Positions 1-64,000 of a stretch of 64,000 nt of DNA are shown piece after piece. Under the pieces are notes generated by a model. It had not been told where the DNA came from. It was given only the letters and a program-made list of their open reading frames with translations, and ran no database searches. Origin of the DNA: Chloroflexota bacterium (GTDB taxonomy: Bacteria; Chloroflexota; Limnocylindria; Limnocylindrales; CSP1-4); NCBI GenBank assembly GCA_015478725.1, contig JADMIG010000009.1, forward strand, positions 1 through 64,000, written 5' to 3'. Each line of letters starts with the position of its first letter. Positions within the stretch are counted from its first letter, which is position 1. The position numbers and the translations under genes are program-made.

Positions 1-790
1 TGTTGTCGCGCGAGTCGAGGTCGCCGTTGTGGACGGCCAGGTAGGCCCAGTCGAGGAGCTTGACGAAGGACGCCGTGTCGCGCTTCTCGTTGTAGTCCGT
101 GACGAGGTGCCGCGCCTCGCGGAGGAGGGTCTTCGTCCCTTCGCTCTGGACGTCCTTGGCCGCCTTCGTCAGGTGGAAGTCCGGCGTCGGGACGAGGAGG
201 TCCGCGGCGCCCTCGTCGGCGACCGCGTCGTTAACCATCGTCGTCGCCTCGGCCCCGAGCGGGAGCCGATGCTGGGTCTTCGCCGTCCGCGTCTTGCGCT
301 CGGTATCGTGGAGCGTCCATTCGTGGAGCGAGACGATCCCCTTCCACGGGGCGTCCACGAGGAACTCGCCGAGCTCGATCGCCTTGGCGAGGACGACCTC
401 CTCCTCCGCCGTCAGGAGGGCGACCTTGCCGATCTCCTTGAGGTACATCCGGACCGGGTCGTCGATCCCGATCATGTCCGCGGAGAGCGCCTCGAGCTCC
501 TCCGCCGTGGGCTCCCCAAGCTCCTTCGCGTCGAGCTTCGCCGGGGCGTCGACGAGGGCCACGACGATCGGGTCGGCCTCCCCGATCACCTCGACGGCGA
601 GATCCGGGGCGTCGACGATTCCCTCGGGCGCACGCGGGTCGAGGTCGTCGTCGTCCTCGTCGAGCTCCACGACTGGGGTCTTGATGACCCGCATGTTCGC
701 GAGCCGGGCGGCCTCGAGATCCGCCTTCGCCCGGCGGGGACGGCTGAGGACGGCCTCGACGAGGAGCTTGTCGGTGGGATCGACGGTCAT
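1..790 (-). CDS. rpoD: RNA polymerase sigma-70 factor RpoD, 3' part beyond the window
   Basis: This is a primary-type sigma factor that directs core RNA polymerase to promoters; 263 codons are visible and the frame runs off the window edge. Residues 109-142 match sigma region 1.2 (DDPVRMYLKEI, then LLTAEEE). The first 100 residues are acidic, as in region 1.1. From residue about 143 to the window edge, at least 120 residues, no region 2 motif appears, so a large non-conserved insertion separates regions 1.2 and 2. The ATG overlaps the dnaG stop as ATGA, which gives the classic dnaG-rpoD macromolecular-synthesis operon order with translational coupling. Whether it is the principal sigma factor cannot be proven without regions 2-4. 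Confidence 0.88.
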   Translation of the reverse strand, partial: MTVDPTDKLLVEAVLSRPRRAKADLEAARLANMRVIKTPVVELDEDDDDLDPRAPEGIVDAPDLAVEVIGEADPIVVALVDAPAKLDAKELGEPTAEELEALSADMIGIDDPVRMYLKEIGKVALLTAEEEVVLAKAIELGEFLVDAPWKGIVSLHEWTLHDTERKTRTAKTQHRLPLGAEATTMVNDAVADEGAADLLVPTPDFHLTKAAKDVQSEGTKTLLREARHLVTDYNEKRDTASFVKLLDWAYLAVHNGDLDSRDN

Positions 791-2868
791 GCTCTGCCTC
801 CAGCGGATCGGGTGAGGAGATGGGTGAGCTCGGCTCGGCGATCGAGCGAGCGGCGTGCCTCGTGGTACTGCCGTTCCTGGTCGAGAAGGCGATGCATCGC
901 CTCGCGGTCGCCGCGGAGCTCCGCGTCCGCCTGCTCCGCCTGTGTGTAGGCGATCCGTTCCTCGAGCTGATCGGCCTCCAGGGTGAGGAGGCACTTGTCG
1001 ATGGCGTAGGCGATCCGCTCGGCCGGCAGCTGGGCCGGATCCGGGCCGGAGCGCGCGTACAGCGCGATCGCGAGCGCCCGCGTCTCGGGATCGAGCGCGT
1101 CGAGGAGGGCGCCCCGGACGAACCGGGCGGGCATCGCCTCCATGCCCTCGTCGCCATCGAGACCGCGCTGATGGAGAATCGCCCGATGGAGCTCCCGGGC
1201 CACCGTGCTCGGCAGGTCCAGGCCGGCGTCCCGGAGGGCGATCGCGACCCGCGGCTGCTCGTCCGGGACGAGGAGCATGAGTCGGAGCAGCTCCTGCTCG
1301 ACCGGCGTGATCGAGCGCACGACCTCGTCCGGGCTCACCTGCTCCTGGGCGGCGCGGACCGCCTCGAGCGTGAGGCGAACGCCGCCGTGGTCGGGGGCAT
1401 CGCCCGCCCTGCCGGGTCCGGCCATCCGTCCCGGTTCGCCTCGCGGCGCCTGGTGGAGCGCTTCGAGGAGCGTCCGCTCGTCGACGGTGGATCGGCGGGC
1501 GAGGAGCTGGAGGTACGTGTCGCGGACGGTGGGGTTGCCGACCCGGCGGAGCGTCGGCAGCACCGCGGCGACGAGCCGGTCGCGACCCTCCGGGGTCCGA
1601 ACGTCGAACCGCGAGGCGTGATGATCGATGAGGTAGGCGAGGATCGGGTCCGGCGTCCGGACCGCCTCGCGCCACAGGTCCGGCGTCTCGCGGATCACCT
1701 CATCCGGGTCCTTGCCCTCCGGCAGCCGGACGACGCCGACATCCGTGAGCCCGAGTCCGGCCTCGCCGGCCTGGACCTCGCTGATGAGGGCGTTGAGCTC
1801 GGTCACCCCGAAGGTCCCCGCGCTCTGGCCGGCCGGGTCGACGTCGTAGGCGAGGGCGATCCGCTTCGCATAGCGGGTGAGGAGGGCGACCTGGCCGGGC
1901 GTGAGCGCCGTCCCGAGGCTCGCCACGACCGTGTCGAAGCCCGCCTGGTGCGCCATGAGCGCGTCCGTGTACCCCTCGACGATGACCGCCTGGCCACCCT
2001 TCCGGATGGGGCCCTTCGCCCGGTCGATGAGATAGAGCGTCCGGCTCTTGTCGAAGAGCGGCGTCGCCGGCGAGTTCAGGTACTTGGGGCCATGGTCCGC
2101 CGTGTCGCCGTCCGCGACGAGGTACCGGCCACCGAGGCCCACCGCTCCCCCGCTGGCGTCACGGATCGGGAAGACGATCCGCTCGCGGAAGCGGTCGTAG
2201 GCGCCGCGCCGGCCCTCGCGCGCCGTCGTGAGGCCCACCTCCGCGAGCTCGCCGGGCTTGACGCCGCGCTTGATCTCGAGCTGCCGACTCATCGTGTCCC
2301 AGCCGCCCGGCGCCCAGCCGAGCTGGAAGCGCGAGATGGTCTCGTCCGTGAAGCCCCGGCCCCGCAGATAGTCGAGGGCGGGCTGGCCGAGCTTCGAGCC
2401 CGTCAGCACCGCGTGATAGAAGGCGATCGCCGTCTCGAGGACCTCGTGGAGCCTGGCCCGACGGGCATCATCGCGGGAGGTCCGCTCGTCGAGCTCCACG
2501 CCGGCCTTCGCGGCGAGCGTCCGGAGCGCCTCCGGGAAGCCCACTCCGTCCCGCTGCATGACGAAGCTGAAGACGTCCCCGCCGAGGCCACAGCCGAAGC
2601 ACTTCCAGCTCTCGCGGGCGGGTGTCACGACGAACGACGGCGTCTTCTCGCCGTGGAACGGGCAGAGGCCCTTGAACGTCTGGCCGGCCTTCCGCAGCGT
2701 CACCGTCTCGCCGACGACGTCCGCGACCTGGAGCCGGCTCTTCACTTCCGCCGCAACGCCGACCGCCGTGGTGGGACCTCCCGCTGTCTGCCTGGTGGTA
2801 CCGACGACGAAGGCCGGAGGTTCGATGTTCCGGTCCCGTGAGGCTCGTCGGCAGCGCCTGCCGGACAT
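787..2868 (-). CDS. dnaG: DNA primase DnaG
   Basis: DnaG makes RNA primers for the replication fork. The CHC2 zinc finger is visible (LCPFHGEKTPSF, then CFGCGLGGDVFSF at about residues 68-100). A Toprim domain follows with VIVEGYTDALMA and the acidic motif YDVDPAG. The C-terminal third (about 560-690) is a helical helicase-binding-type region. The frame is 693 aa, longer than the usual ~600, because about 40 residues precede the normal N-terminus. The true start could instead be a GTG just before KSRLQVADVV. The far-upstream ATG lies only 6 nt from a 25-bp palindrome, which argues for an internal start. It is coupled to rpoD by a 4-nt overlap. Confidence 0.93.
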   Translation of the reverse strand: MSGRRCRRASRDRNIEPPAFVVGTTRQTAGGPTTAVGVAAEVKSRLQVADVVGETVTLRKAGQTFKGLCPFHGEKTPSFVVTPARESWKCFGCGLGGDVFSFVMQRDGVGFPEALRTLAAKAGVELDERTSRDDARRARLHEVLETAIAFYHAVLTGSKLGQPALDYLRGRGFTDETISRFQLGWAPGGWDTMSRQLEIKRGVKPGELAEVGLTTAREGRRGAYDRFRERIVFPIRDASGGAVGLGGRYLVADGDTADHGPKYLNSPATPLFDKSRTLYLIDRAKGPIRKGGQAVIVEGYTDALMAHQAGFDTVVASLGTALTPGQVALLTRYAKRIALAYDVDPAGQSAGTFGVTELNALISEVQAGEAGLGLTDVGVVRLPEGKDPDEVIRETPDLWREAVRTPDPILAYLIDHHASRFDVRTPEGRDRLVAAVLPTLRRVGNPTVRDTYLQLLARRSTVDERTLLEALHQAPRGEPGRMAGPGRAGDAPDHGGVRLTLEAVRAAQEQVSPDEVVRSITPVEQELLRLMLLVPDEQPRVAIALRDAGLDLPSTVARELHRAILHQRGLDGDEGMEAMPARFVRGALLDALDPETRALAIALYARSGPDPAQLPAERIAYAIDKCLLTLEADQLEERIAYTQAEQADAELRGDREAMHRLLDQERQYHEARRSLDRRAELTHLLTRSAGGRA

Positions 2869-2874
2869 GGCTGC

Positions 2875-2899
2875 GGGCCTGTCAAGTCTTGACAGGCCC
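2875..2899. promoter_or_regulatory. 25-bp perfect palindrome (operator candidate) before dnaG
   Basis: Half-sites GGGCCTGTCAAG and CTTGACAGGCCC pair perfectly across a single central base. The core TGTCAAG/CTTGACA resembles a dimeric repressor site. It sits directly upstream of the longest dnaG start. It could also fold as a hairpin in RNA on either strand. Confidence 0.55.
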
Positions 2900-2951
2900 T
2901 CTTGGAACGAATCCTACCACTTGACACGGGATCTGTATACCCCGTGGGAGT

Positions 2952-2965
2952 ATTGACATGTCAAT
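2952..2965. promoter_or_regulatory. 14-bp palindrome ATTGACATGTCAAT upstream of dnaG
   Basis: This perfect 14-bp palindrome has the same TTGACA/TGTCAA half-site as the palindrome at 2875-2899. A further lone TTGACA lies at 2921-2926, and CACGGG/CCCGTG arms (2925-2930, 2941-2946) flank GTATAC. On the minus strand TTGACA (2964-2959) and TATACA (2939-2934) are 19 nt apart and could be the dnaG promoter, so the palindrome may double as operator and -35 box. Confidence 0.45.
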
Positions 2966-3485
2966 GGCTGGCGGTGTCTGAGCCGATCGTCTCGATCCGC
3001 CGGCCGATGGTGATCCCGGCGGTGGCGGGACCGCCCGTTCCTGACAGGTGGTCACCAGGCGCACGCTGGTCAGCCGGATCGCGACACACGTTCTCCAGGC
3101 GGTCCGATGGCAGGAGTTGACCGCGCTCTGCGCGTCGTCTCACGCTCAGCGCTCGGTCCCGACCCCGGATCGACCCGATGCTCGCGGACGAGTGCGCGCC
3201 TGGCGGTCGTTTGACGGAATCGAGATCCTGCGGCCCGGCGGTCAGGCGGCCGGGTTGGCGTTCGTCGCCCCGAGGTCCGCCCGCGCGTGGCTCTGGCCAT
3301 CGTCGTGCGGCTCGCTACCATCGAAGCTCGCGACGCGGTTCCGACTTCCGCGCTTGGCCCGTCGGCGACGGCCGCCTGGTAGCGGCTGAGGGCCGTCGGA
3401 TCCGCCGACAGCGTTCTCTTCGACGCTCAACTCAGCCCGCGGCACGACGGGTCGACGACCCGACGCACGTCCCGTGGCGATCGCG
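2966..3485. other. intergenic stretch with no supported gene
   Basis: About 520 bases between the dnaG upstream sites and the response-regulator remnant. Open frames on both strands are arginine/serine-rich products of high GC and show no recognisable domain. No RNA gene or terminator was recognised. Together with the remnant next to it, this looks like decayed sequence. Confidence 0.4.
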
Positions 3486-3575
3486 TCAGGCGCCCGGCGA
3501 GTCCAGAACGCTTCGCACGGCCTCGGCGAGCCCTGGCCCGGTGTACGGCTTCGGCAGGAATGCGGAGGACGTCCA
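3486..3575 (-). pseudogene. C-terminal remnant of a response-regulator receiver domain
   Basis: Reading this frame on the minus strand gives AFLPKPYTGPGLAEAVRSVL followed by DSPGA and a stop. That is the usual end of a CheY-like receiver domain or hybrid histidine kinase: the conserved Lys of the KP motif and the last helix. Upstream in the same frame the sequence (TLRREPCWTSS) no longer looks like a receiver domain and no start is present. Only about 28 codons survive, so this is a fossil rather than a gene. The match is by eye to the family pattern. Confidence 0.5.
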
Positions 3576-3618
3576 ACAGGGCTCTCGACGAAGCGTGCGG
3601 ATCCATGCGGAACGTGCC

Positions 3619-3624
3619 TATGCT
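3619..3624 (+). promoter_or_regulatory. -10 box TATGCT before the lipocalin-like gene
   Basis: TATGCT ends 7 nt before an in-frame GTG, the same geometry as at several other genes in this window. It implies a leaderless transcript and supports the GTG at 3632 as the start. Confidence 0.4.
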
Positions 3625-3631
3625 CTGCGAC

Positions 3632-4021
3632 GTGAGCAACGCAGCGGAACGCTCCTCGAATCTCCCGCTCACGGCAGGCGATCTCGTGGGCGCGTGGCGC
3701 CTGCAGCGATGGGACACCGCCTTCGACGATGGATCGGTCGGCTTCGTCATGGGCGCGGAACCGGTGGGCCTGATCGTCTACACGATCGAGGGAACGATCA
3801 TCACGACGATCTCCGCCGCCGACCGGCCGGCGATCGACGGCAACGACGTGGTCCACGAGGTTGCGATCAGCCTCTTCCCGAACTGGGTCGGCGGGACGCA
3901 GCGGCGCCACGTTTCGCTCTCCGACGACGGGCGTGTCCTCACGCTCAGCACCGACCCGCTGGTCGCGGGCGGTCGACGAGGCGTGCAGCCGCTCGTCTGG
4001 GAGCGGATCGCGACCGGCTGA
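3632..4021 (+). CDS. lipocalin-like domain protein
   Basis: A protein of 129 aa in the lipocalin-like (Lipocalin_5 type) family. Family hallmarks are visible: LVGAWRLQRW near the N-terminus, GLIVYTIEGTI in the first half, and VVHEVAISLFPNWVGGTQRR followed by LTLSTDP in the second. Members are small single-domain beta-barrel proteins without an assigned ligand. The frame is open from an ATG at 3560, with others at 3605 and 3620. I chose the GTG at 3632 because TATGCT precedes it at the leaderless distance and because the domain starts 15 residues later. There is no signal peptide. It stands alone between decayed sequence and the oxidoreductase gene. Confidence 0.75.
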   Translation: MSNAAERSSNLPLTAGDLVGAWRLQRWDTAFDDGSVGFVMGAEPVGLIVYTIEGTIITTISAADRPAIDGNDVVHEVAISLFPNWVGGTQRRHVSLSDDGRVLTLSTDPLVAGGRRGVQPLVWERIATG

Positions 4022-4049
4022 GGGCCTGATCCGGCGGCGGCCGACCACC

Positions 4050-4151
4050 TCAGCGGGCGATGGTCCGCTCGATCCGGCGATCGGGGACGGACCAGATCAC
4101 GGCGACGGCCAGGTACTGCCCGAACGCGGCGATGATGGCGCGCACGAGCAT
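4050..4151 (-). CDS. possible 33-aa hydrophobic peptide
   Basis: A short frame of 33 codons starts [20 protein letters not shown] and ends with a basic tail RRIERTIAR. One hydrophobic segment could span a membrane. A stop lies 16 codons before the ATG and there is no clear ribosome binding site. It could equally be the last piece of a lost membrane protein. No family was recognised. Confidence 0.25.
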
Positions 4152-4194
4152 GGAGTCGGCGAGGGCCGGGTCGACCGGTGACGATCCTCGCCGC

Positions 4195-4200
4195 TACCAT
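4195..4200 (+). promoter_or_regulatory. -10 box TACCAT before the LLM oxidoreductase
   Basis: TACCAT lies 33 nt before the GTG start, with GGAGGG in between as ribosome binding site. A leadered transcript of about 25 nt is implied. No -35 match was seen. Confidence 0.4.
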
Positions 4201-4233
4201 CGCCCCGCACAGCTGCCAGCCTCTGGAGGGACC

Positions 4234-5274
4234 GTGGAGATCGGCGTCTATACCTTCGGCGAGCTCGCGCCGGATCCGGTCACCGGCCGGACGAGCCCGG
4301 GCGAGCGGATTCGCGACCTCGTCGAGGAGATCGTCCTCGCCGATGAGGTCGGCCTCGACGTCTTCGGCGTCGGCGAGCACCACCGGCCGGACTTCGCGGT
4401 CTCCGCGCCAGCCGTGGTCCTCGCGGCGGCGGCGGAACGGACGAGCCGGATCCGGCTGACGAGCGCCGTCAGTGTCATCAGCTCGGACGATCCCGTCCGA
4501 GTCTTCGAGGAGTTCGCGACGCTCGACCTCCTGTCCGGCGGACGGGCGGAGATCATGGCCGGCCGCGGGTCGTTCATCGAGTCGTTCCCGCTGTTCGGCT
4601 ACGACCTCCGCGACTACGACGCGCTGTTCGCCGAGAAGCTCGACCTGCTCCTCCGGATCCGCGCCGCCGAGCGCGTGTCGTGGTCGGGAGGCCACCGGGC
4701 GGCGATCGACGACCGGGGCGTCTATCCACGACCGATCCAGGATCCGCTCCCGGTCTGGATCGCGGTCGGTGGCACGCCGGAGTCCGCCTGGCGGGCGGGA
4801 TCACTCGGGCTGCCGATGGCCCTCGCGATCATCGGCGGGCTGCCGGAGCGGTTCGCTCCGTTCGCCGAGATCCACCGTCAGGCAGCCCGCGAGGCGGGGC
4901 ACGTCCCCCCGCCTGCCCTGAGCATCAACTCCCACGGCTACCTCGCGGACACGACCGAGCGCGCCGCCGAGGAGGCCTATCCACCCCTCGCGACGCTGAT
5001 GGATCGGATCGCCCGCGAGCGAGGCTTTGCACCGCTGGACCGCGCCTCGTACGACGCATCGCGGACGCTCCGTGGCGCGAACTTCGTCGGAAGTCCGCAG
5101 GAGGTGATCGACAAGATCCTCTTCCAGCACGACATCTTCCACCACGATCGCTTCCTGCTCCAGATGATCGGCGGCGGGATGCCGCACGCCCAGGTGATGC
5201 GGTCGATCGAACTCCTCGGGACCATCGTCGCGCCCGCGGTGCGGACGGCGCTCGGGACTGCACCGGCGGGCTGA
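4234..5274 (+). CDS. LLM class flavin-dependent oxidoreductase (Atu2307/SP_0267-like)
   Basis: A 346-aa luciferase-like monooxygenase. This family uses reduced FMN or F420 on small organic substrates; the substrate here is unknown. The N-terminus [15 protein letters not shown] and the motifs [20 protein letters not shown] and [17 protein letters not shown] are typical of the Atu2307/SP_0267 subfamily. The frame is open further upstream, but the homology starts exactly at the GTG, which has GGAGGG 3 nt before it. Length is normal for the family. It is monocistronic; the next gene converges from the other strand 12 nt after its stop. Confidence 0.85.
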
Positions 5275-5286
5275 TCGGGGTCCGGT

Positions 5287-5892
5287 CTACCGGTGTCGAC
5301 GACGACGCCGACCGGATCCGGCGAGACCGAGAGCGATGCCCGAGAGGGCCGCGACGAGGATCGCACCGGCGATCGTGAAGGCGAGGGCGATGAGCCCGCC
5401 GACGATCGAGACAAGGGTGCGCGCGACTCGCGGATGGTGGTGGGCGAGCCATTCATACGCGAGGCCGGTGAGTCCGGATGTCGCCCCGGCGAGCAGCGCA
5501 GAACCGGCGTTCGATCCCCCGGCCGCGGCCAGCAGGCCGACGACAAGGCCGAGGAGCGCGGCGAGGATGTAGTCGACGGTCGTCGCCGGCGAGGGACCGA
5601 CGGTCGCATCGGTGCCGGTGACCGGTTCGGCGACGTGCTGGACGTGGCCGGTCGCCGGCGCGGTCGCCGTCGCCTCAGCGTTCCGCGGAGGATCCGCCGC
5701 GGGTGCGATCGTCCTCGTCGCGAACAGCCCCGTGCCCGGGATGCCGACCGTCTGGCGGATCCCGCGCCGGCCGACGGTCACCTTCGCGCCGCGCGGGCCC
5801 ACGGACAGGCTCGGCCCCGACTTCGAAAGGTTTACCGTGACGCCCGGTGCGACCCGGATCCGCCGCCACAGGCGCGTGTGCCACCCCGCCAT
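5287..5892 (-). CDS. DUF4236 domain membrane protein
   Basis: A protein of 201 aa. Residues 1-60 carry the DUF4236 pattern: GWHTRLWRRIRVAPGVTVNLSKSGPSLSVG split over the first 30 residues, then GIPGTGLF near residue 56. A proline/alanine-rich linker follows. The second half has hydrophobic stretches (ILAALLGLVVGLLAA near 110-125 and a longer pair at 160-190) that should span the membrane, and a basic RRRRRHR tail. The function of DUF4236 is not known. The start is the ATG before AGWHT, with a GGGGAG site just upstream; upstream codons in the frame have no homology. Confidence 0.75.
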   Translation of the reverse strand: MAGWHTRLWRRIRVAPGVTVNLSKSGPSLSVGPRGAKVTVGRRGIRQTVGIPGTGLFATRTIAPAADPPRNAEATATAPATGHVQHVAEPVTGTDATVGPSPATTVDYILAALLGLVVGLLAAAGGSNAGSALLAGATSGLTGLAYEWLAHHHPRVARTLVSIVGGLIALAFTIAGAILVAALSGIALGLAGSGRRRRRHR

Positions 5893-5978
5893 GTCTCCCC
5901 TCCGACCACTGGTCGGGCCACCGTACCACCGACCCGCCGAGCGCGCGGGCTGGCGCGCGGGCCGTCGCGCGATCGCGA

Positions 5979-8900
5979 TCAGGCCGGGACGGTGGACGCC
6001 GTGGACCCCGTGTTCGCCGTCGTGGCAGCGTCCGTGCGCTCCTCCGCCCGTGGCACGAGACGGTCGAGACGGGCGACGACCGGCGTGGCCCCGAGCTCGA
6101 CGAGGATCGGCCGCGCCTCGGCGGCGGCGGCCCGGACCGCCGACTCCCCCGGACCGACGAGTGCGGCCATGTCGAGAGCGGTGATCGCGACGTCGAAGCG
6201 GAGGCCGAGGTCGCGGTAGACGGCGAGCGCCGAGCGGTAGTCCGCGACCGCCTCGTCGGACCAACCATCGAGTGCGGCTCGACCTGCCTGCAGCGCGGCG
6301 AGGTCCGCATCGCACGCACCGCCGAGGCTGGGCTCGAGGGTCGCAAGCACCCGGTCGACGAGGGCCCGGTCGCCGGCGTGGAGCGCCGCCCGACCGACCC
6401 AGAACCGGGCGTTGGGATTCGCGAACGCGTGCTCGAGGAGACGCAGGCCGTAGGCGACCGCGGCCGGGTAATCCTCGCCGGCGAAGGCCGCCTCGAGAGC
6501 CCAGAGGCAGCCATTAACGAGCGACTGCGGGTCGCCCGCCTCCTCCGCCTCGCGGATGAGGCCCTCGGGGCGTCCCCGCAGATCCTCGCCGCGCCACGCC
6601 CCCTGCCACGATCCCATGTCATTCACCCACTGAATCGTGGGTTCATCGCGGATCGTTCCCGCGAGTTCCGCGGCGGCTTCACGGATGAACGACCAGTCGC
6701 CGGTCCGCTGGGCGCCGAAGAGGTTGCTGGCCTGATACGGGGCGAAGGCGCTGAAGCCGTATCTGCGCGCCGTCGCGATCCCATCCTTCGTCCATTCGAG
6801 GGACAGCCGTGGGTCGACGTCCATCTGCAACGCGGCGAGGTTCACACCCGCCCGCAGCGCCGCCACGTGCAGCGAGTGGGCGCGCGCGTCGAGATACGCG
6901 CCGTTGAGGATCGCGATCCCCTCACGATACGGACCAAGATTCACGAGGGACGATCCCTTCGTGATGAGCGCCATCGCCACGACCTCGTCGAGCCGGCGCG
7001 GCTCGGCCAGCGCCAGGGCGCGGTCCGACCATTCCACGGCCACCGCATCTCCCTCGGACCGGAAGGCCGCCCGCGCATAGACCTCCGAGAAGACGGCGAC
7101 CGCGACGGCGGCCGACGGCTGGTCGGCGAGCGCCTCCGCCTCGCCGCGAGCCGCCTCGACGGTGGCGAGCGCCCGGGAAATCCTCGCCGCGGACAGCTGC
7201 GTCTGGGCGAGGAGGGCAGTCGCGTGGAGGGCTGCGGCGCGGTCGCCGAGATCGCGCGATGCTCCCGCAGCGGCCGCGAGGGTCCGTTCCGCGTCGTCGA
7301 ACCGCGTCGCGAGCGCCTCGATGCCGCCCATCCGTTGCAGGAGCTCCGCCCGCTCAGCCGGTCCGGGCGCGACGTCGACGGCCGCCCGGAGCCAGTCGAT
7401 GGCTTGGCCGAGCGCGCCGAGCGCCTCCGCCCGGTCCGCCGCGGCGCGGAGCGACACCCGGGCCTGCGCCGCGGCGGCCTCACCCTCCGGTCCGTCCGGC
7501 GCGGCGCGGTACGCCGCGAGGTAGTGGGTCGCGAGCGCGCCGGCGAGCTCGTCGTCCTCGAGCGACTCGAAGTGGCGAGCCGCGGCGAGATGGCGGGACC
7601 GTCGCTCCCGCTTCGCGAGCGTGCCGTAGGCGACCTCGCGAAGGAGCGCCTGGACGAAGGCGTACTGGCCGCGCGTCGGGGCGCGGGGATCCGTCTCGAT
7701 GACGAGCAGTTCGCGACGCGCGAGAGCGGCGAGGCGCTGGGCGAGGGTCGCGACATCCTCTCCGGTAACCGCGGCGAGCGCGGCGACGGTGAATGACTGG
7801 CCGAGCACGGCCGCGTCCTGGACCAGGACTCGATCGGGGGCCGGAAGGGCGTCGAGTCGGGCCGCGACGAGCGCGTGAAGCGTCGCGGGCACGTCGAGGT
7901 CGCCGAGGTCGGCCATCGGCCGGTAGGCGCCGTCGCCGAGGGCGAGACGACCGTCGGCAACCAGCATCCGCACGGTCTCGACCAGGTAGAGCGGGATGCC
8001 GTCCGCCCGGGCGAGGATGCGCGCCGTCGCGATCTCCGGCAGGCCGGGCACGAGGGCACCGAGCAACTCGCGCATCGAGGTTTCGTGGAGCGGCTCGAGG
8101 CGCATCGCGATCGCACCCCGGCGGTCCGTCCCCCAGCCCGGACGGCGGTCGAGGAGCTCCGGACGGGCGAGCGTCACGACGAAGATCGGGTGGGCGCCGC
8201 TCCAGTCGAGCAGATGCTCGATGAAGTCGAGGAGTCCATCGTCGGACCATTGGAGATCCTCGAAGACGAGGGCCACCGTCCCGTCCGCCGCGATCCGCTC
8301 GAAGAGCGTCCGCCAGGCGGCGAACAGCTCCTGCCGGCCGCCGGGCGGCGTGCCCTCGAGACCGAGGAGCGTGAACAGGCGCGGCTCGATCCAGCGCCGC
8401 TCGTCGGCATCGGGGATGTGCCGCGCGAGCATCGTCGCCACCGCCGCGCGGGTCGTCGGCTCGTCGTCGCCTTCGGCGAGTCCGGCCCGTCGCCGGATCA
8501 TCTCGCCGAGCGCCCAGAACGTCACGCCTTCGCCGTACGCCGGCGAACGCCCGCGGTGCCACCAGACGGGCTCGACGACGCCGTCAAGGTACTTCTCGAG
8601 TTCCCAGGCGAGGCGGCTCTTGCCGATGCCGGCCTGACCGACGAGCGAGACGAGGCGGGCGCGGCGCTCGCGACCTGTGGCGTGGAACTGCTCCTTGAGG
8701 AGGCGAAGCTCGTCCGCGCGGCCCACGAACGGCGGCTCGAGGAGGTCGGTCCGACCGGTCCCGCGGCGCTCGGCGACGACGCGGAGCGCGCGGAAGGCCG
8801 GCACCGGGAGAGCCTTGCCCTTGAGAACGGCCTCGCCGAGCGGTTCGAACGCGATCGCCGCCCCGGCCGCCTGTCGCGTCGCGTCGCCGACGACGACGGA

Positions 8901-9509
8901 GCCGGGCAGGGCGATCGACTGCAGGCGGGATGCGGTGTTGACGAGATCCCCGGCGACCATGCCCTGGTTGGTCGCGCCGATCGTGACGGCGGCCTCGCCG
9001 GTGAGGATGCCGGCCCGAACGAGGAGATCCAGCCCGGCACGCACCCCGAGGGCTCCGACGCCGTCGACGAGATCGAGGGCGGCCCGCACGGCGCGCTCGG
9101 CGTCGTCCTCGTGGGCCGTGGGTGTCCCCCAGACCGCCATGACCGCGTCACCGATGAACTTCTCGACCGTGCCGCCGTATCGCCCGACGATCTCCGTCGC
9201 GAGATCGAAATACGCGGTCAGCGTCTCGCGGACCTCCTCGGCATCGCGGCCCTCCGCGAACGAGGTGAAGCCGACGAGGTCGGCGAAGAGGATGGAGACG
9301 AGTCGTCGCTCGGCGGTCGGCGGCGGCGCCCCCTCGGGCACCGCTCGGGGATCCGCGCTCCCGAGCGCCGTGGCGCACTCCTCGCAGAACCTCGCCCCGG
9401 GCGGGTTCGCCGCGCCGCAGGCCGGGCACGTGATCGAGAGGCGCGCGGCACACTCGGTGCAGAACTTCGCGCCGACCCGATTCTCCGTGCCGCAGCTCGA
9501 GCAGATCAT
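5979..9509 (-). CDS. class III nucleotide cyclase with zinc ribbons, AAA ATPase and TPR region
   Basis: A 1176-aa signalling protein. Two zinc ribbons open it (Cys 3, 6, 17, 20 and 28, 31, 42, 45). A class III adenylate/guanylate cyclase domain spans about 67-240. Both metal aspartates (FADLVGFT, FIGDAVMAVWG), the lysine of VEKFIGD and the Asn/Arg of NTASRLQ are present, so catalysis is plausible. An AAA/NTPase region follows with Walker A GQAGIGKSR and Walker B ALVFEDLQWSDD. The C-terminal ~550 residues are TPR-like helical repeats. This architecture is common in soil bacteria; the input signal is unknown. It lies 56 nt downstream of the GGDEF gene on the same strand, so the two are probably co-transcribed. 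Confidence 0.88.
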   Translation of the reverse strand: MICSSCGTENRVGAKFCTECAARLSITCPACGAANPPGARFCEECATALGSADPRAVPEGAPPPTAERRLVSILFADLVGFTSFAEGRDAEEVRETLTAYFDLATEIVGRYGGTVEKFIGDAVMAVWGTPTAHEDDAERAVRAALDLVDGVGALGVRAGLDLLVRAGILTGEAAVTIGATNQGMVAGDLVNTASRLQSIALPGSVVVGDATRQAAGAAIAFEPLGEAVLKGKALPVPAFRALRVVAERRGTGRTDLLEPPFVGRADELRLLKEQFHATGRERRARLVSLVGQAGIGKSRLAWELEKYLDGVVEPVWWHRGRSPAYGEGVTFWALGEMIRRRAGLAEGDDEPTTRAAVATMLARHIPDADERRWIEPRLFTLLGLEGTPPGGRQELFAAWRTLFERIAADGTVALVFEDLQWSDDGLLDFIEHLLDWSGAHPIFVVTLARPELLDRRPGWGTDRRGAIAMRLEPLHETSMRELLGALVPGLPEIATARILARADGIPLYLVETVRMLVADGRLALGDGAYRPMADLGDLDVPATLHALVAARLDALPAPDRVLVQDAAVLGQSFTVAALAAVTGEDVATLAQRLAALARRELLVIETDPRAPTRGQYAFVQALLREVAYGTLAKRERRSRHLAAARHFESLEDDELAGALATHYLAAYRAAPDGPEGEAAAAQARVSLRAAADRAEALGALGQAIDWLRAAVDVAPGPAERAELLQRMGGIEALATRFDDAERTLAAAAGASRDLGDRAAALHATALLAQTQLSAARISRALATVEAARGEAEALADQPSAAVAVAVFSEVYARAAFRSEGDAVAVEWSDRALALAEPRRLDEVVAMALITKGSSLVNLGPYREGIAILNGAYLDARAHSLHVAALRAGVNLAALQMDVDPRLSLEWTKDGIATARRYGFSAFAPYQASNLFGAQRTGDWSFIREAAAELAGTIRDEPTIQWVNDMGSWQGAWRGEDLRGRPEGLIREAEEAGDPQSLVNGCLWALEAAFAGEDYPAAVAYGLRLLEHAFANPNARFWVGRAALHAGDRALVDRVLATLEPSLGGACDADLAALQAGRAALDGWSDEAVADYRSALAVYRDLGLRFDVAITALDMAALVGPGESAVRAAAAEARPILVELGATPVVARLDRLVPRAEERTDAATTANTGSTASTVPA

Positions 9510-9565
9510 GCGGCCTGTCTCTCCCTCAGCGGCGGTCGCGATGGAACACGCCGAGGTGGCGTCGC

Positions 9566-11521
9566 TCAGGCGGCGACGACCTGGTCGCGGCCGGCTCGCT
9601 TGGCCATGAACAATCCGACGTCGGCGGCGCTGAGGAGCGCCTCGCGGGTGGGATCCGACGAGTCGAGCTCGGCACAGCCCGCGGAGACGGTCGCCCGAAG
9701 CTGCTGGCCGTCCGGACCGAGGATCGGACGGCCAGCGAGATCGGCCCGCACGTCCTCCGCCGCCGTGAGCGCTCCATCGCGGTCCGCGCCCTCGAGGATC
9801 GCGACGAACTCCTCGCCACCATAGCGGGCGACGAGATCGGCCGACCGGAACCGCGTCTTGAGGATGCCGGCAAACGCCCGGAGAACCGCGTCGCCGGCCT
9901 GATGGCCGTGCTTGTTGTTGAACCGCCCGAAGTGGTCGAGGTCGAACATGATCGCCGCGACCGGTCGTCGTCCCTCGCGATCGCGCGACCAGCGAGCGAT
10001 GATGTGATCGAGGCTCGCGTCGAAGTGGCGGCGGTTGTAGAGGCCCGTCAGCGGGTCGCGGATGGCGAGCGCCCGGATTTCCTCGACGAGCGCCGCGTTC
10101 GCCAGGGCGAGTGCCGCCTGTGCACCGAGCAAATCGAGGATCTCGCATTCGGTCGGCGAAAAGGCACTGAAGTTCGCCTGTCTGCGGGCGACAGTGATCG
10201 CGCCGATGACCACCCCGTCATGGACGAGCGGCACCGCCGCCGACGAGATCGTGTCCTCCGGGATCCTGTCGCGGAGGTCACCCGCGTAGTCCGCCCGACC
10301 AAGGGCGTCCGAGACGACGAGTTGTTTCGTTGCGATGGCCCTTCCCACACCACCCTCGTTCGGCCGGATCTCCGAGCCGATCGCACCCTCGCCGAGACCG
10401 CGGACCGCCCGGAGGACGTACCGTCCGGTCGCGGGCTCGAACACCGTGAGCCCGACGATCTCCGCGGGGATGACTTCCGCCACGGCGTCGACGAGCGTCG
10501 GCCACAGTCGCTCGGAGTCGAGGACCCCGCCGGCAGTCCTGGCGAAGCCAGTGAGCGAGGCGAACAACCGCGCTCGATCGGCGAGGTTCTGCTGGTCCCG
10601 GCCGATGATGAGCGCCGTCGAAAGTCGATGGGCGAGCGTCTCCGCGAGGTGGAGGTCCGCCGCGTCGAGGGGAGCCTCGGCCGGCGCCTCGATCGAGAGG
10701 ACGCCGAGCGTGACGCCCTCCGCTTTGAGCGGCATCGCGATCTCGCTCCGGACGGCACGATGACCGGCGACGTAGTCCGGGTCCTCGGCGACGTTCGTCA
10801 GGAGGATCGGTTCGCCGGACCGGAAGGCGCGGCCGACGACGCCGCGACTCGGGTCGAAGTCGTCGTCGAGCGCCTCGTACCCGCGCCGGGCGCGGAGGCG
10901 GAGGCGGCCGTCGTCGGCGAGGAACAGGGCGAGGAACGAGTAGCCCATGTGCTCGGCGAGCGACCTGAGGACGACGTCGAGCGTGTCGGCCGTCGGTCCG
11001 GTCCTGGCGAGGAGGTCGCCGGCCTCTTCGATCCCCGCCAGCGCCGCTTCCTCGCGGCGCTGGTCCGTGACATCAACCCCGGCGCTGATGACGTGGCTCA
11101 GCGTGCCGTCGGCGGCGAAGAAGCAGGAATTCGACCAGGAGATGAGTCGGATGGCTCCGTCGCGGGTGACCCAGTGGTTCTCGTTCGGGGCCGGAGGCTC
11201 CCCCGCCCGGAGGCGACCGATCGCGGCTTTCACCGTGCCGGCCTCCGAGGCCGGCACGAGGTACTCCCAGAACGGGCAGTCCGGCAGCTCGGCGCGGCGA
11301 TAGCCGGACGATATCTCGCACGCCCGGTTGAAGCGGACGAACCGGCCATCCGGAGCGATGACGCACAGCAGCGAGCCGGCGACGTCGATGACGGCGTCGA
11401 GGAAGCCCCGTTCATCCTCGAGGATCGCACGGCGGGCGAGCTCCGACGGGCGATCGCGCTCGTCACGCATCGTTCGCCACGCCCCCGTCCGATCGATGTT
11501 CACCCGGGACCGCCTCGTCAT
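9566..11521 (-). CDS. diguanylate cyclase, PAS-GAF-GAF-GGDEF
   Basis: A cytoplasmic sensor of 651 aa that should make c-di-GMP from two GTP. A PAS domain (about 40-155, with GRFVRFNRACE and HVISAGVDVTD) is followed by two GAF domains (about 165-310 and 325-480) and a C-terminal GGDEF domain (about 490-650). The active site is intact as RYGGEEF, and an inhibitory I-site RSAD lies five residues before it, so product inhibition is expected. No transmembrane segment is seen. ATG at 11470 is an alternative start. A TACGAT box at 11581-11576 could be its promoter. It precedes the cyclase-AAA-TPR gene. Confidence 0.9.
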   Translation of the reverse strand: MTRRSRVNIDRTGAWRTMRDERDRPSELARRAILEDERGFLDAVIDVAGSLLCVIAPDGRFVRFNRACEISSGYRRAELPDCPFWEYLVPASEAGTVKAAIGRLRAGEPPAPNENHWVTRDGAIRLISWSNSCFFAADGTLSHVISAGVDVTDQRREEAALAGIEEAGDLLARTGPTADTLDVVLRSLAEHMGYSFLALFLADDGRLRLRARRGYEALDDDFDPSRGVVGRAFRSGEPILLTNVAEDPDYVAGHRAVRSEIAMPLKAEGVTLGVLSIEAPAEAPLDAADLHLAETLAHRLSTALIIGRDQQNLADRARLFASLTGFARTAGGVLDSERLWPTLVDAVAEVIPAEIVGLTVFEPATGRYVLRAVRGLGEGAIGSEIRPNEGGVGRAIATKQLVVSDALGRADYAGDLRDRIPEDTISSAAVPLVHDGVVIGAITVARRQANFSAFSPTECEILDLLGAQAALALANAALVEEIRALAIRDPLTGLYNRRHFDASLDHIIARWSRDREGRRPVAAIMFDLDHFGRFNNKHGHQAGDAVLRAFAGILKTRFRSADLVARYGGEEFVAILEGADRDGALTAAEDVRADLAGRPILGPDGQQLRATVSAGCAELDSSDPTREALLSAADVGLFMAKRAGRDQVVAA

Positions 11522-11575
11522 CCTGGCACATGGCCGTACCGATCGCCGGAATCACGCTCGCGACGACAGACCCGG

Positions 11576-11581
11576 ATCGTA
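11576..11581 (-). promoter_or_regulatory. -10 box TACGAT before the GGDEF gene
   Basis: TACGAT on the minus strand, 54 nt before the longest start. It fits the TAnnnT pattern seen throughout the window. No -35 is evident. Confidence 0.3.
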
Positions 11582-11789
11582 GCCGCCGCACGACGAGATC
11601 CCATCCGCCGGAGGTCATCGCCGGGGCGCGCGATAGTCATCGCGGATCCACCCGTTCAGCGGAGAGGGCCGGTTCCTCCGTTGCGCCGGCGCGCGATGGT
11701 ATGAGACCTCCGACCCGCCGGCCATCGTCTGTCAGGTCGGTGCCACGCAGCTCCGCTATCGGCTGCGGGCGATCGACGATCTCCACGCG

Positions 11790-12026
11790 ATGCTCAGGAC
11801 CCGCGGCGACTGGATGCCACTCGGCGCTGCGGACGAGCAGAAGGCGGCGGCGGAAGGCACCGTGGAGGCCTGGGGGCGGGCCGTGGACAACCCGGTCGGC
11901 GGCTGGTACGGCCTGAAGAAGGGACTCCGCGGCCGGTTCGGCATGTATCTCCCGCCGCTCCTCGAGGCACTCGGCCTTGCGGACGTCACCCACGACCCGA
12001 AGAACAACCGGATGCGCGCCCGCTGA
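11790..12026 (+). CDS. DUF6855-like protein, N-terminally truncated
   Basis: The 78-aa frame carries the conserved second half of this small-protein family: GDWMPLGAADEQK, EGTVEAWGRAVDNPVGGWYG and LKKGLRGRFGMYLPPLLEAL. Homology continues upstream in the same frame for about 30 codons (DPPAIVCQVGATQLRYRLRA, from roughly 11700). There is no ATG, GTG or TTG between the in-frame stop at 11634 and the ATG at 11790. Family members begin about 20 residues before that conserved block. The gene has therefore lost its 5' end and is probably a pseudogene, although a shortened product could still be made from 11790. Function of the family is unknown. Confidence 0.6.
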   Translation: MLRTRGDWMPLGAADEQKAAAEGTVEAWGRAVDNPVGGWYGLKKGLRGRFGMYLPPLLEALGLADVTHDPKNNRMRAR

Positions 12027-12058
12027 GACCGCCGCCGGGGTTGGCGCGAACGGCGGTC
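12027..12058. terminator. hairpin between convergent genes
   Basis: GACCGCCG (12027-12034) pairs with CGGCGGTC (12051-12058) across a 16-nt loop. It begins right after the DUF6855-like stop and precedes the end of the symporter gene on the other strand. There is no T-tract, so termination is plausible but unproven. Confidence 0.35.
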
Positions 12059-12109
12059 CGGTCGCGGCGGCGAGTGCTCCCCCTTCGGCTTCTCCGCGAT
12101 GTGGGCTTC

Positions 12110-13570
12110 CTACGCGATGCCGGCGGCGGGCACGGCCGGCTCGTAGTCCGCGTGGCTGAGGACCCGACCCGTCCGGGTCCGGCCGACGGCATGCGCGGCG
12201 ACGCTTCCGACCACGACGACGCCGAGGTTGAGGACGAAGGCGACGAGGCCGATGTAGAGCTTCGTCCCCCCGGCGCCACCCACCGGATAGCTGGAGAGCG
12301 AGCTGCTGAAGCCATTGGCGAGGAGCCAGTACGTCCCCGTCGCCATGCCGACCGCCCAGCCGACCATCACGGCGCGGCGGTCGAGCCACGGGACGTAGAG
12401 GGCGAGGAAGACCGCGGGCAGGGTCTGGAGGATCCAGGCGCCGCCCGCGAGCTGGAGCGTGATCGCGTATTGGGTCAACCCGGGAATGAGGATGAAACCG
12501 ACGGCCCCGACCTTCACGACGAGCGAGGCGATCTTGGCGACCTGCGCCTCTTCGCGGGGCGTCACGTCGGGACGGATGTACTCGCGGTAGATGTTGCGGC
12601 AGAACAGGTTGGCGGCCGCGATCGACATGATCGAGGCGGGAACCAGGGCGCCGATCGCGATCGCCGCCAGGGCGAAGCCGGCGAACCAGCTCGGGAAGGC
12701 GAACTGGAAGAGCTGCGGCACCACGCTGTTCGCTCCGTACGGCGCGACGGGCTTGATCCCGGCGGCGATGGCCATGTAGCCGAGGAGGGCGATGAGGCCG
12801 AGCAGGAACGAATAGGCCGGCAGGAACGCCGCGTTGCGCTTGATCACATGCTGGCTCTTCGAGGCGAAGGTCCCGGTGATGGCGTGCGGATAGAGGAAGA
12901 GCGCCAGAGCCGATCCGAGGGCCAGGGTCGAGTAGCCCGCGAAAAGCGAGGGCGGGAGCGTCAGCTTGGCGGCCGGGACCGCGGCGAAGACGGCGCCGAA
13001 GCCCCCGAGCTTGGCCGGGATGACGACGATCGCCGCGATCACGGTGATCCAGATGAGCGTGTCCTTGACGATCGCGATGAGCGCCGGGGCGCGCAGCCCG
13101 CTGACGTAGGTGAAGACGGCGAGCACGAGGAAGGCGATGATGAGGGCCGCCTCGATGTTGATCCCGAGCGCCTGGATCACCACGGCGATGCCGAGGATCT
13201 GGAGGGCGATGTACGGCATCGTGGCGAGGATCCCGGTCAGGGCGATGAGCAGCGCGAGCGTCCGGCTGTCGAAGCGATCCTTGACGAAGTCCGAGGCCGT
13301 CACGTAGCCCCGGTTGCGGGCGACCTGCCAGAGGCGCGGCATGATGAGGAAGACAAGCGGGTAGACGATGATCGTGTAGGGCAGCGCGAAGAGACCGAGC
13401 GCGCCCGAGCCGAAGACGAGCGCCGGCACGGCGACGAAGGTGTACGCCGTGTACAGGTCGCCGCCGAGCAGGAACCAGGTGACGATCGTCCCGAAGCGAC
13501 GGCCGGCGAGCCCCCACTCCTCGATCAGGCTCGCCGCGGTCGTCAATGGGGTCGCGGCCGTCATGTTCAT
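12110..13570 (-). CDS. sodium:solute symporter, MctP-like, missing the first helix
   Basis: A 486-aa SSS-family permease related to the monocarboxylate carrier MctP. Conserved segments are present: EEWGLAGRRFGTIVTWFLLG, GDLYTAYTFVAVPAL and many later transmembrane helices. Family members have an extra N-terminal helix and linker before the EEWGLGGRRFG motif. Here those ~35 residues are absent, and residues 1-15 are simply the antisense of a TauE/SafE fragment on the other strand. The gene thus looks 5'-truncated by a rearrangement near 13525. Whether a protein of this form still folds or transports is doubtful. The substrate (acetate, pyruvate or lactate in characterised relatives) is inferred. 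Confidence 0.72.
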   Translation of the reverse strand: MNMTAATPLTTAASLIEEWGLAGRRFGTIVTWFLLGGDLYTAYTFVAVPALVFGSGALGLFALPYTIIVYPLVFLIMPRLWQVARNRGYVTASDFVKDRFDSRTLALLIALTGILATMPYIALQILGIAVVIQALGINIEAALIIAFLVLAVFTYVSGLRAPALIAIVKDTLIWITVIAAIVVIPAKLGGFGAVFAAVPAAKLTLPPSLFAGYSTLALGSALALFLYPHAITGTFASKSQHVIKRNAAFLPAYSFLLGLIALLGYMAIAAGIKPVAPYGANSVVPQLFQFAFPSWFAGFALAAIAIGALVPASIMSIAAANLFCRNIYREYIRPDVTPREEAQVAKIASLVVKVGAVGFILIPGLTQYAITLQLAGGAWILQTLPAVFLALYVPWLDRRAVMVGWAVGMATGTYWLLANGFSSSLSSYPVGGAGGTKLYIGLVAFVLNLGVVVVGSVAAHAVGRTRTGRVLSHADYEPAVPAAGIA

Positions 13571-13736
13571 CGCCGTCGCGCCCGTCGCCTGGGCACCGGC
13601 CGTCCTCCTCGCCGTGGGCTCGATCGCCGGCGGTCAGCTCGGCGCGCGGATCGGTCGTCGCCTGCCGTCGACCGTCCTGCGCACGGTCATCGTCGTCGTC
13701 GGTCTGACCGTCGCCATCCGCCTCCTCCTCGGCTGA
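13527..13736 (+). pseudogene. C-terminal fragment of a TauE/SafE sulfite-exporter family permease
   Basis: From 13527 the plus-strand frame reads LAAVVNGVAAVMFIAVAPVA, then VGSIAGGQLGARIGRRLPST and a final hydrophobic helix. This is the usual last ~65 residues of TauE/SafE (DUF81) permeases: the NG motif, GGQLGA(R/K)xGRRLP and the C-terminal helix. The codons before 13527 are antisense to the symporter and show no TauE homology. Only the last two helices remain, so this is a remnant. Confidence 0.7.
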
Positions 13737-13748
13737 GGCCCCGCGGCG

Positions 13749-19129
<5,381 letters not shown>

Positions 19130-19204
19130 TCAGGGAGTTGTCGGGCCCGCACGGTCGGCGGCCCTCGGCGTTCAGGATATCGCCGCCGAGGCGGAGGCAC
19201 GGCG

Positions 19205-19210
19205 TAGAGT
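19205..19210 (+). promoter_or_regulatory. -10 box TAGAGT before the 63-aa membrane protein
   Basis: TAGAGT precedes the ATG at 19250 by 39 nt. GGAAGG at 19233-19238 could be the ribosome binding site. Confidence 0.3.
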
Positions 19211-19249
19211 GGCGGCCACAGTCATCCCCCACGGAAGGTGCGACGAGCG

Positions 19250-19441
19250 ATGTCCAGGCCACGCCTCGCGGTCGCCGCCCTCCTCGCCATCGTCGGGATC
19301 GTCTGGTTCGGTCAGGGCATCGGCGCGATCGGCGGAAGCGTGATGACCGGGAGCTCGTTCTGGGAGTTCATCGGCCTCGCCTGCCTCGTCGGCGCCGGCG
19401 TCATCGCATGGCGCGCCCGCCGCCCGCCTCCACCTCGCTGA
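19250..19441 (+). CDS. small membrane protein, 63 aa
   Basis: A short protein with two hydrophobic segments: residues 5-26 (LAVAALLAIVGIVWFGQGIG) and about 36-53 (FWEFIGLACLVGAGVIAW), ending RARRPPPPR. It looks like a two-helix inner-membrane protein; no function is known. A GTG at 19238 adds four residues. GGAAGG lies 11 nt before the ATG. Its last 41 bases overlap the 3' end of the MFS gene on the opposite strand. Confidence 0.55.
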   Translation: MSRPRLAVAALLAIVGIVWFGQGIGAIGGSVMTGSSFWEFIGLACLVGAGVIAWRARRPPPPR

Positions 19442-20693
19442 TCGGCACGGCCGCTCCGGGGATGAGCCGGAGCGCGAAGACGGCAGCGAGCAGACTCGCC
19501 GCGACGGCGACCCCGACGGTCCCCTCGAACGACGCGGCGACGAGCCACCCGGCGAGCACGGAACCGATCGGCGAGCCGAGATAGTTGATCGACATCGAGA
19601 CGGCGAACGCCCGACCGGTCCAGGCCGGATCCGTCCGGCGCTGGCGGAGGGTGAACATCGCGACGTCGATCGGCCCGTTCGCCACGCCGATGACGAGCAG
19701 GGCGACGATGACCGTCCACAGGCCGCCGGGCAGCAGGAGCACGCCGAAGGCGGCGGCGAAGGCGAACATCGGCAGCCCGATGAGCAGGCGCTCGCGACCG
19801 CGAGTGTCGATCCGGCCCATGAGCGACGCCGCGACGACTCCACCGAGCCCCTCGATCGCGAAGACGGCCCCGACGACGAGCTCACCGAGCCCGAGGCGCT
19901 GCAGGACGATCACCGGGACCATGATCGTCGTCATGCCACCGGCGAGGTTGAGCGTCGAGATCGCGGCCCCGAGACCGCGAAGCGTCGGATTCCCGAGCGT
20001 GTAGCGGAGGCCGAGCCAGGCGTCCCGGAGCAGGCTTCCCGTCGTTGCGACGACCGACTCCGGCTCCCGGATCCCGATCATGACCACGGCGGCGATCCCG
20101 AAGGCGAGGCCGATGACGATGAGCGCCCTCGGTCCGCCGAGCGTCGCCACGAGACCGGCCGCGACCGGCGGTCCGACGATCGAGGCGACGACGAAGCCGG
20201 CCGAATCGACCGCGTTCATCCGTTCCCAGAGGTGCCGCGGAACGATGATCGGGAAGAGGCTCCGCACCCCCGTCGCGCTCAGTGGGCCGGTGAGCGACGA
20301 GACGGCCGCGATGAGGACGAGGAGCGCGGCTGGCAGGGCATTCGCGAGGGCGAGCGCGCCGATGAGCACGAGCGAGCCCATCGCGGCCACGTAGTCGATG
20401 ACCACGAGGCGGCCCCGCCCGTGCCGGTCGAGGAGGGCGCCGGCGATCGGACTTACGAGGAGGCCCGGGACGACGCTCGCGAACGTCACCACGCCGGCGA
20501 GGATCGTCGAGTGGTACGCGGCGAGCGTGAAGAGCACCGTCGCGACGCCGAGCATCGAGCCGGCGATCCGCGCGATCTGCATCGCGAGGAGGACGCGCCC
20601 GAGGGAGGGGACCCCGAGCAGCGCCCGATAGGACCGCTCGCCCGGAGTGTCCGCCGGTGGGGCGATCGGCGGCGGTACTCCGCCGATCGTCAC
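19401..20693 (-). CDS. MFS transporter
   Basis: A 430-aa permease with about 12 hydrophobic segments and the MFS loop signature LLDRHGRGRLVVIDYVAA between helices 2 and 3. It resembles the drug/siderophore exporter branch (DHA3-like) in overall layout, but the substrate cannot be read from the sequence. The start is a GTG; length is normal. It sits 27 nt downstream of the 6-phosphogluconate dehydrogenase gene on the same strand and could be co-transcribed with it. Its end overlaps a small plus-strand gene. Confidence 0.85.
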   Translation of the reverse strand: MTIGGVPPPIAPPADTPGERSYRALLGVPSLGRVLLAMQIARIAGSMLGVATVLFTLAAYHSTILAGVVTFASVVPGLLVSPIAGALLDRHGRGRLVVIDYVAAMGSLVLIGALALANALPAALLVLIAAVSSLTGPLSATGVRSLFPIIVPRHLWERMNAVDSAGFVVASIVGPPVAAGLVATLGGPRALIVIGLAFGIAAVVMIGIREPESVVATTGSLLRDAWLGLRYTLGNPTLRGLGAAISTLNLAGGMTTIMVPVIVLQRLGLGELVVGAVFAIEGLGGVVAASLMGRIDTRGRERLLIGLPMFAFAAAFGVLLLPGGLWTVIVALLVIGVANGPIDVAMFTLRQRRTDPAWTGRAFAVSMSINYLGSPIGSVLAGWLVAASFEGTVGVAVAASLLAAVFALRLIPGAAVPISEVEAGGGRAMR

Positions 20694-20720
20694 GCGACCG
20701 GTCGCCGGGACCGGCCCGAT

Positions 20721-21740
20721 TCAGCCCGCTGGCTTCTGCTCATCGTGGCCCCCGAACTCCTTCCGCATCGCCGACAGGAGTCGGTTCGCGAATTCAGCTT
20801 CGCCGCGAGATTCGAAGCGGTCGAAGAGGGCAGCCGAGAGGACGTGGATCGGGACCCCCTCGTCGATCGCGGCGAGCATCGTCCAGCGGCCCTCGCCCGA
20901 ATCCGAGACCCGACCGCTGAAGCCCTCCAGCGTCGGCGAGACGGACAGTGCCTGGGCGGTGAGGTCGAGAAGCCACGAGGCGACGACGCTGCCCCGCCGC
21001 CACACCTCCGCGACGGCGGGGATGTCGATGTCGTAGCGGTAGAGCTCCGGCTCGCGGAGCGGCGTCGTCTCCGCGTTGACCGCGCGATCCACCTTCCCGA
21101 CGTTCGCATGGGCGAGGACGTTGAGGCCCTCCGCGTAGGCAGCCATGATCCCGTACTCGATCCCGTTGTGGACCATCTTCACGAAATGGCCCGCGCCCGC
21201 CGGCCCGCAGTGGAGATAGCCCTCCTCCGCCGGCGACGGGGTCCCCGTGCGACCCGGCGTTCGCCCGGCCGAGGCGACCCCGGGCGCGATGGTCCGCAGG
21301 AGCGGATCGATCCGGTCGATGGTCTCGTCCTCGCCGCCGATCATGAGGCAGAACCCGCGCTCGAGCCCGAAGACACCACCGCTCGTCCCGATGTCGACGT
21401 AGTGGATGCCCCGCTCGGCGAGCGCCCTGGCCCGGCGGATGTCGTCGTGGTAGTAGCTGTTGCCACCATCGATGATCGTGTCGCCGGGCGACATCCGCGC
21501 TGCGAGCTGGTCGATCATGCCTTGGGTGGCGGCGGCCGGGACCATGATCCAGGCAACCCGCGGCAGGCTGAGTTTCGCGATGAAGTCGTCGAGGTCCGCG
21601 GCGCCGATCGCCCCTTCGGTGGCGAGGCCGGCGACGGTCGCCGGGGTCCGCGTCCAGACGACGCACTCGTGGCCACCGCGCATCAGCCGGCGGACGATGT
21701 TCGCGCCCATCCGCCCCAGCCCAACCATCCCGAGCTGCAT
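20721..21740 (-). CDS. gnd: 6-phosphogluconate dehydrogenase (decarboxylating), short form
   Basis: A 339-aa enzyme of the pentose phosphate pathway that converts 6-phosphogluconate to ribulose 5-phosphate with NAD(P)+. The nucleotide-binding fold [20 protein letters not shown] opens the protein. [27 protein letters not shown] and the catalytic [18 protein letters not shown] follow. The length matches the shorter, often NAD-dependent, bacterial form rather than the 470-residue one. AGGAG lies 6 nt before the ATG. The divergent gene on the other strand starts 178 nt away. Confidence 0.92.
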
Positions 21741-21866
21741 CTCATCTCCTGTCCGTGGTCACGGCTCGTCGCCGCGACGTCCGATCCGGCGATCCAGGGG
21801 CGCCGCTCGCCCGCCGTGGTGAGGTCGTCTCACAGGATACGGTGCGCCGCGGAGTCGATGGTCCGG

Positions 21867-21872
21867 TAGCAT
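21867..21872 (+). promoter_or_regulatory. -10 box TAGCAT before the GIY-YIG-like gene
   Basis: TAGCAT in the divergent 178-bp gap between gnd and the plus-strand gene, 46 nt before the ATG. The context GGTAGCATCGG recurs at other promoters here. Confidence 0.4.
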
Positions 21873-21918
21873 CGGAGGGGTCACCATCGGGAGGCGCGGA
21901 TCCTCCGCCCCTCCGGCC

Positions 21919-22959
21919 ATGCCGCACGAGGTGTTTGTGCCAGCCGTCGATCCCGCGTCCGCCCGGAGCGCCCCGCTGGGCGCAGCCGACCTCCTCCGAT
22001 CGGTCGGCCTCATGGCGGACGGGCCCGTCACCTGGGGCCGGCCGGTGCCGTCCGGCCGACCGGGCGTCTACGTCGTCGAGTGGCCAGAAGCTCGAGCGAC
22101 GGCCCCGATCGAGCTGACGACGATCGGCAAGTGGATCGAGCGTCGGCAGGACCTCCGCCTCGACGGTCGGCGACCGACGTCGCGCGAGGTCGCCGCGCGG
22201 CTCCACGACTTCTGGTTGCCGGGGCAGGTCGTCCTGTTCATCGGCATGGCGACCGGATCGATCGGGGGCCGTGTCCGGGCCCTCGTCCAGACACCGCTCG
22301 GCGATCGGCGCCCATATCCGGGAGGCCAGTGGCTCAGGACGCTGACGGGTCTCGAGCGGACGCGCGTGTGGTGGGCCGCCTCCGATGCTCCCGAGGAGTA
22401 CGAGGATGCGCTCTTCACCGCGTTCGCCGCGGCGGTCGACGCATCCCCCGACGCGGCGCCGCGACTGCCGGACCGTTCGCTCGTGCTGCCGTTCGCCAAC
22501 CTCCAGGATGCGACCGGGCGGCGGCGGACCCATGGGTTGAGCGGGACGATCGAGCCGAAGCCACCGGCGGTTCCGGCGCCCGGCACGACCATCCGGGAGC
22601 TGCCGGGTGGTTCGGCCGACGGCGCCGAGGAGTCCGCCGTGGGACGGCCGCTCGAGCGCCGCGCTCCGAGCGCGCCGCGCCCGATGCCGGCGGACCGTCC
22701 GGCCGGCACGGGCTCGCGACGCGCCGCTTCCGTCGATGTCGCGACGCTCAACGACACGCTCCAGCGGATCGCCTGTCGGAGCCTGCTCCGCGAGCTGGCC
22801 GTCGCCGACGCAGCGGCCGAACTCGTCGCGGCCGGGTTCTTCCGCGGGACGAAAGCACAGCCGGTCGCCGTCCTCCGCGACCTCCTCAAGCAGGGGCTCG
22901 TCGAAGGTGCTCACCAGGACCCGGACCGGCGCTGGTCGATCCGCTGCGCACGCGGGTGA
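21919..22959 (+). CDS. protein with a GIY-YIG-like domain
   Basis: A protein of 346 aa without a firm family call. Residues about 48-160 resemble a GIY-YIG nuclease fold: PGVYVVEW, then VLFIGMATGSIGGRVRALVQ with the expected arginine, then PYPGGQWLRTL, a WHxGG-type block seen in some actinobacterial GIY-YIG proteins. The second canonical Tyr-Ile-Gly is replaced by Phe-Ile-Gly. A low-complexity linker (200-265) leads to a C-terminal helical segment (about 270-346) that looks like a winged-helix or SAP-like module. It could bind or cut nucleic acid, or be inactive. It stands alone, divergent from gnd. Confidence 0.5.
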   Translation: MPHEVFVPAVDPASARSAPLGAADLLRSVGLMADGPVTWGRPVPSGRPGVYVVEWPEARATAPIELTTIGKWIERRQDLRLDGRRPTSREVAARLHDFWLPGQVVLFIGMATGSIGGRVRALVQTPLGDRRPYPGGQWLRTLTGLERTRVWWAASDAPEEYEDALFTAFAAAVDASPDAAPRLPDRSLVLPFANLQDATGRRRTHGLSGTIEPKPPAVPAPGTTIRELPGGSADGAEESAVGRPLERRAPSAPRPMPADRPAGTGSRRAASVDVATLNDTLQRIACRSLLRELAVADAAAELVAAGFFRGTKAQPVAVLRDLLKQGLVEGAHQDPDRRWSIRCARG

Positions 22960-23109
22960 TCCCGGCCGGGAACGACGCGGCGCCGACTTGACGCTGCCCT
23001 CCGCGCCGTCCCACACTCGGGTCCGCGCCGGCGGGGTGGGACGCGCGGCGAATCCGAGCGGTCGCGTCCAGCCCGTCATCGTTCCGAGCGAGGTGTCGGT
23101 GGAGCCCGT

Positions 23110-24432
23110 ATGGGCCTGATCGTCCGTGGTGCGCGGGTCCATCCGACCCGCGACTCCGACTCGGGTCCGATGGACGTGCTCGTCGAGGGCGATCGGATCG
23201 CCGCGATCCGGCCCGCCGGGCAGCTGCCCTCCCCCACGGGTCCCGACGCCGTCGAGCTCGATGCGGCCGGGCGGCTCCTCTCGCCACCGCTCGTCGATCC
23301 CCACGTCCACCTCGACGCGGTCCTCACCGTCGGGCAGCCGCGCCACAACGAGTCCGGCACCCTCATCGAGGGGATCCTCACCTGGGCCGAGCGCAAGCCG
23401 TCGCTCACGCGGGAGGACGTGAAGTCGCGCGCCCGCCAGGCCATCCTCTGGGAGGTCGCCCAGGGGACCGGCCTCATCCGGTCCCACGTCGACGTCTGCG
23501 ACCCGGGCCTCACCGCCCTCCGCGCCCTCCTCGAGCTTCGCGAGGAGTTGCGCGACGTCGTCGACCTCCGCCTCATCGCGTTCCCCCAGGACGGGATCCT
23601 CTCGTTCCCGGACGGGAAGGAGCTCATGCGCGAGGCGCTGCGGCTCGGCTGCGACGTCATCGGCGGCATCCCCCACTACGAGCTGACGCGCGAGGACGGG
23701 GTGGACGAGGTCCACTTCCTCTTCGACCTGGCGCGCGAGACGGGCCGGCCGATCGACCTCCACTGCGACGAGACGGATGACGAGCAGTCCCGCTTCCTCG
23801 AGGTGGTCGCGGCCCGCACGATCCGAGACGGCATGGGCGGGCGGGTCGTGGCCGGCCATACGACGGCGATGGCGAGCTACAACGACGCGTACGCCTTCAA
23901 GCTCATCCAGATCCTCCGCCGGGCCGGCGTGACGATCGTCGCCAACCCGCTCGACAACATCGTCCTCCAGGGCCGCTTCGACACGTATCCGAAGCGGCGT
24001 GGGATGACGCGGGTCAAGGAGCTCGACGCGGCCGGCATCAACGTCGCCTGCGGCCACGACTCGATCATGGACCCGTGGTATCCGCTCGGACGAGGGTCGA
24101 TGCTCGACGCGCTCTCGATGCTCGTCCACGTCGGCCAGATGACCGGCCGGGCGGAGCTGTTCCGAGCGTACGAGATGGTGACGACGAACGCCGCCCGGGC
24201 GGCCGAGGTTCCGTATGGGGTGAAGGAGGGTCTGCCGGCCAACTTCGTGGTGTTCGATTGCGAGGACGAAGCAGAGGCGATCCGGCTCCGGCCGGCCGCC
24301 CGATGGGTCGTGCGCCTGGGACGGGTCGTCGCGGAGACGGAACCCGCCCGCAGCGTGATCCATCGCACCGCCGGCAGCGAGACCGTCACGTATGTCCCGG
24401 ACCGGGACGCAGGAGGAGGATCTTCACGATGA
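23110..24432 (+). CDS. codA: cytosine deaminase
   Basis: A 440-aa amidohydrolase closely following E. coli CodA; it converts cytosine to uracil plus ammonia. The metal ligands are present: HVHLD, HCDETDDEQS with the catalytic Glu, HTTAMASYN and GHDSIMDPWYPLG. The blocks FDTYPKRRGMTRVKEL and GTLIEGILTWAERK are near-identical to CodA. The substrate assignment is therefore fairly safe, although creatinine or isoguanine activity occurs in relatives. It is cytoplasmic. A permease gene starts inside its stop codon (ATGA), giving the codA-codB pair in the order opposite to E. coli. Confidence 0.92.
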   Translation: MGLIVRGARVHPTRDSDSGPMDVLVEGDRIAAIRPAGQLPSPTGPDAVELDAAGRLLSPPLVDPHVHLDAVLTVGQPRHNESGTLIEGILTWAERKPSLTREDVKSRARQAILWEVAQGTGLIRSHVDVCDPGLTALRALLELREELRDVVDLRLIAFPQDGILSFPDGKELMREALRLGCDVIGGIPHYELTREDGVDEVHFLFDLARETGRPIDLHCDETDDEQSRFLEVVAARTIRDGMGGRVVAGHTTAMASYNDAYAFKLIQILRRAGVTIVANPLDNIVLQGRFDTYPKRRGMTRVKELDAAGINVACGHDSIMDPWYPLGRGSMLDALSMLVHVGQMTGRAELFRAYEMVTTNAARAAEVPYGVKEGLPANFVVFDCEDEAEAIRLRPAARWVVRLGRVVAETEPARSVIHRTAGSETVTYVPDRDAGGGSSR

Positions 24433-25808
24433 CCGCGATCGGGATCGGGCGCGACACGATGCCCAGGGGCGAGGGCGACATGACGATCGAGGGCCACGGC
24501 ATCGAGCCGATCCCGGAATCGGCCCGCTACGGCTCCGTCTATCGGCTGTTCACGGTCTGGTTCACGCCGAACCTCGTCCCGGCGGCGTTCGCCCTCGGGG
24601 CACTCGCGTCCGTGCTCGGCCTCGGGTGGTGGTCCGGACTCCTCGCCATCCTCGTCGGCAACGTCATCGGCGGCGGCGTCGTTGCCATCCTCGGCACGAT
24701 GGGCCCACGACTTGGGCTCGCCCAGATCCCGATCAGCCGCCTCTCGTTCGGCAAGAGCATCGTCGTGCCCGGCATCATCAACTGGCTGAGCACGATCGCC
24801 TGGGACGCGATCAACGCCTTCTTCGGCGCCTACGCGATCTCCGTGGTCACGGGCGGGGCGATCCCCTTCCCGGTCGGGCTGCTCATCGTCGTGGTCTGCC
24901 AGGCGGGCCTGAGCGTCGTGGGCTACGAAGCGATCCACACGTTCGAGAAGTACGCCGCGATCGGCCTCGCGATCCTCTTCGCGATCGTCACCATCGCCCT
25001 CCTGCCGAAGGCGAACTTCTCGTTCACCGGCTCCGCGGAGACGCTCGGCACGTTCGTCCTCATGACGACGATCGTCGGCAGTTTCAACCTCGGCTGGGCC
25101 CTCTACGCGTCGGACTACTCGCGGTATCTGCCGAAGGCGACGCCGTCCTTCCGGGTGGCGATCATGGCCTTCCTCGGGATCGCGATCTCAGCCGTCTGGA
25201 TCGAGGCACTCGGGCTGGCCGTCGTCGGAGCGATCACGGACGCGACCGCCGATCCGGTCCACCAGATCAACACGCTTCTCGGCGGGGGCGTCATCGGCGC
25301 CATCGCGATGATCGCGATCTTCTTCGGCACGGTCGCCGTCAACGCCATGAATGATTACTCGGGATCGCTGTCGCTCCTCGCCGCCGGCATCAAGGTGTGG
25401 CGGCCGGTGTCCGCGCTGATCGTCGGCGTCCTCAGCTACATCGCGACGCTGTGGCTCTACTCGGCGAACTTCAACCAGACCTTCGAGAGCTACCTCCTCA
25501 TCATCACCTACTGGATCGGCCCGTGGGCGGCGATCGTCCTCGTCGACTGGCGCCTCCGTCGCGGCTCGACCGCGGGCGCGGCCCACGTCTCGGATTTCTC
25601 GCTCCTCCCGAGTGGGCGGAATGCGATTCTCGCCCTCGTCATCGGGTTCCTTGTGTCGGTGCCATTCATGGATCAGTACCCACTGTTCGAAGGATTCGCT
25701 TCGACGGCTCTTGGCGGAGCGGACATCGCCTACGTCATCGGCTTCATCGTAGCGGGCGCCTCGTACTGGGCCCTCGAACGAAGCTCACCGACGTCCGTGC
25801 CTGCCTGA
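24429..25808 (+). CDS. codB: NCS1 family cytosine/purine permease
   Basis: A 459-aa membrane protein of the nucleobase:cation symporter-1 family. Hydrophobic helices run from residue 40 to the end. Family blocks include LAQIPISRLSFGKSIVVPGI, ASDYSRYLPK and the NAMNDYSGSLSLL segment. Taken with the preceding cytosine deaminase, cytosine uptake is the most likely role. The ATG overlaps the codA stop and has an AGGAGGAGG ribosome binding site 9 nt upstream. The frame is open into codA, but homology starts here. Confidence 0.88.
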   Translation: MTAIGIGRDTMPRGEGDMTIEGHGIEPIPESARYGSVYRLFTVWFTPNLVPAAFALGALASVLGLGWWSGLLAILVGNVIGGGVVAILGTMGPRLGLAQIPISRLSFGKSIVVPGIINWLSTIAWDAINAFFGAYAISVVTGGAIPFPVGLLIVVVCQAGLSVVGYEAIHTFEKYAAIGLAILFAIVTIALLPKANFSFTGSAETLGTFVLMTTIVGSFNLGWALYASDYSRYLPKATPSFRVAIMAFLGIAISAVWIEALGLAVVGAITDATADPVHQINTLLGGGVIGAIAMIAIFFGTVAVNAMNDYSGSLSLLAAGIKVWRPVSALIVGVLSYIATLWLYSANFNQTFESYLLIITYWIGPWAAIVLVDWRLRRGSTAGAAHVSDFSLLPSGRNAILALVIGFLVSVPFMDQYPLFEGFASTALGGADIAYVIGFIVAGASYWALERSSPTSVPA

Positions 25809-25810
25809 CG

Positions 25811-25840
25811 CTCGACCCCGCTCGACCCCGCTCGACCCCG
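25811..25840. repeat. tandem repeat, 3 x CTCGACCCCG
   Basis: Three perfect head-to-tail copies of a 10-mer begin 3 nt after the codB stop. The minus strand has three GGGG runs, one short of a canonical G-quadruplex. It lies 27 nt before the 41-bp dispersed repeat. Confidence 0.8.
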
Positions 25841-25867
25841 CCGGGCAGGGTCCAGGCCGGAAAAACA

Positions 25868-25908
25868 GTTCACGCATGAACGATTCACGGATGAACGACT
25901 TCCGGCGG
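25868..25908. repeat. dispersed repeat, copy A
   Basis: A 41-bp segment with a partner at 29830-29869: 32 of 41 positions are identical, with one gap. Inside it the 15-mer TTCACG(C/G)ATGAACGA is repeated in tandem (25869-25883, 25884-25898). Each copy contains the inverted repeat TTCAnnnnTGAA. It lies in the leader region of the response-regulator gene and may be an autoregulatory site. Confidence 0.7.
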
Positions 25909-26017
25909 GGCGGTCCGAGCGCGGCGGGGCGGTCCAGGGGCGGCGCGGAGGTCCAGGGCCTCGGGCGCGCGCACCCGAGGCACAATTGGTGGACGTTCGC
26001 CCTGCGATGATGCCGCC

Positions 26018-26698
26018 ATGCGCGACGCCGCCCGGATCCTCGTCGTCGACGACGACCCTCGCCTCGGCGCCTCGATCGGGCGTGCCCTCCGCTACGAGGG
26101 CCACACGGTCGAGCTCGCCGGGGATGGCCCGACGGCGCTTGACGCCGCCCGCGACCGACTGCCCGATCTCGTCGTGCTCGACGTCATGCTCCCGGGCATC
26201 GACGGGATCGAGGTCTGCCGGCGGCTCAGGGCCGCGTCGGACGTGCCGATCCTCATGCTCACCGCCCGCGACGCGGTCGGCGACCGGGTGATCGGCCTCG
26301 ATGCCGGGGCGGACGACTACCTCGTCAAGCCGTTCGCCTACGAGGAGCTCGTCGCCCGGGTCAGGACGCTCCTCCGCCGCCGCATCCCCGCCCACCGCGA
26401 GATCCTCCGCTGCGCCGACCTCATCATGGATGTGGGCGCCCACGAAGTGCGGCGCGGCGATCGCCCGATCGCACTGTCCGCCCTCCAGTTTCGCCTCCTC
26501 GAGCACTTCCTCCACCACCCCCGCCTCGTCCTCGGCCGGGACCGCCTGCTCGACGCCATCTGGGGCCTCGATGCGGACACCGCCTCGAACGTCGTCGACG
26601 TCTACGTCGGCTACGTGCGCGAACGACTCGAAGCTGCCGGAGAGCCGAGGCTCCTCCACACCGTGCGGGGTGTGGGATATGTCCTTCGGGAGCCGTGA
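26018..26698 (+). CDS. OmpR/PhoB-family response regulator
   Basis: A 226-aa two-component transcription factor. The receiver domain (1-118) has the acidic pocket VVDDD, the phospho-acceptor Asp in VVLDVMLPG, the Thr of MLTARD and the Lys of LVKPFAYEEL. A winged-helix DNA-binding domain follows (about 130-226: LSALQFRLLEHFLHHP, TASNVVDVYVGYVRERLE, HTVRGVGYVLRE). It is of the MprA/TrcR-like subgroup often paired with kinases like the one downstream, whose start overlaps its stop. Its likely targets are the phased repeats after the kinase gene and the palindromic repeat upstream of its own start. Confidence 0.92.
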   Translation: MRDAARILVVDDDPRLGASIGRALRYEGHTVELAGDGPTALDAARDRLPDLVVLDVMLPGIDGIEVCRRLRAASDVPILMLTARDAVGDRVIGLDAGADDYLVKPFAYEELVARVRTLLRRRIPAHREILRCADLIMDVGAHEVRRGDRPIALSALQFRLLEHFLHHPRLVLGRDRLLDAIWGLDADTASNVVDVYVGYVRERLEAAGEPRLLHTVRGVGYVLREP

Positions 26699-28083
26699 TG
26701 CGGATCCGGCGGCGACTCGTCCTCTATGCGATCGGGGTCGCGGCGGCGGGGATGACCCTGTTCAGCGTGCTCCTCATCGCCCTCGCCGCCCAGGGCGTCG
26801 TCAGCGACCAGGACCGGACCCTGGCCGCCCTCGCGGACCGCGAGGGCGGCGTCGTCGCGGGGATGGATCCGGGGACGCTGGCGAGCCGGCAGCCGCTCGT
26901 CGTCGAGGACCTCGCGACGTCGATCGATCCGTTCGTGCTCGTTCTCCACGACGACGGGACCTCGCTCTACGCCACGGCCCTCCTCGGCGGCGCACCGCCG
27001 CACATCCCGGCCGCTGTCCTGGTCGAGGCGATCTCCCTCGGCGACTCGATCGCGACGATCCGACCGGCCCCCACGATCGAGCTCCGCATCCACGCTCATC
27101 GCTGGACGGGAGTCGGGAACAAGGGAGTCGTCGTCGCCGGTCAGTCCACCCGCTTCACGGCAGACCAGCTGGCCGGTCTCCGGGCGTTCCTCATCTTCGC
27201 CGCGATCATCACGATCGTGGCGGTCGCGCTCGTCAGCTGGCTCGTGACGGGCAGGGCACTCCGACCGCTCCGCTCGCTCGCCGCGACGGCAGCGTCGATC
27301 GGCGCGACCGCCGACCTCGCCACCCGCCTGCCGGGGGTGCGGACCCGGGACGAAGTCGGGGTCCTGACGGCGAGCTTCAACGGGATGCTCGACCGGCTGG
27401 CGGATGCGCAGGCCCGGCTGGCGGCCGCGCTCGATGGACAGCGCCGATTCGTGGCCGACGCGTCCCACGAGCTGCGGACGCCGCTCGCGACGATCCGAAC
27501 GAACGCCGGGTTCCTCGTCGAGCACCCTGACGCCACGGCTCCGGATCGCACCGAAGCGCTCGGTGACATCCTTGCCGAGGCTGACCGGATGGCGCGTCTC
27601 GTGGACGAACTGCTCGCTCTTGCCCGATCGGACGCCGGCGCCCCGATCGAGCGTGGGCCGGTCGATCTCGCCGCCGTCGCGGCCGACGTCGTGCGCTCGG
27701 CGCGGCGGGCGGACCGGGAGGTCCGGCTCGAGGATCGGGGACCGGTCGTCGTCGGGGGCGATCGAGATGCGCTCGCGCGACTGGTCTGGATCCTCGTCGA
27801 CAATGCGATCCGCCACGGAGCCGGGACGATCTCCGTCGCCACGTCCTCCGATGACGGGTCGGCCCGCCTGACCGTGGCGGACGAGGGACCAGGCATCGCG
27901 CGCGGCGATGAGGAACGGATCTTCGATCGTTTCCACCGCTCCGATCCCGCCCGGGCCGGTGGTGGCGCCGGGCTCGGCCTCGCCATCGGGCGAGGCATCG
28001 TCGAGGCCCACGGCGGCCGGATCCGAGCGGTGAACCGCCCGACGGGTGGCACGATCTTCACGGTGGAGCTGCCATCCAGCTGA
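26698..28083 (+). CDS. sensor histidine kinase
   Basis: A membrane-bound kinase of 461 aa and partner of the preceding regulator. Transmembrane helix 1 spans about 9-31 and helix 2 about 162-184. Between them is a periplasmic sensor region of roughly 130 residues with no recognised fold. A HAMP linker (about 185-240), the H-box DASHELRTPLATIRTN, and an HATPase domain with VDNAIRHGAG, DEGPGIARGDEERIFDRFHR and GGGAGLGLAIGRGIVEAHGG complete it. The signal is unknown. ATG at 26698 shares its A with the regulator stop; GTG at 26695 is an alternative. Confidence 0.92.
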   Translation: MRIRRRLVLYAIGVAAAGMTLFSVLLIALAAQGVVSDQDRTLAALADREGGVVAGMDPGTLASRQPLVVEDLATSIDPFVLVLHDDGTSLYATALLGGAPPHIPAAVLVEAISLGDSIATIRPAPTIELRIHAHRWTGVGNKGVVVAGQSTRFTADQLAGLRAFLIFAAIITIVAVALVSWLVTGRALRPLRSLAATAASIGATADLATRLPGVRTRDEVGVLTASFNGMLDRLADAQARLAAALDGQRRFVADASHELRTPLATIRTNAGFLVEHPDATAPDRTEALGDILAEADRMARLVDELLALARSDAGAPIERGPVDLAAVAADVVRSARRADREVRLEDRGPVVVGGDRDALARLVWILVDNAIRHGAGTISVATSSDDGSARLTVADEGPGIARGDEERIFDRFHRSDPARAGGGAGLGLAIGRGIVEAHGGRIRAVNRPTGGTIFTVELPSS

Positions 28084-28091
28084 GGGAATCT

Positions 28092-28135
28092 CTCATCGAA
28101 CGCTCATCGTCCGCTTGGGCGTCACTCATCCGCCG
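28092..28135. promoter_or_regulatory. four 11-bp phased repeats, OmpR/PhoB-type operator candidate
   Basis: CTCATCG-AACG (28092), CTCATCG-TCCG (28103), CTTGGGC-GTCA (28114) and CTCATCC-GCCG (28125) follow at exactly 11-bp steps. A heptamer plus 4-nt spacer is the layout of PhoB/OmpR-family operators. It lies between the kinase stop and the next gene, so the cognate regulator is the obvious candidate. The third unit is poorly conserved. Confidence 0.6.
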
Positions 28136-28140
28136 GCCGG

Positions 28141-28587
28141 ATGCTGGGCCCCATGACCGACACTCCACGACCGCTCCGTCCGGCTCCACCCGACGACATC
28201 GTCGAGCTCGTCCGGATCATCGTCCTCCTCCAGGCGGCGACACTCACCCTGGCGACGCTCGAGACGACGGTCTGGTTCGTCGCATTCGGGCCGACCGTGG
28301 GTCCCTCCCTCGCGCTCACGGCGATGTCCGCGATGCTCACGTATGCGACGGCCGTCGGACTCCGTCGGCATGCGCGGTGGGCGCGGCGCGTCACCCTCGT
28401 CGCGGAGTCCCTGGTGTTCGCCGGCGGGTCGATCGACGCTGTCCTCGCCCTCGTCGTCGCGGGCGGACCGCCGCCGCTCGTGGTGGCGCTCACGAGGATC
28501 GCGGTCCCGGTCCTCGTCATCGTCCTCCTCCGACGACCGACCGCCCGGGCGGCGTTCGGCCGTCTCCCTGCGACGGCCACGCCATGA
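28141..28587 (+). CDS. four-helix membrane protein of unknown function
   Basis: A hydrophobic protein of 148 aa with four predicted membrane segments (about residues 22-44, 50-66, 83-107 and 112-130), a proline-rich N-terminus and a basic loop GLRRHARWARR. No family was recognised. An ATG at 28153 is an equally good start; neither has a clear ribosome binding site. It begins directly after the phased repeats and its stop overlaps the next start (ATGA). This suggests a regulated two-gene unit under the two-component system. Confidence 0.65.
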   Translation: MLGPMTDTPRPLRPAPPDDIVELVRIIVLLQAATLTLATLETTVWFVAFGPTVGPSLALTAMSAMLTYATAVGLRRHARWARRVTLVAESLVFAGGSIDAVLALVVAGGPPPLVVALTRIAVPVLVIVLLRRPTARAAFGRLPATATP

Positions 28588-29780
28588 TCCCCAACCCGCT
28601 CTACCACATCGAGGGCGACCACATCGCCGGCCTCGCCGCGCTCGCGGTCCTCATCGCGGCGGCGCTGCTCGTGGCCGGACTCGCGCGGAGCGGATACGGT
28701 CCGGCCCGGCGCATCCGCGACCGCCACGCCGCCCTGCCGCCCGTCGATCGGCTCCTCGTCTGGTGCCTCACCATCTCGGCCGCCGTCCATCTCGGCCTGT
28801 TCGCGCATCGCGGTCCGTTCGGACTCGCGTTCGTCGTCGACGGGATCCTCCTCGGTGGGGTGGCCCTCCGGATCCTCGCCGGCCGTCCGTCGCGACGCGC
28901 GGCCCGCCTGGTCCTGCTCGGATCGCTCGCCGCGTGGTGGGTGACGGTCCTCGCCGGCGAACCCCCGGATCAGCTCGGCATCGCGACGAAGCTCATCGAG
29001 CTCGCCGCCATCGCCATCGTCCTGCGCCCACGCCGCGGCCGCCGAGTCAGGGGAGCGCTCGCGGGGGTCGTCACGACCATCCTCGTCCTCATCACCGGGA
29101 TCGCGGGCTGGGCGGGCGCCTTCGTGGCCGCCGAGCCGCAGGCGCAGCCCGTCGCGAACGTCAGCGGATCGCCCGGCACGGGATCGTCCGTCGTGGACGG
29201 CGGACATGGTCACGGCGCGGTCCCCGGTCCGACGGTCGTCATGGACATCCGGGCCGCGGGGACCGGGGAGGCGAGCGCCGCGGAGCAGGCCGCCGCCGAT
29301 CGCTTCTACGCCGCGACGAAGGCGGCGGTGGCCCGGTTCGCCGATCCGGCGGTGGCCCGGGCGGCAGGATACCGACTCGACGGCGTGACCGGCGTCGACT
29401 TCCATGCCGTGAACAACGCCTACGAGGGCGACGGCCTCGTCCTCGATCCGGCCCGACCGGAGATGCTCGTGTACGCGGCGTCACGGCGGGGTCCGGTCCT
29501 GCTCGGAGCCGTCTTCGTCATGCCGGGCCTGCACGAATCCGGACCGGCGGTCGGCGGCCCGCTCACGACGTGGCACGCCCACGAGGACATCTGCCTGTCG
29601 ATCCTGCCGCCTGGCCTGTCGGGCGCCCTCTCGCCCCTGGGCGACTGTCCCGTCGGCTCGGTGACGCTCCCGATGACGGCCGAGATGCTCCACGTCTGGG
29701 TCGCGCCTGGCACGCCCATCCGGTTCGGCGACCTGCCCGAGGCATGGCGGCGTGCCTACGTCGCCCGGCTGGGAGCGTGA
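28584..29780 (+). CDS. membrane protein with a C-terminal WHxHE-containing domain
   Basis: A 398-aa protein. The first ~180 residues hold about five hydrophobic segments with the N-terminal NPLYHIEGDHIAG. A short histidine-bearing linker follows (DGGHGHGAVPGP). The exported-looking C-terminal domain (about 220-398) has the blocks FADPAVARAAGYRLDG, NNAYEGDGLVLDPARPEML, TTWHAHEDICLS and AEMLHVWVAPG. The WHxHE plus cysteines suggests a metal site. I do not know a characterised member. It is translationally coupled to the preceding membrane protein and is the last gene of the two-component module. Function is unknown. Confidence 0.7.
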   Translation: MIPNPLYHIEGDHIAGLAALAVLIAAALLVAGLARSGYGPARRIRDRHAALPPVDRLLVWCLTISAAVHLGLFAHRGPFGLAFVVDGILLGGVALRILAGRPSRRAARLVLLGSLAAWWVTVLAGEPPDQLGIATKLIELAAIAIVLRPRRGRRVRGALAGVVTTILVLITGIAGWAGAFVAAEPQAQPVANVSGSPGTGSSVVDGGHGHGAVPGPTVVMDIRAAGTGEASAAEQAAADRFYAATKAAVARFADPAVARAAGYRLDGVTGVDFHAVNNAYEGDGLVLDPARPEMLVYAASRRGPVLLGAVFVMPGLHESGPAVGGPLTTWHAHEDICLSILPPGLSGALSPLGDCPVGSVTLPMTAEMLHVWVAPGTPIRFGDLPEAWRRAYVARLGA

Positions 29781-29790
29781 TTCGTCCTCG

Positions 29791-29820
29791 CCCCGCCCCG
29801 CCCCGCCCCACCCCACCCCG
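29791..29820. repeat. C-rich tract, six CCCCG/CCCCA units
   Basis: Six 5-mers (CCCCG or CCCCA) run without a break. The minus strand reads six GGGG runs separated by single bases, a strong G-quadruplex pattern. It lies between the ends of two convergent genes, so the G-rich strand would be in the RNA downstream of ppdK. Confidence 0.75.
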
Positions 29821-29829
29821 GATCGGATC

Positions 29830-29869
29830 GTTCATCGGTGAACCATCCACGGATGAGCGATTTCGGCGG
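29830..29869. repeat. dispersed repeat, copy B
   Basis: The 40-bp partner of the repeat at 25868-25908. It begins with the inverted repeat GTTCA-TCGG-TGAAC, followed by CCACGGATGAGCGA. It closes the two-component module on the right, between convergent genes. Confidence 0.7.
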
Positions 29870-29894
29870 CCGCGAGCTCGGGCGGCCCGATCCC

Positions 29895-32672
29895 TCAGCG
29901 GTCGCGCTCGGCCGCGTTCGTGAGTGTCGCCTGGGCCGCGGCGAGCCGGGCGACCGGGACCCGGAACGGCGAGCACGACACGTAGTCGAGCCCGATCCGT
30001 TCGCACTTGGCGATCGAATCCGGATCCCCGCCGTGCTCGCCACAGATCCCGAGCTCGAGCGACGGCTTCGTCGACCGGCCTCGCTCCACGGCGATCCGCA
30101 TGAGCCCGGCGACCGCGTCGTCGAGCGTCTGGAACGGATTGACCGGGAGGATCCTGTCCTCGACGTACTTGAGCAGGAAGCCGCCCTCGGCGTCGTCGCG
30201 GCTGAAGCCGAACGTCATCTGGGTCAGGTCGTTGGTGCCGAAGCTGAAGAAGTCGGCCTCGCGCGCGATCTCGTCGGCGGTGAGCGCACCGCGCGGCACC
30301 TCGATCATCGTCCCGAATTTGTAGTCGACGGTGACGCCAGCGCTCGACTCCACCGCTGCGGCCTCCGCCTCGAGGATGCGGCGCGTGGCGGCGAGCTCGT
30401 TCACGTGCCCGACGAGCGGGATCATGATCTTCGCGATCGGATGCCCGCCGGCCCTGGTCACGGCAATCTGCGCGTTGAGGATCGCCCGGGTCTGCGTCTT
30501 CACGAAGTCCGGGATCATGAGGCCGAGCCGGCAGCCGCGAAGGCCGAGCATCGGGTTCTGCTCGTGCATTGAGCGGATCGTGGCGAGGAGGTCGCGGTCC
30601 TCGCGACTCGCCGCATCGCCCTCCCTCGTCACCTTGACGAGTTGCTCCTCGAGGTTCGGCAGGAACTCGTGGAGCGGCGGATCGATGAGCCGGATCACGA
30701 CCGGGAGGCCGTCCATCGCACGGAAGATCCCCTCGAAGTCGCCCTGCTGGAGGACCTCGAGCTTCGCCATCGCCGTGTCGAACCGGGCGACCGCATCCGC
30801 TTCGTCGGCGTCGAGCGCTTCGCCGGCGGCGGCCTTCGCCTTCGACCTCGTCGCCTGGTTGGCGACGAGGATCGCGCTGCGGACGATCTCGAGCCGGTCG
30901 CCCTCGCGGAACATGTGCTCGGTCCGGCAGAGGCCGATCCCCTGGGCGCCGTAGCGACGGGCCTGGGCCGCTTCCTCCGGCTTGTCGGCATTCGTCCAGA
31001 CACCCATCCGACGGATCGCGTCCGCCCAGCCGAGGATGGTCTGGAGTTCCTCCTGGTCCTCGTACCGGGCTGAGACGGTCGGCAGGGCGCCGAGGAAGAC
31101 CTCACCGGTCGAGCCATCGACGCTGATCGAGTCGCCCTCGGCGAAGGTCGCGCCCGACTCCGAGCTCCGAGCGGCCTTCGACCCATAGTCGACGACGAGC
31201 TCGGCACAACCGGCGACGCACGGCTTGCCGATCTGGCGGGCGACGACCGCCGCATGGCTCGTGGCACCGCCGCGGGCGGTGAGGATCCCCTCGGCCACCG
31301 CCATCCCGTGGAAGTCGTCCGGCGAGGTCTCGACCCGGACGAGGACGACCCGCTCGCCACGCCCGACCCACGCCACCGCGTCGTCGGCGGAGAAGACCAC
31401 CCGCCCGACGGCCGCCCCCGGTGACGCATTGAGGCCCTTCGCGATCCGCGTCGCCGCCTGGCGAGCCGCCGGATCGAACTGATCGCGCAGGAGCTGATCC
31501 ACCTGGGCCGGCTCGATCCTCGCGACTGCCTCCTCGGTCGAGATCAGGCCCTCCTCGACCATGTCGAGGGCGATCCGCACGGCGGCCGCCGCGGTCCGCT
31601 TCGCATCGCGGGTCTGGAGCATGTACAGCCGGCCGCGCTCGATCGTGAACTCGAGATCCTGGACGTTCCGGTAGTGCCGCTCGAGCTGGCGTCCGATGCG
31701 ATCGAATTCGGCATAGACCTCGGGCATGACCTCGCGCATCGCGGCGATCTTCATCGGAGTCCGGATGCCGGCCACGACGTCCTCGCCCTGGGCGTTGGTG
31801 AGGAACTCGCCGTAGAGCTCCTTCTCGCCGGTGTTGGGGTCCCGGGTGAAGGCGACCCCCGTGCCCGAGTCGTCGCCCATGTTGCCGAAGACCATGGTCA
31901 CGACGTTGACGGCCGTGCCGAGGTCGTCGGCGATCTTGTTGTACTTCCGGTAATCCCGGGCCCGCTGACCGAACCAGCTCGCGAACACGGCCTTGATGGC
32001 GAGGTCGAGCTGCTCCCGGGGGTCGGTCGGGAAATCCCGCCCCGCCTCGGCCCGGACGATGGCGAGGAATTCGCCGACGAGGTCGCGGAGCGCCTCCGGC
32101 GTGAGCTCCGGGTCCGTCGCGACCCCGAGGTCGCGCTTCTTCACCTCGAGGGCGTGCTCGAACCGGTCGCCCGGGACGTCCATGACGATCCGCCCGAACA
32201 TCTGGATGAACCGCCGATACGCGTCCCAGCCGAACCGCTCGTTCCGGGTCAGGGCGATGAGCCCTTCGAGCGTCGCCTCGTTGAGCCCGAGATTGAGGAC
32301 CGTGTCCATCATCCCCGGCATCGAGAACTTCGCGCCGGAGCGGACGCTCACGAGGAGCGGGTCGGCCGCGTCGCCGAACCCTTTCCCGGTCGCTCGCTCG
32401 ACCTCTCCGAGCGCCTCGAGGATGTCTTCCCACAGCCCGTCCGGCAGCTGCTCACCGGTCGCGAAATAGTCGTTGCACGCCTCCGTCGTGATCGTGAAGC
32501 CGGGCGGTGTCGGCAAGCCCGCCCGGGTCATCTCGGCGAGACCCGCGCCCTTGCCGCCGAGCAGATCCTTCATCGTGCCGCTGCCTTCCGCCTGACCGTC
32601 GCGCCACGCGTAGATGTAGCGCTTCGCGGCCCGATGCGCGCGGTCGGCAGGCGAGGCGACGGTGTCGGTCAT
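29895..32672 (-). CDS. ppdK: pyruvate, phosphate dikinase
   Basis: A 925-aa enzyme interconverting pyruvate + ATP + Pi and phosphoenolpyruvate + AMP + PPi. The ATP-grasp domain opens with KDLLGGKGAGLAEM. The phosphohistidine domain has GGATSHAAVVARQIGKPCVAG. The PEP/pyruvate barrel carries LRGCRLGLMIPDF, FSFGTNDLTQMTFGFSRDD and the catalytic Cys in GICGEHGGDP. Length and order are normal. GAGGAG lies about 8 nt before the ATG, and a good TACAAT box lies about 68 nt upstream. No PPDK regulatory protein gene is adjacent. It converges with the two-component module. Confidence 0.95.
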   Translation of the reverse strand: MTDTVASPADRAHRAAKRYIYAWRDGQAEGSGTMKDLLGGKGAGLAEMTRAGLPTPPGFTITTEACNDYFATGEQLPDGLWEDILEALGEVERATGKGFGDAADPLLVSVRSGAKFSMPGMMDTVLNLGLNEATLEGLIALTRNERFGWDAYRRFIQMFGRIVMDVPGDRFEHALEVKKRDLGVATDPELTPEALRDLVGEFLAIVRAEAGRDFPTDPREQLDLAIKAVFASWFGQRARDYRKYNKIADDLGTAVNVVTMVFGNMGDDSGTGVAFTRDPNTGEKELYGEFLTNAQGEDVVAGIRTPMKIAAMREVMPEVYAEFDRIGRQLERHYRNVQDLEFTIERGRLYMLQTRDAKRTAAAAVRIALDMVEEGLISTEEAVARIEPAQVDQLLRDQFDPAARQAATRIAKGLNASPGAAVGRVVFSADDAVAWVGRGERVVLVRVETSPDDFHGMAVAEGILTARGGATSHAAVVARQIGKPCVAGCAELVVDYGSKAARSSESGATFAEGDSISVDGSTGEVFLGALPTVSARYEDQEELQTILGWADAIRRMGVWTNADKPEEAAQARRYGAQGIGLCRTEHMFREGDRLEIVRSAILVANQATRSKAKAAAGEALDADEADAVARFDTAMAKLEVLQQGDFEGIFRAMDGLPVVIRLIDPPLHEFLPNLEEQLVKVTREGDAASREDRDLLATIRSMHEQNPMLGLRGCRLGLMIPDFVKTQTRAILNAQIAVTRAGGHPIAKIMIPLVGHVNELAATRRILEAEAAAVESSAGVTVDYKFGTMIEVPRGALTADEIAREADFFSFGTNDLTQMTFGFSRDDAEGGFLLKYVEDRILPVNPFQTLDDAVAGLMRIAVERGRSTKPSLELGICGEHGGDPDSIAKCERIGLDYVSCSPFRVPVARLAAAQATLTNAAERDR

Positions 32673-32739
32673 GGGAGGGCTCCTCGAACGAGTGAGCGGC
32701 GCTCACGGCACCGCCGGGAGGTCGATCCGGTACCGGCCG

Positions 32740-32745
32740 ATTGTA
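32740..32745 (-). promoter_or_regulatory. -10 box TACAAT before ppdK
   Basis: TACAAT on the minus strand, one base from consensus, 67 nt before the ppdK ATG, implying a leader of about 60 nt. No -35 match was found at 16-18 nt. Confidence 0.45.
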
Positions 32746-32808
32746 CGACGGGCGCCTCGGACGACTCCCGGCGGGCGTTCCGTCCGACCCTTCGTCCCCC
32801 CGGCCGGG

Positions 32809-32814
32809 TACGAT
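32809..32814 (+). promoter_or_regulatory. -10 box TACGAT before the flavin reductase gene
   Basis: TACGAT in the context GGGTACGATGCC, 33 nt before the ATG at 32848. Confidence 0.35.
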
Positions 32815-32847
32815 GCCGCGGACAGTGAATCGGAGACCCCACACCCC

Positions 32848-33663
32848 ATGACCGAGACCCTCGATGGGCGCGCCATCGATCCTGCGGCGGCCCAGTACAA
32901 CGCGACGCTCATCGCGCGCACGGACGAGACGGACAGCCTCGCCTACTTCGCGGTTCGCTTCGACGGCGAGCCGACACCGTTCGAGCCCGGCCAGTACATG
33001 ACGATCGGGGTCGTCGCGGACGGGCGCCTCGTGCAGCGGCCGTACTCGGTGGCCTCGGATCCGGCGGTCGCCGGGACGGACGGCTACGAGTTCTACGTCC
33101 GCCTCGTCCAGGGCGGCGCGTTCACGCCGCTCCTGTGGCGGCTGCCGCTCGGACACCGGATGCGGATGATCGGCCCGAAGGGCAGGTTCACCCTGGAGCC
33201 CGCCGACGACCGGACCCACCTCTTCATCTCGTCGGGCACCGGCAACGCCCCGTTCGTCTCGATGATGCGACGGCTCGGCGCTGCCGGCCGGCCGCGCCGA
33301 GCGATCTTCCTCAACGGCGTGTCGCATGCCGACGAGCTCGGCTACCGGACGCTCGTCGAAGGCTGGCAGGCGTCCGGCGCCTACCCGGTGACGTACGTGC
33401 CAGCCGTCTCGCGCCCGGCCGATCCGCGCAATGCCGGCTGGACGGGCCGGACTGGCCGGGTCGAGACGATCATCGCTACCGTGTGCGATGAGCTCGGCCT
33501 CACCCCGGACAACGCCATCGCCTACATCTGCGGCAATCCGGACATGATCGTCGCCGCCGAGGCGACGCTCCTCGAGCGGGGCTTCCCGGAGGCGCAGGTA
33601 AAGAAGGAACTGTACTGGCCCAAAGGAAAGGAACCGACCGGAAACGGACCGATCGGCAGGTGA
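32848..33663 (+). CDS. ferredoxin--NADP reductase family flavoprotein
   Basis: A 271-aa FAD-dependent reductase of the ferredoxin/flavodoxin-NADP+ reductase superfamily. The FAD-binding barrel (1-120) has FEPGQYMTIG and the flavin motif RPYSVAS. The NAD(P)-binding half has LFISSGTGNAPFVSMMRR, and the end has the CGNPDM block and KKELYWPKG. Bacterial relatives reduce ferredoxin or flavodoxin with NADPH; the partner here is not known. It is monocistronic, divergent from ppdK, and ends in a strong hairpin shared with glyS. Confidence 0.85.
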   Translation: MTETLDGRAIDPAAAQYNATLIARTDETDSLAYFAVRFDGEPTPFEPGQYMTIGVVADGRLVQRPYSVASDPAVAGTDGYEFYVRLVQGGAFTPLLWRLPLGHRMRMIGPKGRFTLEPADDRTHLFISSGTGNAPFVSMMRRLGAAGRPRRAIFLNGVSHADELGYRTLVEGWQASGAYPVTYVPAVSRPADPRNAGWTGRTGRVETIIATVCDELGLTPDNAIAYICGNPDMIVAAEATLLERGFPEAQVKKELYWPKGKEPTGNGPIGR

Positions 33664-33689
33664 CCTCCCGTGAGCCGGCGTACACCGGT

Positions 33690-33712
33690 TCGGCGCGTCG
33701 GCGACGCGCCGA
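33690..33712. terminator. 10-bp stem, 3-nt loop between convergent genes
   Basis: TCGGCGCGTC pairs perfectly with GACGCGCCGA around loop GGC, centred between the ends of the flavin reductase gene and glyS. It would serve both strands. No T-tract follows on either side, so it may rely on another mechanism. Confidence 0.55.
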
Positions 33713-33723
33713 CGCCGCCCTCC

Positions 33724-35133
33724 CTACGGTCGGGCGGCCGCCAGGCGGTCGAGGATGAGGCGCTTCACGCCTTCGACCGACACCCGCTCCTGGGTCATCG
33801 AGTCGCGATCGCGCACGGTCACTGCTTCGTCCTCCAGCGAGTCGACGTCCACGGTCACGCACCACGGCGTGCCGATCTCGTCCTGACGGCGGTAGAGCTT
33901 GCCGATCGCCGCCGTGTCGTCGTAGACCGCCATGACGTCGCGGGCCAGGTCGTCCCGGAGCCGGTGGCAGAGCTCGACGATCTCCGGGCGCTTCTTGAGC
34001 AGTGGGAGGACCGCCACCTTGTACGGGGCGAGCTCCGGATGGAGGGCCAGCGAGACGCGCTTCTCACCCCGCACCTCGTCCTCGCGATAGGCGTCGACGA
34101 GAAAGGTGAACGCCGCCCGGTCCGCTCCGGCCGCCGTCTCGACGATCCACGGGATGAAGTGCTCCTCGGTCGCCGGATCGAAGTATTCGAGGTTCTCCCC
34201 GGAAGCCTCGGCGTGACGCGACAGGTCGAAGTCGCCTCGATTGTGGACGCCCTCGAGCTCCTTCCAGCCGAAGGGGAAGCGGTACTCGACGTCGACGGCC
34301 TTCTTCGCGTAGTGGGCGAGCTCGTCGCTGGCGTGCTCCCGCAGGCGGAGCCGCGCCGGCGCGACGCCGTAGGCCTCGTACCAGGCGCGGCGCCGGGGCA
34401 GCCACTCCTCGAACGCCGTCGTGGCGGCCTCCCCGGGACGAACGAAGTACTGCATCTCCATCTGCTCGAATTCGCGCATCCTGAAGACGAAGTTGCCGGG
34501 GCTGATCTCGTTCCGGAAGCTCTTGCCGACCTGGGCGATCCCGAACGGGATCTTCTTCCGCGAGCTCTCCCGGACGTTCTTGAAGTTCACGTAGCTGCCC
34601 TGCGCGGTCTCGGGCCGGAAGTAGACGATCGAGGCGTCGTCCTGGAGCGGCCCCATCCACGTCTGGAACATAAGGTTGAAGCGGCGCGGTGCGGAGAGCG
34701 GGCCGCCGTCGTTCGGGCAGCGCAAGCCGAGCCGCTCGACGACCGTCGGGTCCATCACGTCGGTGGCGGTCAGCGACTCCGCGCCCGGGAGCTCGTCGAG
34801 TCGATAGCGTCGGTGGCACGTGGCGCACTCCACGAGCGGGTCGCTGAAGCTGCCGACGTGGCCGGACGTCACCCAGACCCGGGGATGCATGAGGATCCCC
34901 GCGTCGAGGCCGACGATGTCGTCACGCTCCTGGACCATGGCCCGCCACCAGGCGCGCTTGACGTTGTTCTTCAACTCGACGCCGAGCGGTCCGTAGTCCC
35001 AGACCGCGTTGATGCCGCCGTAGATCTCGCTGCTCGGGAAGACGAAGCCGCGGCGCTTCGAGAGCGAGACGATCGTGTCGAGGTTCGCGATTGCAGGGGG
35101 GACGTCGTCGGGGTCGGTCGGCAGGGTGGGCAC
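33724..35133 (-). CDS. glyS: glycine--tRNA ligase, alpha2 type
   Basis: A 469-aa class II synthetase of the dimeric (eukaryote-like) form that charges tRNA-Gly. Early motif [20 protein letters not shown], motif 2 region [20 protein letters not shown] and the later [16 protein letters not shown] are diagnostic. The C-terminal anticodon-binding domain follows ([14 protein letters not shown]). [10 protein letters not shown] and RCPNDGG pair may form a zinc site near residues 80-125. TAGCAT lies about 60 nt upstream. It is monocistronic, with recO starting a separate unit upstream. Confidence 0.95.
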
Positions 35134-35193
35134 GGGGACTCCGGTAGGGCGGCCGGCCGTGGCAGGGGCGGTCGCGCTGGTGGGCGGGACCCG

Positions 35194-35199
35194 ATGCTA
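35194..35199 (-). promoter_or_regulatory. -10 box TAGCAT before glyS
   Basis: TAGCAT within GGTAGCATCGG on the minus strand, 60 nt before the glyS ATG and just after the recO stop. Confidence 0.4.
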
Positions 35200-35212
35200 C
35201 CAGACGGCCGGC

Positions 35213-35977
35213 TCAGCTCCCGGCGCGGACCTCGTCGAGGAAGGCGAGCGACCGCGCTTCGCGCTCGAGGACGTGGGCGATGTACGTCCGCATCGCCGAC
35301 TCCGCCTCGCGTTCGAGCTCCGGAGCGAGGCGCAGGTCGGCGAGGGCCTCGGCATCGAGACGCTGGTAGGCGCGAAGGAGCTTGAGGCACTCGAGGGTGA
35401 GGTTCGTCCGCGCCGCTGGTGGGCCGGGGTCGCAGGCGCACAGGACGCCGCCGAGCGGCGGCACCCAGCGGAACGTGTCGGTCGGTTCGAGGAACCGGTC
35501 GCATTCGACGCACCGCTCGAGCTCGGGCCGGACCCCGAGCTCCGCCGCGAGCCGCATCTCGTACCAGCGGGCCACCCGACCGGGCGCCATCCCGGCGTCG
35601 AGGAGCTCATAGGCCCGGTGGAGCAGCGCGTACAGCGGCTCGGCGGCATGCCGTTCCTCGAGGCTGCGGTCCGCGAGCTCGGCGAGGTACCAGGCGGTGG
35701 CTGCCGGCTCGAGCGAGTCGCGAAGGCGGAGCCAGGCCTGGCCCACGACCACCTGGGTGACCACGTCGAACGTCCGCCCACGCGCGAGCTGGACGCGGAG
35801 CTCGGCGAACGGCTCGAGGCTCCCGCCGATCCGGCTCTTCTGGCGTCGGACGCCCTTGGCGATCGCCTTGAGCTTGCCATGCTCGGGGGTGATGAGGGTG
35901 AGGACGCGGTCGGCCTCGCCGAGGTCGAACCTCGAGAGGACGATCGCATCGGTGACGTAGGTCCGACGCCCGGGCAC
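35213..35977 (-). CDS. recO: DNA repair protein RecO
   Basis: A 254-aa mediator of the RecFOR pathway that helps load RecA on gaps and anneals single strands. The N-terminal OB fold has RRTYVTDAIVLSRFDLGEAD and KLKAIAKGVRRQKSRIGG. The helical middle has ELAELADRSLEERHAA. A zinc-binding region shows CVECDRF and GGVLCACD. The start is a GTG only 6 nt after a TACCGT box, so the mRNA is probably leaderless. Length fits the family. Confidence 0.92.
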   Translation of the reverse strand: MPGRRTYVTDAIVLSRFDLGEADRVLTLITPEHGKLKAIAKGVRRQKSRIGGSLEPFAELRVQLARGRTFDVVTQVVVGQAWLRLRDSLEPAATAWYLAELADRSLEERHAAEPLYALLHRAYELLDAGMAPGRVARWYEMRLAAELGVRPELERCVECDRFLEPTDTFRWVPPLGGVLCACDPGPPAARTNLTLECLKLLRAYQRLDAEALADLRLAPELEREAESAMRTYIAHVLEREARSLAFLDEVRAGS

Positions 35978-35983
35978 CGCTCG

Positions 35984-35989
35984 ACGGTA
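35984..35989 (-). promoter_or_regulatory. -10 box TACCGT, leaderless start of recO
   Basis: TACCGT (minus strand) with six bases between it and the GTG start. Transcription would begin at or next to the start codon. Confidence 0.5.
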
Positions 35990-36047
35990 CCACGGCGCGT
36001 CGCCGCCAACCGGCTACCCGGACCTCGCATGTTTGTCGGGAGCCCGG

Positions 36048-36053
36048 TACACT
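36048..36053 (+). promoter_or_regulatory. -10 box TACACT, leaderless start of the prenyl synthase
   Basis: TACACT in CCCGGTACACT with seven bases between it and the ATG at 36061. There is no room for a ribosome binding site. Confidence 0.5.
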
Positions 36054-36060
36054 CCAGCCG

Positions 36061-37092
36061 ATGACCGAGCCCATGACGCTCACCGACCTCGACATCGGCG
36101 AGCTCATCGCCGCCACGGAGACGGAGATCCGGAGCCTCGTCCGCGACCGGGACGGGTCGACGGCCGGCGTGTACGAGATGGTCCGCTACCATCTCGGCCT
36201 CGACGGGAGCGGATCGCGCGGCGGGAAGCGGATGCGGCCCGTCCTCGGCCTGCTCGCCTACGCCTCCATCGCCGGCGATTACGAGCGGGCCCTGCCGGGC
36301 GCGGCGGCGGTTGAGCTCGGCCACAACTTCAGCCTCGTCCACGACGACATCGAGGATGCGGATGCCGAGCGACGCCACCGCCCGACGCTGTGGACGATCC
36401 ACGGCATCCCCCAGGCGATCAATGCCGGTGACATGCTCTTCACGCTCTCGCGGATCGCGCTCCACCGGCTCACGGACCTCGGCTTCAGCGACGCGAAGGT
36501 CCTCCGCCTCATGCGCCTCTACGACGAGACGTGTCTCGCCCTCTGCGAGGGCCAGTATCTCGACATCTGGGCCTCCGAGCACGACGACGTCATGTCCGTC
36601 GAGGGCTACTTCGACATGATCGGGCGGAAGACGGCGGCCCTCATCGCCGCCTCGGTGGAGGCGGGCGCCCTCCTCGCCACGGACGACGAGTCCGTCATCG
36701 CCCGCTACCGCGGCTTCGGCTGGGCCCTCGGTCTGGCCTTCCAGCTCAACGACGACGTCCTCGGCATCTGGGGTACCGAGCGGACGACCGGCAAGGTGGC
36801 CTCCGATCTGGCCCGCCACAAGAAGACGCTGCCGGTCATCTACGCCTTCGAGCACGCGACGCCGGGCGACCGGGCCCGGCTGGAGGCGCTCCATGCGATC
36901 CCGGCACCGACGCCGGCCGAGGTCGCCGAGGTGGTCGCGATCCTCGAGCGGACCGGCGCGGATGCGTTCACTCGCCGGGAGGCGCGCCGCTGCCGGGACG
37001 AGGCACTCGCCGAGCTCGATGCCGCCGGCGTCGTCCGGCCGGAGGCCCGCGCGGCGCTCGAACGGATCGTGGTCTCGGTCATCGCCGCCTGA
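36061..37092 (+). CDS. polyprenyl synthetase (geranylgeranyl diphosphate synthase type)
   Basis: A 343-aa trans-prenyltransferase that elongates allylic diphosphates with isopentenyl diphosphate. The first Asp-rich motif is LVHDDIEDADAERRHRPT, the second is FQLNDDVLGIWG, and GSRGGKRMRPVLGLLA gives the substrate-binding Arg/Lys. The second motif ends in Gly rather than Asp, as in a number of long-chain synthases. Chain length cannot be fixed from the sequence. Products could feed quinones, carotenoids or undecaprenyl-type carriers. It is monocistronic and ends in a hairpin. Confidence 0.9.
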   Translation: MTEPMTLTDLDIGELIAATETEIRSLVRDRDGSTAGVYEMVRYHLGLDGSGSRGGKRMRPVLGLLAYASIAGDYERALPGAAAVELGHNFSLVHDDIEDADAERRHRPTLWTIHGIPQAINAGDMLFTLSRIALHRLTDLGFSDAKVLRLMRLYDETCLALCEGQYLDIWASEHDDVMSVEGYFDMIGRKTAALIAASVEAGALLATDDESVIARYRGFGWALGLAFQLNDDVLGIWGTERTTGKVASDLARHKKTLPVIYAFEHATPGDRARLEALHAIPAPTPAEVAEVVAILERTGADAFTRREARRCRDEALAELDAAGVVRPEARAALERIVVSVIAA

Positions 37093-37097
37093 GCCGG

Positions 37098-37126
37098 GCC
37101 GGGCGGTCCGGTCCGCTCCGCCCGGC
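37098..37126. terminator. 9-bp stem hairpin between convergent genes
   Basis: GCCGGGCGG (37098-37106) pairs with CCGCCCGGC (37118-37126) over an 11-nt loop, between the prenyl synthase stop and the end of the CorC-like gene. No T-tract. Confidence 0.45.
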
Positions 37127-37132
37127 GGATCC

Positions 37133-38473
37133 TCAGCGGTCGCCCTCGTCGTCGAGCATGTCGTCGTGGGCCCGCGGCGGGCGGACGACGAGGACCTTGC
37201 CGACCCGCCGTCCATCGGTCGATTCGACGGTGAGGGTCAGACCGTCCACGTCGACCGTGTCGCCGGGCCGCGGGATCCGGCCGATGCGGTGGAAGACGAG
37301 ACCGCCGACGGTGTCGTATTCGTCGTCGTCCTCGAGGGCGATCGGCGTCCCGAACAGCTCGCTCAGGTCGTCGACGGACGCCCGCCCGTCGACCCGCGCC
37401 TCGTCGTCCGAGATCCGGACGACCATCGGCTCCTCGACGTCGTACTCGTCCTGGATCTCGCCGACGATCTCCTCGAGGAGGTCCTCGATCGTCACGAGGC
37501 CCGCGGTCCCGCCGTACTCGTCGAGGACCACCGCGAGGTGGACCTTCCGCCGCTGGAACTCGTGGAGGAGGTCGTCCACGGACATCGACTCCGGGACGAA
37601 GACCGGCGTCCGGAGGAGCGTCCGGATCGGCGGCGGCGACACGGCGTCGCGCTTGAGGAAGGCGAGGAGATCCTTCGCGTAGAGGATCCCGATGACCTCG
37701 TCGACGGAGGATTCGTAGACCGGCAGCCGCGAATGCCCCTCGTCCACGACGAGGGAGATCGCCTCCTCGAACGTCGCGTCGGCGGGCAGGCCGACGATCG
37801 CGGTCCGCGGCACCATCACCTCGTGGATGCGGCCCTGGCCGAGCCCGATGACGGCGTTGATCATCTGCTCCTCCTCGGCCTCGAGGACACCCTGCTCGCC
37901 GCCGCGCTCGACGATGAGCCTGAGCTCCTCGGCGCTGATCCGGACGTCGCTCGAGACGTCCGCGCCGAGGAGCCGGGCGATCGGTGCGGTGACGCCGGTG
38001 AGGAGGGCCACGATCGGCTGGAGCAGGCGGCCGATGAGATCGATCGGGCCGGCCACGGCGAGGGCGACCCGCTCCGTGTGGGCGAGCGCGAAGCTCTTCG
38101 GCACGAGCTCGCCGATGACGATCGTGAAGAGGGCCAGCAGGAGGGTGACGATGACGAGGGCGATCCCGTCGGCGCTCTCTCTGAGGGCCGGGATCCCGCG
38201 GAGCGCGCCGGCGAGAAGGTTGGCGAGGCTCACGGCCGCGTACGCCGAGGCGAGGAAGCCGATGAACGTCACCCCGATCTGGACGACGGCGAGGAACCGG
38301 CCGGGTGCCTCGAGCAGGCCACGGACGCGGCGCGCAGGACGGCTTCCCTCATCGACGAGCTGCTCGATCCGGCTCCGACGGATCGAGACGAGGGCGATCT
38401 CGGAGGCGACGAAGAAGGCCTCGACGAGGGTGAGGACGACGATGACGAGGAGTTCCGGGATCGGAGCGCTCAT
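37133..38473 (-). CDS. CNNM/CorC/HlyC family membrane protein
   Basis: A 446-aa integral membrane protein with four domains: a DUF21/CNNM transmembrane domain (about 1-190, with LTLVEAFFVASEIALVSIRR), a CBS pair (about 210-330, with VMVPRTAIVGLPAD and IGILYAKDLLAFL), and a CorC-HlyC domain (about 345-435, with DEYGGTAGLVTIEDLLEEIVG). Characterised relatives export Mg2+ or Co2+; here ion and direction are inferred. It is the second gene behind glmU and overlaps its stop as ATGA. Confidence 0.9.
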   Translation of the reverse strand: MSAPIPELLVIVVLTLVEAFFVASEIALVSIRRSRIEQLVDEGSRPARRVRGLLEAPGRFLAVVQIGVTFIGFLASAYAAVSLANLLAGALRGIPALRESADGIALVIVTLLLALFTIVIGELVPKSFALAHTERVALAVAGPIDLIGRLLQPIVALLTGVTAPIARLLGADVSSDVRISAEELRLIVERGGEQGVLEAEEEQMINAVIGLGQGRIHEVMVPRTAIVGLPADATFEEAISLVVDEGHSRLPVYESSVDEVIGILYAKDLLAFLKRDAVSPPPIRTLLRTPVFVPESMSVDDLLHEFQRRKVHLAVVLDEYGGTAGLVTIEDLLEEIVGEIQDEYDVEEPMVVRISDDEARVDGRASVDDLSELFGTPIALEDDDEYDTVGGLVFHRIGRIPRPGDTVDVDGLTLTVESTDGRRVGKVLVVRPPRAHDDMLDDEGDR

Positions 38474-39960
38474 CGACCGTCCGGTCCCGACGTCTCGTCG
38501 CTGGCGGCCGTCCGGACTCGGGCCGGCACGCCGACCACGAGCGCATCGGCCGGGACATCCCGGGTGACGACGGCGCCCGCGCCGGTCTTCGCCCGGTCGC
38601 CGATCTCGACCGGGGCGACGAGCATCGTGTCGACGCCGAGGAAGACGTCCTCGCCGATCGTCGTCCGGTGCTTCGCCCGGCCGTCGTAGTTCGCGGTGAT
38701 CGTCCCGGCACCCACGTTCGTCCGGGCGCCCACGTCGGCGTCGCCGAGATAGCTCATGTGATGCTGCCGGACGCCCGGTCCGAGGCGACTGTTCTTGACC
38801 TCGGCGAAGTTGCCGAGTTGCGTGCCGCGCTCGACATGGGAGCCCGGTCGAAGGTGGCTCATCGGGCCGATGGAGACGTCGTCGCCGATCTCCGAGCCCT
38901 CGACGACGCTCGCCCAGATGAAGCAGCGGCGCCCGATGGTCGAGTCGACGATCTGCGATCCGGCGCCGATGACAGTCCCCTCCCCGATCCGCGTGCGGCC
39001 GCGGAGGATGACGTTCGGCTCGAGCCGAACGTCAGACTCGAGTTCCACGGTCGGTTCGATATACGCCGTTGACGGGTCGGCCATCGAGATCCCGGCGAGG
39101 AGATGGCCCTCGTTGATCTCCGCCCGGAGGTCACCCTCCGCTTCCGCGAGCTGGAGCCGATCGTTGATCCCGAGCAGCCGGCCGTCGTCGGCGACGACGA
39201 CCGAGGTCACGATCACGCCGTCATCGCGGGCGATTCGGACGAGGTCCGTCAGGTACACCTCGCCCGTCGCGACCGAGGGCCGCAGATCGCTGATCCGTCG
39301 CCGCAGCCAGGCGGCGTCAAAGGCGTAGATGCCGGCGTTGATCTCGGTGATGCCAAGTTCTTCGTCGGATGCGTCCTTCGCCTCGACGATGCCGCGGATC
39401 GTCCCGTCCGGCCCGCGGACGATCCGGCCGAGCGAGCCGGGTTCGTCGACCAGAACGGTCGTCAGGGCGATCGCGGCGCCGCTCGCCCGCCGCTCTTCGA
39501 GGAGCGCCGTCCCGAGCTCCGGGTGGATCCGCGGCACGTCGCCGATGAGGACGAGGATCTCGGCGGTGTCGGCCGGCACCGCGGCGAGACCGGCCCGCAG
39601 CGCGTCGCCGGTCCCGATCGGGGCATCCTGGAGCGCGACATCCGCCTCGCCGGCGACCGCCTCCCGAACGGCGGCCGTCGCCGGCGAGTAGACGACGATC
39701 GGCCGTCGCCCACCCGTCGCCGCGCGGGCCGCGTCGAGGACGAAGGCGAGCATCGGCCGGCCGAGGAGCGGGTGGAGCACCTTCGGGAGCCGGGACCGCA
39801 TCCGCGTGCCGAGCCCGGCGGCGAGGACGATGGCGACCGCGTTGGCCGGGACGGCCGCCTGAGGGGTCGTCACGGTCCGGGTCCGCCGGCCGATCCGATG
39901 ATCGGGACGACCGGCGTCGGCGTCCCGATCCCGGTCCGGCGATCGTGGAGCTGCAGTCAT
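38470..39960 (-). CDS. glmU: bifunctional GlmU: GlcN-1-P acetyltransferase / GlcNAc-1-P uridyltransferase
   Basis: GlmU makes UDP-N-acetylglucosamine for peptidoglycan and other polymers. The N-terminal uridyltransferase has LAAGLGTRMRSRLPKVLHPL, DAPIGTGDAL and ITEINAGIYAF. A left-handed beta-helix follows with hexapeptide repeats, the acetyltransferase block GNFAEVKNSRLG, HHMSYLGDADVG and NVGAGTITANYDG. I chose the ATG at 39960 (496 aa) because TACCAT lies 14 nt upstream; a GTG at 39873 would give 467 aa, closer to the usual size. The N-terminal 29 residues of the longer form are not conserved. glmM and glmS lie 14 kb away in this window. Confidence 0.93.
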   Translation of the reverse strand: MTAAPRSPDRDRDADAGRPDHRIGRRTRTVTTPQAAVPANAVAIVLAAGLGTRMRSRLPKVLHPLLGRPMLAFVLDAARAATGGRRPIVVYSPATAAVREAVAGEADVALQDAPIGTGDALRAGLAAVPADTAEILVLIGDVPRIHPELGTALLEERRASGAAIALTTVLVDEPGSLGRIVRGPDGTIRGIVEAKDASDEELGITEINAGIYAFDAAWLRRRISDLRPSVATGEVYLTDLVRIARDDGVIVTSVVVADDGRLLGINDRLQLAEAEGDLRAEINEGHLLAGISMADPSTAYIEPTVELESDVRLEPNVILRGRTRIGEGTVIGAGSQIVDSTIGRRCFIWASVVEGSEIGDDVSIGPMSHLRPGSHVERGTQLGNFAEVKNSRLGPGVRQHHMSYLGDADVGARTNVGAGTITANYDGRAKHRTTIGEDVFLGVDTMLVAPVEIGDRAKTGAGAVVTRDVPADALVVGVPARVRTAASDETSGPDGR

Positions 39961-39974
39961 CGATCGGTCGGCCG

Positions 39975-39980
39975 ATGGTA
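39975..39980 (-). promoter_or_regulatory. -10 box TACCAT before glmU
   Basis: TACCAT in GGTACCATCGG on the minus strand, 14 bases before the ATG at 39960, leaving a very short or no leader. Confidence 0.4.
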
Positions 39981-40045
39981 CCGGCTCGACCGCGGCCCTG
40001 TCCATCCTGGCCCTCTGCGGAGCACACCGGGCCGGAGCGGTTCGC

Positions 40046-40432
40046 TCATCGGGCCCGGCGGACGGCGACCGCCTCGATCTCGATTCGGCCGCCTTTCGGG
40101 AGGGCGCCGACGGCGAACGTGGAGCGCGCCGGCGGCGGGTCCGGCATGTGGGTCGCGTACACGGCATTGACGGCCGCGAAGTCGGCGATGTCGGCGAGGA
40201 AGACGGTGGTCTTCACGACGTCCTCCCACGTGCAGCCGGCGGCCTCGAGCACGGCGGCGAGATTGCGGAGGGCGCGATCGGCCTGGGCCTCCACGCCCGT
40301 GGCGAGCTCGCCGCTCAGCGGATCGAGGCCGAGCTGGCCGGAACAGAAGACGAGGCCGTCGGTCGCGATGGCCTGGCTGTACGGTCCGATCGCCGCCGGG
40401 GCGCCGACGGTCCTCATGGCGTCGCGGGTCAT
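40046..40432 (-). CDS. ridA: RidA family protein (enamine/imine deaminase)
   Basis: A 128-aa protein of the RidA/YjgF family, which hydrolyses reactive enamine/imine intermediates from PLP enzymes. Family marks are APAAIGPYSQAI, FCSGQLGLDP, the CTWEDVVKTTVFLADI block and the Arg of PPPARSTFAV. It is trimeric and cytosolic in known cases. GGAGG lies just before the ATG, and the ATG overlaps the ispE stop (ATGA), so it closes the long tsaE-ispE operon. Alr, another PLP enzyme, is 8 kb away; a functional link is not implied. Confidence 0.9.
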   Translation of the reverse strand: MTRDAMRTVGAPAAIGPYSQAIATDGLVFCSGQLGLDPLSGELATGVEAQADRALRNLAAVLEAAGCTWEDVVKTTVFLADIADFAAVNAVYATHMPDPPPARSTFAVGALPKGGRIEIEAVAVRRAR

Positions 40433-41415
40433 GGTGCCTCCCGAGGTCGCACTCCCGAACCGAGGGCCGTTGCGATAATCGTCGGCGGTCCGTCGCCGGC
40501 GAGCGGCAGTCGACCGCCCGAGATCGCCGCCCGGACGTCCTCGGCCGCGGCGTCCGCCGCGTTCCATGAAGGATAGAGGGCCCAGAGCGTGGGACCGGAG
40601 CCCGATTGTCCGACGGGCCGGCCAAGGAGCCGGATGAGCGCGCGGCGGACGTCGCGGAGGCCGGGCACCAACGCCTGCGTCGCCGCGGCGAGGTCGTTCG
40701 TCGAGGCGAGGACCGCGGCACGGTCGACGAGTGCCCGGACCGACAGGCCGCGTTCCATCTCGGCAGCGAGATGGACGGACGCTGCGCGGCTCGCTCCGGG
40801 GTCGGCCGGCCGGGCCCCGTCCGCGAACGCGCGGTAGACGGCCTCCGTCGGGACGGCGACGTCCGGCGTGACGAGGAGGACGCCGGTCGGCTCGCCGTCA
40901 GCGATGGTCCCTCGGAGGCGCGTGACCCGCTCGCCGCGTCCCTCGATGAGGACCGCGCCACCGACGAGGAAGAGCGGCACGTCCGCGCCGAGGCGGACGG
41001 CGATCTCGGCTCGCCGACGGTCGTCGATCTCGGCCGACCACGCCGTGAACGCGCCATCGAGGGCAGCTGCGGCGTCGCTGCTTCCGCCGCCCAGCCCGGC
41101 AGCGACCGGGATGCGCTTGTCGAGGCGGACGGCGAGCGGTGGCGCGACAGCCGGACCGACCGCGCGGCGCGCCTCGTCCAGGGCACGCAGGACGAGGTTG
41201 TCCATCACCGGTCCGGAATCCCGACCGACGACGTGGAGCGAATCCATTCCTCCGGCCGCCGGGGCGAACGTGAGTACGTCGGCGAGCCGGAGGGGCACGA
41301 CGACCGAGTGGAGGTCGTGGTAGCCGTCCGCCCGCCGGCCGACGATGGCAAGCGTCAGGTTGAGCTTCGCCGGGGCGAGCCGGACGACCGGACCGGATCC
41401 GACCGCGCCCGTCAT
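40429..41415 (-). CDS. ispE: 4-diphosphocytidyl-2-C-methyl-D-erythritol kinase
   Basis: A 328-aa GHMP kinase of the MEP pathway to isoprenoids. It phosphorylates CDP-methylerythritol at the 2-hydroxyl. RLAPAKLNLTLAIVGRRADG and YHDLHSVVVPL open the protein; the ATP loop is PVAAGLGGGSSDAAAALDG; and GQSGSGPTLWALYP lies near the end. It is placed after rsmA, a widespread rsmA-ispE pairing, with ridA overlapping its stop. Together with the prenyl synthase at 36 kb it indicates the MEP route. Confidence 0.93.
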   Translation of the reverse strand: MTGAVGSGPVVRLAPAKLNLTLAIVGRRADGYHDLHSVVVPLRLADVLTFAPAAGGMDSLHVVGRDSGPVMDNLVLRALDEARRAVGPAVAPPLAVRLDKRIPVAAGLGGGSSDAAAALDGAFTAWSAEIDDRRRAEIAVRLGADVPLFLVGGAVLIEGRGERVTRLRGTIADGEPTGVLLVTPDVAVPTEAVYRAFADGARPADPGASRAASVHLAAEMERGLSVRALVDRAAVLASTNDLAAATQALVPGLRDVRRALIRLLGRPVGQSGSGPTLWALYPSWNAADAAAEDVRAAISGGRLPLAGDGPPTIIATALGSGVRPREAP

Positions 41416-41440
41416 CGGTCGCCCGCCACCGCGCCGACCG

Positions 41441-42367
41441 TCATCGTTCCGCTCGCCGGCCGCGCGCGTCGGGACCGATCGGGCCAAGCGCCTTCCGAAG
41501 GGCGAGCCACTCGCCGACGGCGAGGGTCTGCGGCCGTCGATCCGGGTCGATCGCCGCGGCGGCGAGTGCCCCGGCGACCCGCTCGGGAGCGATCGGCAGC
41601 TGACGGACGAGGACGTTGTGGAGCATCTTGCGGCGTTCGCGGAAGGCTGCCTGGACGAGCCGCCAGAGGGCGTCCACATCCGCCGGCTCGAGGGTGTCGG
41701 CGGCTGTGCCGGTGTGCGGTTCGACGACGACGACCGCCGACTCGACGGTGGGTGCCGGTTCGAAGGCCGCTGGCGGGACACGGAATGCGATGCGCACGCG
41801 GGCGTGGTACTGGACGAACACGGAGAGGTAGCTCATCGCCCCGGGCGGTGCGGCGATCCGTTCGGCGACCTCCCGCTGGAGCATGAGGATGGCCCGCTCC
41901 GGGCGCGGCGCAGCCTCGAGGAGTCGGTGCAGGATCGGGCTCGTCACGTGATAGGGAAGATTCGCGACGACGTCGAACGGTGGTTCAAGGAGCGTGGCGA
42001 GCGGCTCATCGAGCGCGTCGCCCTCGATGAGCCGCAGACCTCCGGCGGCACCGGGATCCGAGCCGGCCCGCTCGATCGCCGCCGCGAAGATCGTCCTGAG
42101 CCGCGCGGCGAGGCCGGCGTCGAGCTCGATCGCGGTGACCGCAGCGCCGGCTTCGAGGAGGCCGCCCGTGAGGACGCCGAGGCCTGGCCCGATCTCGAGG
42201 ATCCGTCGTCCGGTTCGGGGCGCCGCCTCAGCGAGGATGGCCTCGAGCACGTCGACATCGGCAAGGAAGTTCTGCGACAGGCCACGCCGCGCCGCGAGCC
42301 CGGCGGAGCGGAGCGCTCGCCGGACCGCACCCGGATCGAGGCGCGGCGCTCGCGGCGGCGTGGTCAC
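41441..42367 (-). CDS. rsmA: 16S rRNA dimethyladenosine transferase
   Basis: KsgA/RsmA dimethylates two adjacent adenosines near the 3' end of 16S rRNA during 30S maturation. GLSQNFLADVDVLEAIL, the SAM motif RILEIGPGLGVLTGGLLEAG and the catalytic NLPYHVTSPILHRLL are present. Length is 308 aa from a GTG at 42367, chosen because GAGGGTGA lies 3-4 nt upstream and it avoids overlap; an ATG at 42391 inside tsaD is an alternative. It sits between tsaD and ispE. Confidence 0.93.
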   Translation of the reverse strand: MTTPPRAPRLDPGAVRRALRSAGLAARRGLSQNFLADVDVLEAILAEAAPRTGRRILEIGPGLGVLTGGLLEAGAAVTAIELDAGLAARLRTIFAAAIERAGSDPGAAGGLRLIEGDALDEPLATLLEPPFDVVANLPYHVTSPILHRLLEAAPRPERAILMLQREVAERIAAPPGAMSYLSVFVQYHARVRIAFRVPPAAFEPAPTVESAVVVVEPHTGTAADTLEPADVDALWRLVQAAFRERRKMLHNVLVRQLPIAPERVAGALAAAAIDPDRRPQTLAVGEWLALRKALGPIGPDARGRRAER

Positions 42368-42377
42368 GGCGTCACCC

Positions 42378-43442
42378 TCAGCGACGGGCAAGCGGCAGCG
42401 ACGGGCGGGCGTCGAGATCGAGCCCGGCGCGCTCGCCGGCGGCGAACCGGCGGCCGCCGGCGGCGCCGATCATCGCCCCGTTGTCCGTGCAGAGGGCCGG
42501 ACGCGGGACGAGGAGCGGCAGCCCTCGAGCCGCCGCCTCGTCGGCGAGGCGACCGCGGAGGACGCCGTTGGCCGCAACGCCGCCCCCGAGGACGATGGAT
42601 CGGGCGCCCGTGGCCACCGCCGCCCGGATGGTCTTCGTGACGAGCACGTCGACGACGGAATCCTGGAATCCGAAGGCCAGCTCGGCGGTCCGTTCCTCGG
42701 AGAGCGCCGCCGCCGGATCGTCGGGCCGAAGCCCCTCGTCCATCCGAGCCCCCTCGACGATCCGCCGGGCGGCCGTCTTGAGGCCGCTGAAGCTCAGGTC
42801 GTACGAGTCACCGAGCCACGCCCGCGGAAACACCGCGTCCCGTCGCGTGGCCCTCGCGGCAGCCCGCTCGATGGCCGGACCGCCCGGGTAGCCCAGTCCG
42901 AGGAGACGGCCGACCTTGTCGAAGGCCTCCCCGGCCGCGTCGTCGACGGTCGTGCCGAGGAGCCGGTAGGCGAGGTGGTCCTGCATCTCGGCGAGGAACG
43001 TGTGGCCGCCGGACACGACGAGCGCGACGAGCGGGAACACCGGCTCGTCCGGATCCGTGCCCCGATCGGCGAGCCAGGCCGCGTAGACATGACCCTCGAG
43101 ATGATTGACCCCGACGAGCGGCAGCCGGTGCGCCCATGCGAGTGCCTTCGCGAAGTTGATCCCGACGAGAAGCGAGCCGGCGAGACCCGGGCCATAGGTC
43201 ACGGCCACGCCGTCCACATCCCCCCAGGTCACGCCGGCGTCCGCCCAGGCGGCTTCGAGGACGGGCACGATCCATCGGACGTGGGCGCGAGCGGCCACCT
43301 CGGGGACGATCCCTCCCGTCGCGGCATGGAGGGCCACCTGACTCGCGACGACGTTGGCGTGGATCGTCCGGCCACCCTCGACGAGGGCGATCCCCGTCTC
43401 GTCGCAGCTGCTCTCGACCGCGAGGAGCAGGGGTCCGCTCAC
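42378..43442 (-). CDS. tsaD: tRNA N6-adenosine threonylcarbamoyltransferase TsaD
   Basis: A 354-aa ASKHA protein (Kae1/Gcp) that transfers the threonylcarbamoyl group to A37 of ANN-decoding tRNAs. It opens with LAVESSCDETGIALVEGGR; the metal-binding histidines are in GVNHLEGHVYAAWL; VSGGHTFLAEM and VLGGGVAANGVLRGRL follow. It is in one operon with its partners TsaB and TsaE. Its ATG overlaps the rimI stop. Confidence 0.95.
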   Translation of the reverse strand: MSGPLLLAVESSCDETGIALVEGGRTIHANVVASQVALHAATGGIVPEVAARAHVRWIVPVLEAAWADAGVTWGDVDGVAVTYGPGLAGSLLVGINFAKALAWAHRLPLVGVNHLEGHVYAAWLADRGTDPDEPVFPLVALVVSGGHTFLAEMQDHLAYRLLGTTVDDAAGEAFDKVGRLLGLGYPGGPAIERAAARATRRDAVFPRAWLGDSYDLSFSGLKTAARRIVEGARMDEGLRPDDPAAALSEERTAELAFGFQDSVVDVLVTKTIRAAVATGARSIVLGGGVAANGVLRGRLADEAAARGLPLLVPRPALCTDNGAMIGAAGGRRFAAGERAGLDLDARPSLPLARR

Positions 43443-43978
43443 CGTGCGCCATCCGGGTCGGCGACGTCGAGTGCGTCGAGCGCCTCGACCGCCGCGCGGC
43501 GGTCGGCGAGTCGGCGCCGCATCGGGGGGTCGAGGAGCGGTTCGGTGGTCATGATGAGGGCGTCCTCGCGATCATCCGTGTAATACCGCGGCCGGACGCC
43601 GACCGGCCGGAAGCCGAACTTCTCGTAGAGCCGGCGGGCCGCCAGGTTGGAGAGGCGCACCTCGAGCGTCGCCTCGCGTGCGCCGCGCTCGATCGCGAGG
43701 TCGAGGATGGCGAGGAGGAGCCGCTCGCCATGGTGGCGACGCCGCCATGAAGGGTGGACCGCGAACGTCGTCACGTGCGCCTCGTCGACCATGAGCCAGA
43801 CCCCGGCATAGGCGACGACCCGGTCGTCGAGCCGGAGGACCCGGTAGTGGGCGAGGCGGTTCGACTCGAGCTCGGTCCGGTACGCGTGCGGGGGCCACGG
43901 TGTCGTGAAGCTCAACTGCTCGATGTCCGCCACTGCCGGGAGGTCGTCGACCTCCATCGGCGCGACCCGATACCTCAC
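43439..43978 (-). CDS. rimI: ribosomal protein alanine N-acetyltransferase RimI
   Basis: A GNAT acetyltransferase of 179 aa that in E. coli acetylates the N-terminal alanine of S18. The GNAT core is visible: VAYAGVWLMVDEAHVTTFAV, HPSWRRRHHGERLLLAIL (acetyl-CoA loop) and LSNLAARRLYEKFGFRPVG followed by RYYTDDREDALIM. The start is taken as a GTG that overlaps the tsaB stop (GTGA), in keeping with its neighbours; an ATG at 43996 adds six residues. Its place between tsaB and tsaD is typical. Confidence 0.88.
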   Translation of the reverse strand: MRYRVAPMEVDDLPAVADIEQLSFTTPWPPHAYRTELESNRLAHYRVLRLDDRVVAYAGVWLMVDEAHVTTFAVHPSWRRRHHGERLLLAILDLAIERGAREATLEVRLSNLAARRLYEKFGFRPVGVRPRYYTDDREDALIMTTEPLLDPPMRRRLADRRAAVEALDALDVADPDGAR

Positions 43979-44673
43979 CGGCGGTCGCGCGACCATTCCA
44001 CCTCCCCGCCCTCGCGGCGCACACCGCGCGGTCGCGTCACGTACTCGGGCACCACCGCGGCCGCATCGTCGCTCGCGCCGGCCGCGAGCCTCGCTGCACC
44101 GATCCGGAGGAGCGACTCGCCGAGGCGGGCACAGGCGTGCCGGCCGAGCTCGAGCGCTGTGTCAGGAGCGCGGCCATCGAGGTCGACGGCGACGAGGATC
44201 GTCCCGACCGGAAGATCGATTGACTCGTCCGGTCCGAGCTCCCGGGCGCGCCCGTCATGGACGAGCAGGCGCCCCTGCGGGCCGGCGGGCTGGAGGAGCG
44301 CGGCCGGCGATCCGGCGATCGTGGCGAGGAGGGCGGTCGAGGTCGAGACGGCGACGAGCGGCACGCCGAGGCCGATCGCGAGGCCCTTCGCCGTGGCGAG
44401 GCCCACGCGGAGCCCGGTGAACGTACCCGGTCCGGTCCCCACGACGACGGCCGCGATCGTCGCTCGATCGACGTCGTTCGCGGTGAGGAGCCGCTCGAGC
44501 GACGGCAGGAGCGTCTCGCCGTGGCGGTGGCCGGCGGCCCACGCCGCCCCATCGAGCATCCTCCCGTCCGGATCGCCGAGCGCGAGCACGGCCCGGCTCG
44601 TCGCCGTGTCGATCGCGAGGATCGGTCCACCGCGTGGGCGGACCGCAGCGGGCGTCGCTCCGGGGACGATCAT
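43975..44673 (-). CDS. tsaB: t6A biosynthesis protein TsaB
   Basis: A 232-aa ASKHA protein that dimerises with TsaD to form the t6A transferase core. The N-terminal ILAIDTATSRAVLALGD and the block VVVGTGPGTFTGLRVGLATAKGLA are diagnostic. It is overlapped on both sides by tsaE and rimI and is clearly part of one operon. Confidence 0.93.
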   Translation of the reverse strand: MIVPGATPAAVRPRGGPILAIDTATSRAVLALGDPDGRMLDGAAWAAGHRHGETLLPSLERLLTANDVDRATIAAVVVGTGPGTFTGLRVGLATAKGLAIGLGVPLVAVSTSTALLATIAGSPAALLQPAGPQGRLLVHDGRARELGPDESIDLPVGTILVAVDLDGRAPDTALELGRHACARLGESLLRIGAARLAAGASDDAAAVVPEYVTRPRGVRREGGEVEWSRDRR

Positions 44674-45131
44674 CGGGCGGCTTCGACGAACCGGGCGTGG
44701 CGAGCATCCGACGGGATGAGCTCGACCCGTCGCGACCCGTCAGCCACGTCGTCGATGCGGACGTCGAGGCGCGACGGCGGGAGCGCCGTCCCGAGGCGTT
44801 CGGCCCACTCGACGACCGTGACACCGGACGACTGGCGCTCATCGAGGAGGCCTCCGTCGACGACATCCGCCGCATCGCCGAGCCGGTAGAGGTCGAGATG
44901 GAAGAGCGGCAGCCGCCCTTCGTACTCGGCCATGAGGATGAAGCTCGGCGAGATGACCGTCTCGGCGACGCCGAGACCGAGCCCGACACCCTTGGCGAGG
45001 ACCGTCTTGCCCGCTCCCAGGTCGCCGTACAGGCAGAGCAGGTCGCCCGGCTCGGCGATCCGGGCGAGCGAGCGCCCGAGGCGCTCCATCGCCGCGGCGT
45101 CGCGGACGGAGACGATCCGTCGGTCAGGCAT
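44670..45131 (-). CDS. tsaE: t6A biosynthesis ATPase TsaE
   Basis: A 153-aa P-loop ATPase that drives turnover of the TsaBD complex. Walker A is LYGDLGAGKTVLAKGV. SPSFILMAEYEGRLPLFHLDLYRL and VTVVEWAERL are the usual TsaE blocks. The ATG lies 8 nt inside the end of the preceding gene. TsaC/Sua5, the first enzyme of the pathway, is not in the window. Confidence 0.93.
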   Translation of the reverse strand: MPDRRIVSVRDAAAMERLGRSLARIAEPGDLLCLYGDLGAGKTVLAKGVGLGLGVAETVISPSFILMAEYEGRLPLFHLDLYRLGDAADVVDGGLLDERQSSGVTVVEWAERLGTALPPSRLDVRIDDVADGSRRVELIPSDARHARFVEAAR

Positions 45132-46185
45132 ACCGCTCGAGATCGGCGAGCGGCACGGCGGCCCGCGATCCGTCCGCGAACCGGACGATGCCCGCCTCGA
45201 GATGGATCCCGGCCCGGAATCGGCGGATCCCGGCCAGGCCGGCCCATCGACCGGACCGCCCGGCGAGCGGGCCGTGCGTGACGCGCACTGCAAGCGGATC
45301 GAGCCGTGGCACGAGCGCCGCGCCGGCGCCAAGGAGCAGCATCGGGGGGTCGGCGACGATCGCCGCGTCGCGACCGCCGGCCGCGGCGAGGATGGCGCGG
45401 ACCGGTTCCGAGATCGGACGGCGGAGCGGCCCGTCGAGCACGAGCACGGCGAACGGCGGAGACCGATGGACCCCCGCCAGCTGCCGTCGTTCGGATGCCG
45501 CGAGATCGTGGAGGTCCTTCTCTGACATGCCGCCCACGACGATCCCCCGGACTCCCATCGCTCGGGCTCGGGTGAGCGCCTCCGCGTCGACCCGTCCACC
45601 GACGATGAGGATCGCCCCGGCCCGCCCGACGTCGATGGCTCCGGCACGAAGGTCGCTGTCCCGCGGGTCGATCGCCTCGAGCCGCCCGCGCGCCGGGCCT
45701 CCCGCCGCGGTCGTCCCCGGTACGCCGAGACCAGCGGCGACGAACTCGATGCCGATCCCCGGTCGGACCGATCCGACGACACCGGCGACGGGCGCGATCA
45801 GCTCGTCCGTCGCCGTCCCGCGAGCGACCCACCAGCCGCCATCGACCTCGAGCACCCGCTCGCCGTCGCCAGCGGCGGGGTCGGAGCGCCACATCCCCGA
45901 TCGGAGATCGCCGTCCTCCGGCACGCGTCGCGGTCGGACGCGCCCGCGCCGTCCACGGTCCACGACGGCCACCGTCGCGTCACGGAAGCGCACGGCGAGG
46001 GGCGCACCCGCGGCGACGGCGAGTCCCGGCTCGACGAGGATCCTGTCCCCGACTCCGAGCGGCAGGCGGATGGAGGGCTCCTCCACGACGAGCGGGCGCA
46101 CCGCGACGAACTCGAGGCCGACCTCCCCATCTCGCCCGACGGCACCGTCGACGACCCGCGACGACGCTCGCCGCGCCCTCGTCAC
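45124..46185 (-). CDS. conserved-type protein of unknown function downstream of the GlmL-like gene
   Basis: A 353-aa protein, rich in beta strands, glycine and arginine. The N-terminal part (about 20-80) resembles a barrel-sandwich fold (LPLGVGDRILVEPGLAVAAG). The middle (about 185-270) reads like a Rossmann-type domain: AGAILIVGGRVDAEALTRAR, GIVVGGMSEKDLHDL and FAVLVLDG. The C-terminus ends in a KOW-like strand set. No family name is certain. The GTG start overlaps the upstream stop (GTGA), and its own end overlaps tsaE. That places it firmly between the GlmL-like ATPase and the t6A genes. Confidence 0.6.
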   Translation of the reverse strand: MTRARRASSRVVDGAVGRDGEVGLEFVAVRPLVVEEPSIRLPLGVGDRILVEPGLAVAAGAPLAVRFRDATVAVVDRGRRGRVRPRRVPEDGDLRSGMWRSDPAAGDGERVLEVDGGWWVARGTATDELIAPVAGVVGSVRPGIGIEFVAAGLGVPGTTAAGGPARGRLEAIDPRDSDLRAGAIDVGRAGAILIVGGRVDAEALTRARAMGVRGIVVGGMSEKDLHDLAASERRQLAGVHRSPPFAVLVLDGPLRRPISEPVRAILAAAGGRDAAIVADPPMLLLGAGAALVPRLDPLAVRVTHGPLAGRSGRWAGLAGIRRFRAGIHLEAGIVRFADGSRAAVPLADLERYA

Positions 46186-47837
46186 GCCTCGGCCCCGGAC
46201 CACAGGGCGCGCTGCCACGCGGCGAGCAGCTCACGGCGGTGCTCGAGGCGATCGGGCAGCCGGAGCGGCACGTCGCGGAGGTCGACGAGCAGCCCGCCGA
46301 GGCCGCCGGCGACCTCGACGGAGAAGCGCCGGCCGCGGGTGCCGAGGCGCACCGGATCGCGGAACTCGAACTCCGCCGAGGCGACGTGCCCCGGCGGCAG
46401 ATCGACGAGCTGGAGACCGCCGGGCACGAGGTCGAGCTCGGCGAGACCCGTGCCGGATCGCACGCTCAGCCGGCCGGCGCTCCGGCCGGCGTGGAGACCG
46501 GCCGGCGCGACGACACTCCCGAGCGGGACGAGAAGATCGTCGACGAGGTCCTCGACGACCCGTCGACGCTCGAGGTCGTCGTCGATCGTCCCGAGCGGGC
46601 CGAGGAGCCGGGCGTGATCGAGGGCCAGGCCGCTCGCGCCCGGCCTCCGGATCGTGTCGGCGATCGCGAGGGCCACGGCCGGACCCGGGGCCATCGAGAA
46701 GACGCCGCCCGTCGCGATGATGAGATCGGGCGGATCGGCAGGGAACCGGTCCGCGGTGGCGGCACCGAGCCGGCTCAGCGCCGCCCGGGCCGCCGCCATC
46801 CGAAGCTCCGCGCCATCGCCATCCGCGTCCGACCACGGCGTTCGCCCGAGATCCCCGAGTCGATCCCGGAGGCGGACCCGATCGAACGGCATCGTCGCCC
46901 AGGCGAGGACCTCGTCCACGTCGGCGTCGCCGAGCGACCGGGGAACGAGGCCTGCCGACGGGACGACCACGAGGTGCGACGACGAAGCGATCTCGGGCGA
47001 CCCGTCGTCGCGATGGGCCGCTGGACGGGCCGCGACCCGCAGGCCGGAGCCCATCCCGAGGCCGAGCGTCTCGATCCGGATCCCGAGGACCTCGGCGAGG
47101 GTCTGGGTCGTGCGGGCGATCCCGGTCGCGGCGTCGCCCGCATGGCTGCGGAGGCGCTCGAGGAACACGACGAGGGGATCGGGCGGTCGACCGCCGTTCC
47201 GCTCGCTGCGGGATCCGCGCCCCGATCCAGCGTCGACGGCCGGCGGCGCGTAGAGCAGTTCCGCGCCACCGCTGCGGCGCTCGATCGGGGCGAGCGCGAG
47301 CGGGCCGGAAAGGACGACCGTCGCGTCCGGCCGACGGTCCACGATCCCGGCGACGAGCGCCTCGAGGATCGCCGCACGGTCGCGCTCGGGGCCCGGGACC
47401 GGATCGGCCGTGCCGGCGAGGAGGGTGGTCACCCCAGGTGACAGGCCGCAGCGGAAGACGGCGAGCAGGTCGTCGCGCTCCAGGCTCGCGCTCGTCACCC
47501 GCCAGCCAGCGACCGTCGCCGCCCGCTCGAGCCGGAGGCGCGTCGCCTCGGTCGCCGCGAGCACCGCGATCGTCTCGGCCGCGCCGCTCCGGGCGGTGAT
47601 CCGGGGCAACCGGGCGAGGCCGTCCGGGTCGTCGACCCCGAGCGTGGATCCGAGCGCCCGATCGGCGGCGGCGACCCGCGCGGCGAGCCGACGGACGACC
47701 GCGTCGACGGGTTGCGACGCCGGCCCGGCGAGCGAGCCGAGCAGCCGCCAGCGGTCGTCGATCCGCCCGATGAGCGAGGCGTTCGACGTGGCGGTGCCCA
47801 CGTGGAGGGCGATGAACGCTCGGGGATCGCTCGTCAC
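46182..47837 (-). CDS. GlmL/MutL-like ASKHA ATPase
   Basis: A 551-aa protein resembling the glutamate mutase accessory protein GlmL (MutL), an ASKHA ATPase thought to act as a reactivating chaperone for a B12 enzyme. The N-terminal phosphate-1 loop is ALHVGTATSNASLIGR, further motifs are VVLSGPLALAPIE and PDLIIATGGVFSMAPGP, and the C-terminal third is beta-rich. No glutamate mutase subunit gene is adjacent, so its real partner is unknown. It begins with a GTG 6 nt after a TAGCAT box and heads the operon that leads into tsaE. It is not the mismatch-repair MutL. Confidence 0.65.
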   Translation of the reverse strand: MTSDPRAFIALHVGTATSNASLIGRIDDRWRLLGSLAGPASQPVDAVVRRLAARVAAADRALGSTLGVDDPDGLARLPRITARSGAAETIAVLAATEATRLRLERAATVAGWRVTSASLERDDLLAVFRCGLSPGVTTLLAGTADPVPGPERDRAAILEALVAGIVDRRPDATVVLSGPLALAPIERRSGGAELLYAPPAVDAGSGRGSRSERNGGRPPDPLVVFLERLRSHAGDAATGIARTTQTLAEVLGIRIETLGLGMGSGLRVAARPAAHRDDGSPEIASSSHLVVVPSAGLVPRSLGDADVDEVLAWATMPFDRVRLRDRLGDLGRTPWSDADGDGAELRMAAARAALSRLGAATADRFPADPPDLIIATGGVFSMAPGPAVALAIADTIRRPGASGLALDHARLLGPLGTIDDDLERRRVVEDLVDDLLVPLGSVVAPAGLHAGRSAGRLSVRSGTGLAELDLVPGGLQLVDLPPGHVASAEFEFRDPVRLGTRGRRFSVEVAGGLGGLLVDLRDVPLRLPDRLEHRRELLAAWQRALWSGAEA

Positions 47838-47843
47838 CCGCCC

Positions 47844-47849
47844 ATGCTA
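47844..47849 (-). promoter_or_regulatory. -10 box TAGCAT, leaderless start of the GlmL-like gene
   Basis: TAGCAT in GGGTAGCATGGG (minus strand) with six bases between it and the GTG start. It marks a promoter separating this operon from the cdaA-glmS-alr operon upstream. Confidence 0.5.
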
Positions 47850-47895
47850 CCCGTAGCGACCGGCCACCACCCGGCGCGAGCGGCCGCGGCCGCCC

Positions 47896-48186
47896 TCAGG
47901 CATCCCAGGCCGACTCTTCGTCGAGCTCCTCGAGCCGATCGATGAGCTGTTCGATCCCGTCATCGTCGGCGAGGATCTCGCTCGCCATCACGAGGTCGCC
48001 GCCGAACAGCCCATGGACCCCCGGATCGAAGAACAGCATCGCATCCGCACCGAGCGGCCGGTACGGCCGGCTCGCATGGAGGAAGTGGACGGCCGACGCG
48101 GTGAGGCCGCGGAGCTGGATCTCGCGGGCGACGCGCTCGACGAGATCCTCCCGGGCGTCGGCGCTGGGATCGCGCGACATGGTCAT
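47896..48186 (-). CDS. small conserved protein of unknown function, 96 aa
   Basis: A soluble, acidic 96-aa protein. ARIELWNG-type domains are absent; instead it has VAREIQLRGLTASAVHFLHA, RPYRPLGADAMLFFDPGVHG and a C-terminal acidic helix IEQLIDRLEELDEES. The pattern (a LTAPA-like turn, a RPLxxLGAxAMxFFDP block and a C-terminal helix) looks like a conserved family of unknown function seen in Chloroflexota-type genomes, from memory only. Its ATG overlaps the macro-domain stop (ATGA), and it is the last gene of the cdaA operon. Confidence 0.6.
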   Translation of the reverse strand: MTMSRDPSADAREDLVERVAREIQLRGLTASAVHFLHASRPYRPLGADAMLFFDPGVHGLFGGDLVMASEILADDDGIEQLIDRLEELDEESAWDA

Positions 48187-48719
48187 CCGACGGCCGCGGC
48201 GGAGCGATGTGCCGCGCCCCGCGCGATCGCCGACTCGAACGCCTGATAGGTGGCCGCCCCGCGGAGGGCGAAGACGAGGCGCTCCAGGTCCGGCAGGCTC
48301 GGGATCGTCTCCCGCACGGTCTCCACCGTCACCCGCGCGGCCTCATCGAGTGGGAACCCGCCGACGCCGGTGCCGAGCGCCGGGAAGGCGATGCTCGCGA
48401 TCTCCAGCTGTCGGGCCCGGTCGAGGGCGCTCCGGACCGCCGCGGCGATGGCCTCGGAACTGGTCCGCCGGTTCGCGTCGATCGACACGGCATGGATGAC
48501 GAACCGGGCCGCGAGCGTCCCGCCTGTGGTGACGACGGCGCTCCCGAGCGGCATCGGGCCCTGTCGGACCGCGGCGAACTCGATGGCGTCGCCGCCGCGG
48601 CGCTTGAGCGCCCCACCGACCCCGGTCGACATCCACAGTGAGGGGCTGGCGGCGTTCACGATCGCGTCGACCTCGAGGTCGCAGATGTCCCCGTTCCAGA
48701 GCTCGATCCGGGCTGCCAC
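48183..48719 (-). CDS. macro-domain protein (ADP-ribose / O-acetyl-ADP-ribose hydrolase type)
   Basis: A single macro domain of 178 aa. The ADP-ribose site is visible: WNGDICDLEVDAIVNAAS, then TGVGGALKRRGGDAIE, VVTTGGTLAARFVIHAVSID and IAFPALGTGVGGFPLDEAA. Relatives hydrolyse O-acetyl-ADP-ribose or remove ADP-ribose from proteins or nucleic acids. The start is a GTG with an AGGAGG site about 8 nt upstream, inside the end of alr. No ADP-ribosyltransferase such as DarT is adjacent, so a toxin-antitoxin role is not supported. Confidence 0.9.
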   Translation of the reverse strand: MAARIELWNGDICDLEVDAIVNAASPSLWMSTGVGGALKRRGGDAIEFAAVRQGPMPLGSAVVTTGGTLAARFVIHAVSIDANRRTSSEAIAAAVRSALDRARQLEIASIAFPALGTGVGGFPLDEAARVTVETVRETIPSLPDLERLVFALRGAATYQAFESAIARGAAHRSAAAVG

Positions 48720-49954
48720 TGGTAGACCTCCTCCGTGAGCGTCCTGATGCCCACGGGCACGGCCGCCGCATGGTACACCCGGGGCAACCGGCCAGCCATC
48801 TGGGCCATCACCTCCCAGGTGATCGTGGTGCGGGTGTGCGCCAGCTCCACCGCCCGGATCTCTGCATCTCCCTGCCGGCCGAGGAGCACGAACTCGTCGT
48901 CCACGGTGACCGGGGACCCCGGAACGTCCGTCACGTCAGCGACGACGGCATCCATCGCCACCGTCCCGACGAGCGGCACCCGCCGGCCGCGGACGAGCGC
49001 GGCTGCCCGGTTGGACAGGACGCGGGGCCAGCCATCGCCGTAGCCGATCGGCAGCGTCGCGACCCGGGACGGACGGGCCGTCACGAAGCTCGGACCGTAG
49101 CTCACCCCATGGCCGGCTGGCAGGTCCGCAACCCGGACCGGACGCGTATGGAGGGACATGACCGGCGCGAGCGCCGTCGCGAGTTCGAGGCGCCCGGCCG
49201 CCGGTTCGAGGCCGTCCGGCACGAGGCCGTACAGCCCGAGCCCCAGGCGGACGCGTTCGTGGAGCGGCGCTGACGCCGCAAGGAGGGCACCCGTCGCCAC
49301 GAGATGACGGGCCACCGGCGGCGCCTCACCGCGTGCGCCGGCCGACGCATCGGCGAAGCGCCGCACGGCGAGCGTCGTCGAGACCGCGTCCTCGGGGGCC
49401 GCCAGGTGGGACCACAGGCCGCCCAGGGTGATTCCGGGGGTCGCCCCGATGCGATCGACGACGCGAGCGACCGCCTCGACGGCGACCCCGCCCCGTCCGA
49501 GGCCGGTCTCGACCTCGACATGGAGGACGAGCGGCGGACGACCGGCCGCCGCCGGCGACGCCATGGCGTCGCAGAGGCGGGCGAGGAGCGCTTCGTCGGC
49601 GACCGTGACCGCGAGTCCGAGGTCCGCCGCGGCCGGGCCGCCGTCCGGCGGGATCGGGTAGAGGACGAGGATCGGACGCTCGATGCCCGCGGCTCGGAGG
49701 AGCTGTCCCTCGTCGAGCGTGGCCACGCAGAATCCGTCCGCCCCGCATCGCTCGAGCCAGCTCGCGACGGCGACCGCCCCATGGCCGTAGGCGTCCGCCT
49801 TGACGACCGGTTCGATCCGGACGCCCGCCGGCACCGCCGCCCGGACCGCCGCGAGGTTGGCGGCGAGACGGTCGAGGTCGATCTCGAGCCATGCCGTCCG
49901 CGGCAGCCCGGGCAGGGCGGCCCGACGAAGCGCGTCCTCGATCCGCTCGTTCAG
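48656..49954 (-). CDS. alr: alanine racemase, probable CTG start
   Basis: A PLP enzyme that makes D-alanine for peptidoglycan. The PLP lysine is in EPVVKADAYGHGAVAVASWL, VETGLGRGGV is the usual substrate-side block, and the catalytic tyrosine is in GHGVSYGPSFVT. The normal N-terminus TAWLEIDLDRLAANLAAVRA is encoded upstream of the first canonical start (GTG, 49834), and no ATG, GTG or TTG precedes it in frame. A CTG at 49954 overlaps the nnrD stop as CTGA, matching the ATGA/GTGA overlaps of its neighbours, so I use it (432 aa). The tail after the conserved TEEVYQ block overlaps the macro-domain gene by 64 nt. Confidence 0.88.
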   Translation of the reverse strand: MNERIEDALRRAALPGLPRTAWLEIDLDRLAANLAAVRAAVPAGVRIEPVVKADAYGHGAVAVASWLERCGADGFCVATLDEGQLLRAAGIERPILVLYPIPPDGGPAAADLGLAVTVADEALLARLCDAMASPAAAGRPPLVLHVEVETGLGRGGVAVEAVARVVDRIGATPGITLGGLWSHLAAPEDAVSTTLAVRRFADASAGARGEAPPVARHLVATGALLAASAPLHERVRLGLGLYGLVPDGLEPAAGRLELATALAPVMSLHTRPVRVADLPAGHGVSYGPSFVTARPSRVATLPIGYGDGWPRVLSNRAAALVRGRRVPLVGTVAMDAVVADVTDVPGSPVTVDDEFVLLGRQGDAEIRAVELAHTRTTITWEVMAQMAGRLPRVYHAAAVPVGIRTLTEEVYQWQPGSSSGTGTSATSRSTRS

Positions 49955-51090
49955 CTCGACGGTCCGTCCGGCCCGTCGGCGACCGCGGGCGACGCCGGTG
50001 ACGCTGCCGCGTCGCGATCCCGGACGAATCCGAACCGACCCGCTCGACCTCGGCGTTCGGCGATCACCGCGAGGCGCCGTCTCGCGAGCGCGATCTCGAA
50101 CGGCAGGTCGGCGGCGAGGAGTCCAGCATCGCCGAGGCGCTCACTGACCGACTCGCCGGCCATCCCGTGAAGGTGGACGCCGAGGCGCGCCGCGTCATAG
50201 GGCGTCAGCCCCTGGGCGAGGAGCGCGCCGATCGTCCCGGCGAGCACGTCGCCGGTCCCGCCCGTCGCCATCGCCGGGTTCATGAAACGGGCGATCGCGG
50301 TCGCCCCGTCGGGCGCCGCCACGACGGTCCGGGCGCCCTTAAGGACGACGGTCTGGCCCCACTCGACGGCGGCCGCCGACGCGGCGGCGACGCGGGCGTC
50401 GTCGTCACCGATGAGATCGCCGTCGAGAGACGGATCGTGGCCGGCTCCGGCGCGAAGGCGGGCGAACTCGCCGACATGCGGCGTGAGGACGGCCTGTCGC
50501 GTGACGGCCGTCCACCACGAATCGGTCGACGCGAGGGCCCGCAGCGCTTCCGCGTCGAGGACGATCGGGGGCGGGGTCGATCGATCCGACGGGCGAGTCT
50601 CGATGCCGACGTCGCCGCTCGCTGCCACGAGGTCGGCGATGAACTGCCGGGTAGACAGGCCCGGCCGGAGTCCGGGACCGACGACGATCGCGTCGTGCTC
50701 ATGGTCGAGGACGCGGGCGAAGGCCGCCTCGGCATCGAGCTCCTCGAGATCGTCCTCGGGCAGGGCGAGCGTCGTCGCCTCGACGACCTTCGCGGCGAAG
50801 AGCGGCTGGAGCGATCCCGGCACGGCGAGGGTCACGAGGCCCGCCCCCGCGCGCCCGGCCGCGACACAGACGAGGAGGGCGGCCCCGGCGTAATCGAGCG
50901 AGCCGGCGACCACGAGCAGGCGCCCGAACGATCCCTTGTGGGCCCGCTCCGGCCGGACCGGCACGAGCTGCGCCGCGACGCCGTCGTCGAGCGCCGCTGC
51001 GCCGGCCGCGCCGGTCGCCGCGGGCGCGGTCGACGCGCCGACGTCGGCGGCCCCCGGACCACGACCGAATCCGAGCGGCCGATCAGTCAC
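49951..51090 (-). CDS. nnrD: ADP/ATP-dependent (S)-NAD(P)H-hydrate dehydratase
   Basis: NnrD repairs hydrated NAD(P)H using ADP or ATP. The 379-aa protein has the ribokinase-like fold: GSFGRLLVVAGSLDYAGAAL, VCVAAGRAGAGLVTLAV, VVGPGLRPG, VLTPHVGEFARL and ATGGTGDVLAGTIGALLAQG. The frequent N-terminal epimerase domain (NnrE/YjeF_N) is missing; instead there are ~45 low-complexity residues (GASTAPAATGAAGAAAL). The GTG overlaps the acpS end. The frame stays open far upstream through acpS and glmS, but that is out-of-frame reading. Confidence 0.9.
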   Translation of the reverse strand: MTDRPLGFGRGPGAADVGASTAPAATGAAGAAALDDGVAAQLVPVRPERAHKGSFGRLLVVAGSLDYAGAALLVCVAAGRAGAGLVTLAVPGSLQPLFAAKVVEATTLALPEDDLEELDAEAAFARVLDHEHDAIVVGPGLRPGLSTRQFIADLVAASGDVGIETRPSDRSTPPPIVLDAEALRALASTDSWWTAVTRQAVLTPHVGEFARLRAGAGHDPSLDGDLIGDDDARVAAASAAAVEWGQTVVLKGARTVVAAPDGATAIARFMNPAMATGGTGDVLAGTIGALLAQGLTPYDAARLGVHLHGMAGESVSERLGDAGLLAADLPFEIALARRRLAVIAERRGRAGRFGFVRDRDAAASPASPAVADGPDGPSS

Positions 51091-51592
51091 GGGCGGCCGC
51101 CTCGCCGACGGTCCGGAGCCGCTCGAGTCGGGCGAGGATCCGCCGTTCGCGTTCGTCGAGCCGCTCCTCGATGTCCGGCGGGAAGACGTACGCGCCACCC
51201 GTCGCCCGGACGCCGAACGCGATGGCCACGGCGTAGTCGGACTCGTGGCTGATCGACACCGCGATCCGCGCCATGCCGAGCTGCTCGGCCCGGGCGGCCG
51301 CCCGGCCGTGAAGGCGGACCGACGGCTGGCCGGTCGGCAGGCGTTCGATCTCGATGTCTCGCCACCCGATGCCGCGGACACCGAGACCGAGGACCTTCGA
51401 GACCGCCTCCTTCGCCGCCCAGCGGCCGGCCATGGTCTCCGGCCGACCCCGCACGTGACGCTGTTCACCCGGCGTGAGGACACGGTTCGTGAACCGCTCG
51501 CCGAACCGGGCGAGGGTGGTCGCGATCCGATCGACCCGGATGATGTCGATGCCGAGCTCGGTCGTCCCCGGCGGCACGGGCGGCGTCGGCAC
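51083..51592 (-). CDS. acpS: holo-[acyl-carrier-protein] synthase
   Basis: AcpS transfers 4'-phosphopantetheine from CoA to acyl carrier protein. ELGIDIIRVDRIATTLARFG has the Mg-binding Asp, AGRWAAKEAVSKVLG the catalytic Glu/Lys, and RIAVSISHESDYAVAIAF closes the fold. At 169 aa it has a ~40-residue charged C-terminal extension (PPDIEERLDERERRILARLE) beyond the usual ~125. It follows glmS by 7 nt and precedes nnrD; acpS-nnrD-alr order is seen in many bacteria. Confidence 0.92.
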   Translation of the reverse strand: MPTPPVPPGTTELGIDIIRVDRIATTLARFGERFTNRVLTPGEQRHVRGRPETMAGRWAAKEAVSKVLGLGVRGIGWRDIEIERLPTGQPSVRLHGRAAARAEQLGMARIAVSISHESDYAVAIAFGVRATGGAYVFPPDIEERLDERERRILARLERLRTVGEAAARD

Positions 51593-51599
51593 CGGTCCC

Positions 51600-53429
51600 C
51601 TACTCGACCGTCACCGACTTGGCGAGGTTGCGCGGCTGATCGACGTCCGTGCCCCGGGCGACCGCCATGTGGTAGGCGAACAGCTGCAGCGGGATCACGG
51701 CGAGGACGGGAGCGAGCGCCTCGTGGGTGTCCGGGACCCAGCAGACGTCGTCCGCGAAGCGCTCGATCTGGGTGTCGCCCTCCGTCGCGACCGCGATGAC
51801 CTTCGCATCGCGCGCGCGGCCCTCCATCACGTTGCTGATGAGCTTGTCGTACGTCGACGAACGGGTCGCCACCGCGACGAGCGGACACTCGGCGTCGAGG
51901 AGACTGATCGGTCCGTGCTTGAGCTCGCCGGCCGCGTAGCCCTCCGCGTGGACGTAACTCACTTCCTTGAGCTTGAGCGCGCCCTCGAGCGCGGCCGGGT
52001 ACGTCTGACCGCGGCCGACGAACATGAAGCCCCGGGAGTTCACGTAGCGACGGGCGAGGAGGGCGGATCCGGTGGCGTGTTCGAGGGCCCGTTCCGCCGC
52101 TGCCGGGAGGGCGCGGAGCGCCAAGCCCAGGGCGAGCTCGGTCTCGTCGGCGAGGCTTCCCCGGGCCTTGGCGATGGCCGCGGCGAGGATGACGAGCGTC
52201 GTCACCTGGGTGACGAACGTCTTGCTCGCCGCGACCGCGATCTCCGGGCCTGCCTGGAGGAACAGGACGGCATCCGCTTCGCGGGTGATCGCCGAGCCCA
52301 CGGTGTTCGTCACGGCGACGATCGGGCAGCCGCGTTCGCGGGCGAGGCGGGTCGGGGCGATCGTGTCGGCGGTCTCCCCCGACTGGGTGACAGCGATGAC
52401 GAGCGTCCGGCCGTCGAGCGGCGGCGGCGCGTAGCGGAACTCGGAACCCACGGTGGCGCGGGCGGGAAGACCGGTCCAGTCCTGGAGGGCGGCCGCTCCG
52501 ACGAGCGCCGCGTAGTACGCACTGCCGCAGGCGACGAGCTCGATCCGCTCGATCGCGCCGAGGATCCCGGCGACGGGACCGAGCTCGTCGACGCGGATGC
52601 GGCCGTCCCGGCCGACGCGCCCGGTGATCGTGGCCCGCAGGGCGTCCGGCTGCTCGTTGATCTCCTTGAGCATGAAATGGGCGTAGCCGCCCTTCTCGGC
52701 CGCCTCGAGCGACCACCCGATCGTCGTGGTGACACGCTCGCGCGGGACGCCGTCCACCCCGCCGATCGAGACGCCGCCCGGTCGCAGGTCGGCGATGTCG
52801 CCCTCCTCGAGGAAGATGACCCGGTCCGTGTGGGCGAGGATGGCGGCGACGTCGCTCGCGAGGAACGATTCGCCGTCGCCGAGACCCACGACGAGCGGGA
52901 CGTTCATGCGGGCCCCGACGAGGCGGTCCGGTTCGCCGCGGTGCATCACCGCGAGGGCGTACGTGCCCTCGATGTGGCCGAGAGCGAGCCGCGTGGCGGC
53001 GGCGATGTCGCCGCTGTAGGCCTCCTCGATGAGATGGGCGATCGCCTCCGTGTCGGTCTCGGACGTCAGCGTGTGACCGCGGGCCTCGAGCCCGTCGCGG
53101 AGCTCGCGGAAGTTCTCGATGATGCCGTTGTGGATGACGGTGATCGCGCCGCTGCAATCCTGGTGTGGGTGGGCATTCAGATCGTTCGGCCGACCATGCG
53201 TCGCCCAGCGGGTGTGGGCCAGGCCGATCGCCGCGTGGGGCGTCCGGTCCGCGATGGCGGTCGCGAGATTGGCGAGCTTGCCCGCCCGCTTCTCGACGAA
53301 CAGGTCGCCCCGTTCGTCGACGAGCGCGATGCCCGCCGAGTCGTAGCCGCGGTACTCGAGCCGCCGCAGGCCATCCATGAGGATCGGTCCCGCCTCGCGG
53401 GGTCCGGTGTAGCCGACGATGCCGCACAT
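51600..53429 (-). CDS. glmS: glutamine--fructose-6-phosphate aminotransferase (isomerizing)
   Basis: GlmS makes glucosamine 6-phosphate from fructose 6-phosphate and glutamine, the entry step to UDP-GlcNAc. The N-terminal nucleophile Cys2 is in MCGIVGYTGPREAGPILMDG; WATHGRPNDLNAHPH and the SIS sugar-isomerase pair (VACGSAYYAALVG, AVTQSGETADT, ESRGFMFVGRGQ-like region) follow; it ends DQPRNLAKSVTVE. At 609 aa it has normal length. A GGAG site lies upstream of the ATG. No glmS ribozyme is recognisable in the 49-bp gap after glmM. Confidence 0.96.
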   Translation of the reverse strand: MCGIVGYTGPREAGPILMDGLRRLEYRGYDSAGIALVDERGDLFVEKRAGKLANLATAIADRTPHAAIGLAHTRWATHGRPNDLNAHPHQDCSGAITVIHNGIIENFRELRDGLEARGHTLTSETDTEAIAHLIEEAYSGDIAAATRLALGHIEGTYALAVMHRGEPDRLVGARMNVPLVVGLGDGESFLASDVAAILAHTDRVIFLEEGDIADLRPGGVSIGGVDGVPRERVTTTIGWSLEAAEKGGYAHFMLKEINEQPDALRATITGRVGRDGRIRVDELGPVAGILGAIERIELVACGSAYYAALVGAAALQDWTGLPARATVGSEFRYAPPPLDGRTLVIAVTQSGETADTIAPTRLARERGCPIVAVTNTVGSAITREADAVLFLQAGPEIAVAASKTFVTQVTTLVILAAAIAKARGSLADETELALGLALRALPAAAERALEHATGSALLARRYVNSRGFMFVGRGQTYPAALEGALKLKEVSYVHAEGYAAGELKHGPISLLDAECPLVAVATRSSTYDKLISNVMEGRARDAKVIAVATEGDTQIERFADDVCWVPDTHEALAPVLAVIPLQLFAYHMAVARGTDVDQPRNLAKSVTVE

Positions 53430-53478
53430 ATTGGTGTGTCTCCTCGCGACCCCGCTGAGGCGCGCCCCTGGGGCCCGG

Positions 53479-54810
53479 TCAGTCTAGACGGTCTCCGGCG
53501 AGTGCCGCCAGCGCGTCGGCGAGCTCCGCGACGAGCTCCGGATCCGTGCCTTCGACCATGACCCGCAGCGCCGGCTCCGTGCCCGACGGCCGGACGAGGA
53601 TCCGACCCCCCGGACCGAGCCGCGCCCTGGCGTTGCGGATCGCTCCCTGGAATACCGGATCCCCCTCCCACTGGTCGCGATGACGCGCGGGCACCGCGCG
53701 CTGTTGCTGCGGGAGCAGCGGGATCCTCGCGGCGAGCTCGCGGAGCGACGCGCCGGTCCGGGTCATGACGCGGAGCACCTCGAGGGCGGTGACGATCCCG
53801 TCGCCCGAGGTCGTCTGCTCGAGGACGATGACGTGGCCGCTCTTCTCGCCTCCGAGCGTGGCGCCGCTCACCTGCATCCCCTCGAGGATGTACTTGTCGC
53901 CGACGGGCGTCCGGACGACCTGCCCGCCGGCCGCCTCGACGACGGCCTGGAGGCCGCCGTTGGAGAGGACCGAGACCACGAGGGCGCCCCCGGGAAGCGC
54001 ACCGCGGACGAGGCGGTCGAGGGCGAGGATCCCGAGGACCTGATCGCCGTCCACGATCGCGCCCGTCGAGTCCACCGCGATGAGCCGGTCGGCGTCGCCG
54101 TCGAGGGCGAAGCCGACATCGGCGCCGCGGCCGACGACCGCCTCGGCGAGCGACCCGGGTGCCGTGGCACCGGACCGCACGTTGATGTTGACCCCATCCG
54201 GGTCGTTGTGGATGACCTCCACCCTTGCACCCGTTGCGGCGAGGATCTCCGGGCCGAGGGCGCCGCCCGAACCGTTCGCGCAGTCGAGGACGATCCGGAC
54301 GTCCGTCGGGATCTCCCCCGCGAGGGCAAGCCGAGCCGCGCGATACCGATCCACGAAGGCGCGCGCCCGATGGACCCGGCCGAGCTCGGCGTTGGGGGCG
54401 CCGCCGAGCTCCTCGGAGCGCCAGATGAGCGCCTCGAGCTCGTCCTCGATATCGTCGTCGAGCTTGAGGCCCCGTCCGTCGAGGACCTTGAGACCGTTGT
54501 CGTCGGCCGGGTTGTGCGACGCGGAGACCATGATCCCGGCCGCGAACTCGGCCTGGCCGGCGATGAAGGCGAGACCCGGCGTCGGGACCACGCCGACGTC
54601 ATGGACGTCCACTCCGAGGCTCGTCGCGCCGGCCGCGATCGCCGCGACGAACATGTCGCCGGAGCGCCGGGTGTCCTGGCCGACGACGATCGCGCCGCCC
54701 GCACCCACGAGCCGGTGGGCCGTCGCCCGGCCGAGCGCGTAGGCGAGGGTCGGTCGGAGGTCGACGTTGACCACCCCGCGGATGCCGTCCGTGCCGAACA
54801 GGCGGGCCAC
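53479..54810 (-). CDS. glmM: phosphoglucosamine mutase
   Basis: GlmM converts glucosamine 6-phosphate to glucosamine 1-phosphate. MARLFGTDGIRGVVNVDLRP opens the protein, the phosphoserine loop is GIMVSASHNPADDNGLKV, the metal loop is ALDGDADRL, the sugar loop is GGEKSGHVI, and RPSGTEPALRVMVEG binds phosphate at the C-terminus. At 443 aa it has normal length. It sits in the conserved cdaA-cdaR-glmM-glmS block, where CdaA and GlmM interact in Firmicutes. Confidence 0.96.
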   Translation of the reverse strand: MARLFGTDGIRGVVNVDLRPTLAYALGRATAHRLVGAGGAIVVGQDTRRSGDMFVAAIAAGATSLGVDVHDVGVVPTPGLAFIAGQAEFAAGIMVSASHNPADDNGLKVLDGRGLKLDDDIEDELEALIWRSEELGGAPNAELGRVHRARAFVDRYRAARLALAGEIPTDVRIVLDCANGSGGALGPEILAATGARVEVIHNDPDGVNINVRSGATAPGSLAEAVVGRGADVGFALDGDADRLIAVDSTGAIVDGDQVLGILALDRLVRGALPGGALVVSVLSNGGLQAVVEAAGGQVVRTPVGDKYILEGMQVSGATLGGEKSGHVIVLEQTTSGDGIVTALEVLRVMTRTGASLRELAARIPLLPQQQRAVPARHRDQWEGDPVFQGAIRNARARLGPGGRILVRPSGTEPALRVMVEGTDPELVAELADALAALAGDRLD

Positions 54811-54812
54811 CG

Positions 54813-56051
54813 TCAGGGCCCCGAGGGTGAGGGGGACGGCGAGAGGAGCGGTCCGATCGTCACGCCGATCGTCGGCGGACTGACTGCCACCACCGTGAGA
54901 CCGGCGGGCAACGTCGCCTTGAGGGGAACGTCATGCACACCGGGAGCGAGTCCGTTGACGTCCGCGATCAGGACGAGCGCGTCGCCCTGGATCGTCGCCA
55001 GGTCGGCGGCCGACCCGCCGATGGTCACGAGCACCTGGGCCGTCGACAGCGTGTAGACGCGGTCCTGGCGGGCTCCCGCGAGGACCGGTCCGACGCTGAA
55101 CGTGCGGGTCCCGGTCGCCGCGCTGACGCGGGCCGTGATCGAGATGGTCGACGTCCCGAGGACGGCGACGCCCGGCGGCAGGACGAGGCCGACCGCCCCC
55201 GTCACGTCGGACGCCGCGCCGGTGACAGAGAGAGGTTGGGTATCAAGCTTCGTGAGTGCCTTGAGGGTCACGATGTCGCCCTCCACCGTCACCACGAGAG
55301 GCGCCACGTCGACCGAGGTGAGGGTATAGCCGGTCGCCGGCGTCCCGGTGACGATCGGGTTCACCGGCAGGGACCGACTCTGCAGCTGGCTCCCGACGAG
55401 GATCCGGACGCGAACGCTCGACGGGTTGAGGTGGACCTGGCTGACGGCGATCCCACGGGCGTCGATCGCCTCGAGGTCGACCTGCTGGTCGATCGACACG
55501 CCCGACGGGTCGATCCGGACGCGAGCCACGGCCGCGACGACCTGGCTCACGTTCGACTGCGTTCCGGAGACCGTCACCTGGGTCACGTCGACGATCGGCG
55601 GGCGGACCTCGAGTCCCGATGGCGCCGTCCCGCTGTCGACCTGGACCGGGACGACCTTCTCGCGGAGCGGATCGAGCCGCACGGAGATGAGCCGCGGCGT
55701 CCAGTCGAGGACCTGGACCTGCGGGTCAGGCGAGGTGACATTCACCGCGACGACGAAGTCGTTCGAGGAATCGGGGGAGGCCGTCGAGAGGTCGATCCAG
55801 GCGGAGAACATGTCGCCCGAGATCCGATTCGCGACATCGACGGGGGCGAAGTAGCGGATGCTCGTCACGTACCGGATCCCGCCGAGGAGGACTGCCGAGG
55901 CCGGCTGGTTGCGGACCTCGATCGCCACCTGGCCACGCCAGTCGTTCGAGTTCTGCGACAGGACGAGCACGACGTAGAGGAGCGCAGCCAGGCCGATCGC
56001 CGCGAGCTTCAGCGGCCAGTTGTGGAGGACGAGACGGAACGTCCGCCTCAC
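54813..56051 (-). CDS. cdaR: CdaR, YbbR-domain regulator of diadenylate cyclase
   Basis: A 412-aa protein with one N-terminal transmembrane helix (LKLAAIGLAALLYVVLVLSQ) and an extracytoplasmic region of about four YbbR repeats, seen as recurring hydrophobic blocks such as VVPVQVDSGTAPSG and RSLPVNPIVTGTPATG. It ends in LLSPSPSPSGP. In Firmicutes, CdaR modulates membrane-bound CdaA. Its GTG overlaps the cdaA stop (GTGA) and glmM follows after 2 nt. Confidence 0.88.
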   Translation of the reverse strand: MRRTFRLVLHNWPLKLAAIGLAALLYVVLVLSQNSNDWRGQVAIEVRNQPASAVLLGGIRYVTSIRYFAPVDVANRISGDMFSAWIDLSTASPDSSNDFVVAVNVTSPDPQVQVLDWTPRLISVRLDPLREKVVPVQVDSGTAPSGLEVRPPIVDVTQVTVSGTQSNVSQVVAAVARVRIDPSGVSIDQQVDLEAIDARGIAVSQVHLNPSSVRVRILVGSQLQSRSLPVNPIVTGTPATGYTLTSVDVAPLVVTVEGDIVTLKALTKLDTQPLSVTGAASDVTGAVGLVLPPGVAVLGTSTISITARVSAATGTRTFSVGPVLAGARQDRVYTLSTAQVLVTIGGSAADLATIQGDALVLIADVNGLAPGVHDVPLKATLPAGLTVVAVSPPTIGVTIGPLLSPSPSPSGP

Positions 56052-57040
56052 CGGTGCGCCCGTGCCGCAGCGACCGCCCGAGCCTCCTCGTCGGCGTCGC
56101 GGTCGGCCGGCTCGACCCGATCGGTCCGCTCCTCCCGCGCGGCCCGGCGGTCGCGGCGGCGTCCGACCGCCCGACCCAGATCACGGAGGCGAGACGCCCG
56201 GCCGCCGAGCCCCGCATCGCCCGGACCCACGGCCCGCAGGTCGAAGATCGATCGACGGCCGGCGCTCGGGTCGAGGAGGGCGGTGAGGGCCCGGGCGAGC
56301 TGTCCCTCGGACAGGTTCCGGACGATCCGGGCCCGCTCGACGAGGCTCACCTGGTGGTTCTCCTCGGACACGACGACGACGACCGCATCCGTCTGCTCCG
56401 TGATCCCGAGGGCCGCCCGATGCCGCGTCCCGAACCGCTCCGTGTGGACCGACGTCTCGGCGAGCGGGAGGAGCGCGCCGGCGGCGAGGATCCCGTCGTC
56501 GCGGATGATCACCGCGCCGTCGTGGAGGGCGCTCCGGGGCATGAAGATCGACTGGAGCAGGTCCACCGAGAGGTCCCCGTGGACCATGACGCCGCTCTCG
56601 GCGACCTCCTCGAGTCCGGTCTCGCGCTCAAGGACGATGAGGGCGCCGTGGCCGTCCGTCGACATGAGCGAGGCCGCATGGGCGACGGTCGTCGCGACGT
56701 GTTCGGCGGTCCGTCGCTCGCTCGGCGAGACGAGCCAGGCGAACGATCCCACCCGGCCGATCCGCTCGAGGGCGCGGCGAAGCTCGGGCTGGAACACGAC
56801 GACGAGCGCGAACAGCCCGACGACGCCGCCGGTCTGGAGGATCTGCGAGAGGAGGCGCAGCTCGAACGCCTGCGCCGCGGCATAGACGGCGAAGAGGACG
56901 CTGACACCGATGACGAGGCGGACCGCGCGCGTGCCGCGGATGAGGCTGAAGAGCCAGTAGATGAGGAGGGACGTGATCGCGATGTCGACCACCGTCGACA
57001 GTCGGACCTGGTCAAGGATCGACTGGAGGAGCTGCGGCAT
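56048..57040 (-). CDS. cdaA: diadenylate cyclase CdaA
   Basis: A 330-aa membrane enzyme that makes c-di-AMP from two ATP. Three N-terminal helices (about 10-90) precede the DAC domain. The catalytic motifs are intact: DGAVIIRDDGILAAGALLPL and the RHR triad in RFGTRHRAALGITEQTDAVV. The C-terminus is unusually long and basic (about 265-330, RRRDRRAAREERTDR). The ATG follows a TAGACT box by 9 nt, so it is likely leaderless and heads the operon with cdaR, glmM and glmS. Confidence 0.94.
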   Translation of the reverse strand: MPQLLQSILDQVRLSTVVDIAITSLLIYWLFSLIRGTRAVRLVIGVSVLFAVYAAAQAFELRLLSQILQTGGVVGLFALVVVFQPELRRALERIGRVGSFAWLVSPSERRTAEHVATTVAHAASLMSTDGHGALIVLERETGLEEVAESGVMVHGDLSVDLLQSIFMPRSALHDGAVIIRDDGILAAGALLPLAETSVHTERFGTRHRAALGITEQTDAVVVVVSEENHQVSLVERARIVRNLSEGQLARALTALLDPSAGRRSIFDLRAVGPGDAGLGGRASRLRDLGRAVGRRRDRRAAREERTDRVEPADRDADEEARAVAAARAHR

Positions 57041-57049
57041 CGTCCGCGC

Positions 57050-57055
57050 AGTCTA
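57050..57055 (-). promoter_or_regulatory. -10 box TAGACT before cdaA
   Basis: TAGACT in GATGTAGACTGCG on the minus strand, nine bases before the cdaA ATG. It would drive the c-di-AMP/aminosugar operon. Confidence 0.45.
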
Positions 57056-57087
57056 CATCGCACCATCCGGCCGCCCGGCGTCCGGCG

Positions 57088-58119
57088 TCAGGCGCAGAGG
57101 GCGGTGAGCCGTGGATCGTCGGGGAACCATGCCTCGACGACCTGGCAGAGGCGCGCCCGCGCGGCCGGGTCGACGTCAAGGTCGAGCAGACGGCCGAGCA
57201 GGGCGAGCTTGTCGGCGGCGAGGCCGCTCCATCCCCTGGCGAGGTAAATCTCGGCGAGCTCGAGGTGGAGCGACGGGTCCGCCGGGACGACCGCGAGCGC
57301 CTGGTGGCAGAGGTCGAGCGCCGCCGCGTAGTGGCCGGCCGCGACATGCACGCGGGCGGCATCGAGGAAGGGCCGTCCAGCGGCCATGGACACGGCCGAC
57401 TCGGGCGCAGCGGCCACGGACACCTCGGACGCGAGGGCAGCGGACTCGAGCGCAGCGCCCGCCGCGGTGGCACGTCCGTCGAGACGGAGGGTCGCCGCGG
57501 CGATCGTCGCATCGTCGGCCGGGCCGGCATCCTCCGGAGCGAGGGGCAGCGGGTCGGATCCGATGACCGGGGCGACGGCATCTTCGGCCTCCGCCGCGCG
57601 ATCCGGAGGGTGCGCTGCGGCGACCCCGCCGAGGACGCGAACCGCCCGCGCCACCGCCGCGTCCGCGTCGCTGCCGCCGGACGACCCCCGGAGACGGCCG
57701 AGCAGGCCCTCCACCTGGCGGCGACGCTCCTTCGACTCCGCCTGCTCGAGGGCGCGGCCCGCGGTGGCGCACGCCTCGGCGAGCCGGCCGGCCGCCTCCT
57801 GGACGTCCGCGAGTCGATCGTAAGCGTCCGCCGCCGCGATGCGCCTGCCCATCCAGGCGAGCGTCTCGGCGCGGCCGGCGAGTGAGGCTTCATCACGCGG
57901 CGCCACGGCAAGGGCGGCGTCGAATGCGGCGAGTGCCTCCGCGGATCGGCCGGCTCGGGCAAGGACGGCGCCGCGACTCGCGTGCGGAAGGGGACGATGC
58001 GAGGCGAGCGCGCTCGCCTCCGTGTACGCCGCAAGGGCCTCCTCGGTCCGGCCACGGAGCGTCGCCTCGTGGCCCCGTCGGAGCGCGTCCTTGTACCGCT
58101 CGAAGAGCGGCTCACTCAT
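57088..58119 (-). CDS. tetratricopeptide-repeat protein
   Basis: A cytoplasmic protein of 343 aa. N-terminal TPR units are visible (GRTEEALAAYTEASALASHR, GRSAEALAAFDAALAVAPRD, about 20-90). A low-complexity Ala/Glu-rich middle (160-240) follows, and a second repeat set closes the protein (GHYAAALDLCHQALAVVPAD, about 265-340). TPRs mediate protein contacts; the partner is unknown. The ATG overlaps the argF end, making it the last gene of the ribosomal protein transcript. Confidence 0.8.
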   Translation of the reverse strand: MSEPLFERYKDALRRGHEATLRGRTEEALAAYTEASALASHRPLPHASRGAVLARAGRSAEALAAFDAALAVAPRDEASLAGRAETLAWMGRRIAAADAYDRLADVQEAAGRLAEACATAGRALEQAESKERRRQVEGLLGRLRGSSGGSDADAAVARAVRVLGGVAAAHPPDRAAEAEDAVAPVIGSDPLPLAPEDAGPADDATIAAATLRLDGRATAAGAALESAALASEVSVAAAPESAVSMAAGRPFLDAARVHVAAGHYAAALDLCHQALAVVPADPSLHLELAEIYLARGWSGLAADKLALLGRLLDLDVDPAARARLCQVVEAWFPDDPRLTALCA

Positions 58120-59095
58120 GCGGCGCCTCGAGCAGCTCGGCGAGCAGGCCCTTCTGGGCATGGAGCCGGTTCTCCGATTGCGCCCAGACGAGACTCCGTG
58201 GACCGTCCATCACCGCATCCGTGATCTCGTCGCCGCGGTGGGCCGGCAGGCAATGCATCGCGACCGATTCCGGACCGGCCGTATCGAGGAGCGCGTCGTC
58301 CACTCGGTAGTCGGCGAACGCGACGCGACGCGCGGCCACCTGTGACTCCTGGCCCATCGACGTCCACGCGTCCGTGTAGACGACCGCAGCGCCGCGCACG
58401 ATCGCCCGGGGATCGCGGTCGAGGACGATGCGGGCGCCGGACGTCTCCGCCATCCGGCGGGCGCGGGCCACGATCGCCGCATCCGGGCCGTATCCGTCCG
58501 GATGGGCGAGCCGGATCTCCATCCCGAACAACGCTCCGGCAAGGACCAGGGAGTGGAACACGTTGTTCCCGTCCCCGACGAACGCGACGATCACGCCGTC
58601 GAGGCTCCCGAAACGCTCCCTGAGGGTGAGCAGGTCGGCGAGGACCTGGCACGGATGCTCGCGGCTCGTCAGGGCGTTGATGACCGGGATCGCGGCACGG
58701 TCCGCGAGTTCGGCGATGACCTCGTGTTCGCCGATGCGGGCCATGATCCCGTCGACGAACCGCTCGAGGTTCCGGGCGACGTCGCCGACCGACTCGCGCT
58801 CGCCGAGACCGACGTCCGCAGCGGCAAGGTAGATGCCATGGCCCCCGAGCTGGGTCATCCCGGCTTCGAAGGTCACGCGCGTCCGGAGACTCGGATGCTG
58901 GAACAGCATCGCCAGTGATCGACCGGCGAGCGGCGGCTCGAGGTGCCCGTGGCGGGCGAGGAATTCCCGCTTCAACGCAGCGGCGCGGTCGAGGATCCGG
59001 TCGAGCTCCGGACGGGTGAAGTCGCCGATACCGACGAAGTCGCGGCCGCGAAGGGGCGACCGGGACGACGTCCCGGGTGGATCGACGGCCGCCAT
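58112..59095 (-). CDS. argF: ornithine carbamoyltransferase
   Basis: A 327-aa enzyme of arginine synthesis that makes citrulline from ornithine and carbamoyl phosphate. The carbamoyl-phosphate motif is HPSLRTRVTFEAGM (Ser-Leu-Arg-Thr in place of Ser-Thr-Arg-Thr, seen in other family members). HPCQVLADLLTL, VAFVGDGNNVFHSL and the ornithine/Cys loop MHCLPAHRGDEIT complete it. It lies 23 nt after rpsI; no other arginine gene is in the window. Confidence 0.93.
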   Translation of the reverse strand: MAAVDPPGTSSRSPLRGRDFVGIGDFTRPELDRILDRAAALKREFLARHGHLEPPLAGRSLAMLFQHPSLRTRVTFEAGMTQLGGHGIYLAAADVGLGERESVGDVARNLERFVDGIMARIGEHEVIAELADRAAIPVINALTSREHPCQVLADLLTLRERFGSLDGVIVAFVGDGNNVFHSLVLAGALFGMEIRLAHPDGYGPDAAIVARARRMAETSGARIVLDRDPRAIVRGAAVVYTDAWTSMGQESQVAARRVAFADYRVDDALLDTAGPESVAMHCLPAHRGDEITDAVMDGPRSLVWAQSENRLHAQKGLLAELLEAPHE

Positions 59096-59118
59096 CTGCG
59101 GGCCCTCGATCCGGACGG

Positions 59119-59517
59119 TCAGCGCTTCGTGTACTGCGGCGCCTTGCGGGCCCGCTTGAGGCCGTACTTCTTGCGTTCCTTCATCCGCGGATCGCGAGTG
59201 AGGAGGCCGGCCTGGCGGAGGGGCAGCCGATTGCCGTCGGGATCGAGCTGGAGGAGCGCCCGGGCGATGCCGTGGCGGATCGCCCCCGCCTGGCCGGTGA
59301 CGCCGCCGCCCTCGACCTTGATCATCGCGTTGAAGCGACCCTCCGTGCCGGTGACCCGGAAGGGCATCCGCAGATCCGCCTCGTTGAACGCGTTGCCGAA
59401 GTGCTCGTCGAGCGATCGGCCGTTGACGACGATCGCTCCTTCGCCGGGGAGAAGCCGGACGCGGGCGGTCGCCGTCTTCCGACGACCCGTTCCAAAGTAG
59501 AAGGCAGGTGTGATCAT
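59119..59517 (-). CDS. rpsI: 30S ribosomal protein S9
   Basis: A 132-aa small-subunit protein with a basic tail reaching the P site. [40 protein letters not shown] and the C-terminal [18 protein letters not shown] identify it. The start is the ATG before ITPAFYFG; upstream codons in the frame lack homology. It follows rplM by 16 nt. Confidence 0.97.
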
Positions 59518-59533
59518 CGGTACGTGCTCCTCC

Positions 59534-59965
59534 TCAGGCGAGCGGCTCAGGCCGCTGGGCCTGATGCGGGTGGTCCGTCCCGGCATAGATCTTCAGCTTG
59601 CGGAGCTGCTGGGCGCCGAGTCGATTGCGCGGCAGCATTCCCTTGACGGCGCGGCGGATGACCTCTTCCGGTCGGCGGGCGAGGAGATGGCCGAGCGTCT
59701 CCTCCTTGTAGCCCTGCGGATGTCCGCTGTGCCGCGCGTAGATCTTCGATTCGAGCTTGTCGCGCGTAACCGCGATCCGGGCCGCGTTGAGGACGATCAC
59801 GTGGTCGCCCGAGTCGAGGTTCGGCGTGTAGGTCGGCTTGTTCTTGCCCTCGAGGACACGGGCGATGCGCGACGCGAGCCGGCCGAGCGTCTCGTCCGTC
59901 GCGTCGACGACGAACCAGCGTCGCTCGATCTCGCTCTCGCGGAGCGTGTACGTCTTGACGTTCAT
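59534..59965 (-). CDS. rplM: 50S ribosomal protein L13
   Basis: A 143-aa large-subunit protein needed early in 50S assembly. [36 protein letters not shown], the [14 protein letters not shown] block and [20 protein letters not shown] are diagnostic. Its ATG overlaps the truA stop (ATGA). Confidence 0.97.
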
Positions 59966-60735
59966 CGGTCTCCGTGTTCTCCGTGTGCTCCGTGCTGTCC
60001 GCCGGTCCGCCGTCCCATGACGACGCGCCGGAGACAGAGTCCCTTCGCCGGGGCCATCGCCCCGTCGAGTGCCGGTCGGCCCGCGACGAGTGCCGCGGCG
60101 ACCGCCGATCCATCCATCTCACCCCGGCCGACCTCGAGGAGGACGGCCACGATCCGCCGGACCATGCCGCGGAGGAAGGCGTCCGCCGCGACGTCCACCG
60201 TCACGACCGACCCCGTCCGCCGCACCCGGACCCGGTGAAGGGTCCGGACCGGTCCCCGGTCCACCGCCCCGAAGGCGGAGAAGTCGTGCCGGCCCACGAG
60301 GGCCTGCCCGGCTCGCTCCATCGCGACGGCATCGAGCGGGCTCCGCACCCCGAGCGCCTGTCGCTCGCGGAGCGGACTGCGCGGCCCGTTCCACACGGTG
60401 TAGCGGTATTCCCGATACCGCGCCGCAAAGCGAGGATGGAACGCCACCGACGCTCGTCGCAACCCGTGGATCGCGACGTCCGCCGGGAGCAGCGCATCGA
60501 GCGCCCGGCCGAGTTCCGCCACCGAGAGCCGCCCGTCGTAGGTGAAGGCGATCACCTGTCCACTGGCGTGCACTCCGGCGTCGGTCCGACCGGCTCCGTC
60601 GACCCGCAGCCTCCGACCGTCCGCGAGGCGGGCGAGGGCGGCTTCGAGCTCCCCTTGGACCGTCCTGGCTCCAGGCTGGGCCTGGAACCCGGCGAAGTCC
60701 GTACCGTCATATTCCACCCGCGCTCGGCAGCGCAC
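59962..60735 (-). CDS. truA: tRNA pseudouridine(38-40) synthase TruA
   Basis: TruA isomerises uridines 38-40 in the anticodon arm. [20 protein letters not shown] opens the protein, the catalytic Asp is in [17 protein letters not shown], and [11 protein letters not shown] and [19 protein letters not shown] follow. Length is 257 aa from a GTG chosen because GAGAGGAC precedes it and the homology starts there. The last residues repeat GxHG(A/E/D) because the DNA carries a short 9-nt tandem repeat at the rplM boundary. Confidence 0.93.
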
Positions 60736-60766
60736 GGGCGCGTCCTCTCGGACGCTCGACGTGGCG

Positions 60767-61120
60767 TCAGACCAGCTCGATCTGGACGATCTCTGCCGCA
60801 TCTCCGACGCGCTGTCCGATCCGGACCAGGCGGGTGTACCCGGACGTCCGGTCCGCATATTTCGGGGCGATCTCGTCGAACAGCTTGCCGACGACGAGCG
60901 GCTCGTTCGGGAAGGCGGCGATCACGGCTCGTCGGGCGGCGAGGTCGCCACGCTTGGCGAGGGTGATCATCCGCTCCACCCGGCCGCGGATCTCCTTCGC
61001 CTTCGCCTCGGTGGTCCTGACGCGTTCGTAGCGCAGGACCGAGACGGTGAGATTCCGATACAGGGCCAGACGCGGCCCCTGCTTCCGGGAGAGCTTTCGA
61101 CCGTCGATGCGATGGGCCAT
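60767..61120 (-). CDS. rplQ: 50S ribosomal protein L17
   Basis: A 117-aa protein. MAHRIDGRKLSRKQGPRLAL (shortened form of the usual RKLxRxxxHR block), the TTEAKAKEIRGRVERMITLA segment and the C-terminal YTRLVRIGQRVGDAAEIVQI are typical. It follows rpoA after 3 nt, the standard end of the alpha operon. Confidence 0.96.
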   Translation of the reverse strand: MAHRIDGRKLSRKQGPRLALYRNLTVSVLRYERVRTTEAKAKEIRGRVERMITLAKRGDLAARRAVIAAFPNEPLVVGKLFDEIAPKYADRTSGYTRLVRIGQRVGDAAEIVQIELV

Positions 61121-61123
61121 CGA

Positions 61124-62113
61124 TCAGGCCTCCTCGTCCTCGAGCGGCGCATCCGCCTCGGGCTCGTCGAAGCCGTCGGCATCCGTCTCCGGCACGACGA
61201 AGCCGCGCATCCGGAGCCGCTCCTTCATCTCGTCGAGCGACTTCTTCCCGAAGTTCCGCATCCGCAACAGGTCGTCGTCGGACAGCTGGAGCAGCTGGCC
61301 CACCTTCACGATGTTGTTCCGCTTGAGCGAGTTGTAGGCGCGCATCGGCAGATCGAGCTCTTCGATCGGCATGTCGAGCATGTTCGGGGGCAGGGCCGGC
61401 ACGCCGCTCCCCGCCGTCCCGCCGGCGAGCGCCGGCATGCCCACGGTGACGAAGTGCTGGAACTCGTCCACGAGGCGGGCGGCGGCGCGTGAGAGCGCCT
61501 CCTCCGGGCCGATCGTGCCGTCGGTCTCGATCTCGATCGTCAGCTTGTCGTGATTCGTGTCCTGACCGACGCGGACACTGTCGATCCAGTAGTTGACCTT
61601 GCGGACCGGGGTGAAGATCGCATCGACCGCGATGACGCCGATCGGCAGCGCCTCGGCGCGCTCCGCGCCGATGTAGCCGATGCCGCGCTCCACGGTCAGG
61701 TCCATCTCGATCGTCAGGTCGTCCTTGTCGATCGTCATGAGCAGCTGCTCGGGATTGACGATCTCGACGTCCGCCGACTCGGTGATGTCCGCCGCGGTGA
61801 CCGGGCCGGCGCCGCTCTTGATGAGGCGCAGCTGGACCGGGTGGCTGGCGAAGCTCTTGAGACGGAGCTTCTTCACGTTGAGGACGATCTGCGTCACGTC
61901 TTCCTTGACGCCGGGGATCGTCGAGAATTCCTGGTAGACGTCGCGGATCTGGACGGAGGTGACCGCCGCTCCCTCGAGCGACGAGAGGAGGACGCGGCGC
62001 AGGGCGTTACCGATGGTGACCCCATACCCCGCCTCGAGCGGGCCGGCCTCGTACTTGGCGTAGAAGCCCACTTCCTCGACGGATTCGATCTGTGGGGTCT
62101 CGAGTTCGATCAT
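61124..62113 (-). CDS. rpoA: RNA polymerase alpha subunit
   Basis: A 329-aa subunit that seeds polymerase assembly. The N-terminal domain has the block ending GYGVTIGNALRRVLLSSLEG, then VTSVQIRDVYQEFSTIPGVK, ESADVEIVNPEQLL and VRKVNYWIDSVRVGQ. The C-terminal DNA-binding domain (about 250-310) has LDLPMRAYNSLKRNNIVKVG and MRNFGKKSLDEMKERLRMRG, followed by an acidic tail. The start is the ATG before IELETPQIESV. Confidence 0.97.
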   Translation of the reverse strand: MIELETPQIESVEEVGFYAKYEAGPLEAGYGVTIGNALRRVLLSSLEGAAVTSVQIRDVYQEFSTIPGVKEDVTQIVLNVKKLRLKSFASHPVQLRLIKSGAGPVTAADITESADVEIVNPEQLLMTIDKDDLTIEMDLTVERGIGYIGAERAEALPIGVIAVDAIFTPVRKVNYWIDSVRVGQDTNHDKLTIEIETDGTIGPEEALSRAAARLVDEFQHFVTVGMPALAGGTAGSGVPALPPNMLDMPIEELDLPMRAYNSLKRNNIVKVGQLLQLSDDDLLRMRNFGKKSLDEMKERLRMRGFVVPETDADGFDEPEADAPLEDEEA

Positions 62114-62123
62114 GATCGGGCGA

Positions 62124-62750
62124 TTACCTCGAGTAGTACTCGACCACGAGCTGCTCGTTGAGGTCGAGCGGCATCTGGTCGCGGCGTGGCAGGTCGGCGA
62201 TGGAGCCGGCGAGCGTCGCGGCATCCACCGCGAGCCATTCCGGTCCCTGGTGGGAGCGGAGCGTTTCCTTGGCGGTCTTGAACGGATCGCGCCCGACGCG
62301 CGACTCCCGGACGGCGATCCGGTCTCCCGAGGACAGCTGATACGACGGGATGTTCGTCGGCCGACCGTTGACCGCGAAGTGACCGTGGTTCACGAGCTGA
62401 CGGGCCTGGGCCCGCGAGCTGGCGAAGCCCATCCGGTAGACGACGTTATCGAGCCGGAGCTCGAGCATCCGGAGGAGGTTCTCGCCGGTGACGCCGGGCC
62501 GGGCCTCGGCCGCATCGAAGTAGTTCTTGAATTGGCGCTCGAGCACGGAGTAGACGCGCCGGACCTTCTGCTTCTCGCGCAGCTGGAGGCCGAACTCGCC
62601 GACCTTCCGGCGCCGCACGCCGTGCTGACCGGGTGGGGTCGGGCGGCGTTCGAAGGCGCACTTCTTCGTATAGCAGCGACTGCCCTTGAGGAAGAGCTTG
62701 GCGCCCTCCCGACGGCAGAGGCGGCAGACGGAACCGGTGTAACGGGCCAT
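62124..62750 (-). CDS. rpsD: 30S ribosomal protein S4, zinc-type
   Basis: A 208-aa primary 16S-binding protein. The N-terminal zinc knuckle is intact (Cys 9, 12, 26 and 31: [19 protein letters not shown]), so this is the C+ paralogue form. [20 protein letters not shown] and the S4 RNA-binding fold [20 protein letters not shown] follow. It lies between rpsK and rpoA in the usual order. Confidence 0.97.
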
Positions 62751-62780
62751 GTGATCCTTGACCTGTGGTCCTGACGGGGC

Positions 62781-63176
62781 TCAGACGCGCCGGCGCTTGG
62801 GAGCGCGGCAACCGTTGTGCGGGATGGGCGTCACGTCGGTGATGGCGGAGACTTCCAGTCCGGCGGCCTGGAGCGACCGGATGGCCTGCTCGCGGCCGGC
62901 GCCGGGTCCCTTGACGAACACCTCCACCTGGCGCATCCCGTTCTCCATCGCCCGCTTCGCAGCGCCATCCGCGGACAGCGCTGCCGCGTAGGGCGTGCTC
63001 TTCCGCGATCCCTTGAAGCCGGCCACGCCAGCGGAGCCCCAGCTGATGACGGCCCCGGAGAGGTCGGTGATGGTGATGAGCGTGTTGTTGAAGGTCGCCT
63101 GGATGTGGACGTGCCCCTGCGGGACGTTCTTCCGCTCCTTGCGCCGGACCTTCAGTGCCCGCTTGCGTTCGGCCAT
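62781..63176 (-). CDS. rpsK: 30S ribosomal protein S11
   Basis: A 131-aa platform protein near the mRNA exit. [40 protein letters not shown] and the C-terminal [17 protein letters not shown] identify it. Confidence 0.97.
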
Positions 63177-63194
63177 ACGGTGGGTCAGTCCTCG

Positions 63195-63566
63195 CTATTT
63201 CTTGCGCCGGACGCCGACGGTCTTCTTCGGACCGCGCCGTGCCCGCGCATTCGTCTTCGTCCGCTGGCCACGCACCGGGAGGTTGCGTCGATGGCGCATG
63301 CCTCGATACGAGCCGATCTCGATGAGTCGCTTGATGTTGAGCGCCACTTCCCGACGGAGGTCACCTTCGACCTTGTAACGCCGATCGATGAGCTCGCGGA
63401 GGCGGTTGACCTGTTCGTCGGTGAGGTCGCGGACCCGGGTGTCCGGGTTGATGTTGCTCTGGGCGAGGATCCGCTGGCTCGTGGGCAGCCCGATGCCGAA
63501 GATGTACGTGAGGGCGACCTCGACGCGCTTCTCGCGCGGGATGTCCACACCGGCGATTCGTGCCAT
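63195..63566 (-). CDS. rpsM: 30S ribosomal protein S13
   Basis: A 123-aa head protein contacting P-site t[63 protein letters not shown] and the basic tail [14 protein letters not shown] identify it. The ATG follows the rpmJ stop by 3 nt. Confidence 0.97.
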
Positions 63567-63569
63567 CGG

Positions 63570-63683
63570 TTACCCCTGCCGCTGCTTGTGTTTCGGGTTG
63601 CTGCAGATGACCATCACCGTCCCGTGGCGACGAATCACCTTGCACTTGTCGCAGCGGGCCTTGACGGAAGCTCTGACTTTCAA
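63570..63683 (-). CDS. rpmJ: 50S ribosomal protein L36, TTG start
   Basis: A 37-aa zinc ribbon protein, exactly the standard L36 length. It reads [20 protein letters not shown] followed by [17 protein letters not shown]; Cys 11, 14, 27 and His 32 bind zinc. The only in-frame start at the conserved position is TTG, with GAGGG about 6 nt upstream. ATG-only gene calls would miss it. It lies between infA and rpsM, its usual place. Confidence 0.95.
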
Positions 63684-63720
63684 CGGACCCTCGTGGCTGT
63701 GCGTCGCACGCGATCGTCGG

Positions 63721-63939
63721 TTACTTGAGGCGGTAGGTGATGCGTCCGCGAGTGAGGTCGTAGGGCGAGAGTTCGACCCTGACGCGGTCCCCCGGCAGGA
63801 TCCTGATGAAGTTCATCCGGAGCTTGCCGCTGATGTGAGCCAGGACCCGGTGTCCGTTCTCGAGTTCGACGGCGAACATCGTGTTCGGAAGCGGCTCGAT
63901 GACCGTTCCCTCGACTTCGATCGCGTCTTTCTTCGCCAC
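63721..63939 (-). CDS. infA: translation initiation factor IF-1
   Basis: A 72-aa OB-fold protein, the same length as E. coli IF-1; it binds the 30S A site during initiation. [40 protein letters not shown] and [20 protein letters not shown] followed by [11 protein letters not shown] match throughout. The start is a GTG where homology begins; the frame is open 18 codons further but without similarity. It heads the visible part of the operon. Confidence 0.96.
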
Positions 63940-64000
63940 GGGCGCCGTGTTTCCCTTTCTTCGTGACGAGTGCCGGTCGGTGGACCGGCACACGAACGTG

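Follow-up and report, generated by a model that had tools for sequence, protein, structure and literature searches.

The locus described here raises the question of what role is played by a short series of direct repeats, located in the gap that follows a sensor kinase gene, and which protein recognizes them. The window, i.e., the whole 64-kb stretch of DNA which was analyzed, contains upstream of the repeats two overlapping genes on the plus strand. The first of them (26018–26698) encodes a response regulator (RR) of the OmpR/PhoB family, with the Pfam domains Response_reg and Trans_reg_C, which is the proposed binder of the array, and the second (26695–28083) encodes its partner, a sensor histidine kinase (HK) with the Pfam domains HAMP, HisKA, and HATPase_c. 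The conservation of such arrays, of their spacing to a −10 element, and of their place in the gap in relatives suggests, as its most likely role, that of an RR-activated, and probably leaderless, promoter of two downstream membrane-protein genes for the array.

The repeat array and its surroundings

Direct reading of the sequence bore out the preliminary description of this DNA, which had reported four repeats phased by 11 bp, the third of them degenerate. The units, all on the plus strand, are CTCATCGAACG (28092–28102), CTCATCGTCCG (28103–28113), the degenerate CTTGGGCGTCA (28114–28124), and the promoter-proximal CTCATCCGCCG (28125–28135), which served as the anchor for measuring the spacing to the −10 element. 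Exact CTCATC words begin at 28092, 28103, and 28125, and the degenerate unit at 28114 is in the same 11-bp register, which is kept in relatives. A weaker third unit was also observed at the same place in relatives, as CTAAGGCAGCA at locus L249 and CCCATCGCCCC at locus L283. The array is located between the stop codon of the kinase gene (28083) and the next gene.

Two genes on the plus strand follow the array. The first one, named here DUF1 (28153–28587), is an open reading frame for a 144-aa hydrophobic protein without a Pfam match, and it is predicted to be the first regulated gene. The second predicted regulated gene, named here BIG (28584–29780), encodes a 398-aa protein with seven predicted membrane helices and a His/Cys-rich C-terminal domain, in which H274, H331, H333, C337, C355, and H370 are invariant, including a WH-x-H motif. 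The search for matches to BIG in Pfam, NCBIfam, and the PDB, the latter compared both by profile and by fold using a model with mean pLDDT of 79, was negative. Since there are invariant histidines and cysteines but no match to a known fold, a metal or redox role of BIG is only a suggestion.

To compare the array with the rest of the sequence, a score combining four units with a −10 element was used, the weights of which were set by hand with the relatives and the array already known, and for this reason the comparative evidence presented below is stronger than the values of 25.9 for the array versus 13.7 for the second-ranked site in the window. When the window was shuffled 60 times with its dinucleotides preserved, no score higher than 18.8 was obtained, none of 1000 shuffles of the gap downstream from the kinase gene matched that of the array, and other OmpR-type loci of the same genome (G000) reached at most 17.2. 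The array is also the only exact CTCATC-N5-CTCATC sequence in the window. The genome search for such pairs, which had been proposed earlier, was positive, with three exact pairs in the 3.45-Mb genome versus none for the reversed pattern; the genome-wide statistics given here were drawn from searches and fetched stretches. The exact pairs at C1:30315, which is devoid of the −10 T at +20, and at C35:21351, which is devoid of the fixed −10, are not claimed as targets. Identical CTCATCCACCCTTCATC sites with identical flanks at L074 (G000:C48) and L075 (G000:C3) represent a duplicated stretch of the assembly.

The repetition of CTCATC could alternatively be a functionless product of chance or of coding-like sequence, because this word is common at multiples of three in the GC-rich coding DNA of this organism, and because, with two mismatches allowed, the window contains no more matches to the pattern than chance would give (five matches versus 7.9 expected). 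However, the spacing of 11 bp is out of codon phase, the site is intergenic, and its conservation extends across phyla. The arrays that are conserved in 15 distant relatives, described below, already contradict this explanation, and its probability is close to negligible.

Two other types of repeats are present nearby. The preliminary description had noted related YTCATC/GATGAR words in both 40-bp repeats, and had proposed that one regulator may act on these repeats as well as on the array. TTCATC and GATGAR words do occur there, but the common regulator did not hold up, because the 40-bp repeats (25869–25898 and 29831–29860) are dispersed intergenic palindromes, with TTCAnnnnTGAA present twice, 15 bp apart, with neither the 11-bp phase nor a −10 element. 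Six further sites of this palindrome family were found in the genome at up to three mismatches (G000:C3:4560, C3:27055, C3:88536, C16:40112, C26:6123, and C35:21458), and its members often have a GC-rich outer stem flanked by A-rich sequence; they are possibly terminators or REP-like elements. Additionally, no site scores as an array ahead of the RR gene, which makes the sharing of one regulator by all three sites highly improbable. At 25809–25841, directly 3′ of a permease gene, a 10-bp unit (CGCTCGACCC) is present three times head to tail.

Conservation of the array with the operon

The BIG gene was not found in the other 106 of the 107 genomes of the family, and hence the operon was compared with that of more distant relatives; a phylum-wide genome search showed that BIG is present across Chloroflexota, often 3′ of a kinase gene. 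All 15 relatives from outside the family in which the HK gene adjoins BIG have an array with a −10 element in this gap, so the loss of the array from relatives that keep the operon, which the preliminary description had regarded as decisive against its proposal, was not encountered. In every gap CT(C/T)A units recur every 11 bp, four of them strong in three relatives and two in the remaining 12, and the scores of these arrays were reached by zero to three of 200 shuffles. In the relative G405, which has an RR 68% identical to that of the window, the sequence CTCATCGAATT CTTATCCTTCT CTAAGGCAGCA CTCAGCGCCGC ggccGACGAT contains four units with a weak third one, and a −10 element as in the window. 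In the gap of another relative (G260, L250:4400–4870) the array is preceded by an extended series of degenerate units of the type TTGCACTCCGTGGG.

Similar arrays were found at further loci. In an Acidimicrobiia MAG (L283, JALSQW010000055.1), the sequence CTCATCGGGTG CTCATCGAGTC CCCATCGCCCC CTCATCGTGCC ggtcgACCAT has the same four-unit layout as the window, and four-unit arrays 3′ of the HK gene are also present in the Chloroflexi MAGs L284, L285, L286, and L302. The RRs of these five loci are about 61%–68% identical to the window RR. At L284–L286 the RR–HK pair and the array are followed by a gene for an HtrA-type protease with trypsin and PDZ domains, which is reminiscent of the MprAB-PepD and CutRS-HtrA secretion-stress systems, while at L302 a plastocyanin-like protein is encoded downstream. 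Overall, RRs about 57%–68% identical to that of the window have CT(C/T)A arrays with 11-bp spacing in their promoters, and among the named loci compared no strong arrays were found 3′ of the HK gene for RRs at 54% identity or less. Because the same switch is present in distant bacteria which have retained this set of genes, the array is very probably the binding site at which the partner regulator turns on the next two genes.

Several relatives have an additional array directly 5′ of the RR gene, indicative of autoregulation, and the window has none there (score of 6.3; 645 of 1000 shuffles scored at least as high). Shortly 5′ of the RR start codon in the window there is a palindrome, GCCTCGGGCGCG/CGCACCCGAGGC (25958–25981), with 12-bp arms that are 92% complementary, and this palindrome may serve to control the RR gene itself.

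The spacing of the repeats was also evident when larger sets of sequences were compared. At the loci around RR homologs, CTCA[TG] words were spaced by 11 bp 50 times, by 22 bp 20 times, and by 33 bp nine times, versus zero to five occurrences at every other spacing in the range from 6 to 39. Triple CTCA at 11-bp steps gave at least 79 matches in 26 genomes of the family versus three for the reversed pattern, and these matches cluster on contigs carrying an RR paralog about 58%–61% identical. When the −10 element was added to the triple CTCA pattern, about 140 matches were found in 39 of 177 genomes of the class versus one match of the reversed pattern.

The −10 element and the start codon

The predicted −10 element is GATGCT (28140–28145, plus strand), in which A at +16 and T at +20, counted from the last unit, correspond to 28141 and 28145. 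The last heptamer occupies 28125–28131, and the −10 element begins 8 bp further on. When 51 arrays of relatives were aligned on their last CTCA, A was present at +16 in 42 of them and T at +20 in 48, which defines a −10-like nAnnnT at fixed spacing. The −10 played no part in finding these 51 arrays, while it was included in the search or score used for the 177-genome, 15-relative, and named-locus comparisons, and hence the alignment is the sole independent test of this element. The start codon of the relatives is often located at +27 or +28 from the last CTCA, and the DUF1 ATG at 28153 is 28 nt from the start of the last unit, so that the window array fits both the −10 positions and the start-codon spacing exactly. 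This spacing suggests that the DUF1 transcript is probably leaderless. Consistently with a location in promoters, 50 of 52 arrays on contigs with the RR paralog are intergenic, and 49 of these 50 face a gene on the same strand. By comparison of sequences, the array, its register, and its fixed distance to the −10-like element and to the start codon are conserved together with the RR clade. The −10 element and the promoter role for the downstream genes were absent from the preliminary description.

The location of the array next to the −10 element has a bearing on the direction of regulation. The array overlaps the core promoter, and an RR bound over the −35 region could shut the downstream genes off; a precedent is provided by CutR, which represses htrB from a site located 17 bp ahead of the start site (PMC12802291). 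On the other hand, there is no conserved −35 hexamer, and the repeats take its place at the distance typical of activators, with 8 bp to the −10 element as in SARP promoters, which makes a repressor site very unlikely. Instead, it is highly probable that the array constitutes the operator, and replaces the −35 region, of an RR-activated promoter driving the region 28153–29780. We infer RR binding, activation rather than repression, the start site, and the signal as follows. Activation of the kinase would lead to phosphorylation of the RR (26018–26698), which would then bind head to tail, with one subunit per 11-bp unit, at four sites of which the third is weak. The last subunit would sit beside sigma region 4 of RNA polymerase, and transcription would start about 7 bp 3′ of GATGCT (28140–28145), at or adjoining the ATG at 28153. 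The kinase signal is probably envelope or metal/redox stress.

The identity of the regulator

The locus has the features of an OmpR/PhoB-type operator, which are a nearby regulator with receiver and winged-helix Trans_reg_C domains as detected by Pfam, direct repeats on a 10–11-bp register in the promoter, and conservation with the regulator–kinase operon (15 of 15 relatives and further named loci). The best relative of the RR in the PDB by sequence is PhoP of Mycobacterium tuberculosis. Together with the domains of the RR and the arrays in the same register beside close RR homologs, this match supports the proposed tandem binding on one helix face. The RR remained below the curated cut-offs of the PhoB phosphate regulators (TIGR02154; 220.2 versus 296.2 bits) and of the heavy-metal CzcR/SilR/CopR regulators (TIGR01387; 200.6 versus 279.2 bits), and the score for CopS-type kinases was also below the cut-off (TIGR01386; 212.5 versus 292.55 bits).

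The main binder could also be a paralogous RR, which would place the operon in a copper regulon. In the same genome the contig with the RR paralog, C22, encodes a multicopper oxidase, a copper-type P-ATPase, cupredoxins, and an HMA protein, and its copper-type island (G000:C22:9700–30300; L162 and L163) contains eight CTCA arrays and two tandem two-component systems. The C22 RR, which is 59% identical, could bind or share the window array, because the island arrays agree with it in the CTCA register and in the spacing to the −10 element, and because seven of 10 sites with a CTCA pair and a −10 element in this genome are on C22, near the copper genes. However, the island arrays are mostly CTCAG, while that of the window is CTCAT, and the recognition helices differ (NVLEVYVRYLR versus NVVDVYVGYVR). 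The same split is observed more broadly, with NVV(D/A)VY(V/I)GY in the RRs of BIG operons versus N(V/I)LEVY(V/I)RY in those of copper islands, which fits the cis-encoded RR as the binder. Moreover, outside the family the RR–HK–BIG set has its own array in 15 genomes, which also argues against the copper-island RR, and we consider this assignment unlikely. Similar copper-type islands were observed in the family at G002:C17 and C72, G018:C8, G019:C90, and G023:C60.

Comparison with known systems

In Escherichia coli the pho box consists of 11-bp direct repeats in place of the −35 element, to which PhoB binds head to tail. The array differs from it in the word and in the signal, and the RR is under the PhoB equivalog cut-off. 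The sites of M. tuberculosis PhoP, which are 7-bp direct repeats strictly spaced by 4 bp and bound by a tandem dimer that extends to trimers and tetramers (PMC4832192), are similar in the type of RR and in the 11-bp register, while the word, here CTCATC, and the operon are different. In Streptomyces SARP promoters (AfsR/afsS) the repeats are 11 or 22 bp apart, and 8 bp separate the 3′ repeat, which overlaps the −35 region, from the −10 element (PMC10936776). This geometry is identical to that of the array, but SARPs contain an OmpR-type DNA-binding domain and a BTA domain and no receiver, whereas the neighbor of the array is an RR with receiver and Trans_reg_C domains, accompanied by a kinase. 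The CopR site of Corynebacterium glutamicum, TGAAGATTTnnTGAAGATTT, is a direct repeat in the 11-bp register at −266 to −285 (PMC3140484). The copper genes of that system resemble the sister island on C22, while its site differs from the array in having two units, an AT-rich word, and a position far from the start site. The published motifs of MprA (TKTTAAGAAM) and CutR (TAWATAAA) do not match CTCATC. The geometry is known from OmpR/PhoB and SARP promoters, while the word, the regulon, and the downstream protein family appear to be undescribed; no regulator binding site for uncultured Chloroflexota was found in the literature searched.

The array might even be, although this is a tentative proposal with somewhat less than even chances, the mark of an undescribed two-component clade across Chloroflexota and Actinomycetota, in which one promoter code controls a lineage-dependent envelope defense set. 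In the proposed code, which would be fixed, CT[CT]A units recur every 11 bp and are separated by 8 bp from nAnnnT, which is followed after about 7 nt by a leaderless start, and the set would include, depending on the lineage, the new family of seven-helix proteins with the His/Cys-rich domain, HtrA-type proteases, or copper proteins. The data indicate that a cis-regulatory code can be read in uncultured Chloroflexota from comparison alone, and for two genes whose products contain no known domains they putatively identify the regulator and the promoter, together with a probable start site. The code also yields a prediction of the copper-island regulon in this genome, and, with about 140 matches versus one control match in 177 genomes, it is specific enough for class-wide target prediction.
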